Assembly: GCF_001889305.1 (NCBI RefSeq)
Contig: NZ_CP013074.1
Coordinates: forward strand, 1,302,001-1,366,000
Length of the DNA stretch: 64,000 bases
Origin: Dehalococcoides mccartyi
GTDB taxonomy: Bacteria > Chloroflexota > Dehalococcoidia > Dehalococcoidales > Dehalococcoidaceae
Reading direction: 5' to 3'
Every line of letters begins with the position of its first letter. Position 1 is the first letter of the stretch. The notes beneath the pieces were generated by a model that did no database searches, was not told where the DNA came from, and saw only the letters and a program-made list of their open reading frames with translations. Below, piece after piece: positions 1 through 64,000 of this stretch. A program made the position numbers and the translations under genes.

Positions 1-73
1 CTATCTACAACGAGTTATCTGTATTTTAGTTTCTATATATAAAGGAAGCACCTGTGATAAACAACCTTAAATA

Positions 74-724
74 TTACTTCTGGACACTTTTCCAGTCAGC
101 CATGAAACGGGCAATACCCGAATCTGTCAGCGGGTGCTGCATCATCTGCATAAGCACCTTGTAAGGTACAGTGGCAATGCCGGCACCAGTCTGAGCCGCC
201 TGAGTGCAGTGAAGCGGGTGGCGGATACTGGCAGCTATCACCTGGGTTTCAAACCCGTATTCCTTATATATACTGACTATATCATTTATAAGCATCATGC
301 CGTCATGCCCGGCGTCATCCAGCCTGCCCACAAACGGGCTGACAAAGGCCGCACCGGCCAAAGCCCCCAGCAAAGCCTGATTGACCGAGAAACAGAGGGT
401 CATATTGAAGCGGACACCCTCTTTGCTCAGCTTGGAAATAATCTCCAGCCCTTCGGCGGTGGCGGGTATTTTGACCACAACGTTGGGTGCCCACTTGGCG
501 ATTTCACGGGCCTGCTTGAGCATTTCGGCGGGGTCTTCAGCCGTAATTTCGGCGGAAACATCACCCTCCGGCAGCAAGGCACATATCTGCTGGACTACGG
601 ATTTATAATCACTGATGCCTTCTTTGGCAACCAGAGTAGGATTAGTGGTCACACCGCTCACCACTCCCAGTTTCAGGCCTTTTTTAATCTCTTCAATATT
701 AGCGGTATCCAGAAAAATACGCAT
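74..724 (-). CDS. tal: Small transaldolase (TalC/MipB, fructose-6-phosphate aldolase-like)
   Basis: A 216-residue cytosolic class I aldolase of the short transaldolase family (normally about 210-220 residues), which transfers a dihydroxyacetone unit between sugar phosphates in the non-oxidative pentose phosphate pathway. The N-terminus MRIFLDTANIEEIKKG, the TTNPTL motif (about residues 26-31) and the Schiff-base lysine in VVKIPAT (about residue 85) are all visible. It lies 37 bases downstream of pyrG on the same strand and probably shares its transcript. Whether it acts as transaldolase or as fructose-6-phosphate aldolase cannot be told from sequence alone. Confidence 0.93.
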   Translation of the reverse strand: MRIFLDTANIEEIKKGLKLGVVSGVTTNPTLVAKEGISDYKSVVQQICALLPEGDVSAEITAEDPAEMLKQAREIAKWAPNVVVKIPATAEGLEIISKLSKEGVRFNMTLCFSVNQALLGALAGAAFVSPFVGRLDDAGHDGMMLINDIVSIYKEYGFETQVIAASIRHPLHCTQAAQTGAGIATVPYKVLMQMMQHPLTDSGIARFMADWKSVQK

Positions 725-761
725 TTCTACCTCAGGACCAATTTATATTTATGCCCTTATT

Positions 762-2396
762 TCAGGGCGAAAGCGGCAAAGAAGGCTGTTCACCGTCACG
801 TATAACCTTTTTAGCAGCATTTACAAATTCACGGAACAAAGGATGTGGACGGTTCGGCCTGGAAAGAAACTCCGGATGGAACTGCGAACCAACCATAAAC
901 GGATGGCCGCTAACCTCGCAAATCTCTACCAGCTTGCCGTCAGGAGACAGTCCGCTGAATACCATACCTGCCTTGGAAAGGGTTTCACGATAATCATTAT
1001 TAAACTCAAAACGATGACGATGACGCTCATTTATCATCTGATTCCCGTAAGCCTGACCGGCCATGGTATCAGGCTGGATAAGACAAGGATAATTGCCCAG
1101 ACGCATAGTCCCGCCCTTGGAATCCACCCCCCGTTGCTCCGGCAAAAGGTCAATAACCGGGTAAGGAGAATCAGGTTCAAATTCGGTAGAGTGGGCTTTG
1201 TCAGACTGAAGCACGTGGCGGGCAAATTCAATAACCATAACCTGCATACCCAGACACAAACCCAGATAAGGTATGCTGTTTTCACGGGCATACTTGACAG
1301 CGGTTATCATGCCCTCAATACCCCTTATGCCGAACCCGCCGGGTATAATAATACCCTGAACGTGTTTCAAATATTCATCAGGGCCGTTTTTCTCAATATC
1401 TTCAGCATGCACCCAATCTATCTGAATATCCCGCCCGTTATGAATGGCGGCATGGCAGAGAGACTCCCGCACCGAATAATAGGCATCTTTCAGCTCCACA
1501 TATTTGCCAACCAAAGCAATCCTGACCGTAGGGGTAGGTTCTTTAATTTTCTCCACCAAACCACGCCAGATACTGAGGTCAGACGGGGAAGCATTCAGGT
1601 GAAGGCGGCTGACCAATAAATCACCCACACCCTCAGACTCCAGCTTCAGGGGGACTTCATATATAGTGGAAACGGTGGGCATAAAGATAACCGCCTTACG
1701 TTCCACATCACAGAACAGTGAAATCTTGTCACGAATACCTTCGGATATAGGGTAATCTGCCCGGCAGACAATGATATCAGGTTGGATACCTATCCGCCTG
1801 AGTTCGTTAACGCTATGCTGGGTAGGTTTGGTTTTAAGCTCCTGGGTAGACTGTATATAAGGAAGGAGGGTTACATGGATATACAGAACATTATCCCTGC
1901 CGGTATCGTTGCGCATTTGGCGGATAGCTTCCAGAAAGGGCTGCCCCTCAATGTCACCTACAGTGCCGCCCACTTCCACTATCACCACATCGGCTTTAGA
2001 CCGGTCTGCCAGACGCTGTATTCTGGCTTTTATCTCCTGGGTAACATGCGGCACTACCTGTATGGTACCGCCCAGATAATCACCCCGGCGCTCTTTGTTT
2101 ATAACCTCGGAATACACCTGCCCTGAAGTAACAGTGGAATCAGCAGTAAGCTCAATATCTATAAAGCGTTCATAACTTCCCAAATCAAGATCAGTCTCTG
2201 CCCCGTCCTGGGTTACAAAAACTTCGCCGTGTTGATAGGGAGACATCGTGCCGGGATCTACGTTCAGATAGGGATCCAGCTTTTGAACCGAAACGCTCAA
2301 CCCCCGGCTTTTGAGAATATTCCCCAGTGAGGCAACGGTAATGCCTTTGCCCACAGAGCTAACCACACCGCCAGTTACAAAAATAAATTTTGACAT
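762..2396 (-). CDS. pyrG: CTP synthase
   Basis: A 544-residue protein of full family length that aminates UTP to CTP with glutamine-derived ammonia. The N-terminal synthetase domain starts [19 protein letters not shown] with the P-loop-like GVVSSVGKG and runs to about residue 270. The C-terminal class I glutamine amidotransferase domain has the nucleophile in YLGLCLGMQ (about residue 380) and the catalytic HPE in SQFHPEF near the end. A consensus promoter and a possible attenuator hairpin lie upstream in a leader of about 110 nt. The transaldolase gene follows on the same strand. Confidence 0.97.
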
Positions 2397-2428
2397 AATA
2401 ACCTGCTAAGACTTGATAAGATGAGAGT

Positions 2429-2459
2429 AAAATAGAAAGGCAAATTTTGAACCTTTGCC
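2429..2459 (-). terminator. Possible attenuator hairpin in the pyrG leader
   Basis: Read on the minus strand, GGCAAA, a 9-base loop and TTTGCC are followed by a T-rich stretch (TTTCTATTTT). It lies between the pyrG promoter and start codon. The stem is short (6 bp), so this is only a candidate intrinsic terminator. Confidence 0.35.
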
Positions 2460-2514
2460 ACAAATTTGGAAACCCATGGAAAAAGCAGAAGTCTGATTCA
2501 TTAAATCGTGTTTT

Positions 2515-2543
2515 ATTATAAGGATGTACCAAAGGCTTGTCAA
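2515..2543 (-). promoter_or_regulatory. pyrG promoter
   Basis: The minus strand reads TTGACA (2543-2538), a 17-base spacer and TATAAT (2520-2515), a full sigma-70-type consensus. The predicted start is near 2508, giving a leader of about 110 nt before pyrG. Confidence 0.75.
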
Positions 2544-2586
2544 CATTATATATAGGGAAAAGAGCCGTGTTTCTTAAACAGATTTA

Positions 2587-2647
2587 ACACTATTTTATTA
2601 ACTTTAATAATACCCCATTGACACTATTTATAGCATCATAATATAAT
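2587..2647 (+). promoter_or_regulatory. Promoter of the dnaJ-hspR-clpC operon with direct repeats
   Basis: TTGACA (2618-2623), an 18-base spacer and TATAAT (2642-2647) form a consensus promoter 31 bases before the first gene. The string ACACTATTT occurs at 2587-2595 and again at 2621-2629, overlapping the -35 element, 34 bases apart. No canonical HAIR site (CTTGAGT-N7-ACTCAAG) for HspR is visible, so these repeats or another sequence may be the operator. Confidence 0.65.
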
Positions 2648-2678
2648 ATTAAACAGGTATTTCCCAAGGGGGAATTAT

Positions 2679-3671
2679 ATGGCTAATGAAAAAAACTTGT
2701 ACGAAACACTGGGCGTTTCGAAAACCGCCAGCGCAGACGAAATAAAAAAGGCATACCGCAAGCTTGCCCGCAAATACCACCCTGACTTAAATCCTGGGGA
2801 CAAGGCGGCTGAAGAAACATTTAAAAAGATAAACCAGGCTTACGAAATACTGAACAGCCCTGAAAACAGGGCTAAGTATGACAAGTATGGTGACCAGTGG
2901 CAGTATGGCGAACAGTTTGAAAAGGCCCGAGCCAGTCAGCAGCAAACCCAGGGCAACCCCTTTGGCGGGTATGATTTCAGCTTTGGCAGTTCCGAAGGCG
3001 GCGGGTTTGAAGATATTTTAAGCCAGATGCTGGGCGGCCGCATGGGCGGGCGCCGAAGCCGCTCCCAGCCTGGACAAAGCATTGAACAACCCGTAGACAT
3101 TTCGCTGGAAGAAGCCGCCAGTGGTACCAGCCGTCTGCTAAGTTTCCAGATGCAAAAACCCTGTGAAACCTGCGGAGGCAGCGGTGTAAAAGATAAAAAG
3201 ACCTGCCCAACCTGCCAGGGTACAGGTATAAATCCGGGTATTGAAAGACTGGAAGTCAAAATACCAGCGGGTGTAAATACCGACTCCAAAATCCGTCTGG
3301 CAGGCAAGGGAGGGTATGGACAGGCGGGTGGACAAAGGGGTGACCTGTACCTGCGCATTAATGTCCGCCCCCATGAAAAATTTGAACGCAAAGATGACGA
3401 CCTGACAGTAAATGTGCCGGTAAACCTGACTACCGCCATGTTGGGCGGGGAGATATTTGTCCCCTCTCTCAAGGGTAAACTGGCACTGAAAATACCGGCT
3501 GAAACTCAAAACGGACGCACTTTCCGCCTGAAAGGACAGGGTATCCCCCATTTGGGAAAGGATGGAAGCGGAGATTTGCTGGCGAAAGTCAGCATCGTAC
3601 TGCCGGAAAAACTTACCGATACGGAAAGAAACCTGTTTGAAAAACTGCGCCAGCTTCGGCCGGACAGTTAA
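2679..3671 (+). CDS. DnaJ-family co-chaperone with a half-size zinc finger
   Basis: A 330-residue J-domain protein that would stimulate the ATPase of DnaK. The J domain covers residues 5-70 with HPD at 34-36, followed by a Gly/Phe-rich linker (about 92-125) and the C-terminal substrate-binding barrels. Between about 162 and 183 there are only two CXXCXGXG repeats (CETCGGSG and CPTCQGTG), where classical DnaJ has four and CbpA has none. It is therefore intermediate between DnaJ and CbpA types. It is the first gene of an operon with hspR (12-base gap) and clpC. The SD AAGGGGGAA precedes the ATG. Confidence 0.92.
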
Positions 3672-3683
3672 AGGGAGACAATC

Positions 3684-3992
3684 ATGGAAAATACTAATCA
3701 ACCGCGTTATGTAATCTCGGTAGCCGCTGAAATACTGGGCATGCAAACCTACACCCTGCGCTATTACGAACGGGTAGGTATTATCAAGCCATTCCGTTCG
3801 CAGGGCAGAATAAGATTATACTCGGAACAGGATATTGAACGGTTAAAACTGGCCAAGACCCTGCTGGATGAGCTGGGTATAAATATGGCCGGGGTTGAAG
3901 TTATTTTAAATATGCGTAATCGTATTCAGGAGCTTATGTCAGAAAACGAAGCCCTAAGGGAAGAAATACAGCTACTCAGAGAGGGGGAGTAA
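3684..3992 (+). CDS. hspR: MerR-family heat-shock repressor HspR
   Basis: A 102-residue MerR-type DNA-binding protein. The winged helix-turn-helix is in VAAEILGMQTYTLRYYERVGI (residues about 14-34), with the wing RSQGRIRLYSEQDIERL, and a short C-terminal coiled coil (IQELMSENEALREEIQLL). This is the arrangement of HspR, which in actinobacteria represses dnaK and clpB operons, often with DnaK as co-repressor. It sits between a dnaJ-like gene and clpC, supporting autoregulation of this heat-shock operon. Confidence 0.9.
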   Translation: MENTNQPRYVISVAAEILGMQTYTLRYYERVGIIKPFRSQGRIRLYSEQDIERLKLAKTLLDELGINMAGVEVILNMRNRIQELMSENEALREEIQLLREGE

Positions 3993-3996
3993 ACCC

Positions 3997-6435
3997 GTGA
4001 GACAGGAGAAATTTACCGAACAAGCCCAGGAAGCCCTCAGCGCTTCACAGTTGCTGGTGCAGGAATATCAGCACAGCCAATGGGATGTGGAACATGTGCT
4101 GCTGGCACTTATCCGTCAGGAAAAAGGACTGGTGGGTGAAATAATAAAAGAACTTAAAGTAAACTCAGAGGAGATAACCAAACAGCTGGCAGAAGCTTTA
4201 AAACGTTCGCCCAAAGCGGTAGGCGGCAACGTTCAGATATACCCCACCCCCCGCATTATCAGCCTGCTGCAAACCGCCAATAACGAAGCAGACCGCCTGC
4301 GGGACGAATTTATAGGGACAGAACACTTGCTGGTAGCTATAGCAGGAGATACCCAGGGAGAATCCGCCCGAATTTTGAAACAGTTTGGTATTGACCAGGA
4401 AAAAGTATATTCCGCTCTCCAAAAAATACGGGGCGGACACCGTGTGACCGATGCCAGAGCTGAAAGCAAATACAGGGCACTGGCTAAATACAGCCGTGAT
4501 TTAACTGAACTTGCCAAACAGAACAAAATAGACCCGGTAATAGGCCGCGACCAGGAAATCCGCCGGGTTATGCAGATACTCTCCCGCCGCACCAAAAACA
4601 ACCCGGTCATTGTGGGTGAAGCTGGTGTTGGTAAAACCGCCATTGCCGAAGGGGTTGCCCAGAAAATTGCGGATAATGACGTACCCGAATCCTTGCGTGA
4701 CCGCAAGGTAATGGCCCTGGACATGGGCGCTTTGGTTGCCGGAAGCAAGTTCCGCGGAGAGTTTGAAGAACGCCTCAAGGCCGTGATGGACGAGGTGCGG
4801 CAATCCGCCGGTGAAATTATTCTTTTCATAGACGAAATCCATACCGTAGTCGGGGCAGGAGCGGCTGAGGGGGCTATAGATGCCTCAAACATGCTCAAAC
4901 CGGCTTTGTCCAGGGGTGAACTCCAGACAATAGGGGCTACCACTCTGGATGATTACCGCAAATATATAGAGAAAGACACTGCTCTGGAACGCCGTTTCCA
5001 GCCGGTATTTGTAGAAGAACCCTCAGTCGACCAAACTATCGAGATATTAAAGGGTATCAGACCCAAGTACGAAGCCCACCACAAGCTGAAGATAAGCGAT
5101 GCCGCACTGGAAGCAGCCGTCAGGCTGTCCAGCCGCTATATTACGGAGCGCCAGCTGCCTGACAAGGCCATAGACCTTATTGACGAAGCCGCAAGCAAAC
5201 TCCGTCTGGATAGCGAAAGTGCCCCGCCGGAAGTAAAGAAACTGGAAAATGAACTCCGCCAGACAGGCATTGAGGAAGAAGCAGCTTCTCAGTTGCAGGA
5301 ATACGAAAAAGCGGCCGAACTCAAAGCCGAAAAGATGCGTCTGGAAGAGAAATTCAATACAGCCCGTGAGGAATGGCTGAAACAGGAAAAAATTGCCGAA
5401 GAAGTCACTGCCGAGCAGATAACGGCACTGGTTTCATCTATGACTGGCATACCGGTCAGCCAGATGCTGGAAGGTGAAGCTTCCAAACTGCTGAATATGG
5501 AAGACCGCATACACGAGCGAATGGTAGACCAGGAAGAGGCAGTAAAAGCCGTAGCTGAAGCTATCCGCCGCAGCCGGGCAGGGCTCAAAGACCCGCGCCG
5601 CCCAATAGGCAGTTTCCTGTTTTTAGGCCCTACCGGCGTAGGCAAAACCGAACTGGCACGCAGTTTAGCATGGTTTTTATTTGATGATGAAACCGCTATG
5701 GTCAGGCTGGATATGTCTGAATACCAGGAAAAACACACTGTCTCCCGTCTGGTAGGTGCACCTCCCGGATATGTGGGCTACGACGAAGGCGGGCAGCTTA
5801 CCGAACTGGTCCGCCGCCGCCCGTACCGGGTTATCCTGCTGGACGAGATTGAAAAAGCCCACCCGGATGTATACAACACCCTGCTCCAGCTGCTGGATGA
5901 CGGCCGCCTGACAGACGGGCAGGGCAGAACGGTGGATTTTAAAAACACGGTTATCATTATGACCTCCAACGCGGGCATAGAAACTATCAAACGCGAATCT
6001 GCCCTGGGTTTTGCCGTCAGGAATGATGACTCCAAGACCCGGCAGGACAGCTATGAACGCATGAAAGACAAGGTCATGGCCGAGGTTAAAAAGACCTTCC
6101 GGCCGGAGTTTATAAACCGGGTGGATGAAATAATTGTCTTCCACGAGCTGGCTGAAGAACAGATACGCAAGATAGTAGATTTCATGATAAAAGATGTCTC
6201 CAAACGCCTTGATGAACGCAAACTCAAGCTGGAGCTGACCGATGCCGCCAAGGGCTGGCTGGCCAAGGTAGGGTATGACCCGGCCTTTGGTGCCAGACCC
6301 CTTCGCAGAGCCATTGAAAGATACATTGAAAGCCCGCTGGCTGGCAAGCTGCTTCGCAATGAGTTTAGTGAAAATGCTACAATACTGGTGGACAAGGCGG
6401 ATGAAGCTCTGAGCTTCAGCCAGAAGACCGCCTGA
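3997..6435 (+). CDS. clpC: AAA+ unfoldase ClpC (Clp protease ATPase subunit)
   Basis: An 812-residue Hsp100 protein with a GTG start 4 bases after the hspR stop. The N-domain (two Clp_N repeats) covers about 1-145. AAA module 1 has Walker A GEAGVGKT (about 207) and Walker B LFIDEIH. A short middle region (about 410-480) looks UVR-like and lacks the long ClpB coiled coil. AAA module 2 has GPTGVGKT (about 543) and LLDEIEKAH. The total length and an LGF tripeptide after [12 protein letters not shown], which matches the ClpP-docking loop, favour ClpC over the disaggregase ClpB (usually about 860 residues). It would feed unfolded proteins to ClpP. Confidence 0.88.
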
Positions 6436-6452
6436 TACCAGGAAGGCCTTAG

Positions 6453-7109
6453 ATGGCGGATCTGCCCGAAGAAGATATTTCAATATGCGCAACCGGTGCC
6501 GAGCTGAAGACCCGTGCATGGTTTAAAAGATGGGGGATTTGGCTCGGCGTTCTGGTTATAATTATCAGCATTGCCCTTTCGGTCTGGCTTATTATCCGCC
6601 GGGATATTATTCAGGATCTGGCCGGTTACGGATATATCGGCATGTTTGCCATAAGTTTTCTGGGCAGTTCCATCTCCATAGTTCCGGTGCCTATGCTGGC
6701 CGTCCAGTTTACTCTGGGAGGGGTCTTGCCCCCGCCGGTGGGAGACCCGATACTGGGTCCTCTTTTTGCCGGAATAGTGGCCAGTCTAGCCGAAGCCCTG
6801 GGCGGTTTCTCCATTTACATGACTGGCTATTCGGGCAAATCCAGTCTGGCAGGAACAGATTCAGGCAGCAAATTAAACCGCCTGTACTGCAAAATGATGC
6901 ACCTGATGGAGAGACGGGGTTCACTTATGGTTTTTATTCTCTCAGCTATCATTAATCCGTTTTTCTACCCTATGACTCTGGCTGCCGGAGCAGTAAATTT
7001 CGGCATCCGCAAATTTATGCTGATTTCACTGGCAGGCAAGTTTATCAAATGCACCGCCATCTGCTATGCCGGATATTTCGGTCTGACCCGCCTGTTTGGT
7101 TTTGAATAA
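6453..7109 (+). CDS. VTT/SNARE-associated-type integral membrane protein
   Basis: A 218-residue membrane protein. One hydrophobic segment lies near the N-terminus (about 29-48), followed by a polytopic region with the FLGSSISIVPVP motif (about 70-81) and NPFFYPMTLAAGAVNFGIRKF near the C-terminus, typical of VTT/DedA-like proteins that act in membrane lipid handling. The substrate is unknown. It starts 17 bases after the clpC stop, so it may be the last gene of the heat-shock operon. The stop is followed by the purF promoter. Confidence 0.65.
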   Translation: MADLPEEDISICATGAELKTRAWFKRWGIWLGVLVIIISIALSVWLIIRRDIIQDLAGYGYIGMFAISFLGSSISIVPVPMLAVQFTLGGVLPPPVGDPILGPLFAGIVASLAEALGGFSIYMTGYSGKSSLAGTDSGSKLNRLYCKMMHLMERRGSLMVFILSAIINPFFYPMTLAAGAVNFGIRKFMLISLAGKFIKCTAICYAGYFGLTRLFGFE

Positions 7110-7127
7110 GCTTGCTCACGGCTTAAA

Positions 7128-7156
7128 TTGACCCGTTCCAAAGCTTAGCGTATAAT
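7128..7156 (+). promoter_or_regulatory. purF promoter
   Basis: TTGACC (7128-7133), a 17-base spacer and TATAAT (7151-7156) lie 37 bases before the purF start. This gives a leader of about 30 nt containing the SD GAGG at 7181-7184. No PurR box or purine riboswitch is seen. Confidence 0.7.
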
Positions 7157-7193
7157 AAAAAATTGTCATTCAGATATAAAGAGGCTGTCTACT

Positions 7194-8612
7194 TTGCATG
7201 AATCTTGCGGCGTTTTCGGTGTATTTGCCCCCGGTCAGGATGTAGCTCGGCTCACATTTTTCGCTCTGTTTGCCCTGCAGCACAGAGGTCAGGAAAGTTC
7301 AGGAATATCTACATCTGACGGACAGGCACTTAAGCTTTATTCACAGATGGGGTTGGTTTCCCATATATTTACCGAAGATATACTCAAGAAACTGGACGGC
7401 CATATTGCCGTAGGCCACAATCGCTATTCTACCACCGGCTCAAGTCTGCAAATCAACGCCCAGCCCTTTGTAATGGGTCAGGGTGACAATATTATGGCCA
7501 TAGCCCACAACGGCAACATTGTAAATTCCGAGGCTTTGAATACAGAGCTGACTTCTAAAGGCTATATCTTTAAAACCTCCACTGATACTGAAATAATCGG
7601 CCAGCTTATCCTTTCCTCAGTTGAAACTGACTGGGTCAAACGGATACGCTATGCTATGAACCGCCTTAAAGGGGCATTTTCCTGCACCATTATGACCAAA
7701 GACACCCTCTATGCCATGCGTGACCCACTGGGTGTCCGCCCGTTATGTCTGGGTAAAATGCAGGGGGGCTACGTAGTTGCTTCCGAAAGCTGTGCCCTTG
7801 ACCATATCGGGGCTGATTTCATACGCGAAATAGAACCGGGTGAGATTTTGGCCATAAATCAAACCGGCGTAACCAGTTTCAAACAGCAAAGCTCCCGACG
7901 GGCTTTGTGCATATTTGAGTTTATCTATTTTGCCCGTCCCGACAGTCAGATAAACGGGCGTCTTTTATATTCCGCCCGGCAAGCCATGGGGGCGGAACTG
8001 GCCAAGGAATACCCGGTAGATGCAGACTTGGTGATAGGTGTACCTGACTCCGCCACGGCTGCCGGCATAGGCTATGCCGTAAGTTCAGGCATCCCTCCGG
8101 CCGAAGGCCTTATCAAAAACCGTTATATGGGCAGAACTTTTATCCAACCGGACCAGCGGTTGCGTGATTTGGGTGTGAAGCTGAAGTTCAATCCCCTGAG
8201 GAGTGTTTTGGAAGGTAAGCGGGTGGTACTGGTAGATGACAGTATAGTCCGCGGAACTACTACTCCCCAGGTTATACGCCTGCTTCGTAAAGCCGGTGCC
8301 AAAGAAGTACACATGCGGGTATGCGCCCCCCCTATAACCAACCCCTGTTTCTTCGGTGTAGATATGGCCACCCGTTCGGAACTTATTGCCGCCAAAATGA
8401 GCGTGCCGGAGATACAAAAATACATAGGCGCGGATTCTCTCGGTTACCTCAGCCTGCCCGGTCTGATAAAGGCGGTTGGACTGCCCAAAGAAAACTTCTG
8501 CCTGGCCTGTTTTACCGGCGAATATGCTCTGCCTGTTCAGCTGGAGATGGATAAATTTGCACTCGGCAATCAGCGGAATAACTGCTGCCAAATGCCATCA
8601 CCCGAAAGCTGA
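7194..8612 (+). CDS. purF: Amidophosphoribosyltransferase
   Basis: A 472-residue enzyme for the first step of purine synthesis (PRPP + glutamine to 5-phosphoribosylamine). The start is TTG at 7194. The translation MHESCGVFGVFAP has a four-residue propeptide before the N-terminal nucleophile Cys of the Ntn-hydrolase glutaminase domain, as in the Bacillus-type enzyme. The phosphoribosyltransferase domain carries the PRPP loop VVLVDDSIVRGTTT (about 345-358). Cysteines late in the sequence (NPCFFGVD, NFCLACFTGEY) fit the Fe-S-containing class. It leads a purF-purM-methyltransferase-purH-pncB run. Confidence 0.96.
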   Translation: MHESCGVFGVFAPGQDVARLTFFALFALQHRGQESSGISTSDGQALKLYSQMGLVSHIFTEDILKKLDGHIAVGHNRYSTTGSSLQINAQPFVMGQGDNIMAIAHNGNIVNSEALNTELTSKGYIFKTSTDTEIIGQLILSSVETDWVKRIRYAMNRLKGAFSCTIMTKDTLYAMRDPLGVRPLCLGKMQGGYVVASESCALDHIGADFIREIEPGEILAINQTGVTSFKQQSSRRALCIFEFIYFARPDSQINGRLLYSARQAMGAELAKEYPVDADLVIGVPDSATAAGIGYAVSSGIPPAEGLIKNRYMGRTFIQPDQRLRDLGVKLKFNPLRSVLEGKRVVLVDDSIVRGTTTPQVIRLLRKAGAKEVHMRVCAPPITNPCFFGVDMATRSELIAAKMSVPEIQKYIGADSLGYLSLPGLIKAVGLPKENFCLACFTGEYALPVQLEMDKFALGNQRNNCCQMPSPES

Positions 8613-8727
8613 TCTCCCTCCCCGGACAAACTGTTACCAAGATTTACACCTCCTGAAGTTTAATACCTTGGGCGGTGTTTTTTCTTTGCAGTTGATAGCT
8701 ATTTCTGATAATCTTAGTTACCACGAT

Positions 8728-9750
8728 TTGAGAGGTGGCCACATCAAAGACACATATGCCGGGGCAGGAGTAGATATAAACTCCGCCTCAAAATCAAAAG
8801 AACTCATCAAACAATACGCTAAAGCCACCCTTGGGCCTCAGGTGCTGGCAGGTCCTGGTTTTTTCGGCGGAATGTACGAATTCAAAGGTTACAAAAACCC
8901 GGTTCTGGTTTCCAGCTGTGACGGCGTAGGCACCAAGCTGAAAATTGCAGGCGTGCTGAATAAACACGATACCATAGGCATTGACATTGTCAATCACTCT
9001 ATCAATGATATATTAACCTCCGGGGCTGAACCAATATTTTTCCTTGATTATATCGCCATGGGAAAGCTTTACCCCGAGAAGATAGCCGACATTGTCAAGG
9101 GACTGTCTACCGCCTGTCTAGAGGCGGGTTGCGCCCTTATCGGCGGGGAAACTGCCGAAATGCCCGGTCTTTACCACGGGGAAGATTACGATTTGGCCGG
9201 CTTTATTGTCGGGGTAGTTGAAAAAGAAAATATGCTTATCAACCGGGGTATCAAACCGGGAGATATGATTCTGGGGCTGTCTTCAAGCGGACTTCACACA
9301 AACGGCTATTCACTGGCACGCAAAGTTTTGGGTGAAAGCCGCGAAGCGCTGGACAAATACTATCCTGAATTGGGGCAAACAGCAGGTGAAGCCCTGCTCA
9401 TACCCCACCGCAGCTATCTGAAAGAAATAAAACCCAACCTTCATCTCATAAAGGGGTTGGCCCACATAACCGGCGGCGGCCTGACAGACAATGTTCCCCG
9501 GACACTGCCCGAAGATGTGTCCGCCTGTTTTGAAACCAAAAACTGGGAAATACCGCCCCTGTTCCAGCTTATCCAGAATATTGGCGGAATAGACCGTGAC
9601 GAGATGTTCCATGTGTTTAATATGGGTATAGGCATGGTTATTATAGCCGGCAGCGAAGAATCCTCTCGTATAATGGAAAACCTGCCGGAAGCAAAAGTTA
9701 TCGGGGAGATTGTTGCCCGCCAGAGCGGAGTACAAGTGATAATTGAATGA
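8728..9750 (+). CDS. purM: Phosphoribosylformylglycinamidine cyclo-ligase (AIR synthetase)
   Basis: This ATP-dependent enzyme closes the imidazole ring in purine synthesis. Family motifs include DTYAGAGVDI near the start, SCDGVGTKLKIA, GGETAEMPG (about residues 140-148) and HITGGGLTDN. The start is uncertain. The homologous part begins around 8743 and no ATG or GTG lies in frame nearby. Candidates are TTG at 8692, TTG at 8728 (used here), or an ATC at 8743 placed 4 bases after a strong SD (AGAGGTGG, 8731-8738). The open frame extends back into purF but that part is not PurM-like. The stop overlaps the next gene (ATGA). Confidence 0.93.
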   Translation: MRGGHIKDTYAGAGVDINSASKSKELIKQYAKATLGPQVLAGPGFFGGMYEFKGYKNPVLVSSCDGVGTKLKIAGVLNKHDTIGIDIVNHSINDILTSGAEPIFFLDYIAMGKLYPEKIADIVKGLSTACLEAGCALIGGETAEMPGLYHGEDYDLAGFIVGVVEKENMLINRGIKPGDMILGLSSSGLHTNGYSLARKVLGESREALDKYYPELGQTAGEALLIPHRSYLKEIKPNLHLIKGLAHITGGGLTDNVPRTLPEDVSACFETKNWEIPPLFQLIQNIGGIDRDEMFHVFNMGIGMVIIAGSEESSRIMENLPEAKVIGEIVARQSGVQVIIE

Positions 9751-10367
9751 GCAGCCGGGATTACTTCAATCAGGTAGCAGACAACTGGGACGAAATGCGT
9801 CAGGGCTTTTTCTCAGACCGCATACGCGAAGCTGCCATTGAAGCCGCAGGCGTAAAACCAGAAAGCATAGCCGCCGATATAGGCGCAGGCACGGGATACA
9901 TGACCGCAGAACTGCTGCGGAAAAACTGCAGGGTTGTTGCCATTGACCAATCCTCCGCCATGCTTGCAAAGATTAAATCCAAATTCGGGGCATACGGTGT
10001 ATCCTGTTTGCAGGCAGACGGAAACACACTCCCTTTAAAAGACCAAAGCATAGACTACAGTTTTGCTAACATGTTTCTCCATCATGTCGAGGACCCTGCA
10101 GGGGCAATAAAAGAAATGAGCAGGATACTGCTGCCGGGCGGGCGTCTGGTAATAACAGATCTCTGCCTCCATACGCATGCGGACATGCAGAAAGAACATC
10201 ATGACCATTGGCCTGGATTTGAATTAAAAGCTGTCAAGGGCTGGTTTGAACAGGCCGGACTGAAAAATATTAGGGTTGAAACCTTGAACCAGAAATGTAC
10301 CGCACCAGGCTGTACCTGCAAGGAACAGATTGCCATAGATATTTTTCTGGCCTCGGGTGAGAAATAA
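9747..10367 (+). CDS. Class I SAM-dependent methyltransferase of unknown substrate
   Basis: A 206-residue Rossmann-fold methyltransferase. Motif I is ADIGAGTGYMTAELL (about 43-57), the acidic end of strand 2 is VVAIDQSS, and the DYSFANMFLHHVEDP region matches Methyltransf_11. A C-terminal cluster CTAPGCTCKEQ could bind a metal. The ATG overlaps the purM stop by 4 bases (ATGA), so translation is coupled to purM, but no methylation step is known in purine synthesis. Its position between purM and purH suggests shared expression rather than a pathway role. Confidence 0.75.
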   Translation: MSSRDYFNQVADNWDEMRQGFFSDRIREAAIEAAGVKPESIAADIGAGTGYMTAELLRKNCRVVAIDQSSAMLAKIKSKFGAYGVSCLQADGNTLPLKDQSIDYSFANMFLHHVEDPAGAIKEMSRILLPGGRLVITDLCLHTHADMQKEHHDHWPGFELKAVKGWFEQAGLKNIRVETLNQKCTAPGCTCKEQIAIDIFLASGEK

Positions 10368-10395
10368 AATTTATTTAACATAAGGAGGGATTGTC

Positions 10396-11937
10396 ATGAG
10401 GGCTATCCTAAGCGTCTCAGATAAAACCGGTCTTATCGAATTCGCCAAGGGCTTATCAGAACTGGGTTTTGATATATACAGCACCGGCGGAACCAAGAAA
10501 TCACTACAGCAGGCGAATGTAACCGTTCACGGCATTTCAAATATGACCGGTTCACCTGAAATACTGGACGGCAGGGTTAAAACCCTGCACCCCAAGGTAC
10601 ACGGCGGCATACTTGCCCGGCGTGACTTGCCCGAACATATGGCCGAACTGGAAGAACACAATATCCAACCCATTGACATGGTGGTAGTCAATCTCTATCC
10701 ATTTGTCAAGACTGTTTCACGTCCGGATGTAAGCCTGACCGATGCACTGGAAAACATCGATATCGGCGGCCCCACCATGATAAGGGCTTCCGCCAAGAAC
10801 TTCCCAAGTGTGATTGTAGTGGTAGACCCACAGGATTACCCCCGTGTGCTCGAACACCTTAAAACAGGCACTTTGAGCCTTGATGAACGCAAAAAGCTAG
10901 CCCAAAAGGCTTTTCAGCATGTAGCTATGTACGACACTGCTATCTCCCAGTATCTCTGGCAAGGAGAAGAGGGCTTCCCCGAAAATATGACCATAGCCCT
11001 TTCCAAACGCTATGACCTGCGTTACGGTGAAAACCCCCACCAGCCGGCAGTATTTTACGCTGAAAACAGGGTTGGACAAGGACAGGACACCGGTATTACC
11101 TGGGCGCAGCAGGTCTGGGGCAAACAGCTTTCCTTTAACAATATCTTAGATGCAGACGCCGCCTGGGGTGCCGCCACCGATTTCTCGGCCGCAACAGTAG
11201 CCATAGTCAAACATACCAATACCTGCGGCCTGTGCAGCCGCGAAGATGTAGCCGAAGCCTACAAGAAGGCCTTTTCGGGTGACCCCGTTTCGGCTTATGG
11301 CGGTATAGTAGCCTCCAACCGCAAAGTGACACTGGCCATGGCCGAAGCCATGAAGGGTGTCTTTTATGAAATCATCATTGCCCCCGAATATGCCCCGGAG
11401 GCACTGGAATTCCTTAAAACCCGTAAGGATTTGCGTATACTTATAGCCGACCTTCCCAAACATAATGATACCGCAACCTTTTCACTGGATTACCGCCGGG
11501 TAAAGGGAGGGTTGCTGGTTCAGGCTGCTGACGAACTGGCGGAAGATGCCCTTCAAACCAAAGTGGCAACCAAACGCGCACCCACTGCGGAGGAAATGGC
11601 GGATTTGAAATTTGCCTGGCGGGCAGTCAAGCATATCAAATCAAACGCTATTGTTCTGGCCAAAAATAAAGTACTGCTGGGCATGGGCGCAGGGCAACCG
11701 AACAGGGTAGTCAGCGTAGACATTGCCAAGAGCAAGGCCGGTGAGGCATCAAAGGGCAGTGTCATGGCCTCTGATGCCATGTTCCCCTTCCCTGATAGTG
11801 TTGAACAGGCGGCGGTGGCCGGAGTGACCGCCATTATCCAGCCGGGTGGTTCTATCCGCGACCAAGAGTCTATTGACGCTGCCAATAAATATAATATCGC
11901 CATGGTCTTTACCGGAACGCGTCACTTCCGCCATTAG
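10396..11937 (+). CDS. purH: Bifunctional AICAR transformylase / IMP cyclohydrolase
   Basis: A 513-residue enzyme catalysing the last two steps to IMP. The N-terminal MGS-like cyclohydrolase domain begins RAILSVSDKTGLIEFA with STGGTKKSL and the DGRVKTLHPKVHGG motif (about 55-68). The C-terminal transformylase domain has RYGENPHQ (about 208-215), the KHTNTCG motif (about 272) and ends with FTGTRHFRH. The SD AAGGAGGG precedes the ATG. The length equals that of the family. Confidence 0.96.
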   Translation: MRAILSVSDKTGLIEFAKGLSELGFDIYSTGGTKKSLQQANVTVHGISNMTGSPEILDGRVKTLHPKVHGGILARRDLPEHMAELEEHNIQPIDMVVVNLYPFVKTVSRPDVSLTDALENIDIGGPTMIRASAKNFPSVIVVVDPQDYPRVLEHLKTGTLSLDERKKLAQKAFQHVAMYDTAISQYLWQGEEGFPENMTIALSKRYDLRYGENPHQPAVFYAENRVGQGQDTGITWAQQVWGKQLSFNNILDADAAWGAATDFSAATVAIVKHTNTCGLCSREDVAEAYKKAFSGDPVSAYGGIVASNRKVTLAMAEAMKGVFYEIIIAPEYAPEALEFLKTRKDLRILIADLPKHNDTATFSLDYRRVKGGLLVQAADELAEDALQTKVATKRAPTAEEMADLKFAWRAVKHIKSNAIVLAKNKVLLGMGAGQPNRVVSVDIAKSKAGEASKGSVMASDAMFPFPDSVEQAAVAGVTAIIQPGGSIRDQESIDAANKYNIAMVFTGTRHFRH

Positions 11938-11954
11938 AAATAACCGGAGGGGTT

Positions 11955-12956
11955 ATGAGTATTAAACCAAAGTTTAATATACCCGGAAACCTGCTCTCAG
12001 GGGATACCACTGATATTTATTTTGCCCGTACAGTGGAAATACTGACCAAGGAAAACCAGAATCCTTTAGCAGTGATGGAAGTATTTGCCACCCGGCCGGG
12101 TATTCTGTGCGGCCTGAGCGAGGCTGTAGAGCTTCTGCAGGCGATATTACCGGCGGGCGAGGGCGAAATATGGGCTTTGGAAGACGGCGACCAGATTTCC
12201 GCTAAGGAAGTTGTCATGCGCATCAAAGCTCCTTATCTGAGCTTCGGTCTTTACGAGACTGTTTATTTAGGCATGCTGGCTTCAGGTACAGGCTGGGCAA
12301 CCGCCGCCAGTGAATGTGTTGAAGCAGCAGGGGATATACCAGTTACCAGCTTTGGTGCACGCCATATCCACCCGCTGGTTGCCGGACGCATGGATTATGC
12401 TGCTATAGTGGGCGGGTGCAAAGGCTGTTCATCTATTGAAGGTGCACGGTTATCAGGAATCAACCCTTCGGGCACCATTCCCCATGCCCTGATACTGGTC
12501 ATGGGTGATACTTTAAAAGCCACCCTGGCCTTTGACAAACACATGCCGCCCCAAGTACCCAGAATAGCTCTGGTGGACACCTTTAAAGACGAAGTGGAAG
12601 AAAGCTTGCGGGTAGCCGTTGCCATGGGACAAAGGCTGGACAGTGTCAGGCTGGACACCCCCCTTGAGAGAGGCAGAGTCACAGCCGATTTGGTTAAAGA
12701 AGTACGGGCCAATCTGGATATGGACGGACACAAACACGTTAAGATATTTGTCTCGGGCGGCCTTACCCCGGAACGTATCCGCTACTTTGCGGAGAATAAC
12801 GCCCCGGTAGACGGCTACGGCACAGGCAGTTATATAAGCGGTGCCCGCCCTATTGATTTCACCGCAGATTTGCACGAAATTGATGGCAAACCGATAGCCA
12901 AGCGGGGGCGGATACCCGGTCTTGCCCAAAACCCCCGCCTCAAAAAAGTACGCTAG
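11955..12956 (+). CDS. pncB: Nicotinate phosphoribosyltransferase
   Basis: A 333-residue enzyme of the NAPRTase/NadC-like type II phosphoribosyltransferase family that salvages nicotinate to nicotinate mononucleotide for NAD synthesis. Visible features are VMEVFATRPGILCGL near the N-terminus, the SFGARHIHP motif (about 131-139), and the phosphate-binding region IFVSGGLTPERI followed by VDGYGTGSYIS near the C-terminus. It is the short form (about 330-350 residues). It lies 17 bases after purH with the SD CCGGAGGGG, and a rho-independent terminator follows. Confidence 0.85.
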   Translation: MSIKPKFNIPGNLLSGDTTDIYFARTVEILTKENQNPLAVMEVFATRPGILCGLSEAVELLQAILPAGEGEIWALEDGDQISAKEVVMRIKAPYLSFGLYETVYLGMLASGTGWATAASECVEAAGDIPVTSFGARHIHPLVAGRMDYAAIVGGCKGCSSIEGARLSGINPSGTIPHALILVMGDTLKATLAFDKHMPPQVPRIALVDTFKDEVEESLRVAVAMGQRLDSVRLDTPLERGRVTADLVKEVRANLDMDGHKHVKIFVSGGLTPERIRYFAENNAPVDGYGTGSYISGARPIDFTADLHEIDGKPIAKRGRIPGLAQNPRLKKVR

Positions 12957-12976
12957 CTATCCCCATACTAAAGTTT

Positions 12977-13004
12977 AAAGCGGCTCTGACCAGCCGCTTT
13001 TTTT
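12977..13004 (+). terminator. Terminator of the purine/pncB operon
   Basis: AAAGCGGCT (12977-12985), a 6-base loop and AGCCGCTTT (12992-13000) form a perfect 9-bp stem followed by T residues. Confidence 0.88.
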
Positions 13005-13006
13005 AT

Positions 13007-13039
13007 TTGACAGAAATAACCAACTGAAGTATTATTCAG
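13007..13039 (+). promoter_or_regulatory. Promoter and putative operator of the abrB-arsM pair
   Basis: TTGACA (13007-13012), a 17-base spacer and TATTAT (13030-13035). A perfect inverted repeat CTGAA-N6-TTCAG (13024-13039) overlaps the -10 box, where a repressor would block initiation. A further CTGA lies just downstream. The binding protein is unknown; the adjacent AbrB-like protein is one candidate. Confidence 0.6.
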
Positions 13040-13074
13040 TATATTCTGATTTTTCTGATTTTTGTGAGGCCAAT

Positions 13075-13323
13075 ATGGAAGAAAAATGTTGCTGCGGCAT
13101 AGATGCCATTGTAAGCGTGGATGCCCGCGGCCAGCTGGTACTGCCAAAGGAAATCCGCACTAAGCTGGATATTCAGCCGGGAGACAAGCTGGCAGCCATT
13201 ACCCGGCATTCAAACGGGAAACCCTGCTGTCTGCTGCTTATCAAAGCAGACGAATTTTCGGAATTGGCCAATGAAATAGTCAGCCCCATTTTAAAAAACA
13301 TGACAATTGCAGGAGGAGATTAA
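13075..13323 (+). CDS. AbrB/SpoVT-type swapped-hairpin DNA-binding protein with N-terminal cysteines
   Basis: An 82-residue protein. The segment IDAIVSVDARGQLVLPKEIRTKLDIQPGDKLAAI is the AbrB/MazE swapped-hairpin fold used by transition-state regulators and antitoxins. It is preceded by a cysteine cluster (MEEKCCCG), and another Cys lies in GKPCCLLL; these could sense arsenite or another thiophilic metal (inference). It lies 3 bases upstream of an ArsM-like gene, so a regulatory or metal-binding partner role is likely. No toxin gene is adjacent, so it is not an evident antitoxin. Confidence 0.75.
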   Translation: MEEKCCCGIDAIVSVDARGQLVLPKEIRTKLDIQPGDKLAAITRHSNGKPCCLLLIKADEFSELANEIVSPILKNMTIAGGD

Positions 13324-13326
13324 CCT

Positions 13327-14160
13327 ATGGCAGACATCAAGAAACTGGTTCGGGAAGAATATGGCCAGATAGCCGAAAATGCGGCTTCGCCAGCCAGCGG
13401 CTGCAGTTGCTGCAGCTGCAGCTCAGACATGGCAGCCGAATCCAGCCTTCAGGCAGGCTATACCGAAGAGGAAATAAACTCCGTTCCCGAAGGGGCGAAC
13501 CTGGGACTGGGGTGCGGCAACCCTCTGGCACTGGCTGAAATAAAGGCAGGGGAAACCGTACTGGATTTGGGGTCGGGCGGCGGCTTTGACTGCTTTTTGG
13601 CAAGCCCGCGGGTAGGTGCAAAAGGTAAAGTAATAGGTGTTGACATGACACCCCAAATGCTGTCTATAGCCAAACGCAACGCTTTTCAGGGCGGCTATAC
13701 CAATGTGGAGTTTATCCAGGGGGAGATTGAAAACCTGCCGCTGGAGTCAGACAGCATAGACCTTATCATCTCCAACTGCGTAATAAATCTGTCACCGGAT
13801 AAGCCCGCTGTTTTCAAAGAAGCCTTGCGGGTGCTCAAGCCGGGCGGACGGATAGTTATATCCGACATTGTACTTGAAGGGGAACTGCCGGAAGAAGTCC
13901 GCAAATCTGCCGCCGCATATGTAAGCTGTATTGCCGGTGCGGAACAATTCTATGATTATTTGGATATAATCCACGACGCCGGTTTTATTGACATAACATT
14001 ACTATCCAAAGAAACCTACGGCTCAGGCAGCTGCTGTGATGACCAAGGTTGCGGCTGCGGCTGTTCAGACGAATCCTGTCACAGCCATGAAGATGCTGAA
14101 ACCAATGAGCTGGATGGTTTAATAAGCAGTCTAAGGCTCAAAGCTTATAAACCGCTTTAG
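13327..14160 (+). CDS. arsM: Arsenite S-adenosylmethionine methyltransferase, ArsM-like
   Basis: A 277-residue SAM-dependent enzyme that would methylate As(III) to methylated arsenicals. Markers are GYTEEEINSVPEGANLGLGCGNP (residues about 44-66), typical of ArsM including its conserved Cys in LGCGNP, the SAM motif VLDLGSGGGFDC (78-89), and the Cys in YVSCIAGA that matches another As-binding cysteine. Cysteine clusters flank the core: CSCCSC (26-31) and CCDDQGCGCGCSDESC near residues 235-250. The partner AbrB-like gene precedes it. The stop overlaps the convergent tilS stop by 4 bases. Confidence 0.85.
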   Translation: MADIKKLVREEYGQIAENAASPASGCSCCSCSSDMAAESSLQAGYTEEEINSVPEGANLGLGCGNPLALAEIKAGETVLDLGSGGGFDCFLASPRVGAKGKVIGVDMTPQMLSIAKRNAFQGGYTNVEFIQGEIENLPLESDSIDLIISNCVINLSPDKPAVFKEALRVLKPGGRIVISDIVLEGELPEEVRKSAAAYVSCIAGAEQFYDYLDIIHDAGFIDITLLSKETYGSGSCCDDQGCGCGCSDESCHSHEDAETNELDGLISSLRLKAYKPL

Positions 14161-15587
14161 CCCAACAGATTGAATTCCACCCGAAGCACCCGGCGGGTCT
14201 TTTCGTCTATCTTGGCGGACTGGCCGATACGATAACCCACCAACCAGAGTATCTTTTTGCCGGAAATAAGCAATGGTACTCTGGCCCGCCAGCTTCGGGG
14301 GATTTTATTATCTATCATAAATTCCTTCAGGCTTTTGGCTTCTTCCATACCCAGCGGCTGAAACTGATCACCCTCGGTGCGGGTGCGGACTGCCAGGTCA
14401 CTCCCGGCTTTGTCCATATCCAGATAAGCCACCAGAGTACTTTCACTTAAATCCAGCCCCACTGGAGAAGGCAATATTTCAGTTTTTACCACCCAGCCGT
14501 CAATGACAGTTTCCTTGCCAATTGTCAGCGAATACTCACCCTCACAAGGCGGATACGGACAGAGAGCGTCAATGCCCCAGCCCAGTAGGTAATGCTCATA
14601 GTCTACCTGAAAAACCAGTTTATAAGGTAAATCTATTCGCCGTCCGGCAGGCCTGTCCAACGTCTGGACAATGCTCTCTATATGACGGGCTTCAATGTCT
14701 TTTAATCCGCCCAGCAATTCTTCCATCATCTGACGCAAAAGGTTTCTTTTAAGTGCAGGATGAAGCCGCTGCATCTCTATTTTTTCAATCATAAGCACAT
14801 TATCCTGACGGATTACCAGTTCAGCCTTCATTTGGGAGGTAACTTCATCCAGCAGAGCCATTTCTTCTCCCGCAATAAAAGCGGTGCGGAGTATGGTTTC
14901 CTCAAACGCAGGGTTAATTGCCCGAAGCATGGGCAATACCTCCAGCCTTATCCTGTTCCGCAGGGGTTCGGTGCTTTGATTAGTTGCGTCCTGTACGGGT
15001 GAAAGTCCGGCTTCGCAGCAATAACTTTGAGTTTCCGCCCGGCTGAGACTGAGCAAAGGGCGGATAACCCTTAGACAGCCCGCACCGGCTATGTCACGGC
15101 TTACAACAGGTCTAAGCCCTTGAAGACCTCGGGTTCCGCTGCCGCGTACCAGATGGAGCATAACGGTTTCAATATTGTCATCTATAGTATGTCCCACCGC
15201 TACTGCCGCCGCACCGTGTTCAGCCGCAGTCCGGCAAAGAAAAGCATAACGCATTTCACGGGCGGCTTCTTCAGTTGACAGGTGGTGTTCATCCTGATAG
15301 GCCTTGACACTGATTTTCTGCTGGCAAAGGGGCAAGCCTAAATTATCGGCCAGTTCAGCCACATAGGCGGCATCCCGCTCAGACTCTTCACCCCGCAATC
15401 CATGATTCAAGTGTGCCAGCCGTAAACTGAACCCCATTTCACTACTCAGTTTATGCATTATGTAAAGCATGCAAACAGAGTCAGGCCCGCCGGAAACAGC
15501 CAGCAGTATTTCATTTCCGGCTGAAACCAGCCCCTGCTTTTTTATATATTTTCTTACCCGTTCTGTCAAAATATCGGTATTGTCCAA
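14157..15587 (-). CDS. tilS: tRNA(Ile)-lysidine synthase
   Basis: A 476-residue enzyme that converts C34 of tRNA-Ile(CAU) to lysidine so that it reads AUA codons. The N-terminal PP-loop SGGPDS (residues 30-35) binds ATP. HLNHGLRGEESERDA and the GHTIDDNIETVMLHLVRGSGTRGLQGL stretch are family-typical. The C-terminal TilS domain includes EAKSLKEFMIDNKIPRSWR and ends near residue 476, matching full-length enzymes. It is convergent with arsM. On the minus strand it follows the histidine phosphatase gene by 43 bases. Confidence 0.95.
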   Translation of the reverse strand: MDNTDILTERVRKYIKKQGLVSAGNEILLAVSGGPDSVCMLYIMHKLSSEMGFSLRLAHLNHGLRGEESERDAAYVAELADNLGLPLCQQKISVKAYQDEHHLSTEEAAREMRYAFLCRTAAEHGAAAVAVGHTIDDNIETVMLHLVRGSGTRGLQGLRPVVSRDIAGAGCLRVIRPLLSLSRAETQSYCCEAGLSPVQDATNQSTEPLRNRIRLEVLPMLRAINPAFEETILRTAFIAGEEMALLDEVTSQMKAELVIRQDNVLMIEKIEMQRLHPALKRNLLRQMMEELLGGLKDIEARHIESIVQTLDRPAGRRIDLPYKLVFQVDYEHYLLGWGIDALCPYPPCEGEYSLTIGKETVIDGWVVKTEILPSPVGLDLSESTLVAYLDMDKAGSDLAVRTRTEGDQFQPLGMEEAKSLKEFMIDNKIPRSWRARVPLLISGKKILWLVGYRIGQSAKIDEKTRRVLRVEFNLLG

Positions 15588-15630
15588 GGGTATATTCCCG
15601 CCTTTTAAAATTTAATGAATAAGTATATTT

Positions 15631-16254
15631 TCAAATGCAACGGCTGTCATGGTGAAAGCCATTTTCGTTAAAAAGTGCCAGATAGGCCTGACTGCCCTTA
15701 AACTCTATCAGACTCAGGCTGCCGATGTGAAGCCTGAAATTGCCCATTTTTTCCAGGGGCAAATCAAGCACCTTGCAGATAATAGCCAGTATCACAAAAT
15801 AATGGCAGACCACCGCCACATTCCGGTCAGGGTGCTTGGCAGCTATATCAGTGATAACCCGCCAGGCACGGGTCTGGACATCAGTGAGGGATTCGCCGCC
15901 GGGAATACGGGGTAAACCGCCCTCAGGATGGGGTTCGGTAAAAAGTTCGGTAACCTTCATATTGGTACTGCCCATGTCAATACCTTCAAAATCACCTGCC
16001 TCTATCTCCCGAAGGTCAGGTGCGGTATTAATGGCAAGCCCATGCTCAAGTGCAATAACCTCGGCGGTCACTTTTGCCCGGCTGAGAGGACTGGTATATA
16101 TGGCAGACAGTTTTTCCTCTTTTAGCCGCAGTGCCAGACTGCGGGTCTGGTGTAGCCCGTTTTCATTCAAGGGGGTATCACTTAACCCTCCCTGCAGCCG
16201 CCTTTTATTATTCCAGTCTGTTTCCCCGTGGCGTATCAAATATATTCTGGTCAT
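15631..16254 (-). CDS. Histidine phosphatase family protein (phosphoglycerate-mutase-like)
   Basis: A 207-residue branch-1 histidine phosphatase. The catalytic motif LIRHGETDWN is at residues 6-15, with the LRLKEEKLSAIYTSPLSRAKVTAEVIA segment and a second histidine in VAVVCHYFVI (about 150). Substrates in this family range from phosphoglycerate to alpha-ribazole phosphate. Cobamide-dependent dehalogenation in this organism makes alpha-ribazole phosphatase (CobC) a plausible alternative, but nothing here decides it. It starts 2 bases after the M48 gene stop and is probably cotranscribed with it. Confidence 0.82.
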   Translation of the reverse strand: MTRIYLIRHGETDWNNKRRLQGGLSDTPLNENGLHQTRSLALRLKEEKLSAIYTSPLSRAKVTAEVIALEHGLAINTAPDLREIEAGDFEGIDMGSTNMKVTELFTEPHPEGGLPRIPGGESLTDVQTRAWRVITDIAAKHPDRNVAVVCHYFVILAIICKVLDLPLEKMGNFRLHIGSLSLIEFKGSQAYLALFNENGFHHDSRCI

Positions 16255-16256
16255 GT

Positions 16257-17435
16257 CTAGCCTCTGTCTAGGCTGTGGCGTTTTTCGAATTCGTCCGCCA
16301 AGCGGATTCTCTGCATATAGCTGGGATGATCTTGAGTGAGCCGTTCAAGCCAGTTTGAGGGTTCGGCTTCAGACAAATTCTGGTTGGTCAGACGAGTCAT
16401 AGCTGTCCGAAAAGCCGCAGGGTTATTACTGATATTCAGAGCAAATTCATCTGCCTGTTTTTCAATTTTGCGGGTAAAGAGACTGATCACAGGTGAAATA
16501 AGCAAAAGCAGTACCAAAAGTATACCCCCAAGCAAGGGCAGCCCGGCAGGGTCTGCCAGTCCTTGGTATCCCACAGCATCACTCAGATAACTGAAAATAA
16601 CCCCGCCCGCTGCCAGCACCCCGAACAAGATTGCTGCCTGAAGGAAAAAAAGACGAAGCATATCATTATGCTGCTGGTGAGCAATCTCATGGGACATGAT
16701 AACCTCTATTTCAGGTATAGAGTAACGGTCTATCATATTGTCACTTAAAACTATCCGTCTTGTACGTCCCAGACCCATAAGGGCGGCATTGGCAGCAGTT
16801 CCGCGGGCACTCAACTCTATAACATATATACCGCGAACATACACGCCTATACGGCGGCATAGCTCTAAAAGGCTATCTCTCAGTTTACCTTCTGCCATGG
16901 GTTTCATGGAGTAGAAAAGTGGTATAAGCCAGACCGGAGCAATAAAAGTCATACCCATGCTGACAGCCAGAAATCCCAGCCAAACCAGCAGCCACCAGAT
17001 ATCCGGCCAAGTATCCATAACGGCATAAACCGCAGCTACCAGAAGCCCACCCAGCACCAGAGTGATTAAAAAAGATTTGGCGGCATCTGTGAAAAATGCC
17101 TGACGTGTCTGGCTTAGTACACCATAGCGTTTGCCCAATACATATCCGGTGTAATAACCAAACGGCAGGCTGAATATTTCGTAAACCAGCGCAATAAGGC
17201 CAAAATAGACAACGGCTGACCAAACAAGCGGCAATCCCAAATGGCCGGTAAAAGAGGCAGATAATCCGCCAAAGATCAGACCCAATGCCGCTAAGGCAAT
17301 AATAATCGTCTGAATATAAGCGAACCGGCGTTGAAGCCGGCTGTATTCTCCGGCTTTTTGCTGGCGTTCGGTATCCAGCCTAAGGGGAGAGTTTAAACTA
17401 TTTTCGGGTGGAAGAGCCAGTTCATCTTCAGGCAT
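16257..17435 (-). CDS. M48-family membrane metalloprotease (Ste24/HtpX-like)
   Basis: A 392-residue protein with several hydrophobic segments (about 40-60, 70-95, 122-140, 145-175) and a cytoplasm-facing zinc protease domain with the motif HEIAH (249-253). Two further membrane helices follow (about 258-310), then the third ligand region EKQADEFALNI. The length and helix pattern resemble CAAX-protease Ste24 rather than the shorter HtpX, suggesting a role in membrane-protein quality control. The start overlaps the upstream gene's stop (TGATG). Confidence 0.88.
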   Translation of the reverse strand: MPEDELALPPENSLNSPLRLDTERQQKAGEYSRLQRRFAYIQTIIIALAALGLIFGGLSASFTGHLGLPLVWSAVVYFGLIALVYEIFSLPFGYYTGYVLGKRYGVLSQTRQAFFTDAAKSFLITLVLGGLLVAAVYAVMDTWPDIWWLLVWLGFLAVSMGMTFIAPVWLIPLFYSMKPMAEGKLRDSLLELCRRIGVYVRGIYVIELSARGTAANAALMGLGRTRRIVLSDNMIDRYSIPEIEVIMSHEIAHQQHNDMLRLFFLQAAILFGVLAAGGVIFSYLSDAVGYQGLADPAGLPLLGGILLVLLLLISPVISLFTRKIEKQADEFALNISNNPAAFRTAMTRLTNQNLSEAEPSNWLERLTQDHPSYMQRIRLADEFEKRHSLDRG

Positions 17436-18079
17436 CAGGCCTCCAAAACAAGCCGTCTACGCTCCATTGACAGGGGAAATTCGGTAATACCCAGTGCCTT
17501 GGTCAATTGTTCAGGGCGGCCTGCCCCTTTACTATCGCACTGAAGGAGCATCCGTAGACGCAGTACACCCTCTGCCAGAGAAACCACTTCCAGTTCAGCT
17601 ACCTGAGCGCGCAAATCATATTCTTTCACCTTGTCCTGACGCTGCAATTGCCAGACAAGAATGTCTTTAGCCAGAAATTCATCCACCGCCTGCCGGCACT
17701 CCGCAAGGGACATGCAAGTACGCACATCTACCAGATACTCCGCCTGCCGCACCAGTGCCTGCAGCGAATCCTGTTCAAGTGGCACAACACAGCTTTGGAG
17801 TATCTTGACACCCTCCGGCAGCTGGCGATTTATTAAATCTTCAAAATAATGGGGACTGAGAGCGGCGGAAGTATACAAATCCATAAATTCCGCCCGGCTG
17901 GTATATCCAACCGGCAAGGGTGATGCCAAAGCCATGCGCGGGTGCGGGTTAAACCCCTCCGAATAAGCAGGTTCTACTCCTGCCCGGTAAAAAGCTCTCT
18001 GCCACAGACGTATTATGTCAAGGTGAGAAACAAATTTCAGGTTTTCTCCCCTTTGATATTTAACTCTTAGACGCTGCAC
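17435..18079 (-). CDS. DUF2344 / TIGR03936-family radical-SAM-associated protein
   Basis: A 214-residue protein beginning MQRLRVKYQRGENLKFVSHLDIIRLWQRAFYRAGVEPAYSEGFNPHPRMALASPLPVGYTS, the signature of DUF2344. In many bacteria this family is fused to or follows a TIGR03960 radical SAM protein and often neighbours ribonuclease G and L21/L27 genes; none of those is present here. The biochemical function is unknown to me. It overlaps the upstream CNNM gene by 20 bases and the downstream protease by 1 base, showing operon translation. Confidence 0.85.
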   Translation of the reverse strand: MQRLRVKYQRGENLKFVSHLDIIRLWQRAFYRAGVEPAYSEGFNPHPRMALASPLPVGYTSRAEFMDLYTSAALSPHYFEDLINRQLPEGVKILQSCVVPLEQDSLQALVRQAEYLVDVRTCMSLAECRQAVDEFLAKDILVWQLQRQDKVKEYDLRAQVAELEVVSLAEGVLRLRMLLQCDSKGAGRPEQLTKALGITEFPLSMERRRLVLEA

Positions 18080-19334
18080 GTTTTTCCTTTGTTATCAGGA
18101 CTTCGTCAATCTTCATACCCTTCATACGGGTAATGACCACCTTGAGGTTCTGGAATTTAATCTGCTGACCTTGCTTGGGTATGTATCCCAAACGGTCAAG
18201 TATCAATCCGGCAATAGTTTCATAATCACCTTCAGGCAAGTCCAATTCCATTTCAACATTAGCTTCTTCTATGCGCATACTGCCGTCTACCTGGAAGGTA
18301 TACTCGTTAATAGACTCATAATCTTTTTCAGCTTCAGCCAGTTCATCACCCACCGGCCCTACAATCTCTTCCATCAGGCGTGACAAACTCACAATACCGG
18401 CAGTGCCGCCGTATTCGTCTATAACCACGCACATACGAAAATTCTTTTCCCGCATTTCATTGAAAAGCTTGCCGATAGGCTTGGTTTCAGGAGCAAAGTA
18501 AGCCGGACGCATAAGGTCGTCCACCAAATCCTGTGGAGTATGAGTACCTTTAGCAAGTGCCATCAGCACATCTTTAATGGATAAAATACCCAGCACATTA
18601 TCCATGTTTTCTTCGTACACAGGGAAACGTGACATAGGAGACTCGGAATACAAGTCCATAAAGTTTTTCAGGGTTGAGCCCTTTTCCACGCTCTCCACTT
18701 CCGGCCTGGGCACTATTACTTCACGCACCGGCCGGTCGGAAAACTCAAACACCTTATGCAAAAGCTCAGCTTTGTCTTCTTCTACCGTACCTTCTTTATG
18801 GCCTACGGTTATCATGGCACGGATATCATCTTCGGCAACCAGCGAACTCTTAAGCGAAGGCCCGCCGAAGAGTTTGGTGAAACCGGAGGATATCCAGCCA
18901 AGCAAAGCCACTACGGGTGCAAATACTTTTGAAATTATTTCTACAATAGGAGCTACCGAAAGGGCTATCTTTTCAGAATGCTGGGTGGCCAGAGTTTTGG
19001 GAGTGGTTTCGCCAAAAACCAGCAGTACAATAGTAACACCCGCAGTGGCAATAAGCACACCGGTTTCATTGCCCCAGACTGACACCGCCAGAACGGTACC
19101 CAAGGCGGAAGCAGCCGTATTTACGAAGTTGTTTCCCAGAAGCACCGTTGAAAGGAATTTTTCCGGCCTTTCCATCAGTTTGGAGACCTTGTCTGCTCCC
19201 TTTACTTTGCTTTGTACCAGATTTTGCAGACGGAAACGCTGTAGCGAAATAAAGGCAGTTTCAGAGCTGGCAAAGAAAGCTGAAAAGACAACACACAGAA
19301 AGAAGAGTATAAGGTACCAAGTATCGGTACTCAT
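18060..19334 (-). CDS. CNNM/CorC (HlyC) family membrane protein with CBS domains
   Basis: A 424-residue protein. The N-terminal DUF21/CNNM domain has four hydrophobic stretches (about 5-25, 58-80, 90-110, 125-150) starting LFFLCVVFSAFFASSETAFISL. A CBS pair follows (about 205-330, with MRPAYFAPETKPIGKLFNEM) and then a CorC/HlyC C-terminal domain with FQVDGSMRIEEANVEM. Members export Mg2+/Co2+ or affect ion resistance; the older name haemolysin is misleading. It is the first gene of a minus-strand operon whose promoter faces tsaD. Confidence 0.88.
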   Translation of the reverse strand: MSTDTWYLILFFLCVVFSAFFASSETAFISLQRFRLQNLVQSKVKGADKVSKLMERPEKFLSTVLLGNNFVNTAASALGTVLAVSVWGNETGVLIATAGVTIVLLVFGETTPKTLATQHSEKIALSVAPIVEIISKVFAPVVALLGWISSGFTKLFGGPSLKSSLVAEDDIRAMITVGHKEGTVEEDKAELLHKVFEFSDRPVREVIVPRPEVESVEKGSTLKNFMDLYSESPMSRFPVYEENMDNVLGILSIKDVLMALAKGTHTPQDLVDDLMRPAYFAPETKPIGKLFNEMREKNFRMCVVIDEYGGTAGIVSLSRLMEEIVGPVGDELAEAEKDYESINEYTFQVDGSMRIEEANVEMELDLPEGDYETIAGLILDRLGYIPKQGQQIKFQNLKVVITRMKGMKIDEVLITKEKRAASKS

Positions 19335-19379
19335 TTTGAAGAAAACCTCACTAACCTAGGCAACAGAGCCTGGATATTT

Positions 19380-19408
19380 ATAATAACATTGACCTATATG
19401 GGTGTCAA
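19380..19408 (-). promoter_or_regulatory. Promoter of the CNNM-to-tilS operon
   Basis: The minus strand reads TTGACA (19408-19403), a 17-base spacer and TATTAT (19385-19380), 46 bases before the CNNM start. Confidence 0.68.
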
Positions 19409-19428
19409 AGGGTTTAGCCCCCTTGACA
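19403..19428. promoter_or_regulatory. Inverted repeat between divergent CNNM and tsaD promoters
   Basis: TGTCAAAGGG (19403-19412) and CCCCTTGACA (19419-19428) pair at 9 of 10 positions around a 6-base centre. The left arm contains the minus-strand -35 box. The right arm ends 10 bases before the tsaD -10 box, a position suited to a shared operator. Confidence 0.45.
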
Positions 19429-19435
19429 TTGTCTA

Positions 19436-19444
19436 TGCTATAAT
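19436..19444 (+). promoter_or_regulatory. Extended -10 promoter of tsaD
   Basis: TGCTATAAT is a perfect extended -10 element. The TTGACA upstream is only 10 bases away, too near to be its -35. Transcription would start around 19451, only 2-4 bases before the tsaD ATG, so the mRNA would be almost leaderless, in keeping with the lack of an SD. Confidence 0.55.
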
Positions 19445-19453
19445 CCTGAATAT

Positions 19454-20434
19454 ATGAAAATACTTGGTATAGAAAGCTCCTGTGATGAAACCGCGGCTTC
19501 GGTAGTAGAAGACGGCGTAAATATTTTATCAAACCGCGTATCCTCACAGATAGATATCCACTCCCGTTACGGCGGGGTAGTTCCCGAAGTAGCTTCCCGC
19601 CAGCACCTGCTTTCCATATTACCGGTAATAAGTGACGCACTTAAGGAAGCCGGTATCGGCTTTGATGAAATTTCGGCTATAGCCGTAACCAACGGGCCGG
19701 GGCTGGCAGGCTCTTTGATTGTGGGGGTCAATGCCGCCAAATCTATAGCCGCCGCCCGCCGCATACCTCTGATTGCGGTAAACCACCTGCACGGTCATAT
19801 TTACGCAAACTGGCTTTCTGGCAAAGTGCCGGAATTCCCCTGCCTGTGCCTGACTGTATCAGGCGGGCATACTGATTTGGTGCTGATGAGAGGACATGGT
19901 CAGTACGAACTGCTGGGACACACCCGTGATGATGCCGCAGGCGAAGCCTTTGACAAAGCCGCCAGAATACTGGGGCTAAGCTATCCGGGCGGGCCTGCCA
20001 TAGACAGAGCTTCGCAGGATGGTCAGGCAGTACTGGATTTGCCCCGTTCGTGGATACCCGGCAGTCATGACTTCAGCTTCAGCGGACTAAAAACTGCCCT
20101 GCTCAGGCTGGTGGAAAGCGGCGAAGTCTGTTCGGTAAATGATGCCGCCGCCAGTTTTCAAAAAGCAGTGGTAGATGTACTGGTAACCAAAACCATAAAC
20201 TGCGCCCGAGAGTACAACGTAAAACAGATACTGCTGGCAGGCGGAGTGGCCGCCAACAACCTGCTGCGTAAACAGCTAAGCGAACAATCCCCTCTGATGG
20301 TTTCCATACCGCCGATAGGTTTATGTACCGATAATGCTGCCGTAATAGCCTCCTGCGGCTATTTCCGCTTTATATCCGGCAGCCAAGACGGACTGGATAT
20401 GGATGTTCTGCCTGCACTGTCTGTTACTTCCTGA
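19454..20434 (+). CDS. tsaD: tRNA N6-adenosine threonylcarbamoyltransferase TsaD
   Basis: A 326-residue member of the Kae1/Qri7/YgjD family that transfers threonylcarbamoyl to A37 of ANN-decoding tRNAs together with TsaB/TsaE. It starts [21 protein letters not shown] (ASKHA phosphate-binding). Metal-binding histidines lie in NHLHGHIYA (about 108-116). [28 protein letters not shown] and [13 protein letters not shown] are present, and it ends within the usual length. It is divergent from the CNNM gene and has no visible SD. Confidence 0.95.
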
Positions 20435-20819
20435 GTCAACCGGCTGCGAATGTCTGAAAATAAAAAAGGAACCCGTTTCCGAGCTCCCTTTTACAACTTG
20501 TACAGTATTTGAGGCGGCCTGTACAGTTTTAAAAGACCATCCAGATCTTTTAGAACTGTAATCAGTATAAATCAGAACCAAAGGTCTTACTATCGTACTT
20601 ATTACGTAAATTATCTGCGCATTTATGCGTAGTACTATAATATACTTTTGTATATTTTTGAGTAATTACACGTCTAAGCAACTCTGCTAAACCCTGTTAC
20701 TGACACGCTAACAATCATTAGAGAGAGTTTACAATATTGGATAAGATAGCTTTTTTAGTTTTTAGACGTATATTCCAGTTTATTTAACCCTAAATAACCA
20801 TAACTTCCCCTGTATACAG
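20435..20819. other. Gene-free AT-rich stretch between tsaD and the groES promoter
   Basis: No credible reading frame was found. Just after tsaD an imperfect hairpin (AAAAGGA at about 20464 with TCCCTTTT) may terminate tsaD. TGTACAGT occurs twice about 25 bases apart near 20500-20530. AATATAC-TTTT-GTATATT (20639-20656) is a perfect 7-bp stem followed by T residues and is preceded by an isolated TATAAT (20636-20641). CTGCGCA/TGCGTAG near 20615 can form another stem. A small RNA is possible but unsupported. Confidence 0.4.
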
Positions 20820-20848
20820 TTGCAGGTGACCTCTCAGTACTGTATTAT
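20820..20848 (+). promoter_or_regulatory. groESL promoter
   Basis: TTGCAG (20820-20825), a 17-base spacer and TATTAT (20843-20848), immediately upstream of the CIRCE-like operator. The start is predicted near 20855. Confidence 0.7.
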
Positions 20849-20855
20849 ATGCCTG

Positions 20856-20882
20856 TTAGCAGTCTCGTACTGAGACTGCTAA
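20856..20882 (+). promoter_or_regulatory. CIRCE-like HrcA operator upstream of groES
   Basis: TTAGCAGTC-N9-GACTGCTAA is a perfect 9-9-9 inverted repeat. The classical CIRCE site is TTAGCACTC-N9-GAGTGCTAA, so arm length and spacer agree and one symmetric base pair differs (C to G, with the compensating change in the other arm). It starts at the predicted transcription start and ends 43 bases before groES. HrcA would repress here; no hrcA gene is in the window. Confidence 0.82.
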
Positions 20883-20925
20883 AAAATTGCCGCAATAAAT
20901 TTAGTCAAACTTAGAAGGAGGAATA

Positions 20926-21222
20926 ATGGCAATTAGATTCGAACCCCTGCACAACATGGTACTCATCCAACCCCAGGAAAAACAGGATATGAGCAAAGGC
21001 GGCATCATCATCCCCGACGCCGCTCAGGAAAAATCCCAGGAAGGCTTGATAGTAGCCGTGGGTCCCGGCCGTCTGGATAAAGATGGCAAACGCGAAGTTA
21101 TGAGCATTAAAGTCGGCGACAAGGTTCTTTTCCCCAAATTCGGCGGTGTTGAACTTAAATCTGGTGGCATTGAGTATATCATCATGCCCGAAAGCCAGAT
21201 TATGGCTAAAATCGTAGGCTAA
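20926..21222 (+). CDS. groES: Co-chaperonin GroES
   Basis: A 98-residue Hsp10 that caps the GroEL chamber. It has PLHNMVLIQPQEKQDMSKGGIIIPDAAQEKSQEGLIVAVGPG at the N-terminus with the mobile loop (about residues 17-35), and ends GIEYIIMPESQIMAKIVG. The SD AGAAGGAGG precedes the ATG. It is followed after 27 bases by groEL in the standard order, behind a strong promoter and CIRCE-like operator. Confidence 0.97.
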   Translation: MAIRFEPLHNMVLIQPQEKQDMSKGGIIIPDAAQEKSQEGLIVAVGPGRLDKDGKREVMSIKVGDKVLFPKFGGVELKSGGIEYIIMPESQIMAKIVG

Positions 21223-21231
21223 ATTTTTTAA

Positions 21232-22863
<1,632 letters not shown>

Positions 22864-22883
22864 GACCCGTACGGGTTAAATAG

Positions 22884-22918
22884 AAAAGGGCGGGACTTCG
22901 ATCCCGCCCTTTTCTTTA
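22884..22918 (+). terminator. groESL terminator
   Basis: AAAAGGGCGGGA (22884-22895), the loop CTTCGA and TCCCGCCCTTTT (22902-22913) form a perfect 12-bp stem ending in T residues. It may also serve the convergent M16 peptidase gene. Confidence 0.92.
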
Positions 22919-22949
22919 TCATGAATAATCTAAACGGCAGACCGGTTGT

Positions 22950-24209
22950 CTAGCCTTTCAGTAAACCCTCCACTGCTTCTTTGTCTACCGGCCCTACCAG
23001 AGCCAGCCGCATTTCAGGTTTCCTAAAATACTCACCCGCTAGTTCCATTACAGCTTTCAGACTTACCCCGTCTATCAGACGAATAACGTCTTCATGGGTA
23101 TTCACCCTTCGGCACAGCAGTTCCTGAGAGCCTATCCATTTAGCCATATAACGGCTGTCTTCCATAGCCAGATGTATCCGCCCCTTAGACATTTCCTTGG
23201 CTTTTGTCAACTCCTCAGCCGTTATGGTTGTTTTTGCGCTTTCCAGTTCCGTAAGTATAGCCTCGACACAGGCCGTCAGATTGGCAGGATCTACTGCGGC
23301 ATATATGGAAAAAGCCCCTGTATCATGCAAAAACTCCGTACCGGACTGGACAGAATAGGCTAATCCCAAATTATCCCTGACATGGGCAAAAAGGCGGCTG
23401 CTCATACCATCACCCAATATGGTGTTTAATATGCTGAAAGCATAACGGCGGTCATCCAGACGGTTCATGCCCGGCATGGCCAGCATCAGGTTAATCTGCT
23501 CCGCATCTCGCTTGTCCACCCCTATCTGGCAAGGATTGCCATAATGATATGGGGCAAAAGACTGTATTTCATTCTTCCCGCCCAAACCACTGAAGGCCTG
23601 GGAAATAGCCGCCACGGCACTCTTGTGCTTTATATCTCCGGCTACTGCCACCACAATATTGGCAGGGTTGTAATGGCTGTGCATGAAAGCCTGCAGTTTT
23701 TGCTTGTCCAGCCCTGCCACGCTCTGTCGAGTACCGGCAATATCCCGCCCCAGCGGGTGATTTGGCCAGAGTATTTCATCAAGCAGCAGCCCCACCCGGT
23801 GGGAAGGGTTGTCCAGGCTCATGCTTATTTCTTCGTAGATTACCTTGCGTTCTTTTTCAAGGTCTTCGGGGTTAAACAGGGGGGTTACCAGCATATCCGA
23901 AAGCACATCCAGGGCCAGAGCAAACTTGTCACTGCCCACTTTGGCATAGTAAAGGGTAGACTCACGGTCGGTAGCCGCATTCAAAATACCCCCCACCCCC
24001 TCTATGGCACTGGAAATAAGCTGGGAATCAGGATACTTTTTGCTACCCCTGAATACCATGTGTTCTATAAAGTGGCTGGCACCGGCCTCGCAGTCTGTTT
24101 CATAACGCGAACCCACCCCGATATATACGCAAATGGTAACCGAACGGCTGGCAGGCATATGGTGACTTATTACCCGCAAACCGCTTGGCAAAACACTTAA
24201 TTCATACAA
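22950..24209 (-). CDS. M16-family zinc peptidase (processing-peptidase-like)
   Basis: A 419-residue pitrilysin/MPP-type protein. The inverted zinc motif HFIEH lies in GASHFIEHMVFRGS (about 46-50) with the downstream glutamate in AATDRESTLYYAKV, so the active site is complete. The C-terminal M16 domain (about 170-350) includes GDGMSSRLFAHVRDNLGLAYSV. Bacterial members process peptides or bacteriocins; the substrate here is unknown. The SD GAGGTG lies 9 bases before the ATG. It is divergent from hypA. Confidence 0.9.
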   Translation of the reverse strand: MYELSVLPSGLRVISHHMPASRSVTICVYIGVGSRYETDCEAGASHFIEHMVFRGSKKYPDSQLISSAIEGVGGILNAATDRESTLYYAKVGSDKFALALDVLSDMLVTPLFNPEDLEKERKVIYEEISMSLDNPSHRVGLLLDEILWPNHPLGRDIAGTRQSVAGLDKQKLQAFMHSHYNPANIVVAVAGDIKHKSAVAAISQAFSGLGGKNEIQSFAPYHYGNPCQIGVDKRDAEQINLMLAMPGMNRLDDRRYAFSILNTILGDGMSSRLFAHVRDNLGLAYSVQSGTEFLHDTGAFSIYAAVDPANLTACVEAILTELESAKTTITAEELTKAKEMSKGRIHLAMEDSRYMAKWIGSQELLCRRVNTHEDVIRLIDGVSLKAVMELAGEYFRKPEMRLALVGPVDKEAVEGLLKG

Positions 24210-24232
24210 ATAAACACCTCGCTTCTTTCTGA

Positions 24233-24261
24233 ATAATAAACACAGCCTTAAAAGGTGTCAA
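24233..24261 (-). promoter_or_regulatory. Promoter of the M16 peptidase gene
   Basis: The minus strand reads TTGACA (24261-24256), a 17-base spacer and TATTAT (24238-24233), 24 bases before the start. Confidence 0.65.
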
Positions 24262-24284
24262 ATAAACCCTTAAATTAGACACCT
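24253..24284. promoter_or_regulatory. Inverted repeat between divergent M16 and hypA promoters
   Basis: AGGTGTC (24253-24259) and GACACCT (24278-24284) are perfect 7-base arms 18 bases apart. One arm overlaps the M16 -35 box and the other overlaps the hypA -35 box. Long-spaced arms are seen in NikR-type nickel operators, but this match is only by geometry. Confidence 0.45.
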
Positions 24285-24304
24285 AAGTGAGTCTGCCTTA
24301 TAAT
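24275..24304 (+). promoter_or_regulatory. Promoter of the hyp operon
   Basis: TTAGAC (24275-24280), an 18-base spacer and TATAAT (24299-24304). The start is expected near 24311, leaving about 6 nt before the hypA ATG and no SD. Confidence 0.6.
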
Positions 24305-24316
24305 TAAATAAGAATT

Positions 24317-24676
24317 ATGCACGAACTATCCATAACCGAAGAACTGCTAAAAACAATTGTAGCCAAGGCCGAAGAAGCCAAAGCCCGTAAAATCAGCCGG
24401 ATAAATCTGGTGATAGGCGAATATGCGGGCGTGGTGGAAGACAGCGTAAAAATGTGTTTTGATATACTCAGCCAGAATACTATGGCCAAGGGGGCGCTTT
24501 TAGAATTTAAGCGCATACCCGCTGAGTTCCGTTGCCGTTTGTGCGGCCATACCTTCCCTTCAGGGCAGCATTCACTGGTCTGCCCCAAATGTCAGGGCTG
24601 GAATGCCGAAGTGATAGCCGGCAACGAATTTTTTATTGAAAGCATTGAGGTAGATGATGAAAGTCAAAGTTCTTAA
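24317..24676 (+). CDS. hypA: Hydrogenase maturation nickel metallochaperone HypA
   Basis: A 119-residue protein that delivers Ni to the hydrogenase large subunit. The N-terminal MHELS provides the Ni-binding His2. The zinc site is formed by CRLCGHTFPSGQHSLVCPKC (about 73-92) with two CXXC pairs. Length is typical. It is the first gene of hypABFCDE, and its 3' end overlaps hypB. Confidence 0.95.
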   Translation: MHELSITEELLKTIVAKAEEAKARKISRINLVIGEYAGVVEDSVKMCFDILSQNTMAKGALLEFKRIPAEFRCRLCGHTFPSGQHSLVCPKCQGWNAEVIAGNEFFIESIEVDDESQSS

Positions 24677-25310
24677 AAATATCACTGACATGAATGACCA
24701 GCTGGCTGCCAGAAACAAGGATATGTTTACCGGAAAAGGCATACTGGTGATAAATGTCATGTCTTCACCCGGCGCCGGTAAAACCAGCTTGCTTCTGAAG
24801 ACTATTGAGCTGCTGGGAGATTATACCAGGGTGGGTGTGATAGAGGGTGATATAGCCTCAAGCGTAGATGCCGAAAAAATAGCCGCCACCGGTTCGCAGG
24901 CTATTCAGATAAATACAGACGGGGGCTGCCATCTGGATGCCAACATGGTAGCCTCAGCCGCAGACGGGCTGGAACTGGACAAGCTGGATATTATTTTTAT
25001 TGAAAACGTGGGCAATCTGGTCTGCCCGGCCGGATTTCAGCTGGGCGAAGCCAAAAGGGTAGTGCTGGCATCTGTGCCGGAGGGTGATGACAAACCCACT
25101 AAATACCCCTTTATGTTTAGGGATACAGACGTAATAGTCATAACCAAAATGGATTACCTGCCGCTTAGTGACTTTAATATGGAATCTTTCCGTAAAACAG
25201 TGCTGGGTCTAAACCCGGACGTAAAAATAATTGAGCTTTCAGTAAGGAATGGCCAGGGGCTGGACGAATGGACAGCCTGGCTGAAAAGCAACCTCCTCAA
25301 GGGGAAATAG
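24657..25310 (+). CDS. hypB: Hydrogenase nickel incorporation GTPase HypB
   Basis: A 217-residue SIMIBI-class GTPase that drives Ni release into the hydrogenase. The P-loop is SSPGAGKTSLL (about 37-47). DTDG-like NTDGGCHLDANMV (about 85-97) holds the Cys-His metal site at the dimer interface, and VITKMDYLP is the guanine-binding motif. There is no N-terminal His-rich nickel-storage stretch. ATG at 24654 and 24657 are both possible; the SD GAGG at 24647-24650 is better spaced for 24657. It overlaps hypA by 20 bases. Confidence 0.95.
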   Translation: MKVKVLKNITDMNDQLAARNKDMFTGKGILVINVMSSPGAGKTSLLLKTIELLGDYTRVGVIEGDIASSVDAEKIAATGSQAIQINTDGGCHLDANMVASAADGLELDKLDIIFIENVGNLVCPAGFQLGEAKRVVLASVPEGDDKPTKYPFMFRDTDVIVITKMDYLPLSDFNMESFRKTVLGLNPDVKIIELSVRNGQGLDEWTAWLKSNLLKGK

Positions 25311-27602
25311 ATGCTCGCACCTAAGCAAACCAAGCGGTTTGCCTTTGCCATCAGCGGGATTGTCCAGGGGGTGGGCTTCCGCCCCTGTGTTTACCAGCTG
25401 GCCGCCAAACACAGCTTAAACGGCTGGGTCAGGAATACTTCTGCCGGAGTGGAGATAGAGGCGGAAGGAATTGAACAAGCACTGGACAGCTTTTCAGATG
25501 AGCTAATTAGACTCAGCCCGCCCCAATCAGTCATTAAGACATTTAAACAGACTGAAATACCCTTAACAGGTGAAGAAGGGTTTACCATCAAACCCAGCCA
25601 GAGCCTTTCCGGGCGTTTTCAGCTGGTTTCACCGGATATAGCCACCTGCACCCAGTGCCAAAATGATATTCTTGACCCCCGAAATCGCCGCTACCGTTAT
25701 CCCTTTACCAACTGCACCAACTGCGGCCCCCGTTTTACCATAATTGAGGACATACCCTATGACAGACCCCTGACCACCATGAAAGACTTTGAAATGTGCC
25801 CGGCCTGCCAGGCCGAATATGACAACCCTTTAGACCGCCGTTTCCATGCCCAGCCCAATGCCTGCCCGGTGTGCGGCCCCCGCCTCTGGCTGGCTGATAA
25901 AACCGGAAAAGAGCTTGAAAGTGCCGATGCCATAGCAGAAGCCGCAAAACTGCTGAAAGACGGCCGGATTTTGGCCATACGGGGTCTGGGGGGCTTTCTG
26001 CTGGCTGCTGACGCCACTAATCCGCTGGCGGTTAATACCCTCCGGCGCCGTAAACACCGCCCTTCCAAACCCTTTGCGGTTATGCTTCCTAATATAGCCG
26101 AAGCCCGCAAACACTGTTTTATATCCGCCGAAGAGGAAAAGCTGCTGATTTCACCCGCCGCACCCATAGTCCTATGCAAATGGAACAGGGAAAGCCCCGT
26201 ATGCCCCGAAACCGCCCCCAAACAAAATTATCTGGGCATAATGCTGGCGTACACACCTATCCACCACCTGCTTCTAAAGGAAACAGGTAAACCCCTTATC
26301 ATGACCAGCGGCAACCTGAGCGAAGAGCCCATTGCCAAAGACAATGACGAAGCCCTGAAACGGCTGGGCAATATAGCGGATTATTTTCTGCTTCACAACC
26401 GCCCCATTTACTCCCGTTATGATGACAGCGTGGTCATGTATGAGGCCGGTGCAAAAAGGGTAATCAGGCGGGGCAGGGGTTATGCCCCCTACCCTGTCCA
26501 GACCTCTTTTACGGATAAAGAAGTACTGGCGCTTGGTCCGCAGGAAAAGAATACCTTCTGCCTGCTCAAAGACGGTTATGCCTTTGTCAGCCAGCATATA
26601 GGGGATATGCAAAACCCCGAAACGCTGGACAGCTTTGAAGAAACCCTGGCGGTTTACCTGAAGCTATTCCGCTTAAACCCCCAAATAATAGCTTCAGACC
26701 TGCACCCCGGTTATATTACCACCGCTCTGGCTGAGGCACGCTCAGCCAGCCTTGACATACCTCTGGTCAAAGTCCAGCACCACCATGCCCATATTGCCTC
26801 CTGTCTGGCGGAAAACAACTGTGATAATGAGGTTATCGGGGTGGCTCTGGACGGCACCGGCTACGGGCTGGACGGACATATCTGGGGCGGGGAATTTTTC
26901 TGCGGGGGCATAAAACAGGGTTTTAGCCGCCAAGCCCATCTGGAATACCTGCCTCTCCCCGGAGGCGAAGCCGCCATCAAAAAACCCTACCGCACAGCCG
27001 TGTCATATGTCTATACCCTGCTGGGGGAAGAGGGCCTGAACTTTTTTAAAGATATAGAACCGGAAGAACTGGATATCATAAAAACCCAGCTTGACAAGAA
27101 ACTGAACTCCCCCCTTACTTCCAGTGCGGGCAGGCTGTTTGATGCGGTTGCCGCCCTGTGTGGAATCTGCCAAGTGGCAAACTATGACTCCCAGCCGGCC
27201 ATAGAGCTGGAAACCGAAGCCGGGGATACCGAATTTGCCCAGTTCTACCCCTTTGAGTTAGACTTAGATAAGGGCATTTACCTGATACGGCTGAAGGGCA
27301 TAATCCAATGCGTCCTTTCAGACCTTTCATCAGGCAAAACAGCCGCTTATATATCGGTAAAATTTCACAACACAGTCAGCCAGATAGTTCTGGACACCTG
27401 CCTAAGGCTTTCAGCCCAAAGCGGTCTTACCAAAGTAGCCCTTTCAGGCGGAGTTTTCCAGAACAGGCGGCTTTTCCGCCAGGTGATAAAAAAGCTGGAA
27501 GCAGAGGGATTTGAAGTGATTACCCATAAAGAAATCCCCTCTAATGACGGCTGCATATCACTGGGTCAGGCGGTAATAGCCGCCAGCCAAGGAGGAATAT
27601 AA
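25311..27602 (+). CDS. hypF: Carbamoyltransferase HypF
   Basis: A 763-residue enzyme that activates carbamoyl phosphate as carbamoyl-AMP and transfers it to HypE for the CN ligands of the Ni-Fe site. Domain order: acylphosphatase (about 1-95, GIVQGVGFRPCVYQLA), two zinc fingers with CXXC pairs (CTQCQND, CTNCG, CPACQ, CPVCG; about 110-185), a YrdC-like domain (about 200-385, SGNLSEEPI), and a Kae1-like domain with HHHAHIASCLAEN (about 482-494). The ATG directly follows the hypB stop, and its stop overlaps the hypC ATG (TAATG). Confidence 0.96.
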   Translation: MLAPKQTKRFAFAISGIVQGVGFRPCVYQLAAKHSLNGWVRNTSAGVEIEAEGIEQALDSFSDELIRLSPPQSVIKTFKQTEIPLTGEEGFTIKPSQSLSGRFQLVSPDIATCTQCQNDILDPRNRRYRYPFTNCTNCGPRFTIIEDIPYDRPLTTMKDFEMCPACQAEYDNPLDRRFHAQPNACPVCGPRLWLADKTGKELESADAIAEAAKLLKDGRILAIRGLGGFLLAADATNPLAVNTLRRRKHRPSKPFAVMLPNIAEARKHCFISAEEEKLLISPAAPIVLCKWNRESPVCPETAPKQNYLGIMLAYTPIHHLLLKETGKPLIMTSGNLSEEPIAKDNDEALKRLGNIADYFLLHNRPIYSRYDDSVVMYEAGAKRVIRRGRGYAPYPVQTSFTDKEVLALGPQEKNTFCLLKDGYAFVSQHIGDMQNPETLDSFEETLAVYLKLFRLNPQIIASDLHPGYITTALAEARSASLDIPLVKVQHHHAHIASCLAENNCDNEVIGVALDGTGYGLDGHIWGGEFFCGGIKQGFSRQAHLEYLPLPGGEAAIKKPYRTAVSYVYTLLGEEGLNFFKDIEPEELDIIKTQLDKKLNSPLTSSAGRLFDAVAALCGICQVANYDSQPAIELETEAGDTEFAQFYPFELDLDKGIYLIRLKGIIQCVLSDLSSGKTAAYISVKFHNTVSQIVLDTCLRLSAQSGLTKVALSGGVFQNRRLFRQVIKKLEAEGFEVITHKEIPSNDGCISLGQAVIAASQGGI

Positions 27603-27817
27603 TGTGCCTTGCAGTACCTGCCAAAATAATATCAGTTGAAGACGGGGTAGCGGAGGTAGACCTGAACGGGACTACCTATAAAGCCAGCCTGATGCTCACC
27701 CCCGAAGCCAAAGCGGGTGATTACGTACTGCTTCACACCGGCTATGCCATACAGGTAATAGACGAAAAAGACGCTTTGGAAACTTTGGAAATATTCAAGC
27801 AGATGGAGATGCTTTAA
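27602..27817 (+). CDS. hypC: Hydrogenase maturation chaperone HypC
   Basis: A 71-residue protein starting MCLAVPAKI. The Cys2 binds the Fe(CN)2CO unit with HypD and carries it to the hydrogenase precursor. Length and the acidic C-terminal helix are typical. The start overlaps the hypF stop. Confidence 0.95.
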   Translation: MCLAVPAKIISVEDGVAEVDLNGTTYKASLMLTPEAKAGDYVLLHTGYAIQVIDEKDALETLEIFKQMEML

Positions 27818-27820
27818 AGA

Positions 27821-28915
27821 GTGAATTTCATAGAGGAATTCCGCAGCAGCCAGTCAGGGCGTGCCCTGCTGGAATATATAAACAAACGTTCCACCAAGCC
27901 TGCCCGCTTTATGGAGTTTTGCGGCGGGCATACCGTAGCCATTTTCCGTTACGGCATCCGCCAGCTACTGCCGCCCCATATTGAAATGCTGTCAGGGCCG
28001 GGCTGCCCTGTTTGTGTAACCTCTACCGCTGACCTGGACAAAGTCATAGCCCTGTCCAGGCGGCCAGGGGTTATAATCTGCTCATTCGGTGACCTGCTAA
28101 GGGTTCCCTCCAGCCGCCAAAGCCTGCTGGAAGTGCGGGCGGAAGGGGCAGACGTACGTATTGTCTACTCTACCATGGACGCACTGGAGATAGCCCGCCA
28201 GAACCCCTTGAAAAAGGTTATCTTTGTGGGTATAGGTTTTGAAACCACCGCCCCCACTATAGCCGCTTCGGTAATACAGGCGCGTAATCAGGGGCTTGCT
28301 AATTATTATGTAATATCACTCCACAAAATAACCCCGCCCGTCATGCGGGCGATACTGGATGCGGGCGAAACCCGCCTTTCAGGTATAATCTGCCCCGGCC
28401 ATGTTTCTTCTATTACCGGCAGTAATGCCTGGGAGTTTATCCCCAGGGAATACCGGCTGGCCTGTGCCGTGTCCGGCTTTGAAAGCCTGGACATACTCTA
28501 CTGTGTCAAGTCTCTGGTAGACCAGGTGGAAGACGCAACTCCCCGTCTGGACGTCAGCTATTCACGGGCAGTCAAACCTGAAGGCAATACTGCCGCCCTT
28601 AAGATTATGGATGAAGTATTTGATATCTGCCCGGCAAACTGGCGGGGGATAGGTATTTTACCCCAAAGCGGCCTCTGCCTGCGGCCTGAATTTGCCGCTT
28701 TTGATGCCGAAAAAAACTTTGAAATAAAACTTTCCGAGCCCAGCCGCGAAACACCCGGCTGTCTGTGCGGTGAGATTATCAAAGGCACCCGGACACCTCT
28801 GGAATGCAAGCTTTTTTCAAAGGTCTGCACCCCGGAAAACCCGGTCGGGCCGTGCATGGTCTCTTCTGAGGGCACCTGCGCCGCCTATTACCACTACGGA
28901 GGCAAACTTGGATAA
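27821..28915 (+). CDS. hypD: Hydrogenase maturation Fe-S protein HypD
   Basis: A 364-residue scaffold for the Fe(CN)2CO group. Conserved cysteine motifs are MEFCGGHTVAIFRYG (about 30-44), GPGCPVCVT (about 64-72), and C-terminal cysteines CLCGEI, ECKLFSKVCTPENPVGPCMVSSEGTCAAYY that hold the 4Fe-4S cluster. GTG at 27821, 3 bases after the hypC stop, is the start. Confidence 0.95.
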   Translation: MNFIEEFRSSQSGRALLEYINKRSTKPARFMEFCGGHTVAIFRYGIRQLLPPHIEMLSGPGCPVCVTSTADLDKVIALSRRPGVIICSFGDLLRVPSSRQSLLEVRAEGADVRIVYSTMDALEIARQNPLKKVIFVGIGFETTAPTIAASVIQARNQGLANYYVISLHKITPPVMRAILDAGETRLSGIICPGHVSSITGSNAWEFIPREYRLACAVSGFESLDILYCVKSLVDQVEDATPRLDVSYSRAVKPEGNTAALKIMDEVFDICPANWRGIGILPQSGLCLRPEFAAFDAEKNFEIKLSEPSRETPGCLCGEIIKGTRTPLECKLFSKVCTPENPVGPCMVSSEGTCAAYYHYGGKLG

Positions 28916-29915
28916 AACCAAAATCCTGCTGGCCCACGGTTCGGGCGGGCGCTTAACCCATGACCTTATCTCCAAGCACCTTGTCCAGTCTCTGTCTAAC
29001 CCGCTCTTAAACAAGCTGGATGATGCGGCTGTTTTTGAGTCCAAAGGGAAAACGGCTTTTACTACCGACAGTTACGTGGTAAACCCCATTTTCTTTCCCG
29101 GCGGCAATATAGGCAAACTGGCAGTCTGCGGCACAGTCAATGACCTGTCTGTCATGGGGGCTGTCCCCAAATACCTCAGCCTGGCTTTTATCATTGAAGA
29201 AGGTCTGGACATATCCGCTCTGGAAGAAATAATAAAGTCTATTGCTGCTGCCGCTAAAGAAGCCGGGGTGGAAATAGTCACCGGAGACACCAAAGTGGTC
29301 AATACCGGCAAAGCCGATAAGATATTTATAAATACCGCCGGGGTAGGCTTCATACCCGAAGGGCTGGACATATCCGGTGCGAACGCACGCCCGGGTGATG
29401 CGGTAATTGTATCCGGCACTATGGGTGACCACGGCATAGCCATTATGGCCCAGCGGGAAGGGCTGAACTTTAAAACAGCCGTTGAAAGTGACTGCGCCCC
29501 CTTAAACGGGCTTATCACTGATATGCTCAAAGTCTGCCCCCGGATACACGTCATGCGTGACCCCACCAGAGGCGGACTGGCAACCACCCTTAATGAGATA
29601 GCCGGGCAGTCACAGGTGGGAATAGAACTGAACGAGGAATCTATACCCGTCAAGCCGGCAGTGGGCGGTGCCTGTGAGGCACTCGGCCTTGACCCCTTGT
29701 ATGTAGCCAACGAGGGGAAAATTATAGCTATAATGCCGGAAAAAGATGCCCCGGCTGTACTCTCTGCCATGAAAGCTCACCCTTACGGGAAAGACAGCGC
29801 CATTATCGGGCGGGTAATCTCCCCAAACCCCGGGCGGGTAAGCATACGCACCCCGCTGGGGGCGCTCCGCATACTGGATATGCAAAGCGGAGAGCTGCTG
29901 CCGCGCATCTGCTAG
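28908..29915 (+). CDS. hypE: Hydrogenase maturation carbamoyl dehydratase HypE
   Basis: A 335-residue protein that dehydrates its own C-terminal thiocarbamate to thiocyanate, the cyanide donor. I place the start at TTG 28908, because the SD GGAGG (28898-28902) lies 5 bases upstream and the product then begins MDKTKILLAHGSGGRLTHDL, the normal HypE N-terminus. The longer open frame would overlap hypD deeply. The protein ends PRIC, giving the essential C-terminal cysteine. The start overlaps the hypD stop by 8 bases. It is the last gene of the operon. Confidence 0.94.
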   Translation: MDKTKILLAHGSGGRLTHDLISKHLVQSLSNPLLNKLDDAAVFESKGKTAFTTDSYVVNPIFFPGGNIGKLAVCGTVNDLSVMGAVPKYLSLAFIIEEGLDISALEEIIKSIAAAAKEAGVEIVTGDTKVVNTGKADKIFINTAGVGFIPEGLDISGANARPGDAVIVSGTMGDHGIAIMAQREGLNFKTAVESDCAPLNGLITDMLKVCPRIHVMRDPTRGGLATTLNEIAGQSQVGIELNEESIPVKPAVGGACEALGLDPLYVANEGKIIAIMPEKDAPAVLSAMKAHPYGKDSAIIGRVISPNPGRVSIRTPLGALRILDMQSGELLPRIC

Positions 29916-29931
29916 CACAACCATAAGCATC

Positions 29932-29974
29932 AAAACAGGCTGGACAGTTATTCTGCCCGGCCTGTTTTATTTTT
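29932..29974 (+). terminator. Terminator of the hyp operon
   Basis: AAAACAGGCTGG (29932-29943) pairs with CCGGCCTGTTTT (29957-29968) with one G-U pair, followed by a T-rich run. Confidence 0.88.
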
Positions 29975-30005
29975 AAAATCTCCCCGAAATATCTTTCAGG
30001 CTGTA

Positions 30006-30033
30006 TTGACAATGCCCGCTTTTAAACTATAAT
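30006..30033 (+). promoter_or_regulatory. Promoter of the tetR gene
   Basis: TTGACA (30006-30011), a 16-base spacer and TATAAT (30028-30033), 46 bases before the TetR start. Confidence 0.75.
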
Positions 30034-30041
30034 TAGTATAT

Positions 30042-30059
30042 ATTGAATGAATATTCAAT
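30042..30059 (+). promoter_or_regulatory. Putative TetR autoregulatory operator
   Basis: ATTGAAT-GAAT-ATTCAAT is a perfect inverted repeat covering the predicted transcription start and containing the palindrome TGAATATTCA. Its position fits autorepression by the adjacent TetR protein. Confidence 0.6.
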
Positions 30060-30079
30060 GAACTTTAAAGGAAACGCCT

Positions 30080-30700
30080 ATGCCCAAAGCAGTCAAAGCG
30101 GAAACCCGCAAAATACAGGCTGAAAAACGCCGCCAGGAAATACTGGACGCTGCCCTTAGAATATTTGCCGAACAAGGCTACCAGGGGGCAACTATCAGCC
30201 AGATATCCGAAGCAGCTGGAACATCTCTGGGACTGCTTTACCATTATTTTCCCAATAAAAAGGCCCTGATGGAGTCGGTAATAGCCGAAAATAGTTTCCT
30301 GCCCCTGTTAAAAAGAATACTCGGAAAGCCCGGCGACCAGAATATACAGACTGTCCTGACAGAATTATGCACAGGGTTTTACCGCCTGTTGGAAGAAAAA
30401 AAGGAACTGGTGGTTGTTTTTCTACGGGAAGGAACCAGCAATCAAACTGTCCGCCAAGTATGGTTCGGTATGCTTGCCCAAGGGGCTCTCTCCATTAAAA
30501 AATTCCTTGACCAATATGTGGAACGGGGAGTGCTGAAAACTCACGCTACCGACGTTTCCGCCCGCAGCCTCATGTCAGCAATAGTAATGCTCTACCTGAC
30601 TAACGAAGCTTTCGGTGACGGATTTGCCAAGCCTGCTGAATTCATAACCCAGATGGTAGCTAACCAGCTTAATGGTATAGAAGCCCGCCAAAAAGAATAG
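30080..30700 (+). CDS. TetR/AcrR-family transcriptional regulator
   Basis: A 206-residue repressor. The helix-turn-helix is in RRQEILDAALRIFAEQGYQGATISQISEAAGTSLGLLYHYFPNKKALMESV (about 14-65). The C-terminal ligand-binding domain is all-helical and not diagnostic. A palindrome at its promoter suggests autoregulation. A small membrane protein gene follows after 9 bases and is its likely target or partner. The ligand is unknown. Confidence 0.88.
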   Translation: MPKAVKAETRKIQAEKRRQEILDAALRIFAEQGYQGATISQISEAAGTSLGLLYHYFPNKKALMESVIAENSFLPLLKRILGKPGDQNIQTVLTELCTGFYRLLEEKKELVVVFLREGTSNQTVRQVWFGMLAQGALSIKKFLDQYVERGVLKTHATDVSARSLMSAIVMLYLTNEAFGDGFAKPAEFITQMVANQLNGIEARQKE

Positions 30701-30709
30701 GAGGATGTA

Positions 30710-31033
30710 ATGAAACTGGAACGCAAACACGGCATCGCAATTATGACCCTTGGCTGTCTTATCCTTACGGGAGCGGTACTGGTATTCATATCCGTACCGG
30801 ATTGGGGTAATTTTATCGGCTCGTACTTTCAGGGAGTAAACCCCGATGAATATTCTCCGCAGGTTGCACCTTTGCTTACCACATGGAAAAGCCTGTTCAG
30901 CCCGCTGCTTGCCCAGGTGGGCGGTTATATGAAAGCAGCCGGTATATTCGGTGGTTGTGCCCTGAGTGTTATGGGTCTGATTGCCCTGTTTGCCGGTGCC
31001 AACGTCATCCGCCAGAGTGCAAAATCCGCCTGA
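30710..31033 (+). CDS. Small membrane protein with two predicted helices
   Basis: A 107-residue protein I do not recognise. Two hydrophobic helices (about 10-28 and 80-98) flank a soluble loop (FIGSYFQGVNPDEYSPQVAPLLTTWKSLFSPLL). The SD GGAGGATG precedes the ATG. It is cotranscribed with the TetR gene and so probably belongs to the response that this regulator controls. Confidence 0.7.
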   Translation: MKLERKHGIAIMTLGCLILTGAVLVFISVPDWGNFIGSYFQGVNPDEYSPQVAPLLTTWKSLFSPLLAQVGGYMKAAGIFGGCALSVMGLIALFAGANVIRQSAKSA

Positions 31034-31085
31034 AAACTCTTTGAAAAATGGTGCCAAATGAAAGCTAAACTGCCTCCGGGCGGAG

Positions 31086-31115
31086 TTGACTTCGGGGGCA
31101 GTTTAGTAGTAAGAT
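31086..31115 (+). promoter_or_regulatory. Promoter of the tRNA-Trp/Leu/Gly/Cys cluster
   Basis: TTGACT (31086-31091), an 18-base spacer and TAAGAT (31110-31115), 24 bases before tRNA-Trp. It is embedded in a long hairpin (CTAAACTGCC at 31065-31074 with GGCAGTTTAG at 31097-31106) that may end the preceding transcript. Confidence 0.5.
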
Positions 31116-31138
31116 ACTTTTCTAGATTTTTACAATTT

Positions 31139-31215
31139 AGGAGTGTAGCTCAGTCCGGTAGAGCAGCGGTCTCCAAAACCGCCGGTCGAGGGTTCGAATC
31201 CTTCCACTCCTGCCA
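31139..31215 (+). tRNA. trnW: tRNA-Trp (anticodon CCA)
   Basis: Cloverleaf with acceptor AGGAGTG/CACTCCT, anticodon stem GCGGT/ACCGC, loop CT-CCA-AA (anticodon 31173-31175), T arm with GGTTCGAATCC, and an encoded 3' CCA. This is the tRNA sensed by the trp T-box at 49.2 kb. Confidence 0.95.
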
Positions 31216-31220
31216 TACTG

Positions 31221-31307
31221 GCCGAGATGGTGGAATGGCAGACACGCTAGCTTGAGGGGCTAGTGAGTGATGAGCTCGTGGGAGTTCAAATCTCCCTCTC
31301 GGCACCA
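31221..31307 (+). tRNA. trnL: tRNA-Leu (anticodon GAG)
   Basis: An 87-nt class II tRNA with a long variable arm. Acceptor GCCGAGA/TCTCGGC, anticodon stem CTAGC/GCTAG, loop TT-GAG-GG (anticodon 31254-31256), 3' CCA encoded. Confidence 0.95.
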
Positions 31308-31320
31308 ATAAGTTATAGGG

Positions 31321-31395
31321 GCGGAAGTAGTTCAGCGGTAGAATGCCTCCTTGCCAAGGAGGAGGTCGCGAGTTCGAATCTCGTCTTCCGCTCCA
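31321..31395 (+). tRNA. trnG: tRNA-Gly (anticodon GCC)
   Basis: Acceptor GCGGAAG/CTTCCGC, anticodon stem CCTCC/GGAGG, loop TT-GCC-AA (31353-31355), 3' CCA encoded. Confidence 0.95.
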
Positions 31396-31432
31396 AAATC
31401 ACTTACATGGTGCAAAATCTAGTCTTTGGCTG

Positions 31433-31507
31433 GGCGACGTAGCCAAGTGGCAAGGCAGGGGTCTGCAAAACCCCTATTCAGCGGTTCGAATCCGCTCGTC
31501 GCCTCCA
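31433..31507 (+). tRNA. trnC: tRNA-Cys (anticodon GCA)
   Basis: Acceptor GGCGACG/CGTCGCC, anticodon stem GGGGT/ACCCC, loop CT-GCA-AA (31465-31467), 3' CCA encoded. Confidence 0.95.
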
Positions 31508-31734
31508 ATATCCTTCTGTATCCATCAGTTCAATTCATGTTCTGTTTTTTCTTTCCAGACTTTTAAACGTCATCGTAATTGTCTATGTATATTTTGTCTT
31601 TTGCTTTCCCGGATTATTATCAAAAGTACGTGTCATTTAATCTGCATCACAGGATAAACTAAACCCGTGTCGTCAGGATATAATCCACAGCAAACACGGG
31701 CATAAATTTTGTAAAACCGACAAAATGCAGTAAT

Positions 31735-32166
31735 TTAAATGTTTTTATTGCTGACAACCCTCCAGATTAACTTTAAGCGATAACCCAGAAGAGCAAGCAA
31801 AGGCACCGATATAAAAAATGACATAAACAGCCAGTCAGAGTTTTGATTGAGGTGGGTAACTTCTGCCAACCCTATAGTAAGCACGCCGCCCAGAACAGCC
31901 CCCAGCACCCCCAATCCAAAAGAGCCTGCATAGGGCGTACGGTAACGCAACGATATCATGGCCATACAAAGTCCCAGCGGATAACCAAACACTATTCCCA
32001 AAATAGCCCCGCCTAAAGCTGCAAACCCGGCCGAATCAGAGCCTATGACAAATACCGCCAGCCTGCTCAATATTATCGCACCCACAATCCCCCCTCCACA
32101 TAAAATAGCCAATGCCAATACATGTTTCAAAAAACCCGGCCCATCAAATATATTTTTTATTTTCAT
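31735..32166 (-). CDS. Hypothetical polytopic membrane protein
   Basis: A 143-residue protein with about four hydrophobic helices (roughly 13-35, 42-70, 75-100, 115-135), rich in glycine (GGGIVGAIILSRL, AALGGAILGIVFGYPLGL). It has no recognised family motif. It lies alone between tRNA genes. A CCCGTGT/ACACGGG inverted repeat (31664-31700) just past its stop may be a weak terminator. Confidence 0.65.
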   Translation of the reverse strand: MKIKNIFDGPGFLKHVLALAILCGGGIVGAIILSRLAVFVIGSDSAGFAALGGAILGIVFGYPLGLCMAMISLRYRTPYAGSFGLGVLGAVLGGVLTIGLAEVTHLNQNSDWLFMSFFISVPLLALLGYRLKLIWRVVSNKNI

Positions 32167-32188
32167 TATTCCAGTATAGCTTTTTTCC

Positions 32189-32217
32189 TTGAAAGAAGCA
32201 CCGCAAGACGCTAAAAT
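32189..32217 (+). promoter_or_regulatory. Promoter of tRNA-Leu(UAA)
   Basis: TTGAAA (32189-32194), a 17-base spacer and TAAAAT (32212-32217), 14 bases before the mature tRNA. Confidence 0.6.
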
Positions 32218-32231
32218 GGCGTTACCAATTA

Positions 32232-32316
32232 GCCGGGGTGGCGGAATCGGCAGACGCAGCGGACTTAAAATCCGCCGGAGTAATCCTTGTGGGTTCGACC
32301 CCCACCCCCGGCACCA
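32232..32316 (+). tRNA. trnL: tRNA-Leu (anticodon TAA)
   Basis: An 85-nt class II tRNA. Acceptor GCCGGGG/CCCCGGC, anticodon stem GCGGA/TCCGC, loop CT-TAA-AA (32266-32268), 3' CCA encoded. plsY starts 16 bases later and may be read through from this promoter. Confidence 0.95.
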
Positions 32317-32331
32317 CTTTGAGGCTGTAAC

Positions 32332-32898
32332 ATGCCTTTACTATTTGTCCTGCTAAGTTATCTGCTAGGAACTTTTCCGTCCGCCTACCTGGCCGGATAC
32401 CTGAGTCAAGCCGGGGATATCCGCCTGATAGGTGACCGGAACATGGGCGCCCAGAATGCCTATCGCTGCCTTGGACGAGGCTGGGGTATAACAGTCTTCA
32501 TTTTTGACCTTACCAAGGGTGCTTTAGCCATTATGCTGGCTCTGACGACTGGTCTAAGCCCCGGCTGGGTTATGGCGTGCGGCTTGGCCACTGTTCTGGG
32601 GCATAACTGGCCTGTCTGGCTGGGATTCAGGGGAGGGCGGGGTGAGGCAACGGCCATAGGGGTAATGCTGGTAATCGCCACCCAGCCGATGCTGCTTATG
32701 GGGGGGTTGGGTTTACTGGTACTAGTAATTACCTCAAGCGTTATTACCGCCTCGGCAGTTATGTTCGGGCTTCTATGGCTGGCAGTTATTGTTTACGGCC
32801 TGCCCGGCGAAGTGGTAGCTTACAGCATCGGACTGCCGGTAGTGGTAGGACTGACCCACTACATACGCAGCCGCCAGACCCGTTTTCAAACCAAATAA
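32332..32898 (+). CDS. plsY: PlsY-type glycerol-3-phosphate acyltransferase
   Basis: A 188-residue inner-membrane enzyme that acylates glycerol-3-phosphate from acyl phosphate, the first step of phospholipid synthesis. PlsY motifs are visible: SYLLGTFPSAYL near the N-terminus, GDRNMGAQNAYR (about 34-45, matching the GSGNxGATN motif with substitutions), FDLTKGALA, and GHNWPVWLGFRGGRGEATAIGV (about 89-110). The substitutions in the second motif (D-R for S-G, Q for T) are unusual. Confidence 0.82.
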   Translation: MPLLFVLLSYLLGTFPSAYLAGYLSQAGDIRLIGDRNMGAQNAYRCLGRGWGITVFIFDLTKGALAIMLALTTGLSPGWVMACGLATVLGHNWPVWLGFRGGRGEATAIGVMLVIATQPMLLMGGLGLLVLVITSSVITASAVMFGLLWLAVIVYGLPGEVVAYSIGLPVVVGLTHYIRSRQTRFQTK

Positions 32899-32921
32899 AA
32901 ATCCGGGAATCAATCCCGGAT
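32896..32921 (-). terminator. Terminator of the minus-strand HTH gene
   Basis: ATCCGGGA (32901-32908), ATCAA and TCCCGGAT (32914-32921) form a perfect 8-bp stem, followed on the minus strand by TTTTTA. It lies between the convergent plsY and HTH genes. Confidence 0.75.
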
Positions 32922-32948
32922 AATATACTTACTGCCACCCCTGGAAAC

Positions 32949-33362
32949 TCAGGCCTTTTCTGTCCAGCCCAGTTTCTTCCAGAGCCGTTCAAACCAGCCT
33001 TGTTTGGGTGTATCATCGGGCGTATTTTCACCCGGTGCATTAAGCAGTTTAAGCTGACTCTCCATCTGTTTAATTTTTTCAGTAGCCGCCCCGAGCTGAG
33101 CTGCCAAAGCCAGATTCTTTTCATGAAGTTCACGGACAACATCCATAAACTGGATAGGGGTTTGGATAGTCTGCAGGGAAAGGTCTTCCTCATCTTCTTT
33201 CTTTAGGTCAGACGGGATTTCATAAATACGGTACTCCTCACCGAAAGAGCCGGGAACCAGTTCCGCCTGTATCTTGCCGGATTTGATATAACGCCGGATG
33301 GTACGGGTAGAAACACCCAGTAAATCTGCGGCTTGGGCAATAGTCATACCTTCTTTAGTCAT
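32949..33362 (-). CDS. MerR/excisionase-type helix-turn-helix protein with C-terminal amphipathic tail
   Basis: A 137-residue protein. MTIAQAADLLGVSTRTIRRYIKSGKIQAELV (residues about 6-36) is a winged HTH_17/excisionase-type DNA-binding domain. A coiled-coil segment (about 70-105, VRELHEKNLALAAQLGAATEKIKQMESQLKLL) and a short basic aromatic tail (GWFERLWKKLGWTEKA) follow, which could bind membrane or a partner. No integrase is adjacent, so an excisionase role is unlikely. Flanking TTGACAA arms at its promoter suggest autoregulation. Confidence 0.75.
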   Translation of the reverse strand: MTKEGMTIAQAADLLGVSTRTIRRYIKSGKIQAELVPGSFGEEYRIYEIPSDLKKEDEEDLSLQTIQTPIQFMDVVRELHEKNLALAAQLGAATEKIKQMESQLKLLNAPGENTPDDTPKQGWFERLWKKLGWTEKA

Positions 33363-33364
33363 GG

Positions 33365-33401
33365 CTTGACAAGTTTAGGTAAAGACACAGATTTTGTCAA
33401 G
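33365..33401 (-). promoter_or_regulatory. Promoter of the HTH gene inside an inverted repeat
   Basis: The minus strand reads TTGACA (33400-33395), a 17-base spacer and TAAACT. CTTGACAA (33365-33372) and TTGTCAAG (33394-33401) are perfect 8-base arms 21 bases apart. One contains the -35 box and the other lies at about +1. The predicted mRNA would have a leader of only a few bases. Confidence 0.5.
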
Positions 33402-33476
33402 GGGTCAGCCAGATTTATTCCGAAGCTGTCTGGCAGGTGATTTGAAATAACTGCAGGCTATGCCCGCAAATGGAAA

Positions 33477-33504
33477 AGCCGGGGTATGGATAATATCCCC
33501 GGCT
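33477..33504 (-). terminator. Hairpin after the zinc-ribbon gene
   Basis: AGCCGGGG (33477-33484) pairs with CCCCGGCT (33497-33504) around a 12-base loop. The minus-strand side continues with TTTTCC, a short T run. Confidence 0.6.
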
Positions 33505-33527
33505 ATTTCAACAAACAGATAAAAAAC

Positions 33528-33668
33528 TTATGCTTTGCCGATTTTGAACATTTTGGTGCCGCAATCGGGGCAAACACCCTGAGTGGCGGGACGGCCGTTC
33601 TTCATGGTGATCTGCTTGGTATTTTTCATTTCCTTCTTTGCGCGGCATTTCATACAATAACCCTGCAT
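33528..33668 (-). CDS. Small zinc-ribbon protein (DUF5679-like, 46 residues)
   Basis: A short gene translated by hand as a 46-residue protein starting MQGYCMKCRAKKEMK and ending VCPDCGTKMFKIGKA. Two CXXC pairs (CMKC at 5-8, CPDC about 33-36) form a zinc ribbon, with the basic segment and GRPATQG linker of DUF5679 proteins. A good SD (GGAGGTAAGCT) lies before the ATG. It is conserved in type but of unknown function. It is monocistronic, with a hairpin downstream. Confidence 0.8.
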   Translation of the reverse strand: MQGYCMKCRAKKEMKNTKQITMKNGRPATQGVCPDCGTKMFKIGKA

Positions 33669-33758
33669 AGCTTACCTCCTATTAGATTTGTATAAACGAT
33701 AAAACACTCTGAACGCAATGTCAAGCCTTTAGCAAACATTTTTTAGCTATATTTTAGT

Positions 33759-34370
33759 TTAACCTCCTCCGCTGACCGCTCCAAGTATCTCCTCAAGGCG
33801 TAAACCTTTGATAATCATGCTGATAGCAATAGCCGCCAGAAACAGGCTGAAAATACGTGACATAGCTTTAAGACCGCCTCTACCCAGATATTGAATAAAC
33901 CATTCATTAGACTTAAAAATAAGCCAGGTTGCCAGCATATTCAGGGCAAAGGAAATTAGTACTATGTACAGGGGAAATTGGTTTACCAGTAAAATCAGGG
34001 TAGTGATAGTGGCCGGCCCCATGGTAAGGGGAGTACCGATGGGTACAACCGCCACCATCTCCTCTTTGATAACTTCTACCATGTGCCCGCTGGTCATATA
34101 GCGTATGGCAAAAAGAAGCAGAATAAGACCGCCGGCAATTGCAAATGCCCCCACGGATATCCCCATCAAGTCCAGTACCAGCTTCCCCATAAAAAGAAAC
34201 AGCAGCCCCAGCAGCGAGGCGGTGATAACAGCAAGGTTTACTACCTTTTTGCGTTCTTCGGCGGTGGATTGGTCGGTAATGGATATTACAAACGGCAGAT
34301 TACCCACTGCATCCACTACTATAAACAGCGGCACAAAGGTCAGCAGAATATCATTCCAGAACTCACTCAT
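33759..34370 (-). CDS. MarC-family integral membrane protein
   Basis: A 203-residue protein with six predicted membrane helices. The N-terminal FVPLFIVVDAVGNLPFVISIT, the VGAFAIAGGLILLLFAIRYM stretch and VPIGTPLTMGPATITTLILL mark the MarC family. The former link to multiple antibiotic resistance is not supported and the transport function is unknown. It is encoded alone. Confidence 0.88.
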   Translation of the reverse strand: MSEFWNDILLTFVPLFIVVDAVGNLPFVISITDQSTAEERKKVVNLAVITASLLGLLFLFMGKLVLDLMGISVGAFAIAGGLILLLFAIRYMTSGHMVEVIKEEMVAVVPIGTPLTMGPATITTLILLVNQFPLYIVLISFALNMLATWLIFKSNEWFIQYLGRGGLKAMSRIFSLFLAAIAISMIIKGLRLEEILGAVSGGG

Positions 34371-34484
34371 GCATTTATTACACTCCTACCCCAGAATGCT
34401 ATGTCCTCAAGGTATATTCTGTCAACACCTGTTGCCACCGTTGCCGTCAGGTTTATAATAATTTATCACAGGCAAGGATTTATT

Positions 34485-34931
34485 TTGATAAAATATCTGT
34501 TTAAAACTGTCTGGCACTTTGATGCCCCGCCCCAAAAGGTCTGGGAGCTGATTAAAGATGCCCGCATCATGCCCGAATGGTGGCCGGGAGTAAAACGTTT
34601 TGAAATACTATCTGCAGAGCAGGAAATGTTGCCGGGCTGCCGCATACAGGCATCTGTAAAGGGTCTGATCGGAGATCTGAACTTCGAACTGGAAATAAAC
34701 AAGACAGTACCCTGCAGTGAAATCGTTATGCAAAGCCGCGGGGACTTGGCAGGACAGGGGGTCTGGACACTCACCCCTGACAATGGCAATACTATCAGTA
34801 CTTATATCTGGGAAGTGGCCACCACCGGAAGATTGATGAATGCTATAGGGTTTTTCTGCAAGCCTATATTCATCTGGAATCACAACCGGGTAATGAACGC
34901 CGGATTTAAAGCCCTAAAAAAACGTCTCTGA
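34485..34931 (+). CDS. SRPBCC (START-like) superfamily protein
   Basis: A 148-residue protein. The segment FKTVWHFDAPPQKVWELIKDARIMPEWWPGVKRFEIL is the start of a polyketide-cyclase/START-like helix-grip fold that binds a hydrophobic ligand, and GQGVWTLTPDNGNTISTYIWEVATTGRLMN continues the sheet. I choose TTG 34485 as start because an AAGGA SD lies 6 bases upstream; the longer open frame upstream runs through the divergent marC gene. The ligand is unknown. It converges on the next minus-strand gene. Confidence 0.75.
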   Translation: MIKYLFKTVWHFDAPPQKVWELIKDARIMPEWWPGVKRFEILSAEQEMLPGCRIQASVKGLIGDLNFELEINKTVPCSEIVMQSRGDLAGQGVWTLTPDNGNTISTYIWEVATTGRLMNAIGFFCKPIFIWNHNRVMNAGFKALKKRL

Positions 34932-34935
34932 ACGG

Positions 34936-35913
34936 TCACTTGGCGCTAAGGGACAAGGGCAGCAGATAGGTTTGACCGGGTTTACGGTTAAGATACGACT
35001 TGGTATATTCCTGCGGGAATGAATAGACAATTTGAACTTTGGGGTGTTCCAGCCAGAACAGGAAAACACCCACCACCTGGGGTTTAGTGCCGAACGGACC
35101 TATCACCATGTTATAGGTAGTTTTCACTTCATCATAAATAGACTCAAGTATATTACGGACTGCCCATGGATTGTCTGCCGGAGCCTGCCGCACTTCTACC
35201 GAGGGCTGGGAAAGCAAATATTCGTTGTTTTTCTCGGCATATTTCAGATATTCAAGGTTGCTGTCACGGGGGGCGGTTATCAGGGCAATAGTACGGGTAG
35301 GATTAAACTGCTTCCAGACCGAAAGAGCCCGTTCAGGTTCAAAACCTAGGAAAAGCACCAGAACATTGTCTTTTTCCAGAGATATATTCCCGAAGTAATT
35401 GGTAACCGTACTTATCTGCTGAACACCCTGGGTCAAACGGGTGGGAGAGTACGACTGGGTGGTATGAATCATGCGGGGTAACCCCAGATTAGCTTCAGCT
35501 ACCAGATAATGCATCAGCCCCAGCAGGTAGACCTTGGTAAAGCCGGAAATGTCTACAGTTATAAAAGGCTCTTCAGAATCTTTGGGTTTACACCTGTGCC
35601 AGATACTCTTTAACTGACCGATACCGTCAACCGGGTCTTCACGCTGACAGCGGATAACAAACAAACCCTCAGCCGTTTTGCGGGAAAGAATAGCCTGTAT
35701 CTTGGCCAAGTTTACTTCCACCAGTTCCTCATGGCGGGGTTCTTCAATCACAAAGATAATGGAATACCGGGCCCGGAAATTCGGGCTCATGCGCTGGATA
35801 GAGGTGACACACCGTTCCTCAAAACTGGCACAACAGATAAAAAGGTCATCAGGCCCGTATTCGTTAAGACGAGTCAGCACCTCTATCAAGATTGGTTCTT
35901 CAGTAGCCTTCAT
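34936..35913 (-). CDS. Unrecognised 325-residue protein
   Basis: Not recognised. ATG 35913 is preferred over the upstream TTG because GGAG lies 5 bases before it. It is soluble, with no signal peptide. The N-terminal part begins with a strand-helix pattern (DLFICCASFEERCVTSIQRM), and alternating strands and helices follow (YSIIFVIEEP, FVIRCQREDP, ITVDISGFTKVYLLGLMHYLVAE). A second half has VLVLFLGFEPERAL, TIALITAPRD and MVIGPFGTKPQVVGVFLFWLEHP. This suggests two Rossmann-like lobes, as in nucleotide-sensing or effector domains, but no catalytic motif is evident. Confidence 0.7.
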   Translation of the reverse strand: MKATEEPILIEVLTRLNEYGPDDLFICCASFEERCVTSIQRMSPNFRARYSIIFVIEEPRHEELVEVNLAKIQAILSRKTAEGLFVIRCQREDPVDGIGQLKSIWHRCKPKDSEEPFITVDISGFTKVYLLGLMHYLVAEANLGLPRMIHTTQSYSPTRLTQGVQQISTVTNYFGNISLEKDNVLVLFLGFEPERALSVWKQFNPTRTIALITAPRDSNLEYLKYAEKNNEYLLSQPSVEVRQAPADNPWAVRNILESIYDEVKTTYNMVIGPFGTKPQVVGVFLFWLEHPKVQIVYSFPQEYTKSYLNRKPGQTYLLPLSLSAK

Positions 35914-36101
35914 GGCGTCTCCAGACAAACCCGCATTTTGCCCAAATATAAACGGAATCAGTCAATAAGTCAAATTGACGCAAAGCAGGACAGGGACACT
36001 AACGGCCAAATATCCCCCGCTATATCATCCACAACACCCATTTAAAGCCCTTTACCAAACAGCTATAATGATATAATCTAAATAACAAACAGGAGAGTGA
36101 C

Positions 36102-36503
36102 ATGCTGTATTTTGCATACGGACAGACCCTCAGCCGCAAACAAATGAAGGAAATCTGCCCGGACGCTGCCCCAAAACAGAGTGCCGCTCTGGCTAATTAC
36201 AAGCTAGTTTTTCTGGGATATTCACGCAAATGGCACGGAGCACTTGCCAGCATCAAACCTTCCCGCGGTGACAGAGCCAAAGGTGGGCTTTACGAAATCA
36301 GCGAATCAGGATTGCGAAAACTGGACGCACACGAAGAGTTTCCTGCCAACAGTGAACGGATAAAAGTAAATGTCCATGACGATGACGGAAATATGCTGGA
36401 AGCCTTTACCCATACCCGCCGCCGCTCTGATGACGAAGGGAAACCTTCCGCCGAATATCTGGCTGTAATCCAGCAAGCCTATCATGAATGGGGTCTTATT
36501 TGA
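36102..36503 (+). CDS. Gamma-glutamylcyclotransferase-like (AIG2/GGCT) fold protein
   Basis: A 133-residue protein. MLYFAYGQTLSRKQMKEICPDA is the YG(S/T)xL substrate-loop start of GGCT folds. LYEISESGLRKLDAHEEFP (about 67-85) is the region that holds the catalytic glutamate in GGCT/GGACT enzymes. Such enzymes release 5-oxoproline from gamma-glutamyl compounds, but the substrate is not predictable here. The SD AGGAGAGTG precedes the ATG. Confidence 0.75.
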   Translation: MLYFAYGQTLSRKQMKEICPDAAPKQSAALANYKLVFLGYSRKWHGALASIKPSRGDRAKGGLYEISESGLRKLDAHEEFPANSERIKVNVHDDDGNMLEAFTHTRRRSDDEGKPSAEYLAVIQQAYHEWGLI

Positions 36504-36516
36504 CCCTTAGACAGCG

Positions 36517-36542
36517 CTTGACAGTTTAAAAACACTGTCAAG
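36517..36542 (+). promoter_or_regulatory. Perfect palindrome between the GGCT-like gene and rplY
   Basis: CTTGACAGT, an 8-base centre (TTAAAAAC) and ACTGTCAAG form a perfect 9-bp inverted repeat. No T run follows on the plus strand, so it may be an operator or RNA hairpin rather than a standard terminator. A separate TTGACA at 36594-36599 with GATACC 16 bases on is the likely rplY promoter. Confidence 0.5.
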
Positions 36543-36674
36543 GGAGACCGAATAATCAGCTTGGCAGTTACCCTGTAAACTATCCATCAGCCGTTGACAA
36601 AGGAGTAATCAAAGCGATACCCGGATTTTCTCATGCAACAGGTAAAAACTTATCTGATTTGAAGGAGGCACAAA

Positions 36675-37331
36675 ATGACCGGTATCAGCCTGGCACTTAA
36701 TTCACGGCAGATCTTTGGCAATAAAAACAAACTCCTTAGGGCTCAGGGACTGACCCCTGTCCACATCTTTGGTCACGGGCTGCCGTCACTGGCACTTCAG
36801 GCAAACACTCTGGAACTGGAATCCACAATCAATAGGGCAGGCAGTTCCCATCTGGTAAATATCAAACTGGATACAGACAAGAAAACCCGCAAAGCCTTTA
36901 TCCGTGAAATCCAGCGCCACCCGATAAAAGGCTACCTTCAGCATGTAGATTTTTACCAGATAAACCTAAAAGAGAAAGTAACTGCAGAAATCCCCATCCA
37001 TTTCAGCGGAGAATCACCCTTGCTCAAAGAAAAAGGCCACAAACTGACCGCCCCCTTTACACACCTTACAGTTGAAGCCCTGCCGGATGACCTGCCGCCT
37101 GAAATACATATTGACCTCTCACAGTTTGATACTCTGGAGAAAGACCTTTACATAAAAGATATCATCCTGCCAGGCAAAGCCAGAATCCTAAACGAGCCTG
37201 ACCTCCTGGTTGCCAAAGTAAGCGAAATCCACCTGAAGGTTGAAACGCCGGTAGCAGCCAGCCTGCCTGAAGCACCGGAAGTAAAGCCTGTAGCCCATAC
37301 TGAAGAAAAAGAAACCACTGAAAAGGAATAA
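36675..37331 (+). CDS. rplY: Ribosomal protein bL25 (CTC/TL5 form)
   Basis: A 218-residue 5S rRNA-binding protein of the large subunit in the two-domain CTC form. The N-terminal 5S-binding domain (about 1-95) includes [27 protein letters not shown], and the C-terminal TL5 beta domain (about 96-190) includes the [28 protein letters not shown] stretch. An acidic tail rich in Pro, Ala and Glu ends the protein. The SD GAAGGAGGC precedes the ATG. Confidence 0.93.
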
Positions 37332-37344
37332 ATATTCAGCATTT

Positions 37345-38196
37345 ATGGTAATAGATTTTCATACCCATATTTTCTCGCCCAAAATCATTGCAGCCCGGCA
37401 GGACTACGCCTGCCGGGATAGCTGTCTGGGAATGCTGTATGCAAATCCCAAAGCCAAAATGATTACCGCAGAGGAACTGTTAACGGCAATGGACGAAGCC
37501 GGTATAGACAGGGCAGTGGCACTGAATATCGGCTGGGAATCAGCCGAACTATGCACGCTTACCAATAACTACCTGCTGGAATCAGCCCGCCGCTACCCCG
37601 GAAGGATTATTCCGTTTTGCACTTTGCCCATTTCAGACCCGTCTGCCAGCCTCACAGAGCTAGAACGCTGCCGCAGTCTGGGGGCAAAGGGTATAGGCGA
37701 ACTCCGCACTGAACATCCGGAAGAACTGGCACGCCCGCCCTATCAACCTTTGTTTGATAGGATAGACCAGAGCGGCCTAATTTGTTTGTTTCACGCTTCA
37801 GAACCGCTGGGACATACCTACCCAGGCAAGGGGCTTGCCACCCCGGAAAAGTTTTACCCTTTTATTTCCCACTACCCCAAACTGAAAATCATACTTGCCC
37901 ATTTAGGCGGGGGCATGCCCTTTTACTATCTTATGCCCGAAGCCGAAAAAGTGCTGGCAAACACTGCCTATGACACAGCCGCCGCCCCTTTCCTGTACAA
38001 ACCGGAGATTTACCGGCAGGTAATAAAACTGGCGGGGGAATCCAGAGTCCTTTTCGGCAGTGATTACCCCCTGATGCCTTATACCCGCGCCCTTAAACAC
38101 CTGTCAGACGGAAAGCTTGAGCCGGATATACTGGCAAAGGTTATGCAGCAAAACGCCCTGAACTGGCTGGGTGAAGGTCAAAACGGCATTGGCTGA
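37345..38196 (+). CDS. Amidohydrolase-family TIM-barrel protein
   Basis: A 283-residue metal-dependent hydrolase of the amidohydrolase_2 group. The N-terminal DFHTHIFSP provides the HxH metal ligands (residues 5-7). Further ligands are FHASEP (about 153), LAHLGGGMP (about 182) and the late FGSDYPLMP aspartate (about 238). Relatives decarboxylate or hydrolyse varied substrates. It lies 13 bases after rplY and overlaps thpR by 26 bases, indicating cotranscription, with no evident functional link. Confidence 0.85.
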   Translation: MVIDFHTHIFSPKIIAARQDYACRDSCLGMLYANPKAKMITAEELLTAMDEAGIDRAVALNIGWESAELCTLTNNYLLESARRYPGRIIPFCTLPISDPSASLTELERCRSLGAKGIGELRTEHPEELARPPYQPLFDRIDQSGLICLFHASEPLGHTYPGKGLATPEKFYPFISHYPKLKIILAHLGGGMPFYYLMPEAEKVLANTAYDTAAAPFLYKPEIYRQVIKLAGESRVLFGSDYPLMPYTRALKHLSDGKLEPDILAKVMQQNALNWLGEGQNGIG

Positions 38197-38770
38197 AGAA
38201 CTTGTCCGCACGTTTATTGCCGTAGAACTGCCGCCTGAGCTTAAAACCGCACTCGGCAGTTTCCAGAATTCCCTTTCCATACCCGCACAAGCTGTCAAAT
38301 GGGTAAACCCCGAATCAATGCATCTAACCATCAAATTTTTGGGGGATACCCCGTTAAGCCAAATATCAAATATCATAAAAGGGCTGGAGAAAGCCGCACA
38401 GGTCTGCCACGCCTTTACCCTATGCACCAACCATATAGGGGCTTTCCCCTCACTTTCAAACCCGAAGGTAATCTGGCTGGGGCTGGAGGGGGAAACCGGT
38501 AAACTTAATGCCCTCTTTGCGGAGGTTGAAAAAAATATTTCAGGGCTGGGATTTCCGGCAGAACAAAGGGAATTCGCCCCCCACCTGACCTTAGGACGTC
38601 TTAGGGAAAGTGCTTCCAAAATTGACCTGCAAACCACTGCCGAAACCCTTAAAACCACACCCCCTGTTACTAAAACCAGTTTCAAAGCCTCGCATATCTG
38701 CCTCTTTAAAAGCCAGCTTTTACCCGCAGGGCCAATATACACCAGACTGGCCCAAATCAGCCTCGCCTAG
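38171..38770 (+). CDS. thpR: RNA 2',3'-cyclic phosphodiesterase (LigT family)
   Basis: A 199-residue 2H phosphoesterase that opens 2',3'-cyclic phosphates on RNA ends. Both catalytic tetrapeptides are present: HLTI (in MHLTIKFLG, about 54-57) and HLTL (in PHLTLGRL, about 138-141). RTFIAVELPPELK marks the N-terminus. The GTG start at 38171 lies inside the amidohydrolase gene; later in-frame starts are possible because the core begins around residue 12. Confidence 0.9.
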   Translation: MKVKTALAEELVRTFIAVELPPELKTALGSFQNSLSIPAQAVKWVNPESMHLTIKFLGDTPLSQISNIIKGLEKAAQVCHAFTLCTNHIGAFPSLSNPKVIWLGLEGETGKLNALFAEVEKNISGLGFPAEQREFAPHLTLGRLRESASKIDLQTTAETLKTTPPVTKTSFKASHICLFKSQLLPAGPIYTRLAQISLA

Positions 38771-38841
38771 TCTTGTCAGGATAAGCCTCTTGGAGTATAC
38801 TCAATCAACTTAAAACAAGGTCTCAGCCGGGAGGTAGCTTC

Positions 38842-39045
38842 GTGGAGAATACAGGTTTTCCGAAATGTTTAAAATGCAATCAGGGTGATTTGCTACCCCT
38901 GTCAGACTTTGGCAGCCAGGGTGCTTCTATCCATTACAAAGCCTGGGTCTGTTCCAACCCCAACTGCGGCTTCAACCTTAAAATCCGCAACGGGGATATA
39001 TATATAAACGAGCCCATCATAAACGGCAACAACCGCCAGCACTAG
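38842..39045 (+). CDS. Small CXXC protein
   Basis: A 67-residue protein with a GTG start 7 bases after the SD GGGAGGT. One CXXC is near the N-terminus (FPKCLKCNQGDLLPL) and a second pair lies in VCSNPNCGFNLKIRNGDIYIN, so it is probably a zinc ribbon. Function unknown. It sits between thpR and comF on the same strand. Confidence 0.72.
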   Translation: MENTGFPKCLKCNQGDLLPLSDFGSQGASIHYKAWVCSNPNCGFNLKIRNGDIYINEPIINGNNRQH

Positions 39046-39084
39046 GCCGGGAAACGCCAGCTCAATCTGCCGGGGGGTAAACAG

Positions 39085-39786
39085 ATGAAACTTTTACATC
39101 AATCCCTCAAGGATACCCTTCTTGACTTAGTCTTTCCCCAGCAGTGTCTGGTCTGCAGCAAAGAAGGCAAGCTGTTCTGTGCCCAATGCAGTGACAGCCT
39201 GAGTTATATCACTCCACCTGTCTGCACACTCTGTGGCCATCATACCGGAGATGACGGGGTTTGCCCTCAATGCATGTCAGGTAAAATCCATCTGGACGGA
39301 TTGCGTTCGGTTTTCAACTTTGAAGGCGGCATTGCCCAAGCCATATATGCCCTGAAATATCACAATCTGCGTTCTGTTGCCCCTCTACTAGGCACTTTTC
39401 TGGCAGACTACCTGAAACAAAACCCCATTCCGGCTGATATTGTTGTGCCTGTACCCATCCACCACAGCCGCTTGAAATACCGCGGCTACAACCAGTCCCT
39501 GCTGCTGGCAAGAGAACTCTGCCTACACACAGGTTTGAAACTAGATGAACATTGGCTTGAACGTTCACTGTCATCTGCCCCGCAGGCACGTGCCAAAAGC
39601 CGCACTGAGCGTCTGGAAAATGTAAAAAATGCATTTATTTTCAAATACCCCACGACAACCGCCCCCAGGGTGATTATAATAGATGATGTAGCAACCACAG
39701 GCGCTACCCTGAATGCCTGCGCCGCCACTCTTAAAGAGGCTGGTGCCCTCAGCGTATGGGGGCTGACCATAGCCAGAGAAAGATAG
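39085..39786 (+). CDS. comF: ComF-family phosphoribosyltransferase-like protein
   Basis: A 233-residue protein. The N-terminal double zinc ribbon (CLVCSKEGKLFCAQC and CTLCGHHTGDDGVCPQC, about 17-60) is followed by a type I PRTase domain with VPVPIHHSRLKYRGYNQSLLLA and the PRPP loop VIIIDDVATTGATL (about 194-207). ComF proteins help DNA uptake during natural transformation in some bacteria; whether it does so here is not shown. Confidence 0.9.
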   Translation: MKLLHQSLKDTLLDLVFPQQCLVCSKEGKLFCAQCSDSLSYITPPVCTLCGHHTGDDGVCPQCMSGKIHLDGLRSVFNFEGGIAQAIYALKYHNLRSVAPLLGTFLADYLKQNPIPADIVVPVPIHHSRLKYRGYNQSLLLARELCLHTGLKLDEHWLERSLSSAPQARAKSRTERLENVKNAFIFKYPTTTAPRVIIIDDVATTGATLNACAATLKEAGALSVWGLTIARER

Positions 39787-39799
39787 AGGAGTGTAGAGT

Positions 39800-40339
39800 A
39801 TGGAGATTCAGATTACCACCAAGAATTGCCGCCTGGACAACCGCACCCGCAGTTATATCCAACGCAAAATGGGGCGAATAACCCGGATACTGCCCCAGAT
39901 TTCCGAATTCAGGATAGAGCTTGACGAGGAACAAACCCGCTCACAGGCAGACCATTTTATCCTTAAAGCCACGCTCAATACGGGTACAGATGTACTTTAC
40001 GCTGAAGAACGGGCAGAAAACCTGCTGACGGCCGCCGACCGGGCGGTAGAAGTGCTTAACCAGCAGATTGACCATGCCAAAGGCAAGATGGAAGTAAAAG
40101 CACGCAATCGTGAAAGTATACGCCTCAGTCAGCCGGGGACATTTTTATCTCCCAAAGAGCCGCTTATCCGAAGACGCAAACAAGAGGCTAAACCCATGAC
40201 CGTAGAAGAAGCGGTAAACCAGCTGAATTTATCAGGAGAAGAATATCTGCTCTTTTTAGGCCCGGATACCAAACGGGTAAATCTGCTCCGCCGCTTTGCT
40301 GACGGCAAGTTTGAGCTGGTTGAGCCGGTACCCGAATAG
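39800..40339 (+). CDS. hpf: Long-form ribosome hibernation promoting factor
   Basis: A 179-residue protein of long HPF type that dimerises 70S ribosomes during dormancy. The N-terminal S30AE domain (about 1-100) starts MEIQITTKNCRLDNRTRSYIQRKM. A basic linker leads to the C-terminal dimerisation domain (about 120-179) with IRRRKQEAKPMTVEEAVNQLNLSGEEYLLFLGPDTKRVNLLRRFADGKFELVEP. It follows comF by 13 bases with the SD AGAGGAGTG. Confidence 0.93.
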   Translation: MEIQITTKNCRLDNRTRSYIQRKMGRITRILPQISEFRIELDEEQTRSQADHFILKATLNTGTDVLYAEERAENLLTAADRAVEVLNQQIDHAKGKMEVKARNRESIRLSQPGTFLSPKEPLIRRRKQEAKPMTVEEAVNQLNLSGEEYLLFLGPDTKRVNLLRRFADGKFELVEPVPE

Positions 40340-40414
40340 TTTTTGATACCCGGTCTCTGTTGCCGATACACCCAGGAGACCACAGGGTCAAAAATAAGAG
40401 GTGGTTAACTATTT

Positions 40415-40975
40415 TTGAGTAGAGTTGCACTAAAGAGCCATGACACAGCCGTCAAAAAGGCGGGGGCTGGTTCCAATATCCGCTGGGATATTTTTAAAAT
40501 CCAACCGGGTTGGGTTGGGGTAATGGTATCTTCAGAAGGAATCTGCCGCCTTACCCTGCCCCAGCCCGGTCAAACCGAAGCACTGATAGAGCTTAATCCG
40601 CCTGCAGTGTCTATCCGTACGGACAATCTTTTCAATTCTCTGGCAACGAAACTTGAAAGCTATTTCAAGGGAAACAGCACGGATTTCCAGTTCAGCCTTG
40701 ACCTTAGCGGGTACACCCCGTTTGAATCATTGGTGTATAAGGCCTGTGTTCGGATACCATACGGGCAAACCGCCAGTTACGGCCAGATTGCCCGCCTGAT
40801 AGGTTATCCCAAGGCTGCCAGAGCAGTAGGGCAGGCACTCCATAAAAACCCCGTTCCCCTCATAATACCTTGCCACCGGGTAATTGCCGCAAACGGCAAG
40901 ACAGGCGGTTTTAACGGCGGGATAAATATAAAATGCTGGCTGCTTACCCTGGAGGCTAGGAAACCTTCAGGTTAA
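40415..40975 (+). CDS. ogt: Methylated-DNA--protein-cysteine methyltransferase
   Basis: A 186-residue suicide DNA-repair protein that removes O6-alkylguanine. The catalytic core has PYGQTASYGQIARLIGYPKAARAVGQALHKNPVPLIIPCHRV, with the acceptor Cys in PCHRV at about 152 and the DNA-binding helix-turn-helix just before it. The start is uncertain: TTG at 40415 is used, with GAGGTGG 10 bases upstream. The 3' end overlaps the convergent lipoprotein gene by 20 bases. Confidence 0.9.
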   Translation: MSRVALKSHDTAVKKAGAGSNIRWDIFKIQPGWVGVMVSSEGICRLTLPQPGQTEALIELNPPAVSIRTDNLFNSLATKLESYFKGNSTDFQFSLDLSGYTPFESLVYKACVRIPYGQTASYGQIARLIGYPKAARAVGQALHKNPVPLIIPCHRVIAANGKTGGFNGGINIKCWLLTLEARKPSG

Positions 40976-41339
40976 TAACCAGTGTTTCCAGAGGTACAGA
41001 ATCCCACGGACGGGAATAGTAAAACCAAAGCTCAGTTTCATCTATATCCAAAGCCTTCAGACGGAAATATTCAGTTCCGCCGCCGCCAACCAAAGTATTG
41101 TCAGCATTATCAGGCGTATAGGTTTTTTCAACGAGATATATTTTAGAACTGGCAGACTGAAATTCCCAGCTATAACCGGTGCTTGGATTAGCCGGCAAAG
41201 CCACTATAAACTCATCCCCAGCCCGGCATTCAATCAAAGTATCCGCATCTGTATAAGTTTTAACCTCCGGACTGCAGCCGGAAAAAACCAGACTGAAAGT
41301 GCAGACCAAACTAAGCATAAAAACAGCAGGTTTTTTCAT
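40956..41339 (-). CDS. Chagasin-like (MEROPS I42) cysteine-protease inhibitor lipoprotein
   Basis: A 127-residue secreted lipoprotein. The signal peptide (MKKPAVFMLSLVCTFSLVFSGC) ends in the lipobox FSGC (Cys about 22). The mature part carries all three inhibitor loops of the chagasin family: NPSTGYSW (about 52-59), GGGGTEYFRL (about 86-95) and YSRPWD (about 108-113). Chagasins block papain-like proteases. A role in protecting the cell or controlling its own proteases is inference. Confidence 0.82.
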   Translation of the reverse strand: MKKPAVFMLSLVCTFSLVFSGCSPEVKTYTDADTLIECRAGDEFIVALPANPSTGYSWEFQSASSKIYLVEKTYTPDNADNTLVGGGGTEYFRLKALDIDETELWFYYSRPWDSVPLETLVINLKVS

Positions 41340-41361
41340 TTTTCACCCTTTAAGTCTGGGT

Positions 41362-42177
41362 TTACTCCGGGTTTCCCCCGAACAGTTCTGCCCGGTATAT
41401 ATGGCGTCTGGCTTCGGAAACATGTTTCAGTTTCAAATTCAGAAAACCTGTTTCGTACTCACTCATTATACCGGCAGCCGCAAAACTGAAATAGCAGTTA
41501 TCCCCGATAATTATGTGGTCTAAAGCCCGTATCTTCATCACCATAGCGGCATATACCAGCTCACGGGTTACGTCTTTATCCGCCTGTGAAGGTTCGATCT
41601 TGCCCGAAGGGTGATTATGGACAAAAATAAGGGCAGAGGCATTTTGGGAAATAGCCGCCGCAATAACCTCACGGGGGACTATGCTGCCGCTGGCCACTGT
41701 TCCGGTAAAAAGGTCTGCCACCTCCAGCACCCGGTGCTGGCTGTCCAGATATATTACCTTGAAAACCTCTTTTTTCAGACCCCGCATGGCGCAATACAGG
41801 TAATCAAACACCTGCTGGGCGGTATTGCAGACCGGTTTTTCCATAATCCCGTCCTTAAGATAACGCCGGGATACTTCCCTGATAAGGGTAAGGGCTATGG
41901 AGTTAACCTCGCCTATTCCCTTTATGCTTAAGAGTTCGGCAGGGGAGGCTTCCAGCACCGCCCGAAGGCTGCCGAAGTGTTTTATAGCCTCTTTGGCGGC
42001 TTGCTTGCAGTCACGGCGGGGAGTCCCTAAGGTAAGCAGCAGCTCCACCACTTCATAATCATTCAGCCCGTCCAGACCGGCCTTAAGGAAACGCTCACGC
42101 AGACGATGGCGATGCCCGGCGTTTGGGTTAGCCGGTGAAACAGATGGGATATCTTCAGTCTTCTTGGGCGGGTTCAT
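41362..42177 (-). CDS. radC: RadC-family JAB1/MPN-domain protein
   Basis: A 271-residue protein if started at ATG 42177 (MNPPKKTEDIPSV); the open frame extends 24 codons further into the DUF2007 gene. The N-terminal helix-hairpin-helix (LNDYEVVELLLTLG, LLSIKGIGEVNSIAL) precedes the JAMM metal site with E and HNHPSGKIEPSQAD (HxHxxxxxxxxxD). The DNA-repair annotation is historical and the molecular function is unresolved. It overlaps the upstream gene by 23 bases. Confidence 0.9.
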   Translation of the reverse strand: MNPPKKTEDIPSVSPANPNAGHRHRLRERFLKAGLDGLNDYEVVELLLTLGTPRRDCKQAAKEAIKHFGSLRAVLEASPAELLSIKGIGEVNSIALTLIREVSRRYLKDGIMEKPVCNTAQQVFDYLYCAMRGLKKEVFKVIYLDSQHRVLEVADLFTGTVASGSIVPREVIAAAISQNASALIFVHNHPSGKIEPSQADKDVTRELVYAAMVMKIRALDHIIIGDNCYFSFAAAGIMSEYETGFLNLKLKHVSEARRHIYRAELFGGNPE

Positions 42178-42409
42178 CCGACTCTTCATTCTGCACTTGC
42201 AAATCCGCCAATATTTCTTTGGCCTGAGTAAGGTGCTCTTCCAAAACATACAAACTGACCGGCAGCAAAGTTATACCCAGATACGGAAACACCTGCTTAG
42301 CTCCCAGAGTGGAGGGAATACCTTCCCCCTCCAGAAAACCCTGCCACATTTCCGCTACTATCTGGTTCGGGGCTATCCCCGCCAGTTCCAGTTTATCCGC
42401 TTGGGGCAT
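42155..42409 (-). CDS. DUF2007-type small protein
   Basis: An 84-residue protein starting MPQADKLELAGIAPNQIVAEMWQGFLEGEGIPSTLGAKQVFPYLGITLLPVSLYVLEEHLTQAKEIL, the alpha-beta fold of DUF2007 putative signal-transducing proteins. It ends in an acidic tail. It overlaps dnaE by 17 bases upstream and radC downstream, so the three are translated together. Function unknown. Confidence 0.78.
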   Translation of the reverse strand: MPQADKLELAGIAPNQIVAEMWQGFLEGEGIPSTLGAKQVFPYLGITLLPVSLYVLEEHLTQAKEILADLQVQNEESDEPAQED

Positions 42410-45400
42410 TATTCTCCAGCCTCACATTGGCACTGCCCACCAGGGCCGCAAGCTTGCTTTTAAGCTCCGGACAATAGTATACCCAGATATCCGGCATTTT
42501 CAATATGAAAACCCGTTCGTGGTTTACCACACACAACCGCACTTCGGTTTCACCCGTGTACTGACGCAGAGTGTCCACCACCTCATTCAAGCAGTCAATA
42601 TCCCGTCCCTCGTTGTCTGTCTGCTGAATACATACTACCAGCCGCTGCAGCTGGGGGGCAGGAGACTCTTTGTCTTCCGCCTTCGGCTGGGGGGCGTTTA
42701 TAAATACCGGGGCCGCTTTTTTATCTGTTTCCGGCTGATACCGGCTTACTTTTTCCGCATGAATTGATACCCTGTCTCCACGAACCACAGCTTTACCTTC
42801 CACTAATAGAATATTTCCCTCCTCCCAGAGGGCTTTAGTTGCTGCATATACTTTAGGCCAGGCGGCTACTTCCACCCGCCCCACCAAATCTTCTATTTCC
42901 GCCATAACAAACGGCTTGCCTTCACGGGTGGCTGAAACCCGTACGGAAGCCACCATTCCCGCCACCGTTACCGGCTGGTTGTGGAGTTCCTCATCTATCT
43001 GGCCGCACAGGGCGGTAGTTACCTCCTGAGCCGCACTGGCATAAGGGGTAAAAGGGTGTTCAGATATAAATATACCTACCAGCTCTTTTTCCCACTGGAG
43101 CTTTTCACGGGTGGTAACCGGTGATTCCGCCATCTCCAGACTGGGCATGGGCATGGGTGACTGCTGACCGAAAAGGTCAAACATGGTAGTCTGGTTTGAA
43201 TCTTTCAGCTTCTGTTCCCGCTGAGCCAGGGAAAGTATATTCGGCAGATTGAAAAGGAGAGTTCCCCGGTCACCCAGGCTGTCCAGTGCCCCGGCTTTGA
43301 CCAGACTTTCCATTACCCTTTTGTTAAGTGACGACCCTTCCGCCCGGCGGCATAAATCCTCAACAGACAGATACTCCCCGTTGGCTTTGCGTTCAGCCAC
43401 AATCGGTTCCACCGCCGCCACCCCCACATTCTTGACCGCCGCCAGTCCAAAGCGGATTTTCTTAACCCCGTCTTCGTTTTGCTCTATTTCAAAATTAACC
43501 CCGCTGCGGTTAATATCCGGCGGCAGCACCTCTATCCCCATATGGCGGGCTTCGGTAACAGCGGTTACCACTTTTTCAGTCACATCGCAAAATGCCTGAA
43601 GATAGGCGGTTATATACTCAACCGGATAGTTGGCTTTTAAGTAAGCTGTCTGGTAGGCAATAAGGGCATAGCTGGTGGCATGAGCCTTGTTAAAGGCATA
43701 ACCGGCAAAGGGCTCAACCAGAGCAAACACCTCTTCGGCTATTTCAGGGGTATAGCCGTTTTTCAAAGCCCCGTCAATAAAATTGGCTTTCTGTTTCTGC
43801 ATAACGGCCGCAATCTTCTTACCCATGGCCTTGCGGAGTATATCCGCCTGTCCCAGGGTATAGCCGGAGAATGTCTGGGCTATAAACAGCACCTGCTCCT
43901 GGTAAACAATAACACCGTAAGTTTCTTCCAGTATGGGTGCAAGGGCGGGGTGGGGGTAGGTAATAGGCTCAAGCCCGTGTTTTGATTTGATAAAACGGGG
44001 TATCTGTTCCATAGGGCCGGGACGGTATAAAGCCACCATAGCACCTATATCTGAAAACACAGTCGGTTTCAGCTCTTTGATATAGCGGCGCATACCCGTG
44101 CCTTCCAGTTGGAAAACACCCACGGTTTCGCCGGCCGCCAGCAATTCAAAGGTTTTTACATCGTCAAGGGGTATGGCAAGGGGGTCAATATCCTGCCCGG
44201 TGTATTCTTTGATAACCGCACAGGCCTTGCCAAGTATATTCAGGTTGACCAGCCCCAGAAAATCCATTTTGAGCAAGCCAATCTTGGCAATATCTTCCAT
44301 GGTGTACTGGGTCATGACCAGACCCAGATTATTTTCTTTGCTCAGGCGCTGCAGGGGGACATGGTCTGTCAGCGGGTCTTTGGAAATAACCACCCCGGCG
44401 GCATGGGTGGAAGCATGGCGGGAAAGCCCCTCTATCTTGCGGGCGGCATCCACCAGATTACGGACCACCGAATCCTGATTGTACATATCTCTCAGTTCGG
44501 CGCTTTCTTCCATAGCCTTGTCCAGGGTCATGTGAAGGGAGAAGGGTATGACCTTGGCTACCCTGTCCACATCAGCATAGGCCATGCCAAGCGCCCGCCC
44601 CGCATCCCGCACCGCCGCTTTTGCCCCCAGCGTACCAAAGGTAATAATCTGGGAAACATGGTCACGCCCGTACTTGCCCACCACATATTCAATGACCTCC
44701 TCGCGGCGGTCATCCTGAAAGTCCATGTCTATATCAGGCATTTCCTTGCGTTCAATATTCAGAAAACGCTCAAAAACCAGCTTATATTTAATAGGGTCAA
44801 GGGCGGTAATACCCAGACAGTACAGCACTATAGACGAAGCGGCGCTGCCGCGGACGCCGTAATACAAACCCTTTTCTTTTACAAAACGGATAATATCCCA
44901 GGTAACCAGAAAGTAATTGGCAAACTCGGTGGTTTTAATAACATCCAGCTCATATTTCAGGCGGTCAAGTATTTCCTGACTGGCATCAGGATAAAACTTG
45001 GGCAGCCCCTCATAACACAGGTCTGCCAGATACTCATCCGGAGTTTTACCGGCAGGTATATCTATCTCCGGCAGGTGCAAACGCCCGAAATCCAGGCTTA
45101 CGTTGCACATTTCGGCTATCTTGGCGGTGTTTTCAATGGCATCCGGTATATCCTGATAGGCTTCCGCCATTTCTTCAGGTGATTTCAGGTAAAAATAATC
45201 ACCCTCCATCTTCATCCGTTTTTCGTCACTGACCAGCGAATTTGTGCCTATACAAAGCAGCAGGTCATGATAAGGGGCATCTTCTTTATCCAGATAATGG
45301 GTATCATTGGTAGCCACCAAAGGTATATCCAGCTCCCGTGCCATGGGTATAAGAACGCTGTTTATCTTTTCCAAATCCGGCATGGGGTGGCGCTGGATTT

Positions 45401-45905
45401 CTATATAGTAGTTTTCAAAAGTTTTCTTGTACCACAGGGCGGCCTCTCTGGCTTCGTCAAAGCGGTTTTCCAGTATCAGGCGGGGTACTTCCCCCGAAGG
45501 ACAGGCCGAAAGGCAGACCAGCCCTTCCGAATATTTTTCAAGCAGCTCTTTATCTATGCGGGGTTTATAGTAAAAACCCTCTATGTGTGAACGCGAACTT
45601 AACTGGATAAGGTTGTGATAGCCTTTATTATTCTTAGCCAGCAGCACCAGATGGTAATAGTTTTTATCTGCCGCTGTTTTGGCGGTACGGTCACCATATG
45701 CCAGATAGAATTCACTGCCCAGTACCGGTTTTATACCTGCTTCTTTGGCCTCTTTGTAAAAACGGGGAATACCGTGCATAGTACCATGGTCGGTAATAGC
45801 AAGCGCCTCCATGCCAAGTTCTTTGGCACGGGCTACCAGCTGGGAGATACGGCACATACCGTCCAGCAGGCTGAATTCGGTGTGGACATGCAGATGACAA
45901 AACAT
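42393..45905 (-). CDS. dnaE: DNA polymerase III alpha subunit
   Basis: An 1170-residue replicative polymerase. The PHP domain starts HLHVHTEFSLLDGMCRISQL (1-280). The catalytic palm has PDIDMDFQDDRREEVIEYV (about 395-413, with the DxD acidic pair) and a further conserved stretch AMVALYRPGPMEQIPRFI (about 625). A helix-hairpin-helix region and an OB fold (about 990-1060, VTVAGMVASVRVS) lead to a C-terminal tau-binding part. The length and PHP-first order identify DnaE rather than PolC. An extended -10 (TGTTATAAT) lies about 20 bases upstream. Confidence 0.96.
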   Translation of the reverse strand: MFCHLHVHTEFSLLDGMCRISQLVARAKELGMEALAITDHGTMHGIPRFYKEAKEAGIKPVLGSEFYLAYGDRTAKTAADKNYYHLVLLAKNNKGYHNLIQLSSRSHIEGFYYKPRIDKELLEKYSEGLVCLSACPSGEVPRLILENRFDEAREAALWYKKTFENYYIEIQRHPMPDLEKINSVLIPMARELDIPLVATNDTHYLDKEDAPYHDLLLCIGTNSLVSDEKRMKMEGDYFYLKSPEEMAEAYQDIPDAIENTAKIAEMCNVSLDFGRLHLPEIDIPAGKTPDEYLADLCYEGLPKFYPDASQEILDRLKYELDVIKTTEFANYFLVTWDIIRFVKEKGLYYGVRGSAASSIVLYCLGITALDPIKYKLVFERFLNIERKEMPDIDMDFQDDRREEVIEYVVGKYGRDHVSQIITFGTLGAKAAVRDAGRALGMAYADVDRVAKVIPFSLHMTLDKAMEESAELRDMYNQDSVVRNLVDAARKIEGLSRHASTHAAGVVISKDPLTDHVPLQRLSKENNLGLVMTQYTMEDIAKIGLLKMDFLGLVNLNILGKACAVIKEYTGQDIDPLAIPLDDVKTFELLAAGETVGVFQLEGTGMRRYIKELKPTVFSDIGAMVALYRPGPMEQIPRFIKSKHGLEPITYPHPALAPILEETYGVIVYQEQVLFIAQTFSGYTLGQADILRKAMGKKIAAVMQKQKANFIDGALKNGYTPEIAEEVFALVEPFAGYAFNKAHATSYALIAYQTAYLKANYPVEYITAYLQAFCDVTEKVVTAVTEARHMGIEVLPPDINRSGVNFEIEQNEDGVKKIRFGLAAVKNVGVAAVEPIVAERKANGEYLSVEDLCRRAEGSSLNKRVMESLVKAGALDSLGDRGTLLFNLPNILSLAQREQKLKDSNQTTMFDLFGQQSPMPMPSLEMAESPVTTREKLQWEKELVGIFISEHPFTPYASAAQEVTTALCGQIDEELHNQPVTVAGMVASVRVSATREGKPFVMAEIEDLVGRVEVAAWPKVYAATKALWEEGNILLVEGKAVVRGDRVSIHAEKVSRYQPETDKKAAPVFINAPQPKAEDKESPAPQLQRLVVCIQQTDNEGRDIDCLNEVVDTLRQYTGETEVRLCVVNHERVFILKMPDIWVYYCPELKSKLAALVGSANVRLENNAPSG

Positions 45906-46052
45906 AGACTTTCCTAAGGGCAGATTATAACACAGCCCCGCCCAATTGAGGTATGCGGGTAAGCAAGCATTTCAAGGCATAAAACAGCTCCAAACAGACC
46001 GTCTCAAGGTTTAGAGATACTTTTTTCGTAGATAAGAGTGTAAAATACAGCC

Positions 46053-46763
46053 ATGAAGCCGGATTTAAAAAGATTTTTATTTAACACATGGAAAACCTTA
46101 GCTGTAATCATTGTCCCGCTGCTGATACTCAGCTTGACCCTGAGTGTTCTTATAAACTGCCGCTGGCTGTATGAACAGGGTTTTGAAAAATATGAGGTAA
46201 GCCAGCAAACCGGCTTCACCCCAGCCCAGCTTAAAACAGCCGCATCCGCCCTTATCGGTTACTTTAATAGCGGCGAAGAATACATAAACCTGCATCTGGA
46301 AAAAGACGGAGCAGACGTACAGGTATTTAACGAACGGGAAATGCTCCACTTGAAAGACGTTAAGGGGCTTATCCGCCTGAATTATTTAATACTTGGAATC
46401 TGTCTGGTACTAGGCGGCGGTTTTTTCCTGTATCTCTACTTTAAAAGACAGCCCGAATTCAAAAAAGAAGGCGGCATGGTACTGCTTCAGGGGGGAATAT
46501 TCAGCCTCATGCTGCTGGGGGGTATCGGGCTTATAGCCTTGCTGGATTTCCAGAGCTTTTTCACCCGGCTGCATCTGCTTGGTTTCAGCAATGATTTCTG
46601 GCTGCTGGACCCTACTAAAGACTATCTGATAATGTTTTTCCCCAAAGGATTCTGGGCAGACAGCGCTGTTATGCTGGGTATTTCAATCGGGGTACTGGCA
46701 TCCGGTACTACTATCTGCGGCCGGCTCCTGGGAAAATCATCCCCAAGTAACCAGCCTGTTTAA
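46053..46763 (+). CDS. DUF1461 / TIGR01906-type membrane protein
   Basis: A 236-residue membrane protein. Helix 1 is about 15-35, an extracytoplasmic loop holds YFNSGEEYINLHLEKDGADVQVFNEREMLHLKDVKGLI (the family signature), and three more helices lie at about 107-128, 145-168 and 205-225. Function unknown. It is divergent from dnaE and stands alone. Confidence 0.75.
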   Translation: MKPDLKRFLFNTWKTLAVIIVPLLILSLTLSVLINCRWLYEQGFEKYEVSQQTGFTPAQLKTAASALIGYFNSGEEYINLHLEKDGADVQVFNEREMLHLKDVKGLIRLNYLILGICLVLGGGFFLYLYFKRQPEFKKEGGMVLLQGGIFSLMLLGGIGLIALLDFQSFFTRLHLLGFSNDFWLLDPTKDYLIMFFPKGFWADSAVMLGISIGVLASGTTICGRLLGKSSPSNQPV

Positions 46764-46821
46764 CAACCTCAAGGTGAAAGTTTTTGCCCAAAAAACCTTT
46801 TGGCATCTTAATTCAAATATT

Positions 46822-47238
46822 TCAGGTCTTGCTCACAGTCAGCAACAGGCGGTATTGGTCTTTGGTAATTTCAGTACCGGCTATGGGGTAGGGAGTAACA
46901 TTAAAGCTGAGTGTATAAATACCGAAATTGGCTACTGCATCTCCTCCGGCACCTCTTTTAACCATATAAAACTTAGTCTTTGCACCGCCGTATTTAATTT
47001 CCATCTGGACTGTCACTTCCCCTTCCCAGACACACTGGACACCCTCGGGGCAACGACTGTCGGATACTACCCCCACAAATTTGATAATCAGGTCTTCTCC
47101 GGCTATAGAGCAACTCTGACCCGGGGGAAAAGAGATAGATTGATCAAGCCCCGCCACAGGAATGGCAGCAGAACAAGCTGAAAGAGGTAACGCCAATATT
47201 ACCAAACCAGCAAATAAGGCTAAAACTCTCTTGCGCAT
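46822..47238 (-). CDS. Hypothetical secreted lipoprotein
   Basis: A 138-residue protein with a signal peptide (MRKRVLALFAGLVILALPLSAC) and lipobox LSAC (Cys about 22). The mature part is beta-rich with a DSRCPEGVQCVWEGEVTVQMEI segment (about 60-80), a pattern seen in several small secreted proteins; its two cysteines may form a disulphide. No known enzymatic motif. Confidence 0.72.
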   Translation of the reverse strand: MRKRVLALFAGLVILALPLSACSAAIPVAGLDQSISFPPGQSCSIAGEDLIIKFVGVVSDSRCPEGVQCVWEGEVTVQMEIKYGGAKTKFYMVKRGAGGDAVANFGIYTLSFNVTPYPIAGTEITKDQYRLLLTVSKT

Positions 47239-47534
47239 ATTTTATCCTCTACCTTTCAGGGAAGCACATTTGCCCCTATAAAAACTTAAGTTCGTAAGTG
47301 ACAACGACAGGAAAACAGTACCGAATCTCTATATTCCCATCTCATCCTATAACGATAAACAGAACCGGCAGATAGCTGCTTCTAAAAAATACCTACCGAT
47401 ACAAGCTAAACCGCCGTTTCAAACAGTTGCTAAAAACAAAAACCGACACAATACATTACTGACTGGGATAGACAGATGCATTATGCCGGCATTTGCCGGT
47501 CAACTACTATGAAAAGCAGTTCAATTAACCTGAT

Positions 47535-47753
47535 TTAGTGGCAACCGGAACAGCTGGAACAAGAACCGCTGGAACAAGAACCACCACCGCCGCCACCACA
47601 GGAATCTATACCGCGGCAGGCAAAACCTGAAACGCCTCTGGCAGAGGGAGTTTTGCATTCAGGACAAAGAGCCTCATCATCAGCCTTGCTGGTAGAGCGA
47701 ATGTCTTCAAATCTGGTGTTGCATTTTGGGCATACATATTCATAAATCGGCAT
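47535..47753 (-). CDS. FmdB-family zinc-ribbon protein
   Basis: A 72-residue protein starting MPIYEYVCPKCNTRFEDIRS (CXXC at 8-11) with a second pair in LCPECKTPSARG. The tail is rich in Cys, Gly and Ser (GGGGGSCSSGSCSSCSGCH). I start at 47753, where AGAGGAG lies about 6 bases upstream, rather than at the longer in-frame ATG. FmdB-type proteins are thought to regulate C1 metabolism in some bacteria, but the function is not established. Confidence 0.85.
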   Translation of the reverse strand: MPIYEYVCPKCNTRFEDIRSTSKADDEALCPECKTPSARGVSGFACRGIDSCGGGGGGSCSSGSCSSCSGCH

Positions 47754-47899
47754 TTTTATCTCCTCTAAAAATTGTATCGTCAAAAAGATTTAAAGTCAAC
47801 GGCTAGATGACATAACTACATAATTCCAATCTGGATTCCTGAAGAGGCAAACCGGCAAAATAAATCCTGATGCCGAAGGCCAGTATTCCTGAAGCTGGA

Positions 47900-47929
47900 T
47901 TGACACTAGTCTATCCTAATAAGTATAAT
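47900..47929 (+). promoter_or_regulatory. Promoter of the tRNA-Leu/Arg/Val cluster
   Basis: TTGACA (47900-47905), an 18-base spacer and TATAAT (47924-47929), 50 bases before tRNA-Leu(CAG). Confidence 0.75.
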
Positions 47930-47979
47930 CTAGCGGTTCAAGTTGTCCGGATTGCCCTGACCAACTGATGACTTGACAG

Positions 47980-48066
47980 GCCGAAGTGGCGGAACGGCAG
48001 ACGCGCTACGTTCAGGGCGTAGTACCTGTAATGGGTGTGAGAGTTCAAATCTCTCCTTCGGCACCA
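47980..48066 (+). tRNA. trnL: tRNA-Leu (anticodon CAG)
   Basis: A class II tRNA with a long variable arm. Acceptor GCCGAAG/CTTCGGC, anticodon loop TT-CAG-GG (48013-48015), 3' CCA encoded. Confidence 0.95.
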
Positions 48067-48071
48067 TACCG

Positions 48072-48149
48072 GCGCTTGTAGCTCAGTTGGATTAGAGCGC
48101 AGCCCTGCGAAGGCTGAGGTCGTGGGTTCGAGTCCCACCAAGCGCGCCA
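48072..48149 (+). tRNA. trnR: tRNA-Arg (anticodon GCG)
   Basis: Acceptor GCGCTTG/CAAGCGC, anticodon stem CAGCC/GGCTG, loop CT-GCG-AA (anticodon 48107-48109), T arm GTGGG/CCCAC, 3' CCA encoded. Most bacteria read CGU/CGC/CGA with tRNA-Arg(ACG) after A-to-I editing; a GCG anticodon is uncommon. Confidence 0.93.
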
Positions 48150-48159
48150 TATCTCTTCC

Positions 48160-48236
48160 GGGCGGTTAGCTCAGCTGGTTAGAGCACCTGCTTTACACGC
48201 AGGGGGTCATAGGTTCGAATCCTATACCGCCCACCA
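48160..48236 (+). tRNA. trnV: tRNA-Val (anticodon TAC)
   Basis: Acceptor GGGCGGT/ACCGCCC, anticodon stem CCTGC/GCAGG, loop TT-TAC-AC (48194-48196), 3' CCA encoded. Confidence 0.95.
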
Positions 48237-48248
48237 TTTTTTAAACGT

Positions 48249-48290
48249 AAAACAGCCCCCATGATGTAAGTTTCATGTGGGCTGTTTTTA
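48249..48290 (+). terminator. Terminator of the tRNA cluster
   Basis: AAAACAGCCCCCATGA (48249-48264) and TCATGTGGGCTGTTTT (48273-48288) pair at 15 of 16 positions and are followed by T residues. Confidence 0.9.
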
Positions 48291-48506
48291 TTGGTGGCAC
48301 TAATTTGGCACTAAACTTTCTTGAAAAGATCTTCAAACCGAAACCTGCAGAGTTGAGCCATATATACCCTTCGGTGCATATCAGCTAATGCCCCCAGATT
48401 TACTTTTGATAGAATACGACTTACATTCCGCAGATTATCATTTTGGATTATAATTATCAGGTAACCGGAAACGGATAATAAAATTAGAGGCAGAAAATAA
48501 AAGCAA

Positions 48507-49049
48507 ATGTTTCTCTCAGGCAACCAAATCTATATCCGCTTTTTAAAAGATACAGATGCCGAGTCTCTCCTCGATTTGCATTTAGCCAACAAAGAATTCT
48601 TCCAGCGGTACTCGCCGGTTTTTAAAGATGATTATTACACGCTTGATTCAAAGCGTAAATACATCAGCGATTCTTTTGTAAAAAGGGAAAATGACCAGCT
48701 CTATTCTTTTGGCATATTTTTAAAAAACAGCGATAAATTGATTGGAGATGTCTCACTGTTCCATATCTGCCGGGGAGCTCTCCAAAAATGTTTGATCGGA
48801 TACACTCTGGATAAACTACACAACGGTAAAGGTTATGCTACAGAGGCAGTTGTTCTGGCGGTAGATTTTGCGTTTGATGGACTGAAACTGCACCGTGTTG
48901 AGGCTGGTGTGATGCCGGAAAACAAAGGGTCAATGCGGGTACTGGAAAAAGCAGGTTTCCATGAAGAAGGGCTGGAACAGAAAGGCATAAGGATAAATGG
49001 CCAATGGGAAGACCACCAAATATTTGCGGTAATATCAGCTATAAATTAA
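48507..49049 (+). CDS. GNAT-family N-acetyltransferase (RimJ/RimL type)
   Basis: A 180-residue acetyltransferase of the Acetyltransf_3 group. IYIRFLKDTDAESLLDLH starts the fold. The acetyl-CoA region is IGYTLDKLHNGKGYATEAVVLAVDFAFDGLKLHRVEAGVMPENKGSMRVLEKAGFHEEG (about 93-150). RimJ-like relatives acetylate ribosomal protein N-termini or small molecules. The substrate is unknown. Confidence 0.85.
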   Translation: MFLSGNQIYIRFLKDTDAESLLDLHLANKEFFQRYSPVFKDDYYTLDSKRKYISDSFVKRENDQLYSFGIFLKNSDKLIGDVSLFHICRGALQKCLIGYTLDKLHNGKGYATEAVVLAVDFAFDGLKLHRVEAGVMPENKGSMRVLEKAGFHEEGLEQKGIRINGQWEDHQIFAVISAIN

Positions 49050-49194
49050 GCTTTCATCTTTTGTCCCGCAGATAAAATAAAATCTGTTTTCAAATGCGGC
49101 TGAATATCAACAGAAAAATTCTGCTTTCTCTTTTAACATATTTTGGCCAATTAACCTTCATACAAGCCACCTCTGATACCTGAATAAGGTAAAA

Positions 49195-49224
49195 TTGACA
49201 AAGACTTTTTTCATATTGTAATAT
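49195..49224 (+). promoter_or_regulatory. Promoter of the trp T-box leader
   Basis: TTGACA (49195-49200), an 18-base spacer and TAATAT (49219-49224), giving a start near 49231 and a leader of about 300 nt. Confidence 0.7.
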
Positions 49225-49227
49225 TGT

Positions 49228-49520
49228 TTTACAGACTGGGAATGAGATTAGTAGGTCTTCAGCGAAGCTCAGAGAGCCGGGCAAGGTGTGAGCCGGTGCT
49301 AGCGCAAAGAACTGAATGGACTCAGGAGTCGCAGGCCGAAAAAGGAAACTTGAGTAGGTTTTGACGGAAGGGCACCGTTATCAAAGCCTAGGGTATCGCC
49401 CGGAGAAATCAGGGCCGCACCCGAAAAAAGATGTTTCTGCATTTTTTGCAGGGATAATTAGGGTGGCACCGCGAAGGTTAATCCCTCGCCCCTAAAAAGG
49501 ACGAGGGATTTATTTTTTTG
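49228..49520 (+). promoter_or_regulatory. T-box riboswitch (tRNA-Trp) controlling the trp operon
   Basis: The conserved T-box AGGGTGGCACCGCG is at 49460-49473. Stem I region material precedes it, with a probable specifier UGG (Trp) at 49317-49319. The terminator AATCCCTCG (49480-49488) with CGAGGGATT (49502-49510) and a T run competes with an antiterminator in which GGGAT (49451-49455) pairs with ATCCC. Uncharged tRNA-Trp would promote readthrough into trpE. Confidence 0.93.
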
Positions 49521-49534
49521 CGAGGTACCCTAAA

Positions 49535-50992
49535 ATGTATTATCCATCCTTAGCCGAAGTAAAAAAACTGGCTTCACAGGGTAACCTGATACCCATCTCC
49601 CGTGAGATTGTGGCCGACCTTGAAACCCCGGTTTCCGCCTTTCTGAAAATCAAGACCAGCCAAAATGCCTTTCTGCTGGAAAGCGTGGAAGGAGGCGAAA
49701 GGGTAGCCCGGTACAGTTTCATCGGCGCTAACCCTTACAAAGTAATCACCTCCTATCAGACAGATACCGTTCCCCCTCTAAAGCAGGTTGAAAACGAACT
49801 GAGTAAATACCGCTTGGTACAGGTGGGTGAGCTGCCGCGTTTTTGCGGCGGGGCAGTGGGTTTTCTGGGCTACGAGGCAGTCACCCGCTTTGAAGAGCTG
49901 CCCTCTCCCGCATCAGACCCGTTAAACCTTCCTGAAGCGGTCTTCATGCTGGTAGATACCATGCTGGTTTTTGACCATATCAGCCACTCTATCAAGGTAC
50001 TCAGCTATGTCCATACAGAAGAGGATATTGAAGTCTCTTATAACAAAGCTATCCAAAATATAGAAAAGCTGATTAGCCAGCTCAGGCAGCCGCTTGCCAA
50101 AACAGAGTTAAAACCCGCCCCCGCCGGTGTTCCTGAAACAAAGTCCAATTTCAAACAAACGGATTTTGAGAGCCGGGTATCCAAAATAAGAGATTACCTT
50201 AACTCCGGCGAAGCCATTCAGGTAGTTTTGTCACAGCGTCTGTCCAGACCCACCTCGGCCCACCCCTTTGACATTTACCGCGCCCTGCGTTCAGTAAACC
50301 CTTCCCCGTACATGTATTACCTTGATTTCGGTGATTTCCAGATAGTAGGGGCATCACCTGAGGTGCTGGTGCGGGTGGAAGACGGCGAGGTTATGACCCG
50401 CCCGCTGGCCGGCACCAGAAAACGGGGCAAAACCCAGGCAGAAGATATCCGTCTTGAACAGGAGCTCCGCCAGGACGAAAAAGAGTGCGCCGAACATATC
50501 ATGCTGGTAGATTTGGGCAGAAACGATATCGGCCGCATAAGCAGGCCCGGCACAGTCCGCATAACAGACGTAATGGATGTGGAACGCTATTCCCACGTAA
50601 TGCATCTGGTTTCCCATGTGCAGGGCAAACTGAAAACGGATATCACCCCGTTTGAGGCATTGGAGTCCTGCTTCCCGGCAGGCACAGTCTCCGGCGCACC
50701 TAAGATAAGGGCGATGGAGATAATTGCCGAAATGGAAACCGAAAAACGGGGCATCTATGCAGGGGCTGTGGGTTACTTTTCCTATTCGGGCAATATGGAC
50801 ATGGCTATAGCCATACGCACCATGGTTGTCAAAGACGGCGTTGCCCACTTGCAGGCAGGCTGCGGAATTGTAAGTGACAGCGTACCCGAATCTGAATATC
50901 AGGAAACACTGAACAAGGCTCAGGCTCTGCTGAAAGCCCTGGACAGGGCAGAAAATATGGCAACGGAGAAACCGCATGTTGTTACTAATTGA
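49535..50992 (+). CDS. trpE: Anthranilate synthase component I
   Basis: A 485-residue enzyme converting chorismate to anthranilate with ammonia from TrpG. The N-terminal feedback-site motif [18 protein letters not shown] (about 48-65, with the LLES tryptophan-binding signature) is present. The chorismate-binding domain (about 210-470) includes [27 protein letters not shown] and [20 protein letters not shown]. It is the first gene behind the T-box. Its end overlaps trpG by 17 bases. Confidence 0.97.
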
Positions 50993-51578
50993 TAACTACG
51001 ACAGCTTTACCTACAACCTTTTCCAGTATTTTTCCGAACTGGGACAGGAAGTAAAGGTAGTCCGCAATGACAAGATTACCCTTGATGATATAGACGCCCT
51101 GCGTCCCGAATACATCGTGATTTCACCCGGGCCGTCTTCACCCCTTCAGGCAGGCGTGTCTAACGAGGTTATCCGCCGTTTCGGCCCCGAACTGCCTATC
51201 CTGGGTATCTGTCTGGGGCACCAGTGCATCGGGCATACATACGGGGGGATTGTCAGGCAGGCAGACAAAATAATGCACGGCAAACAGTCACTCATACAGC
51301 ATGATAACCGGGGTATTTTCAAAGGTCTGCCCAAGGGGTTTCCCGCCATACGTTACCACTCCCTAATAGTAGACAAGCCAACTCTGCCGGATTGTCTGGA
51401 GGTAACCGCCTGGACAGATGACGGCACTATTATGGGGCTTAAGCACAAGGAATACCCCGTTGAAGGTATCCAGTTTCATCCCGAATCATTTAAAACCGAG
51501 TGCGGCAAGGAGATTCTGGCTAATTTTCTAAAATACTATGCACCTTTATCAGCAAAAAAGGAGCGGAAAAATGATTAA
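50976..51578 (+). CDS. trpG: Anthranilate synthase component II (glutamine amidotransferase)
   Basis: A 200-residue class I glutaminase that supplies ammonia to TrpE. It starts [16 protein letters not shown]; the nucleophile is in [10 protein letters not shown] (about 79) and the catalytic HPE in GIQFHPESF (about 168-170). It may also serve PabB. The ATG at 50976 overlaps trpE, and the gene ends within the upstream part of the trpD open frame. Confidence 0.96.
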
Positions 51579-52596
51579 AGAAGCAATCGGGTCTTTAGTT
51601 CTGGGCAAATCTCTGACTATTGAACAGTCTGCCTCCGTAATGGACGAAATAATGGAGGGCAAAACCACCCCTGCCCAGATAGGGGCATTTCTGACGGCCC
51701 TTCGGGTCAAGGGGGAAACTGCCGAGGAAATAGCCGGGCTGGCCAGTGTCATGCGGGCCAAGTCTACCCGGATAATCACCAACACCCCGGTGCTGGACAT
51801 AGTGGGTATCGGCGGTGACGGGATAAACACGTTCAATATATCTACCGCCGCCGCCTTTGTTATATCCGGTGCAGGGGTAAAGGTGGCCAAGCACGGCAAC
51901 CGGGCGGCCAGCAGCATGTGCGGCAGCGCTGACGTACTTGAAGCTCTGGGCATAAAAATAGACCTGCCAGCCGAACAGGTAAAAACCTGTATAGAACAGG
52001 CGGGTATCGGCTTTATGTTTGCACCCGTGTTCCATCCGGCCATGAAATATGTGGCCCCCTCCCGGCGTGAAATAGGCATCCGCACCGTGTTCAATATCTT
52101 AGGCCCGCTAACCAACCCGGCCTGCGCCCAGTACCAGCTTATCGGCGTGCCTGAAATATCTCTGGGTGACAAGATTATTTCAGCCCTGTCCCATATGGAT
52201 ATCAAGCATGCCCTGGTGGTACACGGCTTAGACGGCATGGACGAAATGTCCATCAGCGGGGATTCGGTCATCTGGGAGCTGAAAGATAACGAAATAATCA
52301 AATTCCGCCATGCACTTTCACCGGAGGAAATGGGCTTGAAAGCATCTCCCCTTGAGTCGGTCAAAGGCGGCTCAGCCCAGGAAAACGCACTTACCCTGCG
52401 TGCGGTGCTTTCCGGCGAAAAAGGGCCTAAGAGAGATGTAGTCCTGCTGAATGCGGCCGCCGCCCTGATGGTGGCAGACCGGGTTAAAACCATTAACGAA
52501 GGTATCAACCTGGCGGCTAAAACGATTGACAGCGGGCTGGCACTGGCCAAACTGGAATCTTTAATTAAACTCAGCCAGTCTCAGGCAGGCGGTTAA
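51571..52596 (+). CDS. trpD: Anthranilate phosphoribosyltransferase
   Basis: A 341-residue enzyme joining anthranilate to PRPP. I choose ATG 51571 ([15 protein letters not shown]) because AAGGAG lies 6 bases upstream; the longer frame starts inside trpG. The glycine-rich PRPP site [17 protein letters not shown] (about 72-88), [21 protein letters not shown] (about 100-120) and the [11 protein letters not shown] segment are present. Confidence 0.96.
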
Positions 52597-52600
52597 AGCC

Positions 52601-53380
52601 GTGATATTGGAACGTATAGTATCCGACAACCTGCCTGATTTGAGGCGGCGGAAAGAGGAGCTGCCGCTTTTGAAACTGCAGGCATTGGTAGCGGACATGC
52701 CCTGTCCACCCCTTGACATGGCGGCAAGCCTGAAAGGCAACGGTATTAAGCTTATTGCCGAGGTCAAAAAGGCCTCACCCTCCAAAGGGATAATCCGGCC
52801 TGACTTTGACCCGGTGGATATTGCCCGCATATATGCCCGAAACGGGGCGGCCGCCATTTCGGTACTGACCGAAGAACACCATTTTCAGGGCAGCCTTCAA
52901 AATCTGAAACTAATACGTGAATCCAGGGCAGCATTAAATCTACCTTTGCTGCGGAAAGATTTTATCCATGACCCCTATCAGGTATATGAAGCCCGCCTGT
53001 ACGGGGCGGATGCTATTTTGCTGATAGCGGCCATGCTTACACCCCATAAACTGGAGGAGCTGCTTTCACTCAGCCACACGCTGGGTATGAAATGCCTGGT
53101 AGAGGTGCATACCCGGCCTGAACTGGACATAGCCCTCAAGAGCAATGCCCGGATTATCGGCCTGAATAACCGTGATTTGCATACATTTAAAGTGGACTTA
53201 AGCGTAACCGGAACCCTCCGCCCCCTGATACCGCCTGAGCATATAGTTGTCAGCGAAAGCGGCATCCAAACCAGAGCGGACATATCCCGTCTGACAGAGA
53301 TGGGGGTAGATGCGGTGCTTATAGGGGAAGCCCTGACGGCCTCGGCTGATATTGCCGCCAAGATGAGGGAACTGCTGTGA
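52601..53380 (+). CDS. trpC: Indole-3-glycerol phosphate synthase
   Basis: A 259-residue TIM-barrel enzyme that closes the indole ring. Catalytic motifs are [11 protein letters not shown] (about 52-62, with Lys), [13 protein letters not shown] (about 84-96), [27 protein letters not shown] (about 109-135) and [15 protein letters not shown] is at 52601, 4 bases after trpD. The stop overlaps the trpF GTG. Confidence 0.96.
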
Positions 53381-54036
53381 TAAAGACCAAGATTTGCGGT
53401 TTGACAGAGGTTGGACAAGCCTTGGCCACAGCCCGGACAGGGGCTGATTTTGCCGGAGTGGTATTTGCCCAAAGCAAACGGCGTATCACCCCTGACAAAG
53501 CCTTGCAGATAGCTGAAGCCTTAAAACCGCTTAACCCCAGACCTCTGCTGGTAGGTGTCTTTGCCAACCAGCCACTGGAGGAGGTAAATGAAATTGCCGC
53601 CACCTGCCACCTGGATATGGTGCAGCTTAGCGGGGACGAAAGCTGGGAATACTGCAACCGGGTAAAACTGCCGCTTATCAAAGCAATCCATATTGCCGAA
53701 GGCACTACCGCCGAAATGGTCATGCAGGAGATACAGGACGGGCTAAAAGCCCTGAGCAAACCGCCCGTATTCCTGCTGGATAAACGCACCCAAACATTAC
53801 TTGGAGGCAGCGGCCAGAGTTTTGACTGGCAGATTGTAAAACAGGTTTCACAGAAATACCCTGTGATGGTGGCCGGGGGGCTTAATCCCGAAAACATACA
53901 GGCGCTTCTGGAAACAGCCGCCCCCTGGGGAGTAGACGTAGCCAGCGGGGTGGAAACAAACGGGACAAAAGATACAGCTAAAATAAACCTTTTCATCAAA
54001 CGGGTGAAGGATGCGGATGGTAAGCGGATATGTTAG
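53377..54036 (+). CDS. trpF: Phosphoribosylanthranilate isomerase
   Basis: A 219-residue TIM-barrel enzyme. [17 protein letters not shown] (catalytic Cys at residue 6), [16 protein letters not shown], and the C-terminal [34 protein letters not shown] phosphate-binding segment match the family. The GTG start overlaps trpC by 4 bases, and its 3' end overlaps aroF by 7 bases. Confidence 0.95.
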
Positions 54037-55052
54037 TAATAATGAAAAATGACGCCACAGAGGCACAGATAGCTAATGTTATGAGGGAGATTACCAATGC
54101 AGGCTACCGGGGTATACCCATACCGGGTGACCACCGGACTGCTGTCTGCATAGTGGGCAACCAGGGCATGGTAGAGGAAAACCCCTTTCTGGCACTGGAA
54201 GGGGTCAAGGAAGTGCTCAGGGTAACCAAGCCCTATAAACTGGTCAGCCGGGAAACCTGCCCCGAACCTACTGTTATCCGTCTGGGAGATGTGGAAATAG
54301 GAAACGGGTGCAAACCGGTTATCATAGCCGGGCCTTGCTCGGTGGAAAGCGAAGAACAAACCCTCTGCATAGCCCGTCAGGTAAAAGAGGGAGGTGCCAA
54401 GCTCTTCAGAGGGGGGGCATTCAAGCCCCGCACTTCACCCTACAGCTTTCAGGGTTTGGGTAAAGCCGGCCTCAAGATACTGGAAAAAGTACGCTCTGAA
54501 ACCGGCCTCTTTATTGTCACCGAGGCAACCGATTCTGAAAATCTGAAGCTGGTTGAAGCCAGCACAGACATTATCCAGATAGGTGCCCGCAATATGCAGA
54601 ATTATTCCCTGCTAAGGCGGGCAGGCCAGACAGAAAAACCGATTATCTTAAAGCGGGGGCTGTCAGCCACCATTGAAGAACTGCTGATGGCCGCCGAATA
54701 CATTATGGCCGAAGGCAACACCCAGGTAATATTGTGTGAGCGGGGTATCCGCACCTTTTCAGACAACACCCGCTTTACGCTGGACCTGAGTGCCATTCTG
54801 TCTGTCAAGGCCGTAAGCCATCTGCCAATAATAGTAGACCCCAGCCATGCGGCCGGACGCCGTGATTACGTTATCCCCCTGTCCAGAGCCGCCATTGCGG
54901 CCGGGGCAGACGGGCTGATAGTGGAAGTCCATTCAGACCCCGCTGCCGCTCTGTCAGACGGGGCGCAGTCTTTATATCCAGAACAGTTCAGCCGGCTGGC
55001 AAAAGAAGTGGAATATTTAAATATGCTGGGAGTAGAAAAATGCCTGAAGTAA
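54030..55052 (+). CDS. aroF: 3-deoxy-7-phosphoheptulonate (DAHP) synthase within the trp operon
   Basis: A 340-residue enzyme of the short type Ibeta class, with an N-terminal ferredoxin-like ACT-type regulatory extension (about 1-70, [39 protein letters not shown]) and the catalytic barrel with [43 protein letters not shown] and the metal ligands. It makes the first shikimate-pathway intermediate. Its place between trpF and trpB puts the flux entry step under T-box control. It overlaps trpF by 7 and trpB by 13 bases. Confidence 0.95.
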
Positions 55053-56239
55053 ACAGCAACTGCAAACCGGGGTATTTCGGCAAGTACGGCGGCCAGTTCG
55101 TGCCTGAAATACTGGTACCCGTCCTGAACGAACTGGAACAGGCTTACGAAAAAGCCAAAACAGATGAGGCCTTTCAGTCACGCCTGAAATACCTTTCAAA
55201 CACCTTTTCGGGGCGTCCCACTCCGCTGTATGCGGCCGAAAGGCTGACCGAATATCTGGGGGGTGCCCATATCTACCTCAAACGGGAAGACCTGGCCCAT
55301 ACCGGCGCCCACAAAATCAATAATGCCCTGGGTCAGGGTCTGCTGGCACAGCACATGGGCAAGAAAAGGGTTATTGCCGAAACCGGGGCGGGGCAGCACG
55401 GGGTAGCCACTGCGGCTGTCTGCGCTATGCTGGGGCTGGAATGTATTGTCTACATGGGCGAAGATGATATCAAACGCCAGGCCTTAAATGTGTTTCGCAT
55501 GAAGCTGATGGGAACGGAAGTCAGGAGCGTTTCTTCGGGCAGCCGCACCCTGAAAGATGCCATCAACGAAGCCATGCGTGACTGGGTAAGCAACCCGGAA
55601 ACCACTTATTACATAATCGGCTCGGTAGTCGGCCCGCGCCCTTACCCGGCCATGGTACGGGATTTTCAGGCCGTTATCGGGCAGGAAACCAAAGCCCAGT
55701 CACTAAAACAGCTGGGGGGGCTGCCGGACTGTATAGTGGCCTGCGTAGGCGGCGGCAGCAATGCCATGGGCATTTTTTATGATTTCATACCTGACCAAAG
55801 CGTACGCCTTATAGGGGTGGAAGCCGCCGGCAGCGGCATAAGCACCGACAAACATTCGGCTACCCTGAGTGCCGGCAAAGTGGGAATACTTCACGGAGCC
55901 ATGTCCTACCTGCTGCAAGACGAGCATGGGCAGGTGATTGAAACCCACAGCATTTCGGCAGGACTGGATTACCCCGGCGTAGGCCCGGAGCACAGCCATT
56001 TGAAAGACAGCAAACGGGTGGAATACGTTTCGGTAACAGATGACGAAGCCCTGAACGGTTTTAAACTCCTTTGTTCACTGGAAGGGATTGTACCCGCTCT
56101 GGAATCATCCCACGCCATTGCCCACGCCCTGAAAATAGCAGCTGATATGCCCAAAGATAAAAATATAGTCATAAACCTGTCCGGCAGGGGAGATAAAGAT
56201 ATGGATATTGTCCAGAAAGCAATGGGGGTGAACCTATGA
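55040..56239 (+). CDS. trpB: Tryptophan synthase beta chain
   Basis: A 399-residue PLP enzyme of the TrpB1 type that condenses indole with serine. [20 protein letters not shown] starts it. The PLP lysine is in [18 protein letters not shown] (about 93), with the phosphate loop [15 protein letters not shown] (about 236-250). The short N-terminus and lack of the TrpB2 insertion support pairing with TrpA. It overlaps aroF by 13 bases and trpA by 4 bases. Confidence 0.97.
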
Positions 56240-57003
56240 GCCGCATCAGTGACGCATTTAGCAAACGCAAACCCCTTATAGCTTACATAACAGTCGGCTA
56301 TCCGGATATTGAAACCACCTTGAAACTGGTGCCTATGCTGGAAGCAAACGGGGTGGATATTATAGAGCTGGGCATTCCGTTTTCAGACCCCTTGGCAGAC
56401 GGGGTCACTATTCAGAACGCCAGCTACCAGGCACTTCAGAACGGGGTAACCCCTGAAGTCTGTTTGTCAGTTGCCGCCCGTCTAAAAGAAAAAACCTCTA
56501 TACCCATGGTATTTATGGGGTATTACAACCCCGTTTACAATTACGGTCTGAGCGAATTCTGCAATAAGGCGGCCGCCGCCGGTATAAGCGGCCTTATTAT
56601 TCCTGACCTGCCGCCGGGTGAGGCCGAAGATATAGAAGCAGCCGCCAAAGAAGCCGGGCTGGATATAATCTTCCTGTTAGCCCCCACCAGCACAGACGAA
56701 CGGATTAAACTGGTAGCCGCCAAATCAGGGGGGTTTATCTACCTTGTTTCCCACTCAGGCGTTACCGGGGCAACTGCCAACCTTCCGGCTGACCTCGGCA
56801 GTTTTGTAAGCAGGGTAAGAAAGGCCGCCCGCCAGCCTCTGGCAGTGGGTTTCGGCATTTCCACCCCCGAACAGGCCGCCGATATCTCAAAATATGCTGA
56901 TGGGATAATAGTAGGCAGCCGCATTATCCAGCTAGTACAGGCAGACCCTTCACTTGAAAAGGTAAGCGGCTTTGTCAGGCAGCTAAGAAAGGCACTTGGC
57001 TAA
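56236..57003 (+). CDS. trpA: Tryptophan synthase alpha chain
   Basis: A 255-residue TIM barrel that splits indole-3-glycerol phosphate. The catalytic residues are in [27 protein letters not shown] (Glu about 42, Asp about 53). [17 protein letters not shown] and [27 protein letters not shown] complete the signature. It is the last trp gene, with a perfect terminator 68 bases downstream. Confidence 0.97.
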
Positions 57004-57070
57004 ACTGCAAAAACGGAGAAAAAGTTAACAGAAAACGGGGATACCGGAAAATTTAATACCCCGTAAACTG

Positions 57071-57102
57071 AAAAGGGGGAAGACTTAAGTCTTCCCCCTT
57101 TT
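57071..57102 (+). terminator. Terminator of the trp operon
   Basis: AAAAGGGGGAAGACTT followed directly by its exact reverse complement AAGTCTTCCCCCTTTT forms a 16-bp palindrome, then a short T-rich run. It may also act on the convergent rdhAB transcript. Confidence 0.88.
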
Positions 57103-57124
57103 ATTAGATATTCCAGAGATAAAA

Positions 57125-57397
57125 TCAGGCTTTCTTTACACGCCTCGCAGCCAGCTGCCATGAGATTGCCAGCAGTACAAGCCCCGGTAACCCTACAACC
57201 AACAGGAACATAGATGCCGCCTTACTTTCAAGTTCGTCCAGACTGCCAAAAAAGTTCTGGATAGTAAAGATAACCAAAGCCAAACCGATAATGCCAAGCA
57301 GCCATTCATACCAGGTAAGGCTGAAGTTATCTCTCTTCATCAGCCAGACAAGGCCCGACAGCAAAGCACCGGTAATGAGACCAATAATAAACCACAT
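57125..57397 (-). CDS. rdhB: Reductive dehalogenase membrane anchor RdhB
   Basis: A 90-residue protein with three hydrophobic helices (about 2-18, 32-48, 62-82). The segment SLTWYEWLLGIIGLALVIFTIQNFFGSLDE carries the WYEW motif characteristic of RdhB, which ties the Tat-exported catalytic subunit to the membrane. It lies 29 bases downstream of rdhA on the same strand, in the usual A-B order. Confidence 0.92.
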   Translation of the reverse strand: MWFIIGLITGALLSGLVWLMKRDNFSLTWYEWLLGIIGLALVIFTIQNFFGSLDELESKAASMFLLVVGLPGLVLLAISWQLAARRVKKA

Positions 57398-57426
57398 ATT
57401 TTTACTCTCCTCTATTGCGTTAGGAT

Positions 57427-58920
57427 TTATTTATCATATCCGCCGTGACTTGATGTAGCAGCACTGTCAAACCCGTAAACCGGCAGAGACAGATCCCACC
57501 ACTCTTCCTTGTCCTCGTTCAAACCGTAGCCAAAGAATTTATCCGCCTGCCACAGGAATGTATTCAGGGCGGGAGTAGTAGCCAGAGTAGCCCGGACAAG
57601 TTCATGGATAGGAGCAGTATTTGTATTGAAAGTGCAGGTAGCCATACAAGCACCGCAGCCATTGTACTCTGTCAGGAACAGCCAGCAATCAACAGCATTC
57701 GTCCAATACTGCTTGCGGCCGGGGGAATGGACAATGTCCGCCTTGCCATAAATATTTGGCAAATCCCAGGTGGGTTCATGATCTTTGGGTATGGCGTTTA
57801 CCGGACAGGCATCAGCACACTTGGTACAGGTCTGACAGAACCTCCAGATACCGGCATCTATAGGATTGGTAGGCTCAAGAGGCATATCGGTCACCAAACT
57901 GAACACCCCAAGTACAGGTCCGTATTCAGGGCTAGTGCAAAAACCGTTGTTGCGGTTTCCTTCGGTAATACCGGTCAGCTGGGCGCTGGCAATAGCAGGC
58001 ATAATACCCGAAAAGGGTGAGGCATAACCGTAACAGGTATAGCCAAGTGAACGGATAAATTCCTGAATAGAATTCTGGATATTACCGAAGAGCCGATAAC
58101 GCGACAGATTGGCAGCATACATTATCTGGGATTCATTTGCTGTCCTGAACATGTCTTTGGACATAGGCACGGTGAAGCAAAATTCATAAAGCTGTTTATT
58201 GGCCGGCAGAACAAAAGTAGTCGCCCCTTCGTAACCTACATCCACATCTTCAAATACATATGCTTTGCCCAGCGCCGGAGGCGGTGGGAAATTTTCCACG
58301 AAACCTATAGAGTTCGCAGCCCCTTTATGGTTGGTGAACACCAGTTTATCCTTGATTTTCTGGTCTATAACACCAAAACCGACCTGCCCGCCGCCGTAAA
58401 AGATTACCGCTGAACGCAGCATACGGCTGTTTTCCTCAGGAGTACCCTGCCAGACAGGTACATTCATACTTTGGGGAGTAGCCACCTTCTGGGGACCCAT
58501 AAAAGTGGTCACATAAGGCAAATTCATAAAAAAGCCTGCGCCGGATGAAAGGGCATAATCCTTCAGTGTCTGACCAGGAGTTTCACTGGTAATAGCATTT
58601 ACTTTATTGGTCAGGACATTGGCATATCGTTTCTTTATTTCGTCCACACCCAAATACTTAGCCTGGATACCGGGTGCCTGCCCTGTCTGGCGTCCATCCC
58701 ATCTATTCATCAATGACCAGTCAATTTCAGTAGTGGGATTATCCAACTCACGGTATTTCACCCACCAAGGGCGTTTCCATTCAGCATTAGGCGAAGATAT
58801 CACATCATCCAGATCACGAAAAGCCGGAGCGGCGGCCGCTGCAGTTCCAAGACCGGCACCGACTACCCCAAGCCCTTTCATAAAGTCACGTCGTGACAGC
58901 GCGGAATGAAAATTAGGCAC
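57427..58920 (-). CDS. rdhA: Reductive dehalogenase catalytic subunit RdhA
   Basis: A 497-residue respiratory reductive dehalogenase, which removes halogen from organohalides using a cobamide and two Fe-S clusters outside the membrane. The Tat signal LSRRDFMKGLGVVGAGLGTAAAAAPAF is at residues 8-34. The first cluster motif is CQTCTKCADACP (about 360-371). The second is CX9CX2CX3C ending NGCGACMATC (about 419-428). The start is GTG 58920, with AAGGAA 9-13 bases upstream. Substrate range cannot be read from sequence. The upstream region carries a strong promoter, an operator and a start-stop element. Confidence 0.95.
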   Translation of the reverse strand: MPNFHSALSRRDFMKGLGVVGAGLGTAAAAAPAFRDLDDVISSPNAEWKRPWWVKYRELDNPTTEIDWSLMNRWDGRQTGQAPGIQAKYLGVDEIKKRYANVLTNKVNAITSETPGQTLKDYALSSGAGFFMNLPYVTTFMGPQKVATPQSMNVPVWQGTPEENSRMLRSAVIFYGGGQVGFGVIDQKIKDKLVFTNHKGAANSIGFVENFPPPPALGKAYVFEDVDVGYEGATTFVLPANKQLYEFCFTVPMSKDMFRTANESQIMYAANLSRYRLFGNIQNSIQEFIRSLGYTCYGYASPFSGIMPAIASAQLTGITEGNRNNGFCTSPEYGPVLGVFSLVTDMPLEPTNPIDAGIWRFCQTCTKCADACPVNAIPKDHEPTWDLPNIYGKADIVHSPGRKQYWTNAVDCWLFLTEYNGCGACMATCTFNTNTAPIHELVRATLATTPALNTFLWQADKFFGYGLNEDKEEWWDLSLPVYGFDSAATSSHGGYDK

Positions 58921-58964
58921 TTTTCTATTTCCTTTTTAATAATATTTAGTCTTTCCTATAGTCA

Positions 58965-59003
58965 CCCGGTCTTCCCCGGGAGCCAATTTACATCTTCACC
59001 TCC
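58965..59003 (-). promoter_or_regulatory. rdhA leader with SD, AUG-UAA start-stop element and hairpin
   Basis: On the minus strand, GGAGG (59003-58999) and 5 bases are followed by ATG (58993-58991) and directly by TAA (58990-58988). This is an ideal ribosome-binding site for a one-codon frame, 68-73 bases upstream of the true rdhA start. CCCGG/CCGGG (58965-58969 with 58976-58980) can form a hairpin next. Confidence 0.55.
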
Positions 59004-59023
59004 GAATATTAACTGGCATTTTG

Positions 59024-59049
59024 CTAGTATGCGATACTAGTATACGATT
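59024..59049. promoter_or_regulatory. Tandem/palindromic operator at the rdhA promoter
   Basis: Two 13-base direct repeats, CTAGTATGCGATA (59024-59036) and CTAGTATACGATT (59037-59049), agree at 11 of 13 positions. CTAGTAT-GCG-ATACTAG (59024-59040) is also a perfect palindrome. They cover the predicted rdhA transcription start and touch its -10 box. The divergent MarR protein is the likely ligand. Confidence 0.75.
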
Positions 59050-59075
59050 ATAGTTTTAGATATTTCAGAGGTCAA
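59047..59075 (-). promoter_or_regulatory. rdhA promoter
   Basis: The minus strand reads TTGACC (59075-59070), a 17-base spacer and TATAAT (59052-59047). The start is predicted near 59040, giving a leader of about 120 nt. Confidence 0.78.
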
Positions 59076-59203
59076 TAAGCTTTATGGCTTAGAAGCCTAG
59101 GCATTTAGTATATTTTCAACATATATTTGTATTTATCCTCCGAATTATTGTTTAATAAACACATACAGGTAGTAGGCAAATCTGCTTAATACAAGAAGGT
59201 TAT

Positions 59204-59716
59204 ATGACTCACAGACTAAGAAAAGACGGCTACAAAATATGGTCAATTCTTATGCAGGCCAGAACGGCAGCCTACCACGTACGCAGAAAAGACCTGATGG
59301 AGTATGGAGTTTCACCGGAACAGGCAGGCATACTGGAACGGCTTTACCACACTAAAGACAAAACTATGACACCCACCCGCATAGCCGAGATTTTTTTACG
59401 TCAGCCCAACACTATTACCGCCATTTTGAGGGGCATGGAGAGAAAAGGGCTGGTTGAACTAAGCAAAGACCTGGAAAGAAAAAACATGATTCGGGTCACC
59501 ATTACCGAAAAGGGCACTCAGCTAAGAGAGATTATAAACACTAATCTTGCTGAAACACGCAAAATATTTGATGTCCTGTCTGACGAGGAGTTGGAACTGC
59601 TGGAAAATATGCTCTTAAGAATAAGAGATAAATCCATAACCCAAACTTCATCCTCCAAGTACAATGCAAAACGCAAACTTGAGCAGATTCACGAATCTGA
59701 CAGCCAGATACTCTGA
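59204..59716 (+). CDS. MarR-family regulator, divergent from rdhAB
   Basis: A 170-residue winged-helix protein. The MarR core is VSPEQAGILERLYHTKDKTMTPTRIAEIFLRQPNTITAILRGMERKGLVELSKDLERKNMIRVTITEKGTQLRE (about 36-110). The N-terminal helix DGYKIWSILMQARTAAYHV and the late DEELELLENMLLRIRDK give the dimer interface. MarR-type genes next to rdhA operons are a known Dehalococcoides arrangement and control them, probably as repressors; halogenated substrates as inducers is inference. Confidence 0.9.
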   Translation: MTHRLRKDGYKIWSILMQARTAAYHVRRKDLMEYGVSPEQAGILERLYHTKDKTMTPTRIAEIFLRQPNTITAILRGMERKGLVELSKDLERKNMIRVTITEKGTQLREIINTNLAETRKIFDVLSDEELELLENMLLRIRDKSITQTSSSKYNAKRKLEQIHESDSQIL

Positions 59717-59854
59717 CGGTATTCTCTCCGATACCCCGTTTGCCCGCTCCGGAAATACCTGCCACCTATATTTTTATCAGACCTCATTTATGCTTTTTCC
59801 GCTTGTGAAAATACTCCCGAATTGGTATCCTTTCGGCATAAGGAGACGCCTCTT

Positions 59855-60442
59855 ATGGAATATAATGTAGAAGTAAAACTGCTGGCTATGACCCCTGATG
59901 CCGAAAATCTGGCCGAACAGGCCGGGCGGCTGTGTTACGCCAGCGGCAGTAAACAGGGCAGCAGCCAGGACTGGCTTCAAACCCGTATCAAACAGGGGCA
60001 TGAAAGTCTGCTTGAACATGTGTCTGCCACTTTTTATATAAAGGCATCACGGGTGGTTACCCACGAACTAGTCAGACACCGCATTGGCAGTTACTCCCAG
60101 CGGAGCCAGCGTTACGTGAAGGAAAATCAGGCCGAGTTTATCACCCCGCCTGAAATAGCCGAAGGAAACGACGCCAAACTGGATTTATTTAAAGAGGCCA
60201 TGGAAAGTGCCTGGGATTCATACCGCAAACTGCTGGAAGCGGGTATAAAAGCAGAAATTGCCCGTTATGTGCTGCCTAATGCCTGCGCCACTGAGATTAT
60301 CTGCACCTGGAATTTCCGCGAACTGCGGCATATCTTGAAACTGCGTACCGCCCCGTCCGCCCAGCCGGAAATGCGGGCCGTAGCCGGCCGTATAAAAGAG
60401 ATACTACAAAAAGAAGCCCCCAAAATATTCGGAGACCTCTAA
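59855..60442 (+). CDS. thyX: Flavin-dependent thymidylate synthase
   Basis: A 195-residue FAD enzyme making dTMP from dUMP with methylenetetrahydrofolate. The ThyX motif RHRxxSxxxxSxRY is visible as RHRIGSYSQRSQRY (about residues 74-87). I start at ATG 59855 (MEYNVEVKLLAMTPDAENL) with AGGAG 9 bases upstream; a longer frame starts 33 bases earlier. The C-terminal helix EMRAVAGRIKEILQKEAPKIF is typical. Confidence 0.93.
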   Translation: MEYNVEVKLLAMTPDAENLAEQAGRLCYASGSKQGSSQDWLQTRIKQGHESLLEHVSATFYIKASRVVTHELVRHRIGSYSQRSQRYVKENQAEFITPPEIAEGNDAKLDLFKEAMESAWDSYRKLLEAGIKAEIARYVLPNACATEIICTWNFRELRHILKLRTAPSAQPEMRAVAGRIKEILQKEAPKIFGDL

Positions 60443-60473
60443 ACAGCACTTAATAATATTTTACCCTGCCGTA

Positions 60474-61409
60474 TCAGATTAAATGGCAGGCACAGAGGTG
60501 ATTTTCGTAAACCATCTTCAAAGGCGGCGCTTCCTGATGGCAAACCGGCAGATGCAACGGGCAGCGCCCAGCAAAACCGCAGCCGCATCCGTCTTCGTCA
60601 TGGTGATGCAGGTCGTGCCCATCTTCAAGCTCCAGTGCCAGCCCTGCCATAAGCATTTTGGTATAAGGGTGAACAGCCTGGGATATATTTTCTTTCCCCA
60701 TCACTTCAACCAGCTTGCCTCGGTACATAACCGCCAAACGGCTGCAAACCGAACTAACCATTTGCAGGTCATGTGAAATAAGCAGATAACTCAAACCATA
60801 TTCTTCTTTAAGCTCCAGCATAAGCCTGAGCAGCTGGTAACGCAAAATAGTATCCAGCCCGCTTAAAGGTTCATCAGCAATTATTATTTCAGGTCTTACC
60901 AATATAGTTCTGGCCAGTGACACCCGCTGACGCTGCCCGCCGGATAGTTCTACCGGGTAGCGGCCGGAAAGCGAAGGCGGAATAAAAGTTTTCTCCATAA
61001 CGGCTGAAACCGATTGCTGCATTTCAGCCTTGTTTAAGTGACGGTTTATCTTTAGAGGTTCTTCCAGAAGCCCTGTAACCCTCATGCGGGGGTCTAAAGT
61101 GGCGTCCGAGTCCTGCAGCATTAACTGGACTTCACGGCGGTACTTTTTGAACTCAGGGCCTTCCATCTTTTGCAGATCCTGCCCTTTATATTCAACCACA
61201 CCGGCAGAAGGGCGAACCAATCCTGCCAAAGCTCTGGCCAGAGTAGTTTTACCGGAGCCGCTTTCACCTACCAGCCCCAGTATTTCACCTTTTTCCAGTG
61301 TGATACTCACATCTGAAACAGCCTTGATAGTATGGTCCGGGTGCTTAAGGCGTACCAAAGGGTTATGTCTGACTACAAAATTAACTGACAGATTTTCAGC
61401 TTTTAACAC
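60474..61409 (-). CDS. Peptide/nickel-type ABC transporter ATP-binding protein (OppF/DppF-like)
   Basis: An ATPase subunit of a dipeptide/oligopeptide/nickel uptake system. Walker A is GESGSGKTT, the signature is LSGGQRQRVSLA, Walker B is IIIADEPLSGLD. A C-terminal cysteine-containing oligo/dipeptide-type extension follows (CGCGFAGRCPLHLPVC). I use GTG 61409 (311 residues), overlapping the upstream stop; an upstream ATG at 61493 would add 28 residues that overlap the neighbouring gene. The transported substrate is not known; His-rich HHHDEDGCGC near the end could bind nickel. Confidence 0.88.
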   Translation of the reverse strand: MLKAENLSVNFVVRHNPLVRLKHPDHTIKAVSDVSITLEKGEILGLVGESGSGKTTLARALAGLVRPSAGVVEYKGQDLQKMEGPEFKKYRREVQLMLQDSDATLDPRMRVTGLLEEPLKINRHLNKAEMQQSVSAVMEKTFIPPSLSGRYPVELSGGQRQRVSLARTILVRPEIIIADEPLSGLDTILRYQLLRLMLELKEEYGLSYLLISHDLQMVSSVCSRLAVMYRGKLVEVMGKENISQAVHPYTKMLMAGLALELEDGHDLHHHDEDGCGCGFAGRCPLHLPVCHQEAPPLKMVYENHLCACHLI

Positions 61410-62371
61410 GTTTGCAACCCATTTCGGGTATACAAATGACAAACCACCCTGCCGCTCTCCAGACAAACTTCCTGCGGTATTTCTTTTAAACAAATTGCGG
61501 TTGCCTGGGGACAGAACAGGGCGAAGCTACAACCCTTGTCATCACCTAATAAATCCCGGCTTTCAAAACCTGTCAAAGGCATATTCAAAAAACCTGCGGA
61601 CTGCTGATATTTCATAAGCATACGGCTATATGGATGGCGGGGATTTTCCATCAGACTTTCAGTATCACTGTACTCTACAACCCTGCCAGCATACATTACC
61701 GCTAGTTTCGGGCAAAGGGTTTTCAACGCAGGTAGGTCATGGCTGATAACAAGCAAACTGGTTTTACTTGAGGACTTTTTCAGTATATTCAAAGCGGTAG
61801 TACGGGTACTTGCGTCAAGGGCGGTAGTGGGTTCATCTGCCACCAGCAAGTCAGGCTCAGCAAGAAGGGCCATGGCGGTCAGCACTCTTTGGCGCATACC
61901 TCCGGACAATTGGTGGGGATAGCTTTTCAATACATGCTCAACAGCATGAATATCCCCCAACCCTAGTTCAAAAAACAAATGTTTTGCTCTATCCAGCCCA
62001 GTGTCCGGGCTGTTGAAGGCTGTTTTAATTTCACTAATCTGCTCACCCACCTTTAAAAGCGGGTTCAGAGCAGTAGACTGGTTTTGGGGAATAAGGGCAA
62101 TCTGCCTGCCCCTTATATAGTTCAGCTCTGTTTCGGGCAGATTTACCAGCTCCCTGCCTTTAAAAAGTATGCTGCCGCTTATAACTTTACCGGGTTGCTG
62201 CAGCCCCAGCAGGCTATAGACAAGCACAGTCTTGCCGCAGCCGCTCTCACCCATAATACCCAGACTACAGCCTGCTTCAAGATGTAAATTCAGCCCGTTG
62301 TTAGCCCTTACCAGCCCGGCTGGAGTCTCAAAATATACGTGCAGGTTGGTAACTTCAAGCAGGTTTTTCAT
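61403..62371 (-). CDS. Peptide/nickel-type ABC transporter ATP-binding protein (OppD/DppD-like)
   Basis: A 322-residue ATPase subunit. Walker A is GESGCGKTV (about 38-46), the signature LSGGMRQRVLTA, Walker B LLVADEPTTALD. LFCPQATAICLKEIPQEVCLESGRVVCHL is the C-terminal OppD-type extension with cysteines. It overlaps the downstream OppF-like gene by 7 bases and the upstream permease by 4, so the subunits are made together. Confidence 0.9.
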   Translation of the reverse strand: MKNLLEVTNLHVYFETPAGLVRANNGLNLHLEAGCSLGIMGESGCGKTVLVYSLLGLQQPGKVISGSILFKGRELVNLPETELNYIRGRQIALIPQNQSTALNPLLKVGEQISEIKTAFNSPDTGLDRAKHLFFELGLGDIHAVEHVLKSYPHQLSGGMRQRVLTAMALLAEPDLLVADEPTTALDASTRTTALNILKKSSSKTSLLVISHDLPALKTLCPKLAVMYAGRVVEYSDTESLMENPRHPYSRMLMKYQQSAGFLNMPLTGFESRDLLGDDKGCSFALFCPQATAICLKEIPQEVCLESGRVVCHLYTRNGLQTC

Positions 62372-63207
62372 CTGTCCAGTATCCTCTGCAACCGCGGGTC
62401 AGTACGGTCTTCAAAACTCATATTGATAAAGGTCAGCCCCAATATACACAGGGTAATGCACAGCCCCGGCGGCAGATACCACCAGTACAGATTCTGGACA
62501 AATCCTCCCCGCGAAAAAGCATAATGAAGCATCATACCCCAGCTCTTTTGAGAAGGATCACCCAGACCCAAAAAGCTCATAGAAGCCTCAAGAAGCAAAG
62601 CCACCGCCACCGCCAGAATAAACTTGGCAGCTACTAAAGGCAATACATTCGGAAACACATGCCTCCACATCAAGCGGAATTCACTTGCCCCCATAATACG
62701 GGCAGATTCCACATAACCGCTCTGGCGGATAGTAATCACCTGCGAACGGATTACTCTTGCCGTCCCCGGCCAGAGAGTCAGAGCGATAACCAGAATAATA
62801 TTCCAGATGCTAGGGCCCAAATATACCGAAAGTAGTATTACCAAAGGCAAAGCCGGTATGACCAGAAATATATCCGCCGTACCCATCAGCACATTATCCA
62901 GCCAGCCGCGGCGGAATCCCGCCCAGATACCTACCGCCACCCCCAGTAAAGTAGCCAGAGAGGCAGCTGCAAATCCCACCCACAAAGACACTCTGGCCGA
63001 ATAAACCAGCTCGGAAAATATATCCTGTCCCACATCATTAGTCCCCAGCAGATGCTGGGCAGAAGGGTGCAAAAAAGCCTGCCCGTAAGTCCATGGGTCA
63101 TACAGGGAAATTAGCGGTGCAAACACGGCCGAAAACACAAATATGCCAAGGATTATCACCCCGAAAAACAGCAGCTTGTCTAAGGTCAGTCTCTTAAGGA
63201 TATTCAT
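62368..63207 (-). CDS. ABC transporter permease (DppC/OppC-like)
   Basis: A 279-residue permease with an N-terminal helix (about 10-33), the extracytoplasmic SAQHLLGTNDVGQDIFSELVYSARVSLWVGFAAA segment typical of DppC, and the EAA loop GASEFRLMWRHVFPNVLPLV (about 172-191). I choose ATG 63207 (MNILKRLTLDKLLFFG), which has GAGGG 9 bases upstream and overlaps the stop of the preceding permease; a TTG 21 bases earlier is also in frame. Confidence 0.88.
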   Translation of the reverse strand: MNILKRLTLDKLLFFGVIILGIFVFSAVFAPLISLYDPWTYGQAFLHPSAQHLLGTNDVGQDIFSELVYSARVSLWVGFAAASLATLLGVAVGIWAGFRRGWLDNVLMGTADIFLVIPALPLVILLSVYLGPSIWNIILVIALTLWPGTARVIRSQVITIRQSGYVESARIMGASEFRLMWRHVFPNVLPLVAAKFILAVAVALLLEASMSFLGLGDPSQKSWGMMLHYAFSRGGFVQNLYWWYLPPGLCITLCILGLTFINMSFEDRTDPRLQRILDR

Positions 63208-63208
63208 C

Positions 63209-64000
63209 TTAGGCAACCCTCGGGTCAAGGCGTCTGTAAAGCATGTCTGCCGTCATATTTGCAAGCAACACACAAACTGCAATAATCAAAAACGCACCCT
63301 GTATAAGCGGGTAATCACGCGCCCCGATAGCTTCATAAATAAGTGTCCCCATGCCCGGCCAAGAAAAAACAGTTTCCACCAGCAACACTCCCGAAAAAAG
63401 CATGCCGAACTGTATAGCGGTAACCGTTACCAGCGGGGCAAGTGAATTTCTGAGTATATGTTTAAAAAGAATCCGCCCGCGGCTGAGCCCCTTGGCTCTG
63501 GCCATCAGGATATAATCCTCCCCGCAAATGGAGATAACCGTATTTCTCATAATCAGGAAATCATAAGCGGCTTTAAACAGGGTAACAACCAGCAATGGCA
63601 GCGCCATATGCCAAAGCAGGTCTGCAAAATAGGCAAAGCCGCTTAGTTCGCCTGAAGTAACCTTGCCCATGGGAAACCAGCCCAGATTAAAACTAAAAAA
63701 CATAAGCATCAGCATGGCAATCCAGTAATGGGGCATGGCGTAAATCAGCATAAAGCCGCTGGTAAGGCCTATGTCCAGCGGAGTCTTGCGGAAATAACCC
63801 GCTACCAGTCCGGCAAAACCGGCCAGCAATGCTCCCAGTATAATAGCCGGCAGGATAAGCACCAGTGTCCACAGCAAATGCCCGCCCACTGCCTCCAGAA
63901 CCGGCTGCATATACAGGTATGAGTAACCCCAGTCTCCTCCAAACAGCCCGCCCAGATAATCACCAAACTGCTGATATATAGGTTTGTCCAGCCCCAGTTC
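63209..64000 (-). CDS. ABC transporter permease (DppB/OppB-like), N-terminus beyond the window
   Basis: The reading frame stays open through the right edge. Translating past the internal ATG at 63910 to base 64000 gives ELGLDKPIYQQFGDYLGGLFGGDWG, the usual DppB segment, so the gene starts outside the window. Five hydrophobic helices and the EAA-loop-like ARAKGLSRGRILFKHILRNSLAPLVTV are present. Substrate-binding protein and promoter would lie to the right. Confidence 0.88.
   Translation of the reverse strand, partial: ELGLDKPIYQQFGDYLGGLFGGDWGYSYLYMQPVLEAVGGHLLWTLVLILPAIILGALLAGFAGLVAGYFRKTPLDIGLTSGFMLIYAMPHYWIAMLMLMFFSFNLGWFPMGKVTSGELSGFAYFADLLWHMALPLLVVTLFKAAYDFLIMRNTVISICGEDYILMARAKGLSRGRILFKHILRNSLAPLVTVTAIQFGMLFSGVLLVETVFSWPGMGTLIYEAIGARDYPLIQGAFLIIAVCVLLANMTADMLYRRLDPRVA

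Follow-up and report, generated by a model that had tools for sequence, protein, structure and literature searches.

The leader of a reductive dehalogenase gene (rdhA) in the Dehalococcoides mccartyi window (the whole 64,000-nucleotide stretch of DNA that was analysed) carries a strong Shine-Dalgarno (SD) sequence followed by an ATG and, at once, by a TAA, which raises the question of whether this AUG-UAA pair is itself a regulatory unit or part of a larger leader element. The block, GGAGGTGAAGATGTAA, lies at 59003..58988 on the minus strand and consists of GGAGG (59003-58999), the five bases TGAAG, ATG (58993-58991) and TAA (58990-58988). The sequence-only reading had described GGAGGTGAAG-ATG-TAA with a 5-base spacing, approximately 70 bases before the GTG of rdhA and separated from it by a CCCGG/CCGGG hairpin. 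These observations were confirmed, with an exact agreement in coordinates (59003-58988, minus strand) and a measured distance of 73 nt to the GTG (58920-58918) of a genuine rdhA, and the CCCGG/CCGGG pair (58980-58976 / 58969-58965, minus strand) turned out to be a component of a conserved leader element. Judged by sequence comparison, the immediate stop codon in the window leader is incidental, the leader being one variant of a conserved RNA leader. The features of the locus are as follows.

59204..59716, plus strand: divergent gene for a MarR-family regulator (PF12802 / PF01047).
59047..59075, minus strand: promoter-like TTGACC-17-TATAAT, 11/12 consensus matches, a prediction only.
58940..59009, minus strand: whole leader element, covariance model R1, 61.9 bits, E 1.5e-12, for a sequence that was itself in the training set.
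58996..59003, minus strand: upstream Shine-Dalgarno (uSD), GGAGGTGA, exactly complementary over 8 nt to the 3' end of the 16S rRNA of the same genome.
58991..58993, minus strand: upstream AUG, with GGAGG 5 nt before it and stem 1 starting 13 nt further on; an ATG here is enriched family-wide.
58988..58990, minus strand: UAA directly after the AUG, forming the start-stop; incidental by comparison.
58982..58985, minus strand: UGRC box (TGGC) before hairpin 1, conserved model columns 25-28.
58965..58980, minus strand: hairpin 1, CCCGG-GGAAGA-CCGGG, 5 bp with an NNNAGA hexaloop; the stem covaries across approximately 85 elements.
58961..58964, minus strand: second UGRC box (TGAC), the unit being repeated 20 nt later.
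58947..58958, minus strand: hairpin 2, TAG-GAAAGA-CTA; the loops of hairpins 1 and 2 are spaced by exactly 20 nt, which holds for nearly all elements with two hairpins.
57427..58920, minus strand: rdhA, GTG start at 58920, with PF13486 (E 1.1e-55), a TAT signal and Fer4 domains.

The window rdhA is followed by a 90-aa ORF of RdhB size. The predicted promoter would place the start of transcription near 59040, upstream of the element, so that the start-stop element should lie in the mRNA. The TATAAT is kept, together with the bases around it, in two related leaders from another genome (G002) and lies 41–42 nt before the uSD in all three. Right after this −10 box, the window contains repeats of CGTATACTAGTATCGCATACTAG (59020-59050), also kept in two G002 leaders, which likely form the operator of the divergent MarR-type regulator.

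Taken alone, the start-stop pattern is not improbable, since GGAGG-N4-8-ATG-stop gave one match on both strands of the 64-kb window with approximately 0.5 expected (an estimate from base composition); the excess over chance lies in its membership in a family of rdhA leaders. The SD-ATG-TAA block, which the sequence-only reading had proposed to follow through orthologous leaders, is not kept there: in the G002 ortholog (protein 90% identical) the ATG is gone (AAGGAGATCGCTGAAATAAATTGG) and the TAA is kept, and one G002 paralog leader retains ATG-TAA. Start-stops accounted for 2 of 58 upstream ORFs, close to the 3/64 given by random sequence. Upstream ORF lengths ranged from 1 to 39 codons and their frames were distributed 13/16/22 over the three frames; because frame and length vary freely, the immediate stop is best described as one outcome of an unconstrained reading frame. 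Of the leader control originally envisaged, the ribosome initiation site is real and conserved as a class, whereas the AUG-UAA pair is not supported as the functional unit. The weak GTG start of rdhA, which had been offered as an argument for such control, is not a general feature, as most element-bearing rdhA genes start with ATG. A further SD-start-stop pattern, AGGAGGTGATTACTTTGTAA, was seen at window position 49754 (minus strand).

The upstream SD was examined in 130 rdhA leaders from the window genome, two congeners and relatives, where exact SD-complement matches of at least 6 bases formed two peaks, at −10 and at −70 to −90. The 16S 3' end of the window genome reads GGATCACCTCCTTTCTAAGG and is complemented by GGAGGTGA over 8 nt. 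Exact 8-nt uSDs were found in 34 of the 130 rdhA leaders, as compared with none on the antisense strand and 2.9 after dinucleotide shuffling. A uSD score of at least 14 was reached by 28/99 rdhA leaders and by 19/323 control leaders (other genes from the same stretches), at least 7 of these 19 turning out on inspection to belong to rdhA genes that had escaped the filter. Among rdhA leaders that lack the hairpins, a uSD was present in 26/92 (2.0 expected) and a start codon was not enriched (6 vs 6.6 expected), as expected if ribosome binding itself matters. Separately, the hairpin-less leaders of rdhA genes beginning MNQFHST (L093 14306, L094 6256 and L103 7988) contain GGTCTTCCC, which is the loop-side GGGAAGACC in reverse complement. 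A gene for a 653-aa secreted protein (DUF7507/DUF11; L114 6555-8516) likewise has no hairpins in its leader, where a strong SD-like AAGGAGGTG lies 72 nt upstream of the start.

Between the uSD and rdhA, many leaders contain two hairpin loops 20 nt apart, in the order UGRC, 5-bp stem with an NNNAGA hexaloop, UGRC, 3–4-bp stem with a GAAAGA loop. The UGRC box (model columns 25-28) showed T 93%, G 99%, R 100% and C 100%, and the loop consensus G-A-R-A-G-A had G in 89% of cases at position 1 and A in 100% at position 4. The stems covary, with 128 two-sided cell changes against 49 in shuffled alignments and a covariation score of 0.441 against 0.204 shuffled (slid controls ≤0.133), as counted over 85 distinct matches in an alignment fitted to the model. 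The 35 training sequences were chosen by a pattern demanding three inner pairs of one hairpin, so that the more independent evidence comes from helix 1 outside its inner pairs and from the greater part of helix 2; hairpin 2 is paired in only approximately 74% of cells. The RNA fold of the window leader has no exceptional stability (z −1.24), and part of the uSD is paired in the minimum-energy structure predicted for it. This fold suggested a pairing of UGRC with the sequence before the uSD, which was rejected across 80 elements (19 vs 18.5 expected). A search of Rfam 15 with the window region and 16 related loci gave nothing above chance. In ANTAR-target RNAs, the two hairpins of the tandem have hexaloops with A1 and G4; the loop consensus here (G1 89%, A4 100%) differs from this and the assignment was rejected on that basis. 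An ANTAR protein search, in which no control genome gave a match, does not bear on it. A possible third 20-nt hairpin unit (AATCGGGACAGACC) follows the second in L131 (near 11844) and L145 (near 17235).

The start codon is locked to the first hairpin. An ATG occurred 3–9 nt after the uSD core in 47/85 elements, as compared with 12.2 ± 3.1 for shuffled spacers, and ATG, GTG or TTG in 58/85 (28.2 ± 3.9); with similar copies removed, the ATG values were 39/70 vs 9.7. Approximately 45% of elements lack an ATG at this position. When the SD was ignored, ATG was found at −17, −18 and −19 from the first loop in 15, 14 and 7 of 70 elements, respectively, and 0–3 times at other positions before that loop, except at −11, inside the UGRC box. 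The distance from ATG to loop 1 was 17.8 ± 0.86 nt, that from SD to loop was looser (sd 1.65), and SD-ATG and SD-loop spacings were correlated (r = 0.85). None of 5000 permutations was as tight as the ATG-loop spacing, likewise with similar copies removed. The A of the ATG lies 12–14 nt from the first stem base in 35/37 cases (13 in the window). The mRNA entry and helicase site of the ribosome is located at about +11 to +15 from the P-site codon; with the AUG in the P site, the spacing would be such as to put the stem at the mouth of the mRNA channel.

The covariance model gave 96 matches (E ≤ 0.1) across all 11 Dehalococcoidaceae genomes of the collection, in which each species is represented by a single genome, corresponding to approximately 29% of the 326 rdhA-domain matches in the same genomes. 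Of 86 distinct matches, 84 directly precede an rdhA start, one precedes a remnant of rdhA and the last a Mutator-family transposase. In this last case (L136 5413-6900), the element is of the rdhA type and the transposase apparently represents an insertion separating it from its gene. A phylum sample of 400 genomes yielded only one further genome, with a marginal match, and an order sample of 156 genomes yielded matches in four genomes outside the family. Of these outside-family matches, several of which are statistically weak, at a level where other matches looked like chance, those in one genome (G059) lie before rdhA, those in another (G035) at a contig end and the remainder before genes for exported proteins, namely a DctP solute-binding lipoprotein, two S-layer-like proteins, a secreted caspase-domain protein, a lipoprotein and a small secreted protein. 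The latter matches (L226, L223/L227, L229, L247, L249 and L224/L176, some weak) belong to other families of the order or class; both hairpins are plain in L226 and L229.

We tentatively favor a ribosome-docking leader that protects or primes the rdhA mRNA, similar to STAB-SD elements and leader minigenes. The near-perfect SD, close to where the rdhA mRNA begins, would recruit a 30S or 70S ribosome; in most copies the AUG would occupy the P site and the hairpin foot, 12–14 nt downstream, would stand at the entrance of the mRNA channel. The ribosome would thus be retained, or would pause, close to the 5' end, and in the window leader, with its immediate UAA, it would never leave the spot. The likely outcome would be that the mRNA is shielded from 5' attack, RNase J being encoded in the genome (TIGR00649, 608.5 bits; cut-off 400), and/or that translation of rdhA is primed, two effects that are not separable here. 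The conservation of the loops and UGRC boxes exceeds what a mere roadblock needs, which suggests that something recognizes the hairpins. It is possible, if more doubtful, that these leaders represent a wider class, defined by an AUG at a fixed distance from a hairpin, in which a parked ribosome rather than a peptide regulates mRNAs for exported proteins, rdhA above all.

The main rival to ribosome docking, which we consider less likely, is a tandem-hairpin riboswitch or protein-binding site for which the uSD and AUG would be an expression platform or a secondary feature. The covarying structure described above (0.441 vs 0.204 shuffled) is what a riboswitch would show, the NNNAGA loops and UGRC boxes are near-invariant in sequence and not only paired, the unit repeats at exactly 20 nt, and the published “rdhA motif” is listed as a weak riboswitch candidate (PMC11109978). 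However, the genes after the element, which are rdhA within the family, encode in a few weaker matches outside it exported proteins of other kinds, among them a DctP lipoprotein and S-layer-like proteins, that share no obvious ligand, no terminator was seen after the hairpins in the window leader, and UGRC showed no conserved pairing with the region before the uSD in the 80 elements.

The remaining alternatives assign a role to translation of the upstream ORF. Translational coupling, in which ribosomes initiate upstream, terminate after the short ORF and reinitiate at rdhA, would agree with the start codon at ideal spacing in 58/85 elements and with most upstream ORFs stopping before or near the rdhA start. 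It is nevertheless improbable, as stop positions vary widely and the upstream ORF in L179 and L125 continues in frame into rdhA; nor is coupling needed, since most rdhA genes (90/130, 6-nt match) have an SD of their own. From their sequences, these two in-frame loci (L179, match 2064-2133; L125, match 4329-4398) could encode a dehalogenase extended at its N-terminus, ahead of the TAT signal. The minimal ORF of the sequence-only reading, a start-stop that stalls ribosomes and thereby tunes rdhA, can point to the perfect SD-AUG-UAA in the window leader and one G002 paralog and to a eukaryotic precedent, the AUGUAA of NIP5;1 (PMC11915504), and appears very unlikely in view of the missing ATG in the ortholog and a frequency (2/58) at about chance. 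A conserved leader peptide (frame ..DxRERPDDxGKD..), suggested by the MNSDSRERPDDGGKDRKY-like peptides read from several sister-genus copies, is hardly credible: all three frames are used (13/16/22), and each G-C to A-U exchange in stem 1 changes two residues together, indicating that the RNA pairing is kept and not the peptide.

With respect to known systems, the sequence-only reading had been aware of no description for rdh genes, which is not quite right, as an “rdhA motif” (WRC-34-1) was listed in a 2024 survey as a weak riboswitch candidate with 18 representatives, mostly from Dehalococcoides (PMC11109978). Like the present element, it lies in the leader, directly before reductive dehalogenase genes, the position occupied by 84/86 of the model matches, and the two are probably the same, as compared by description rather than by consensus. 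The survey text makes no mention of an SD and AUG locked to the hairpins, nor of a spread to the sister genus or to exported-protein genes (PMC11109978). In the literature examined, the copy number and spread, the tandem arrangement of the 20-nt unit, the uSD and the fixed spacing of AUG and hairpin appear to be new.

In bacteria lacking RNase E, a strong SD without a start codon stabilizes leaders (PMC3997798). These STAB-SD elements (cryIIIA, aprE and ermC; PMC3997798) share with the dehalogenase leaders a strong SD near the 5' end, a dispensable start codon and an organism with RNase J; here the SD was found independently of a start codon in 26/92 hairpin-less leaders, the window leader has the 8-nt match, and the organism encodes RNase J (608.5 bits). 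Unlike STAB-SD elements, the dehalogenase leaders usually have a start codon locked to covarying hairpins, and stabilization is conjectural in their case. Leader minigenes, proposed to protect mRNA by means of a bound ribosome (PMC8708949), combine a strong SD with a very short ORF whose length is not critical (axe-txe mg2, EHEC LEE1 and LEE4; PMC8708949), and an SD with a start codon at functional spacing is likewise present in 58/85 elements (28 expected). Those are, however, single cases for which the paper names no conserved hairpin pair, as opposed to approximately 96 elements with ORFs of 1–39 codons here. Arabidopsis NIP5;1 also has a leader AUG followed at once by UAA (PMC11915504; PMC5972666) but is eukaryotic, with boron-dependent stalling and decay, whereas the AUG-stop pair is not conserved among related dehalogenase leaders, nor is the UAA.

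Chlorinated solvents are bioremediated by means of reductive dehalogenases, and levels of rdhA transcripts serve as biomarkers of activity. If a docked ribosome does set mRNA stability, the abundance of a transcript would no longer be a simple measure of its transcription. The AUG-hairpin geometry also makes it possible to test cleanly whether a bacterial mRNA can be controlled by initiation alone, with no peptide being made.

The window genome (1.52 Mb) contains 27 rdhA-domain matches. A scan of the species-genome collection returned only four distant rdhA relatives, and annotated plasmid records returned no match. At G000:C1:1460232-1464014 and 1480259-1484047, two nearly identical rdhA pairs lie approximately 20 kb apart, a probable recent segmental duplication.
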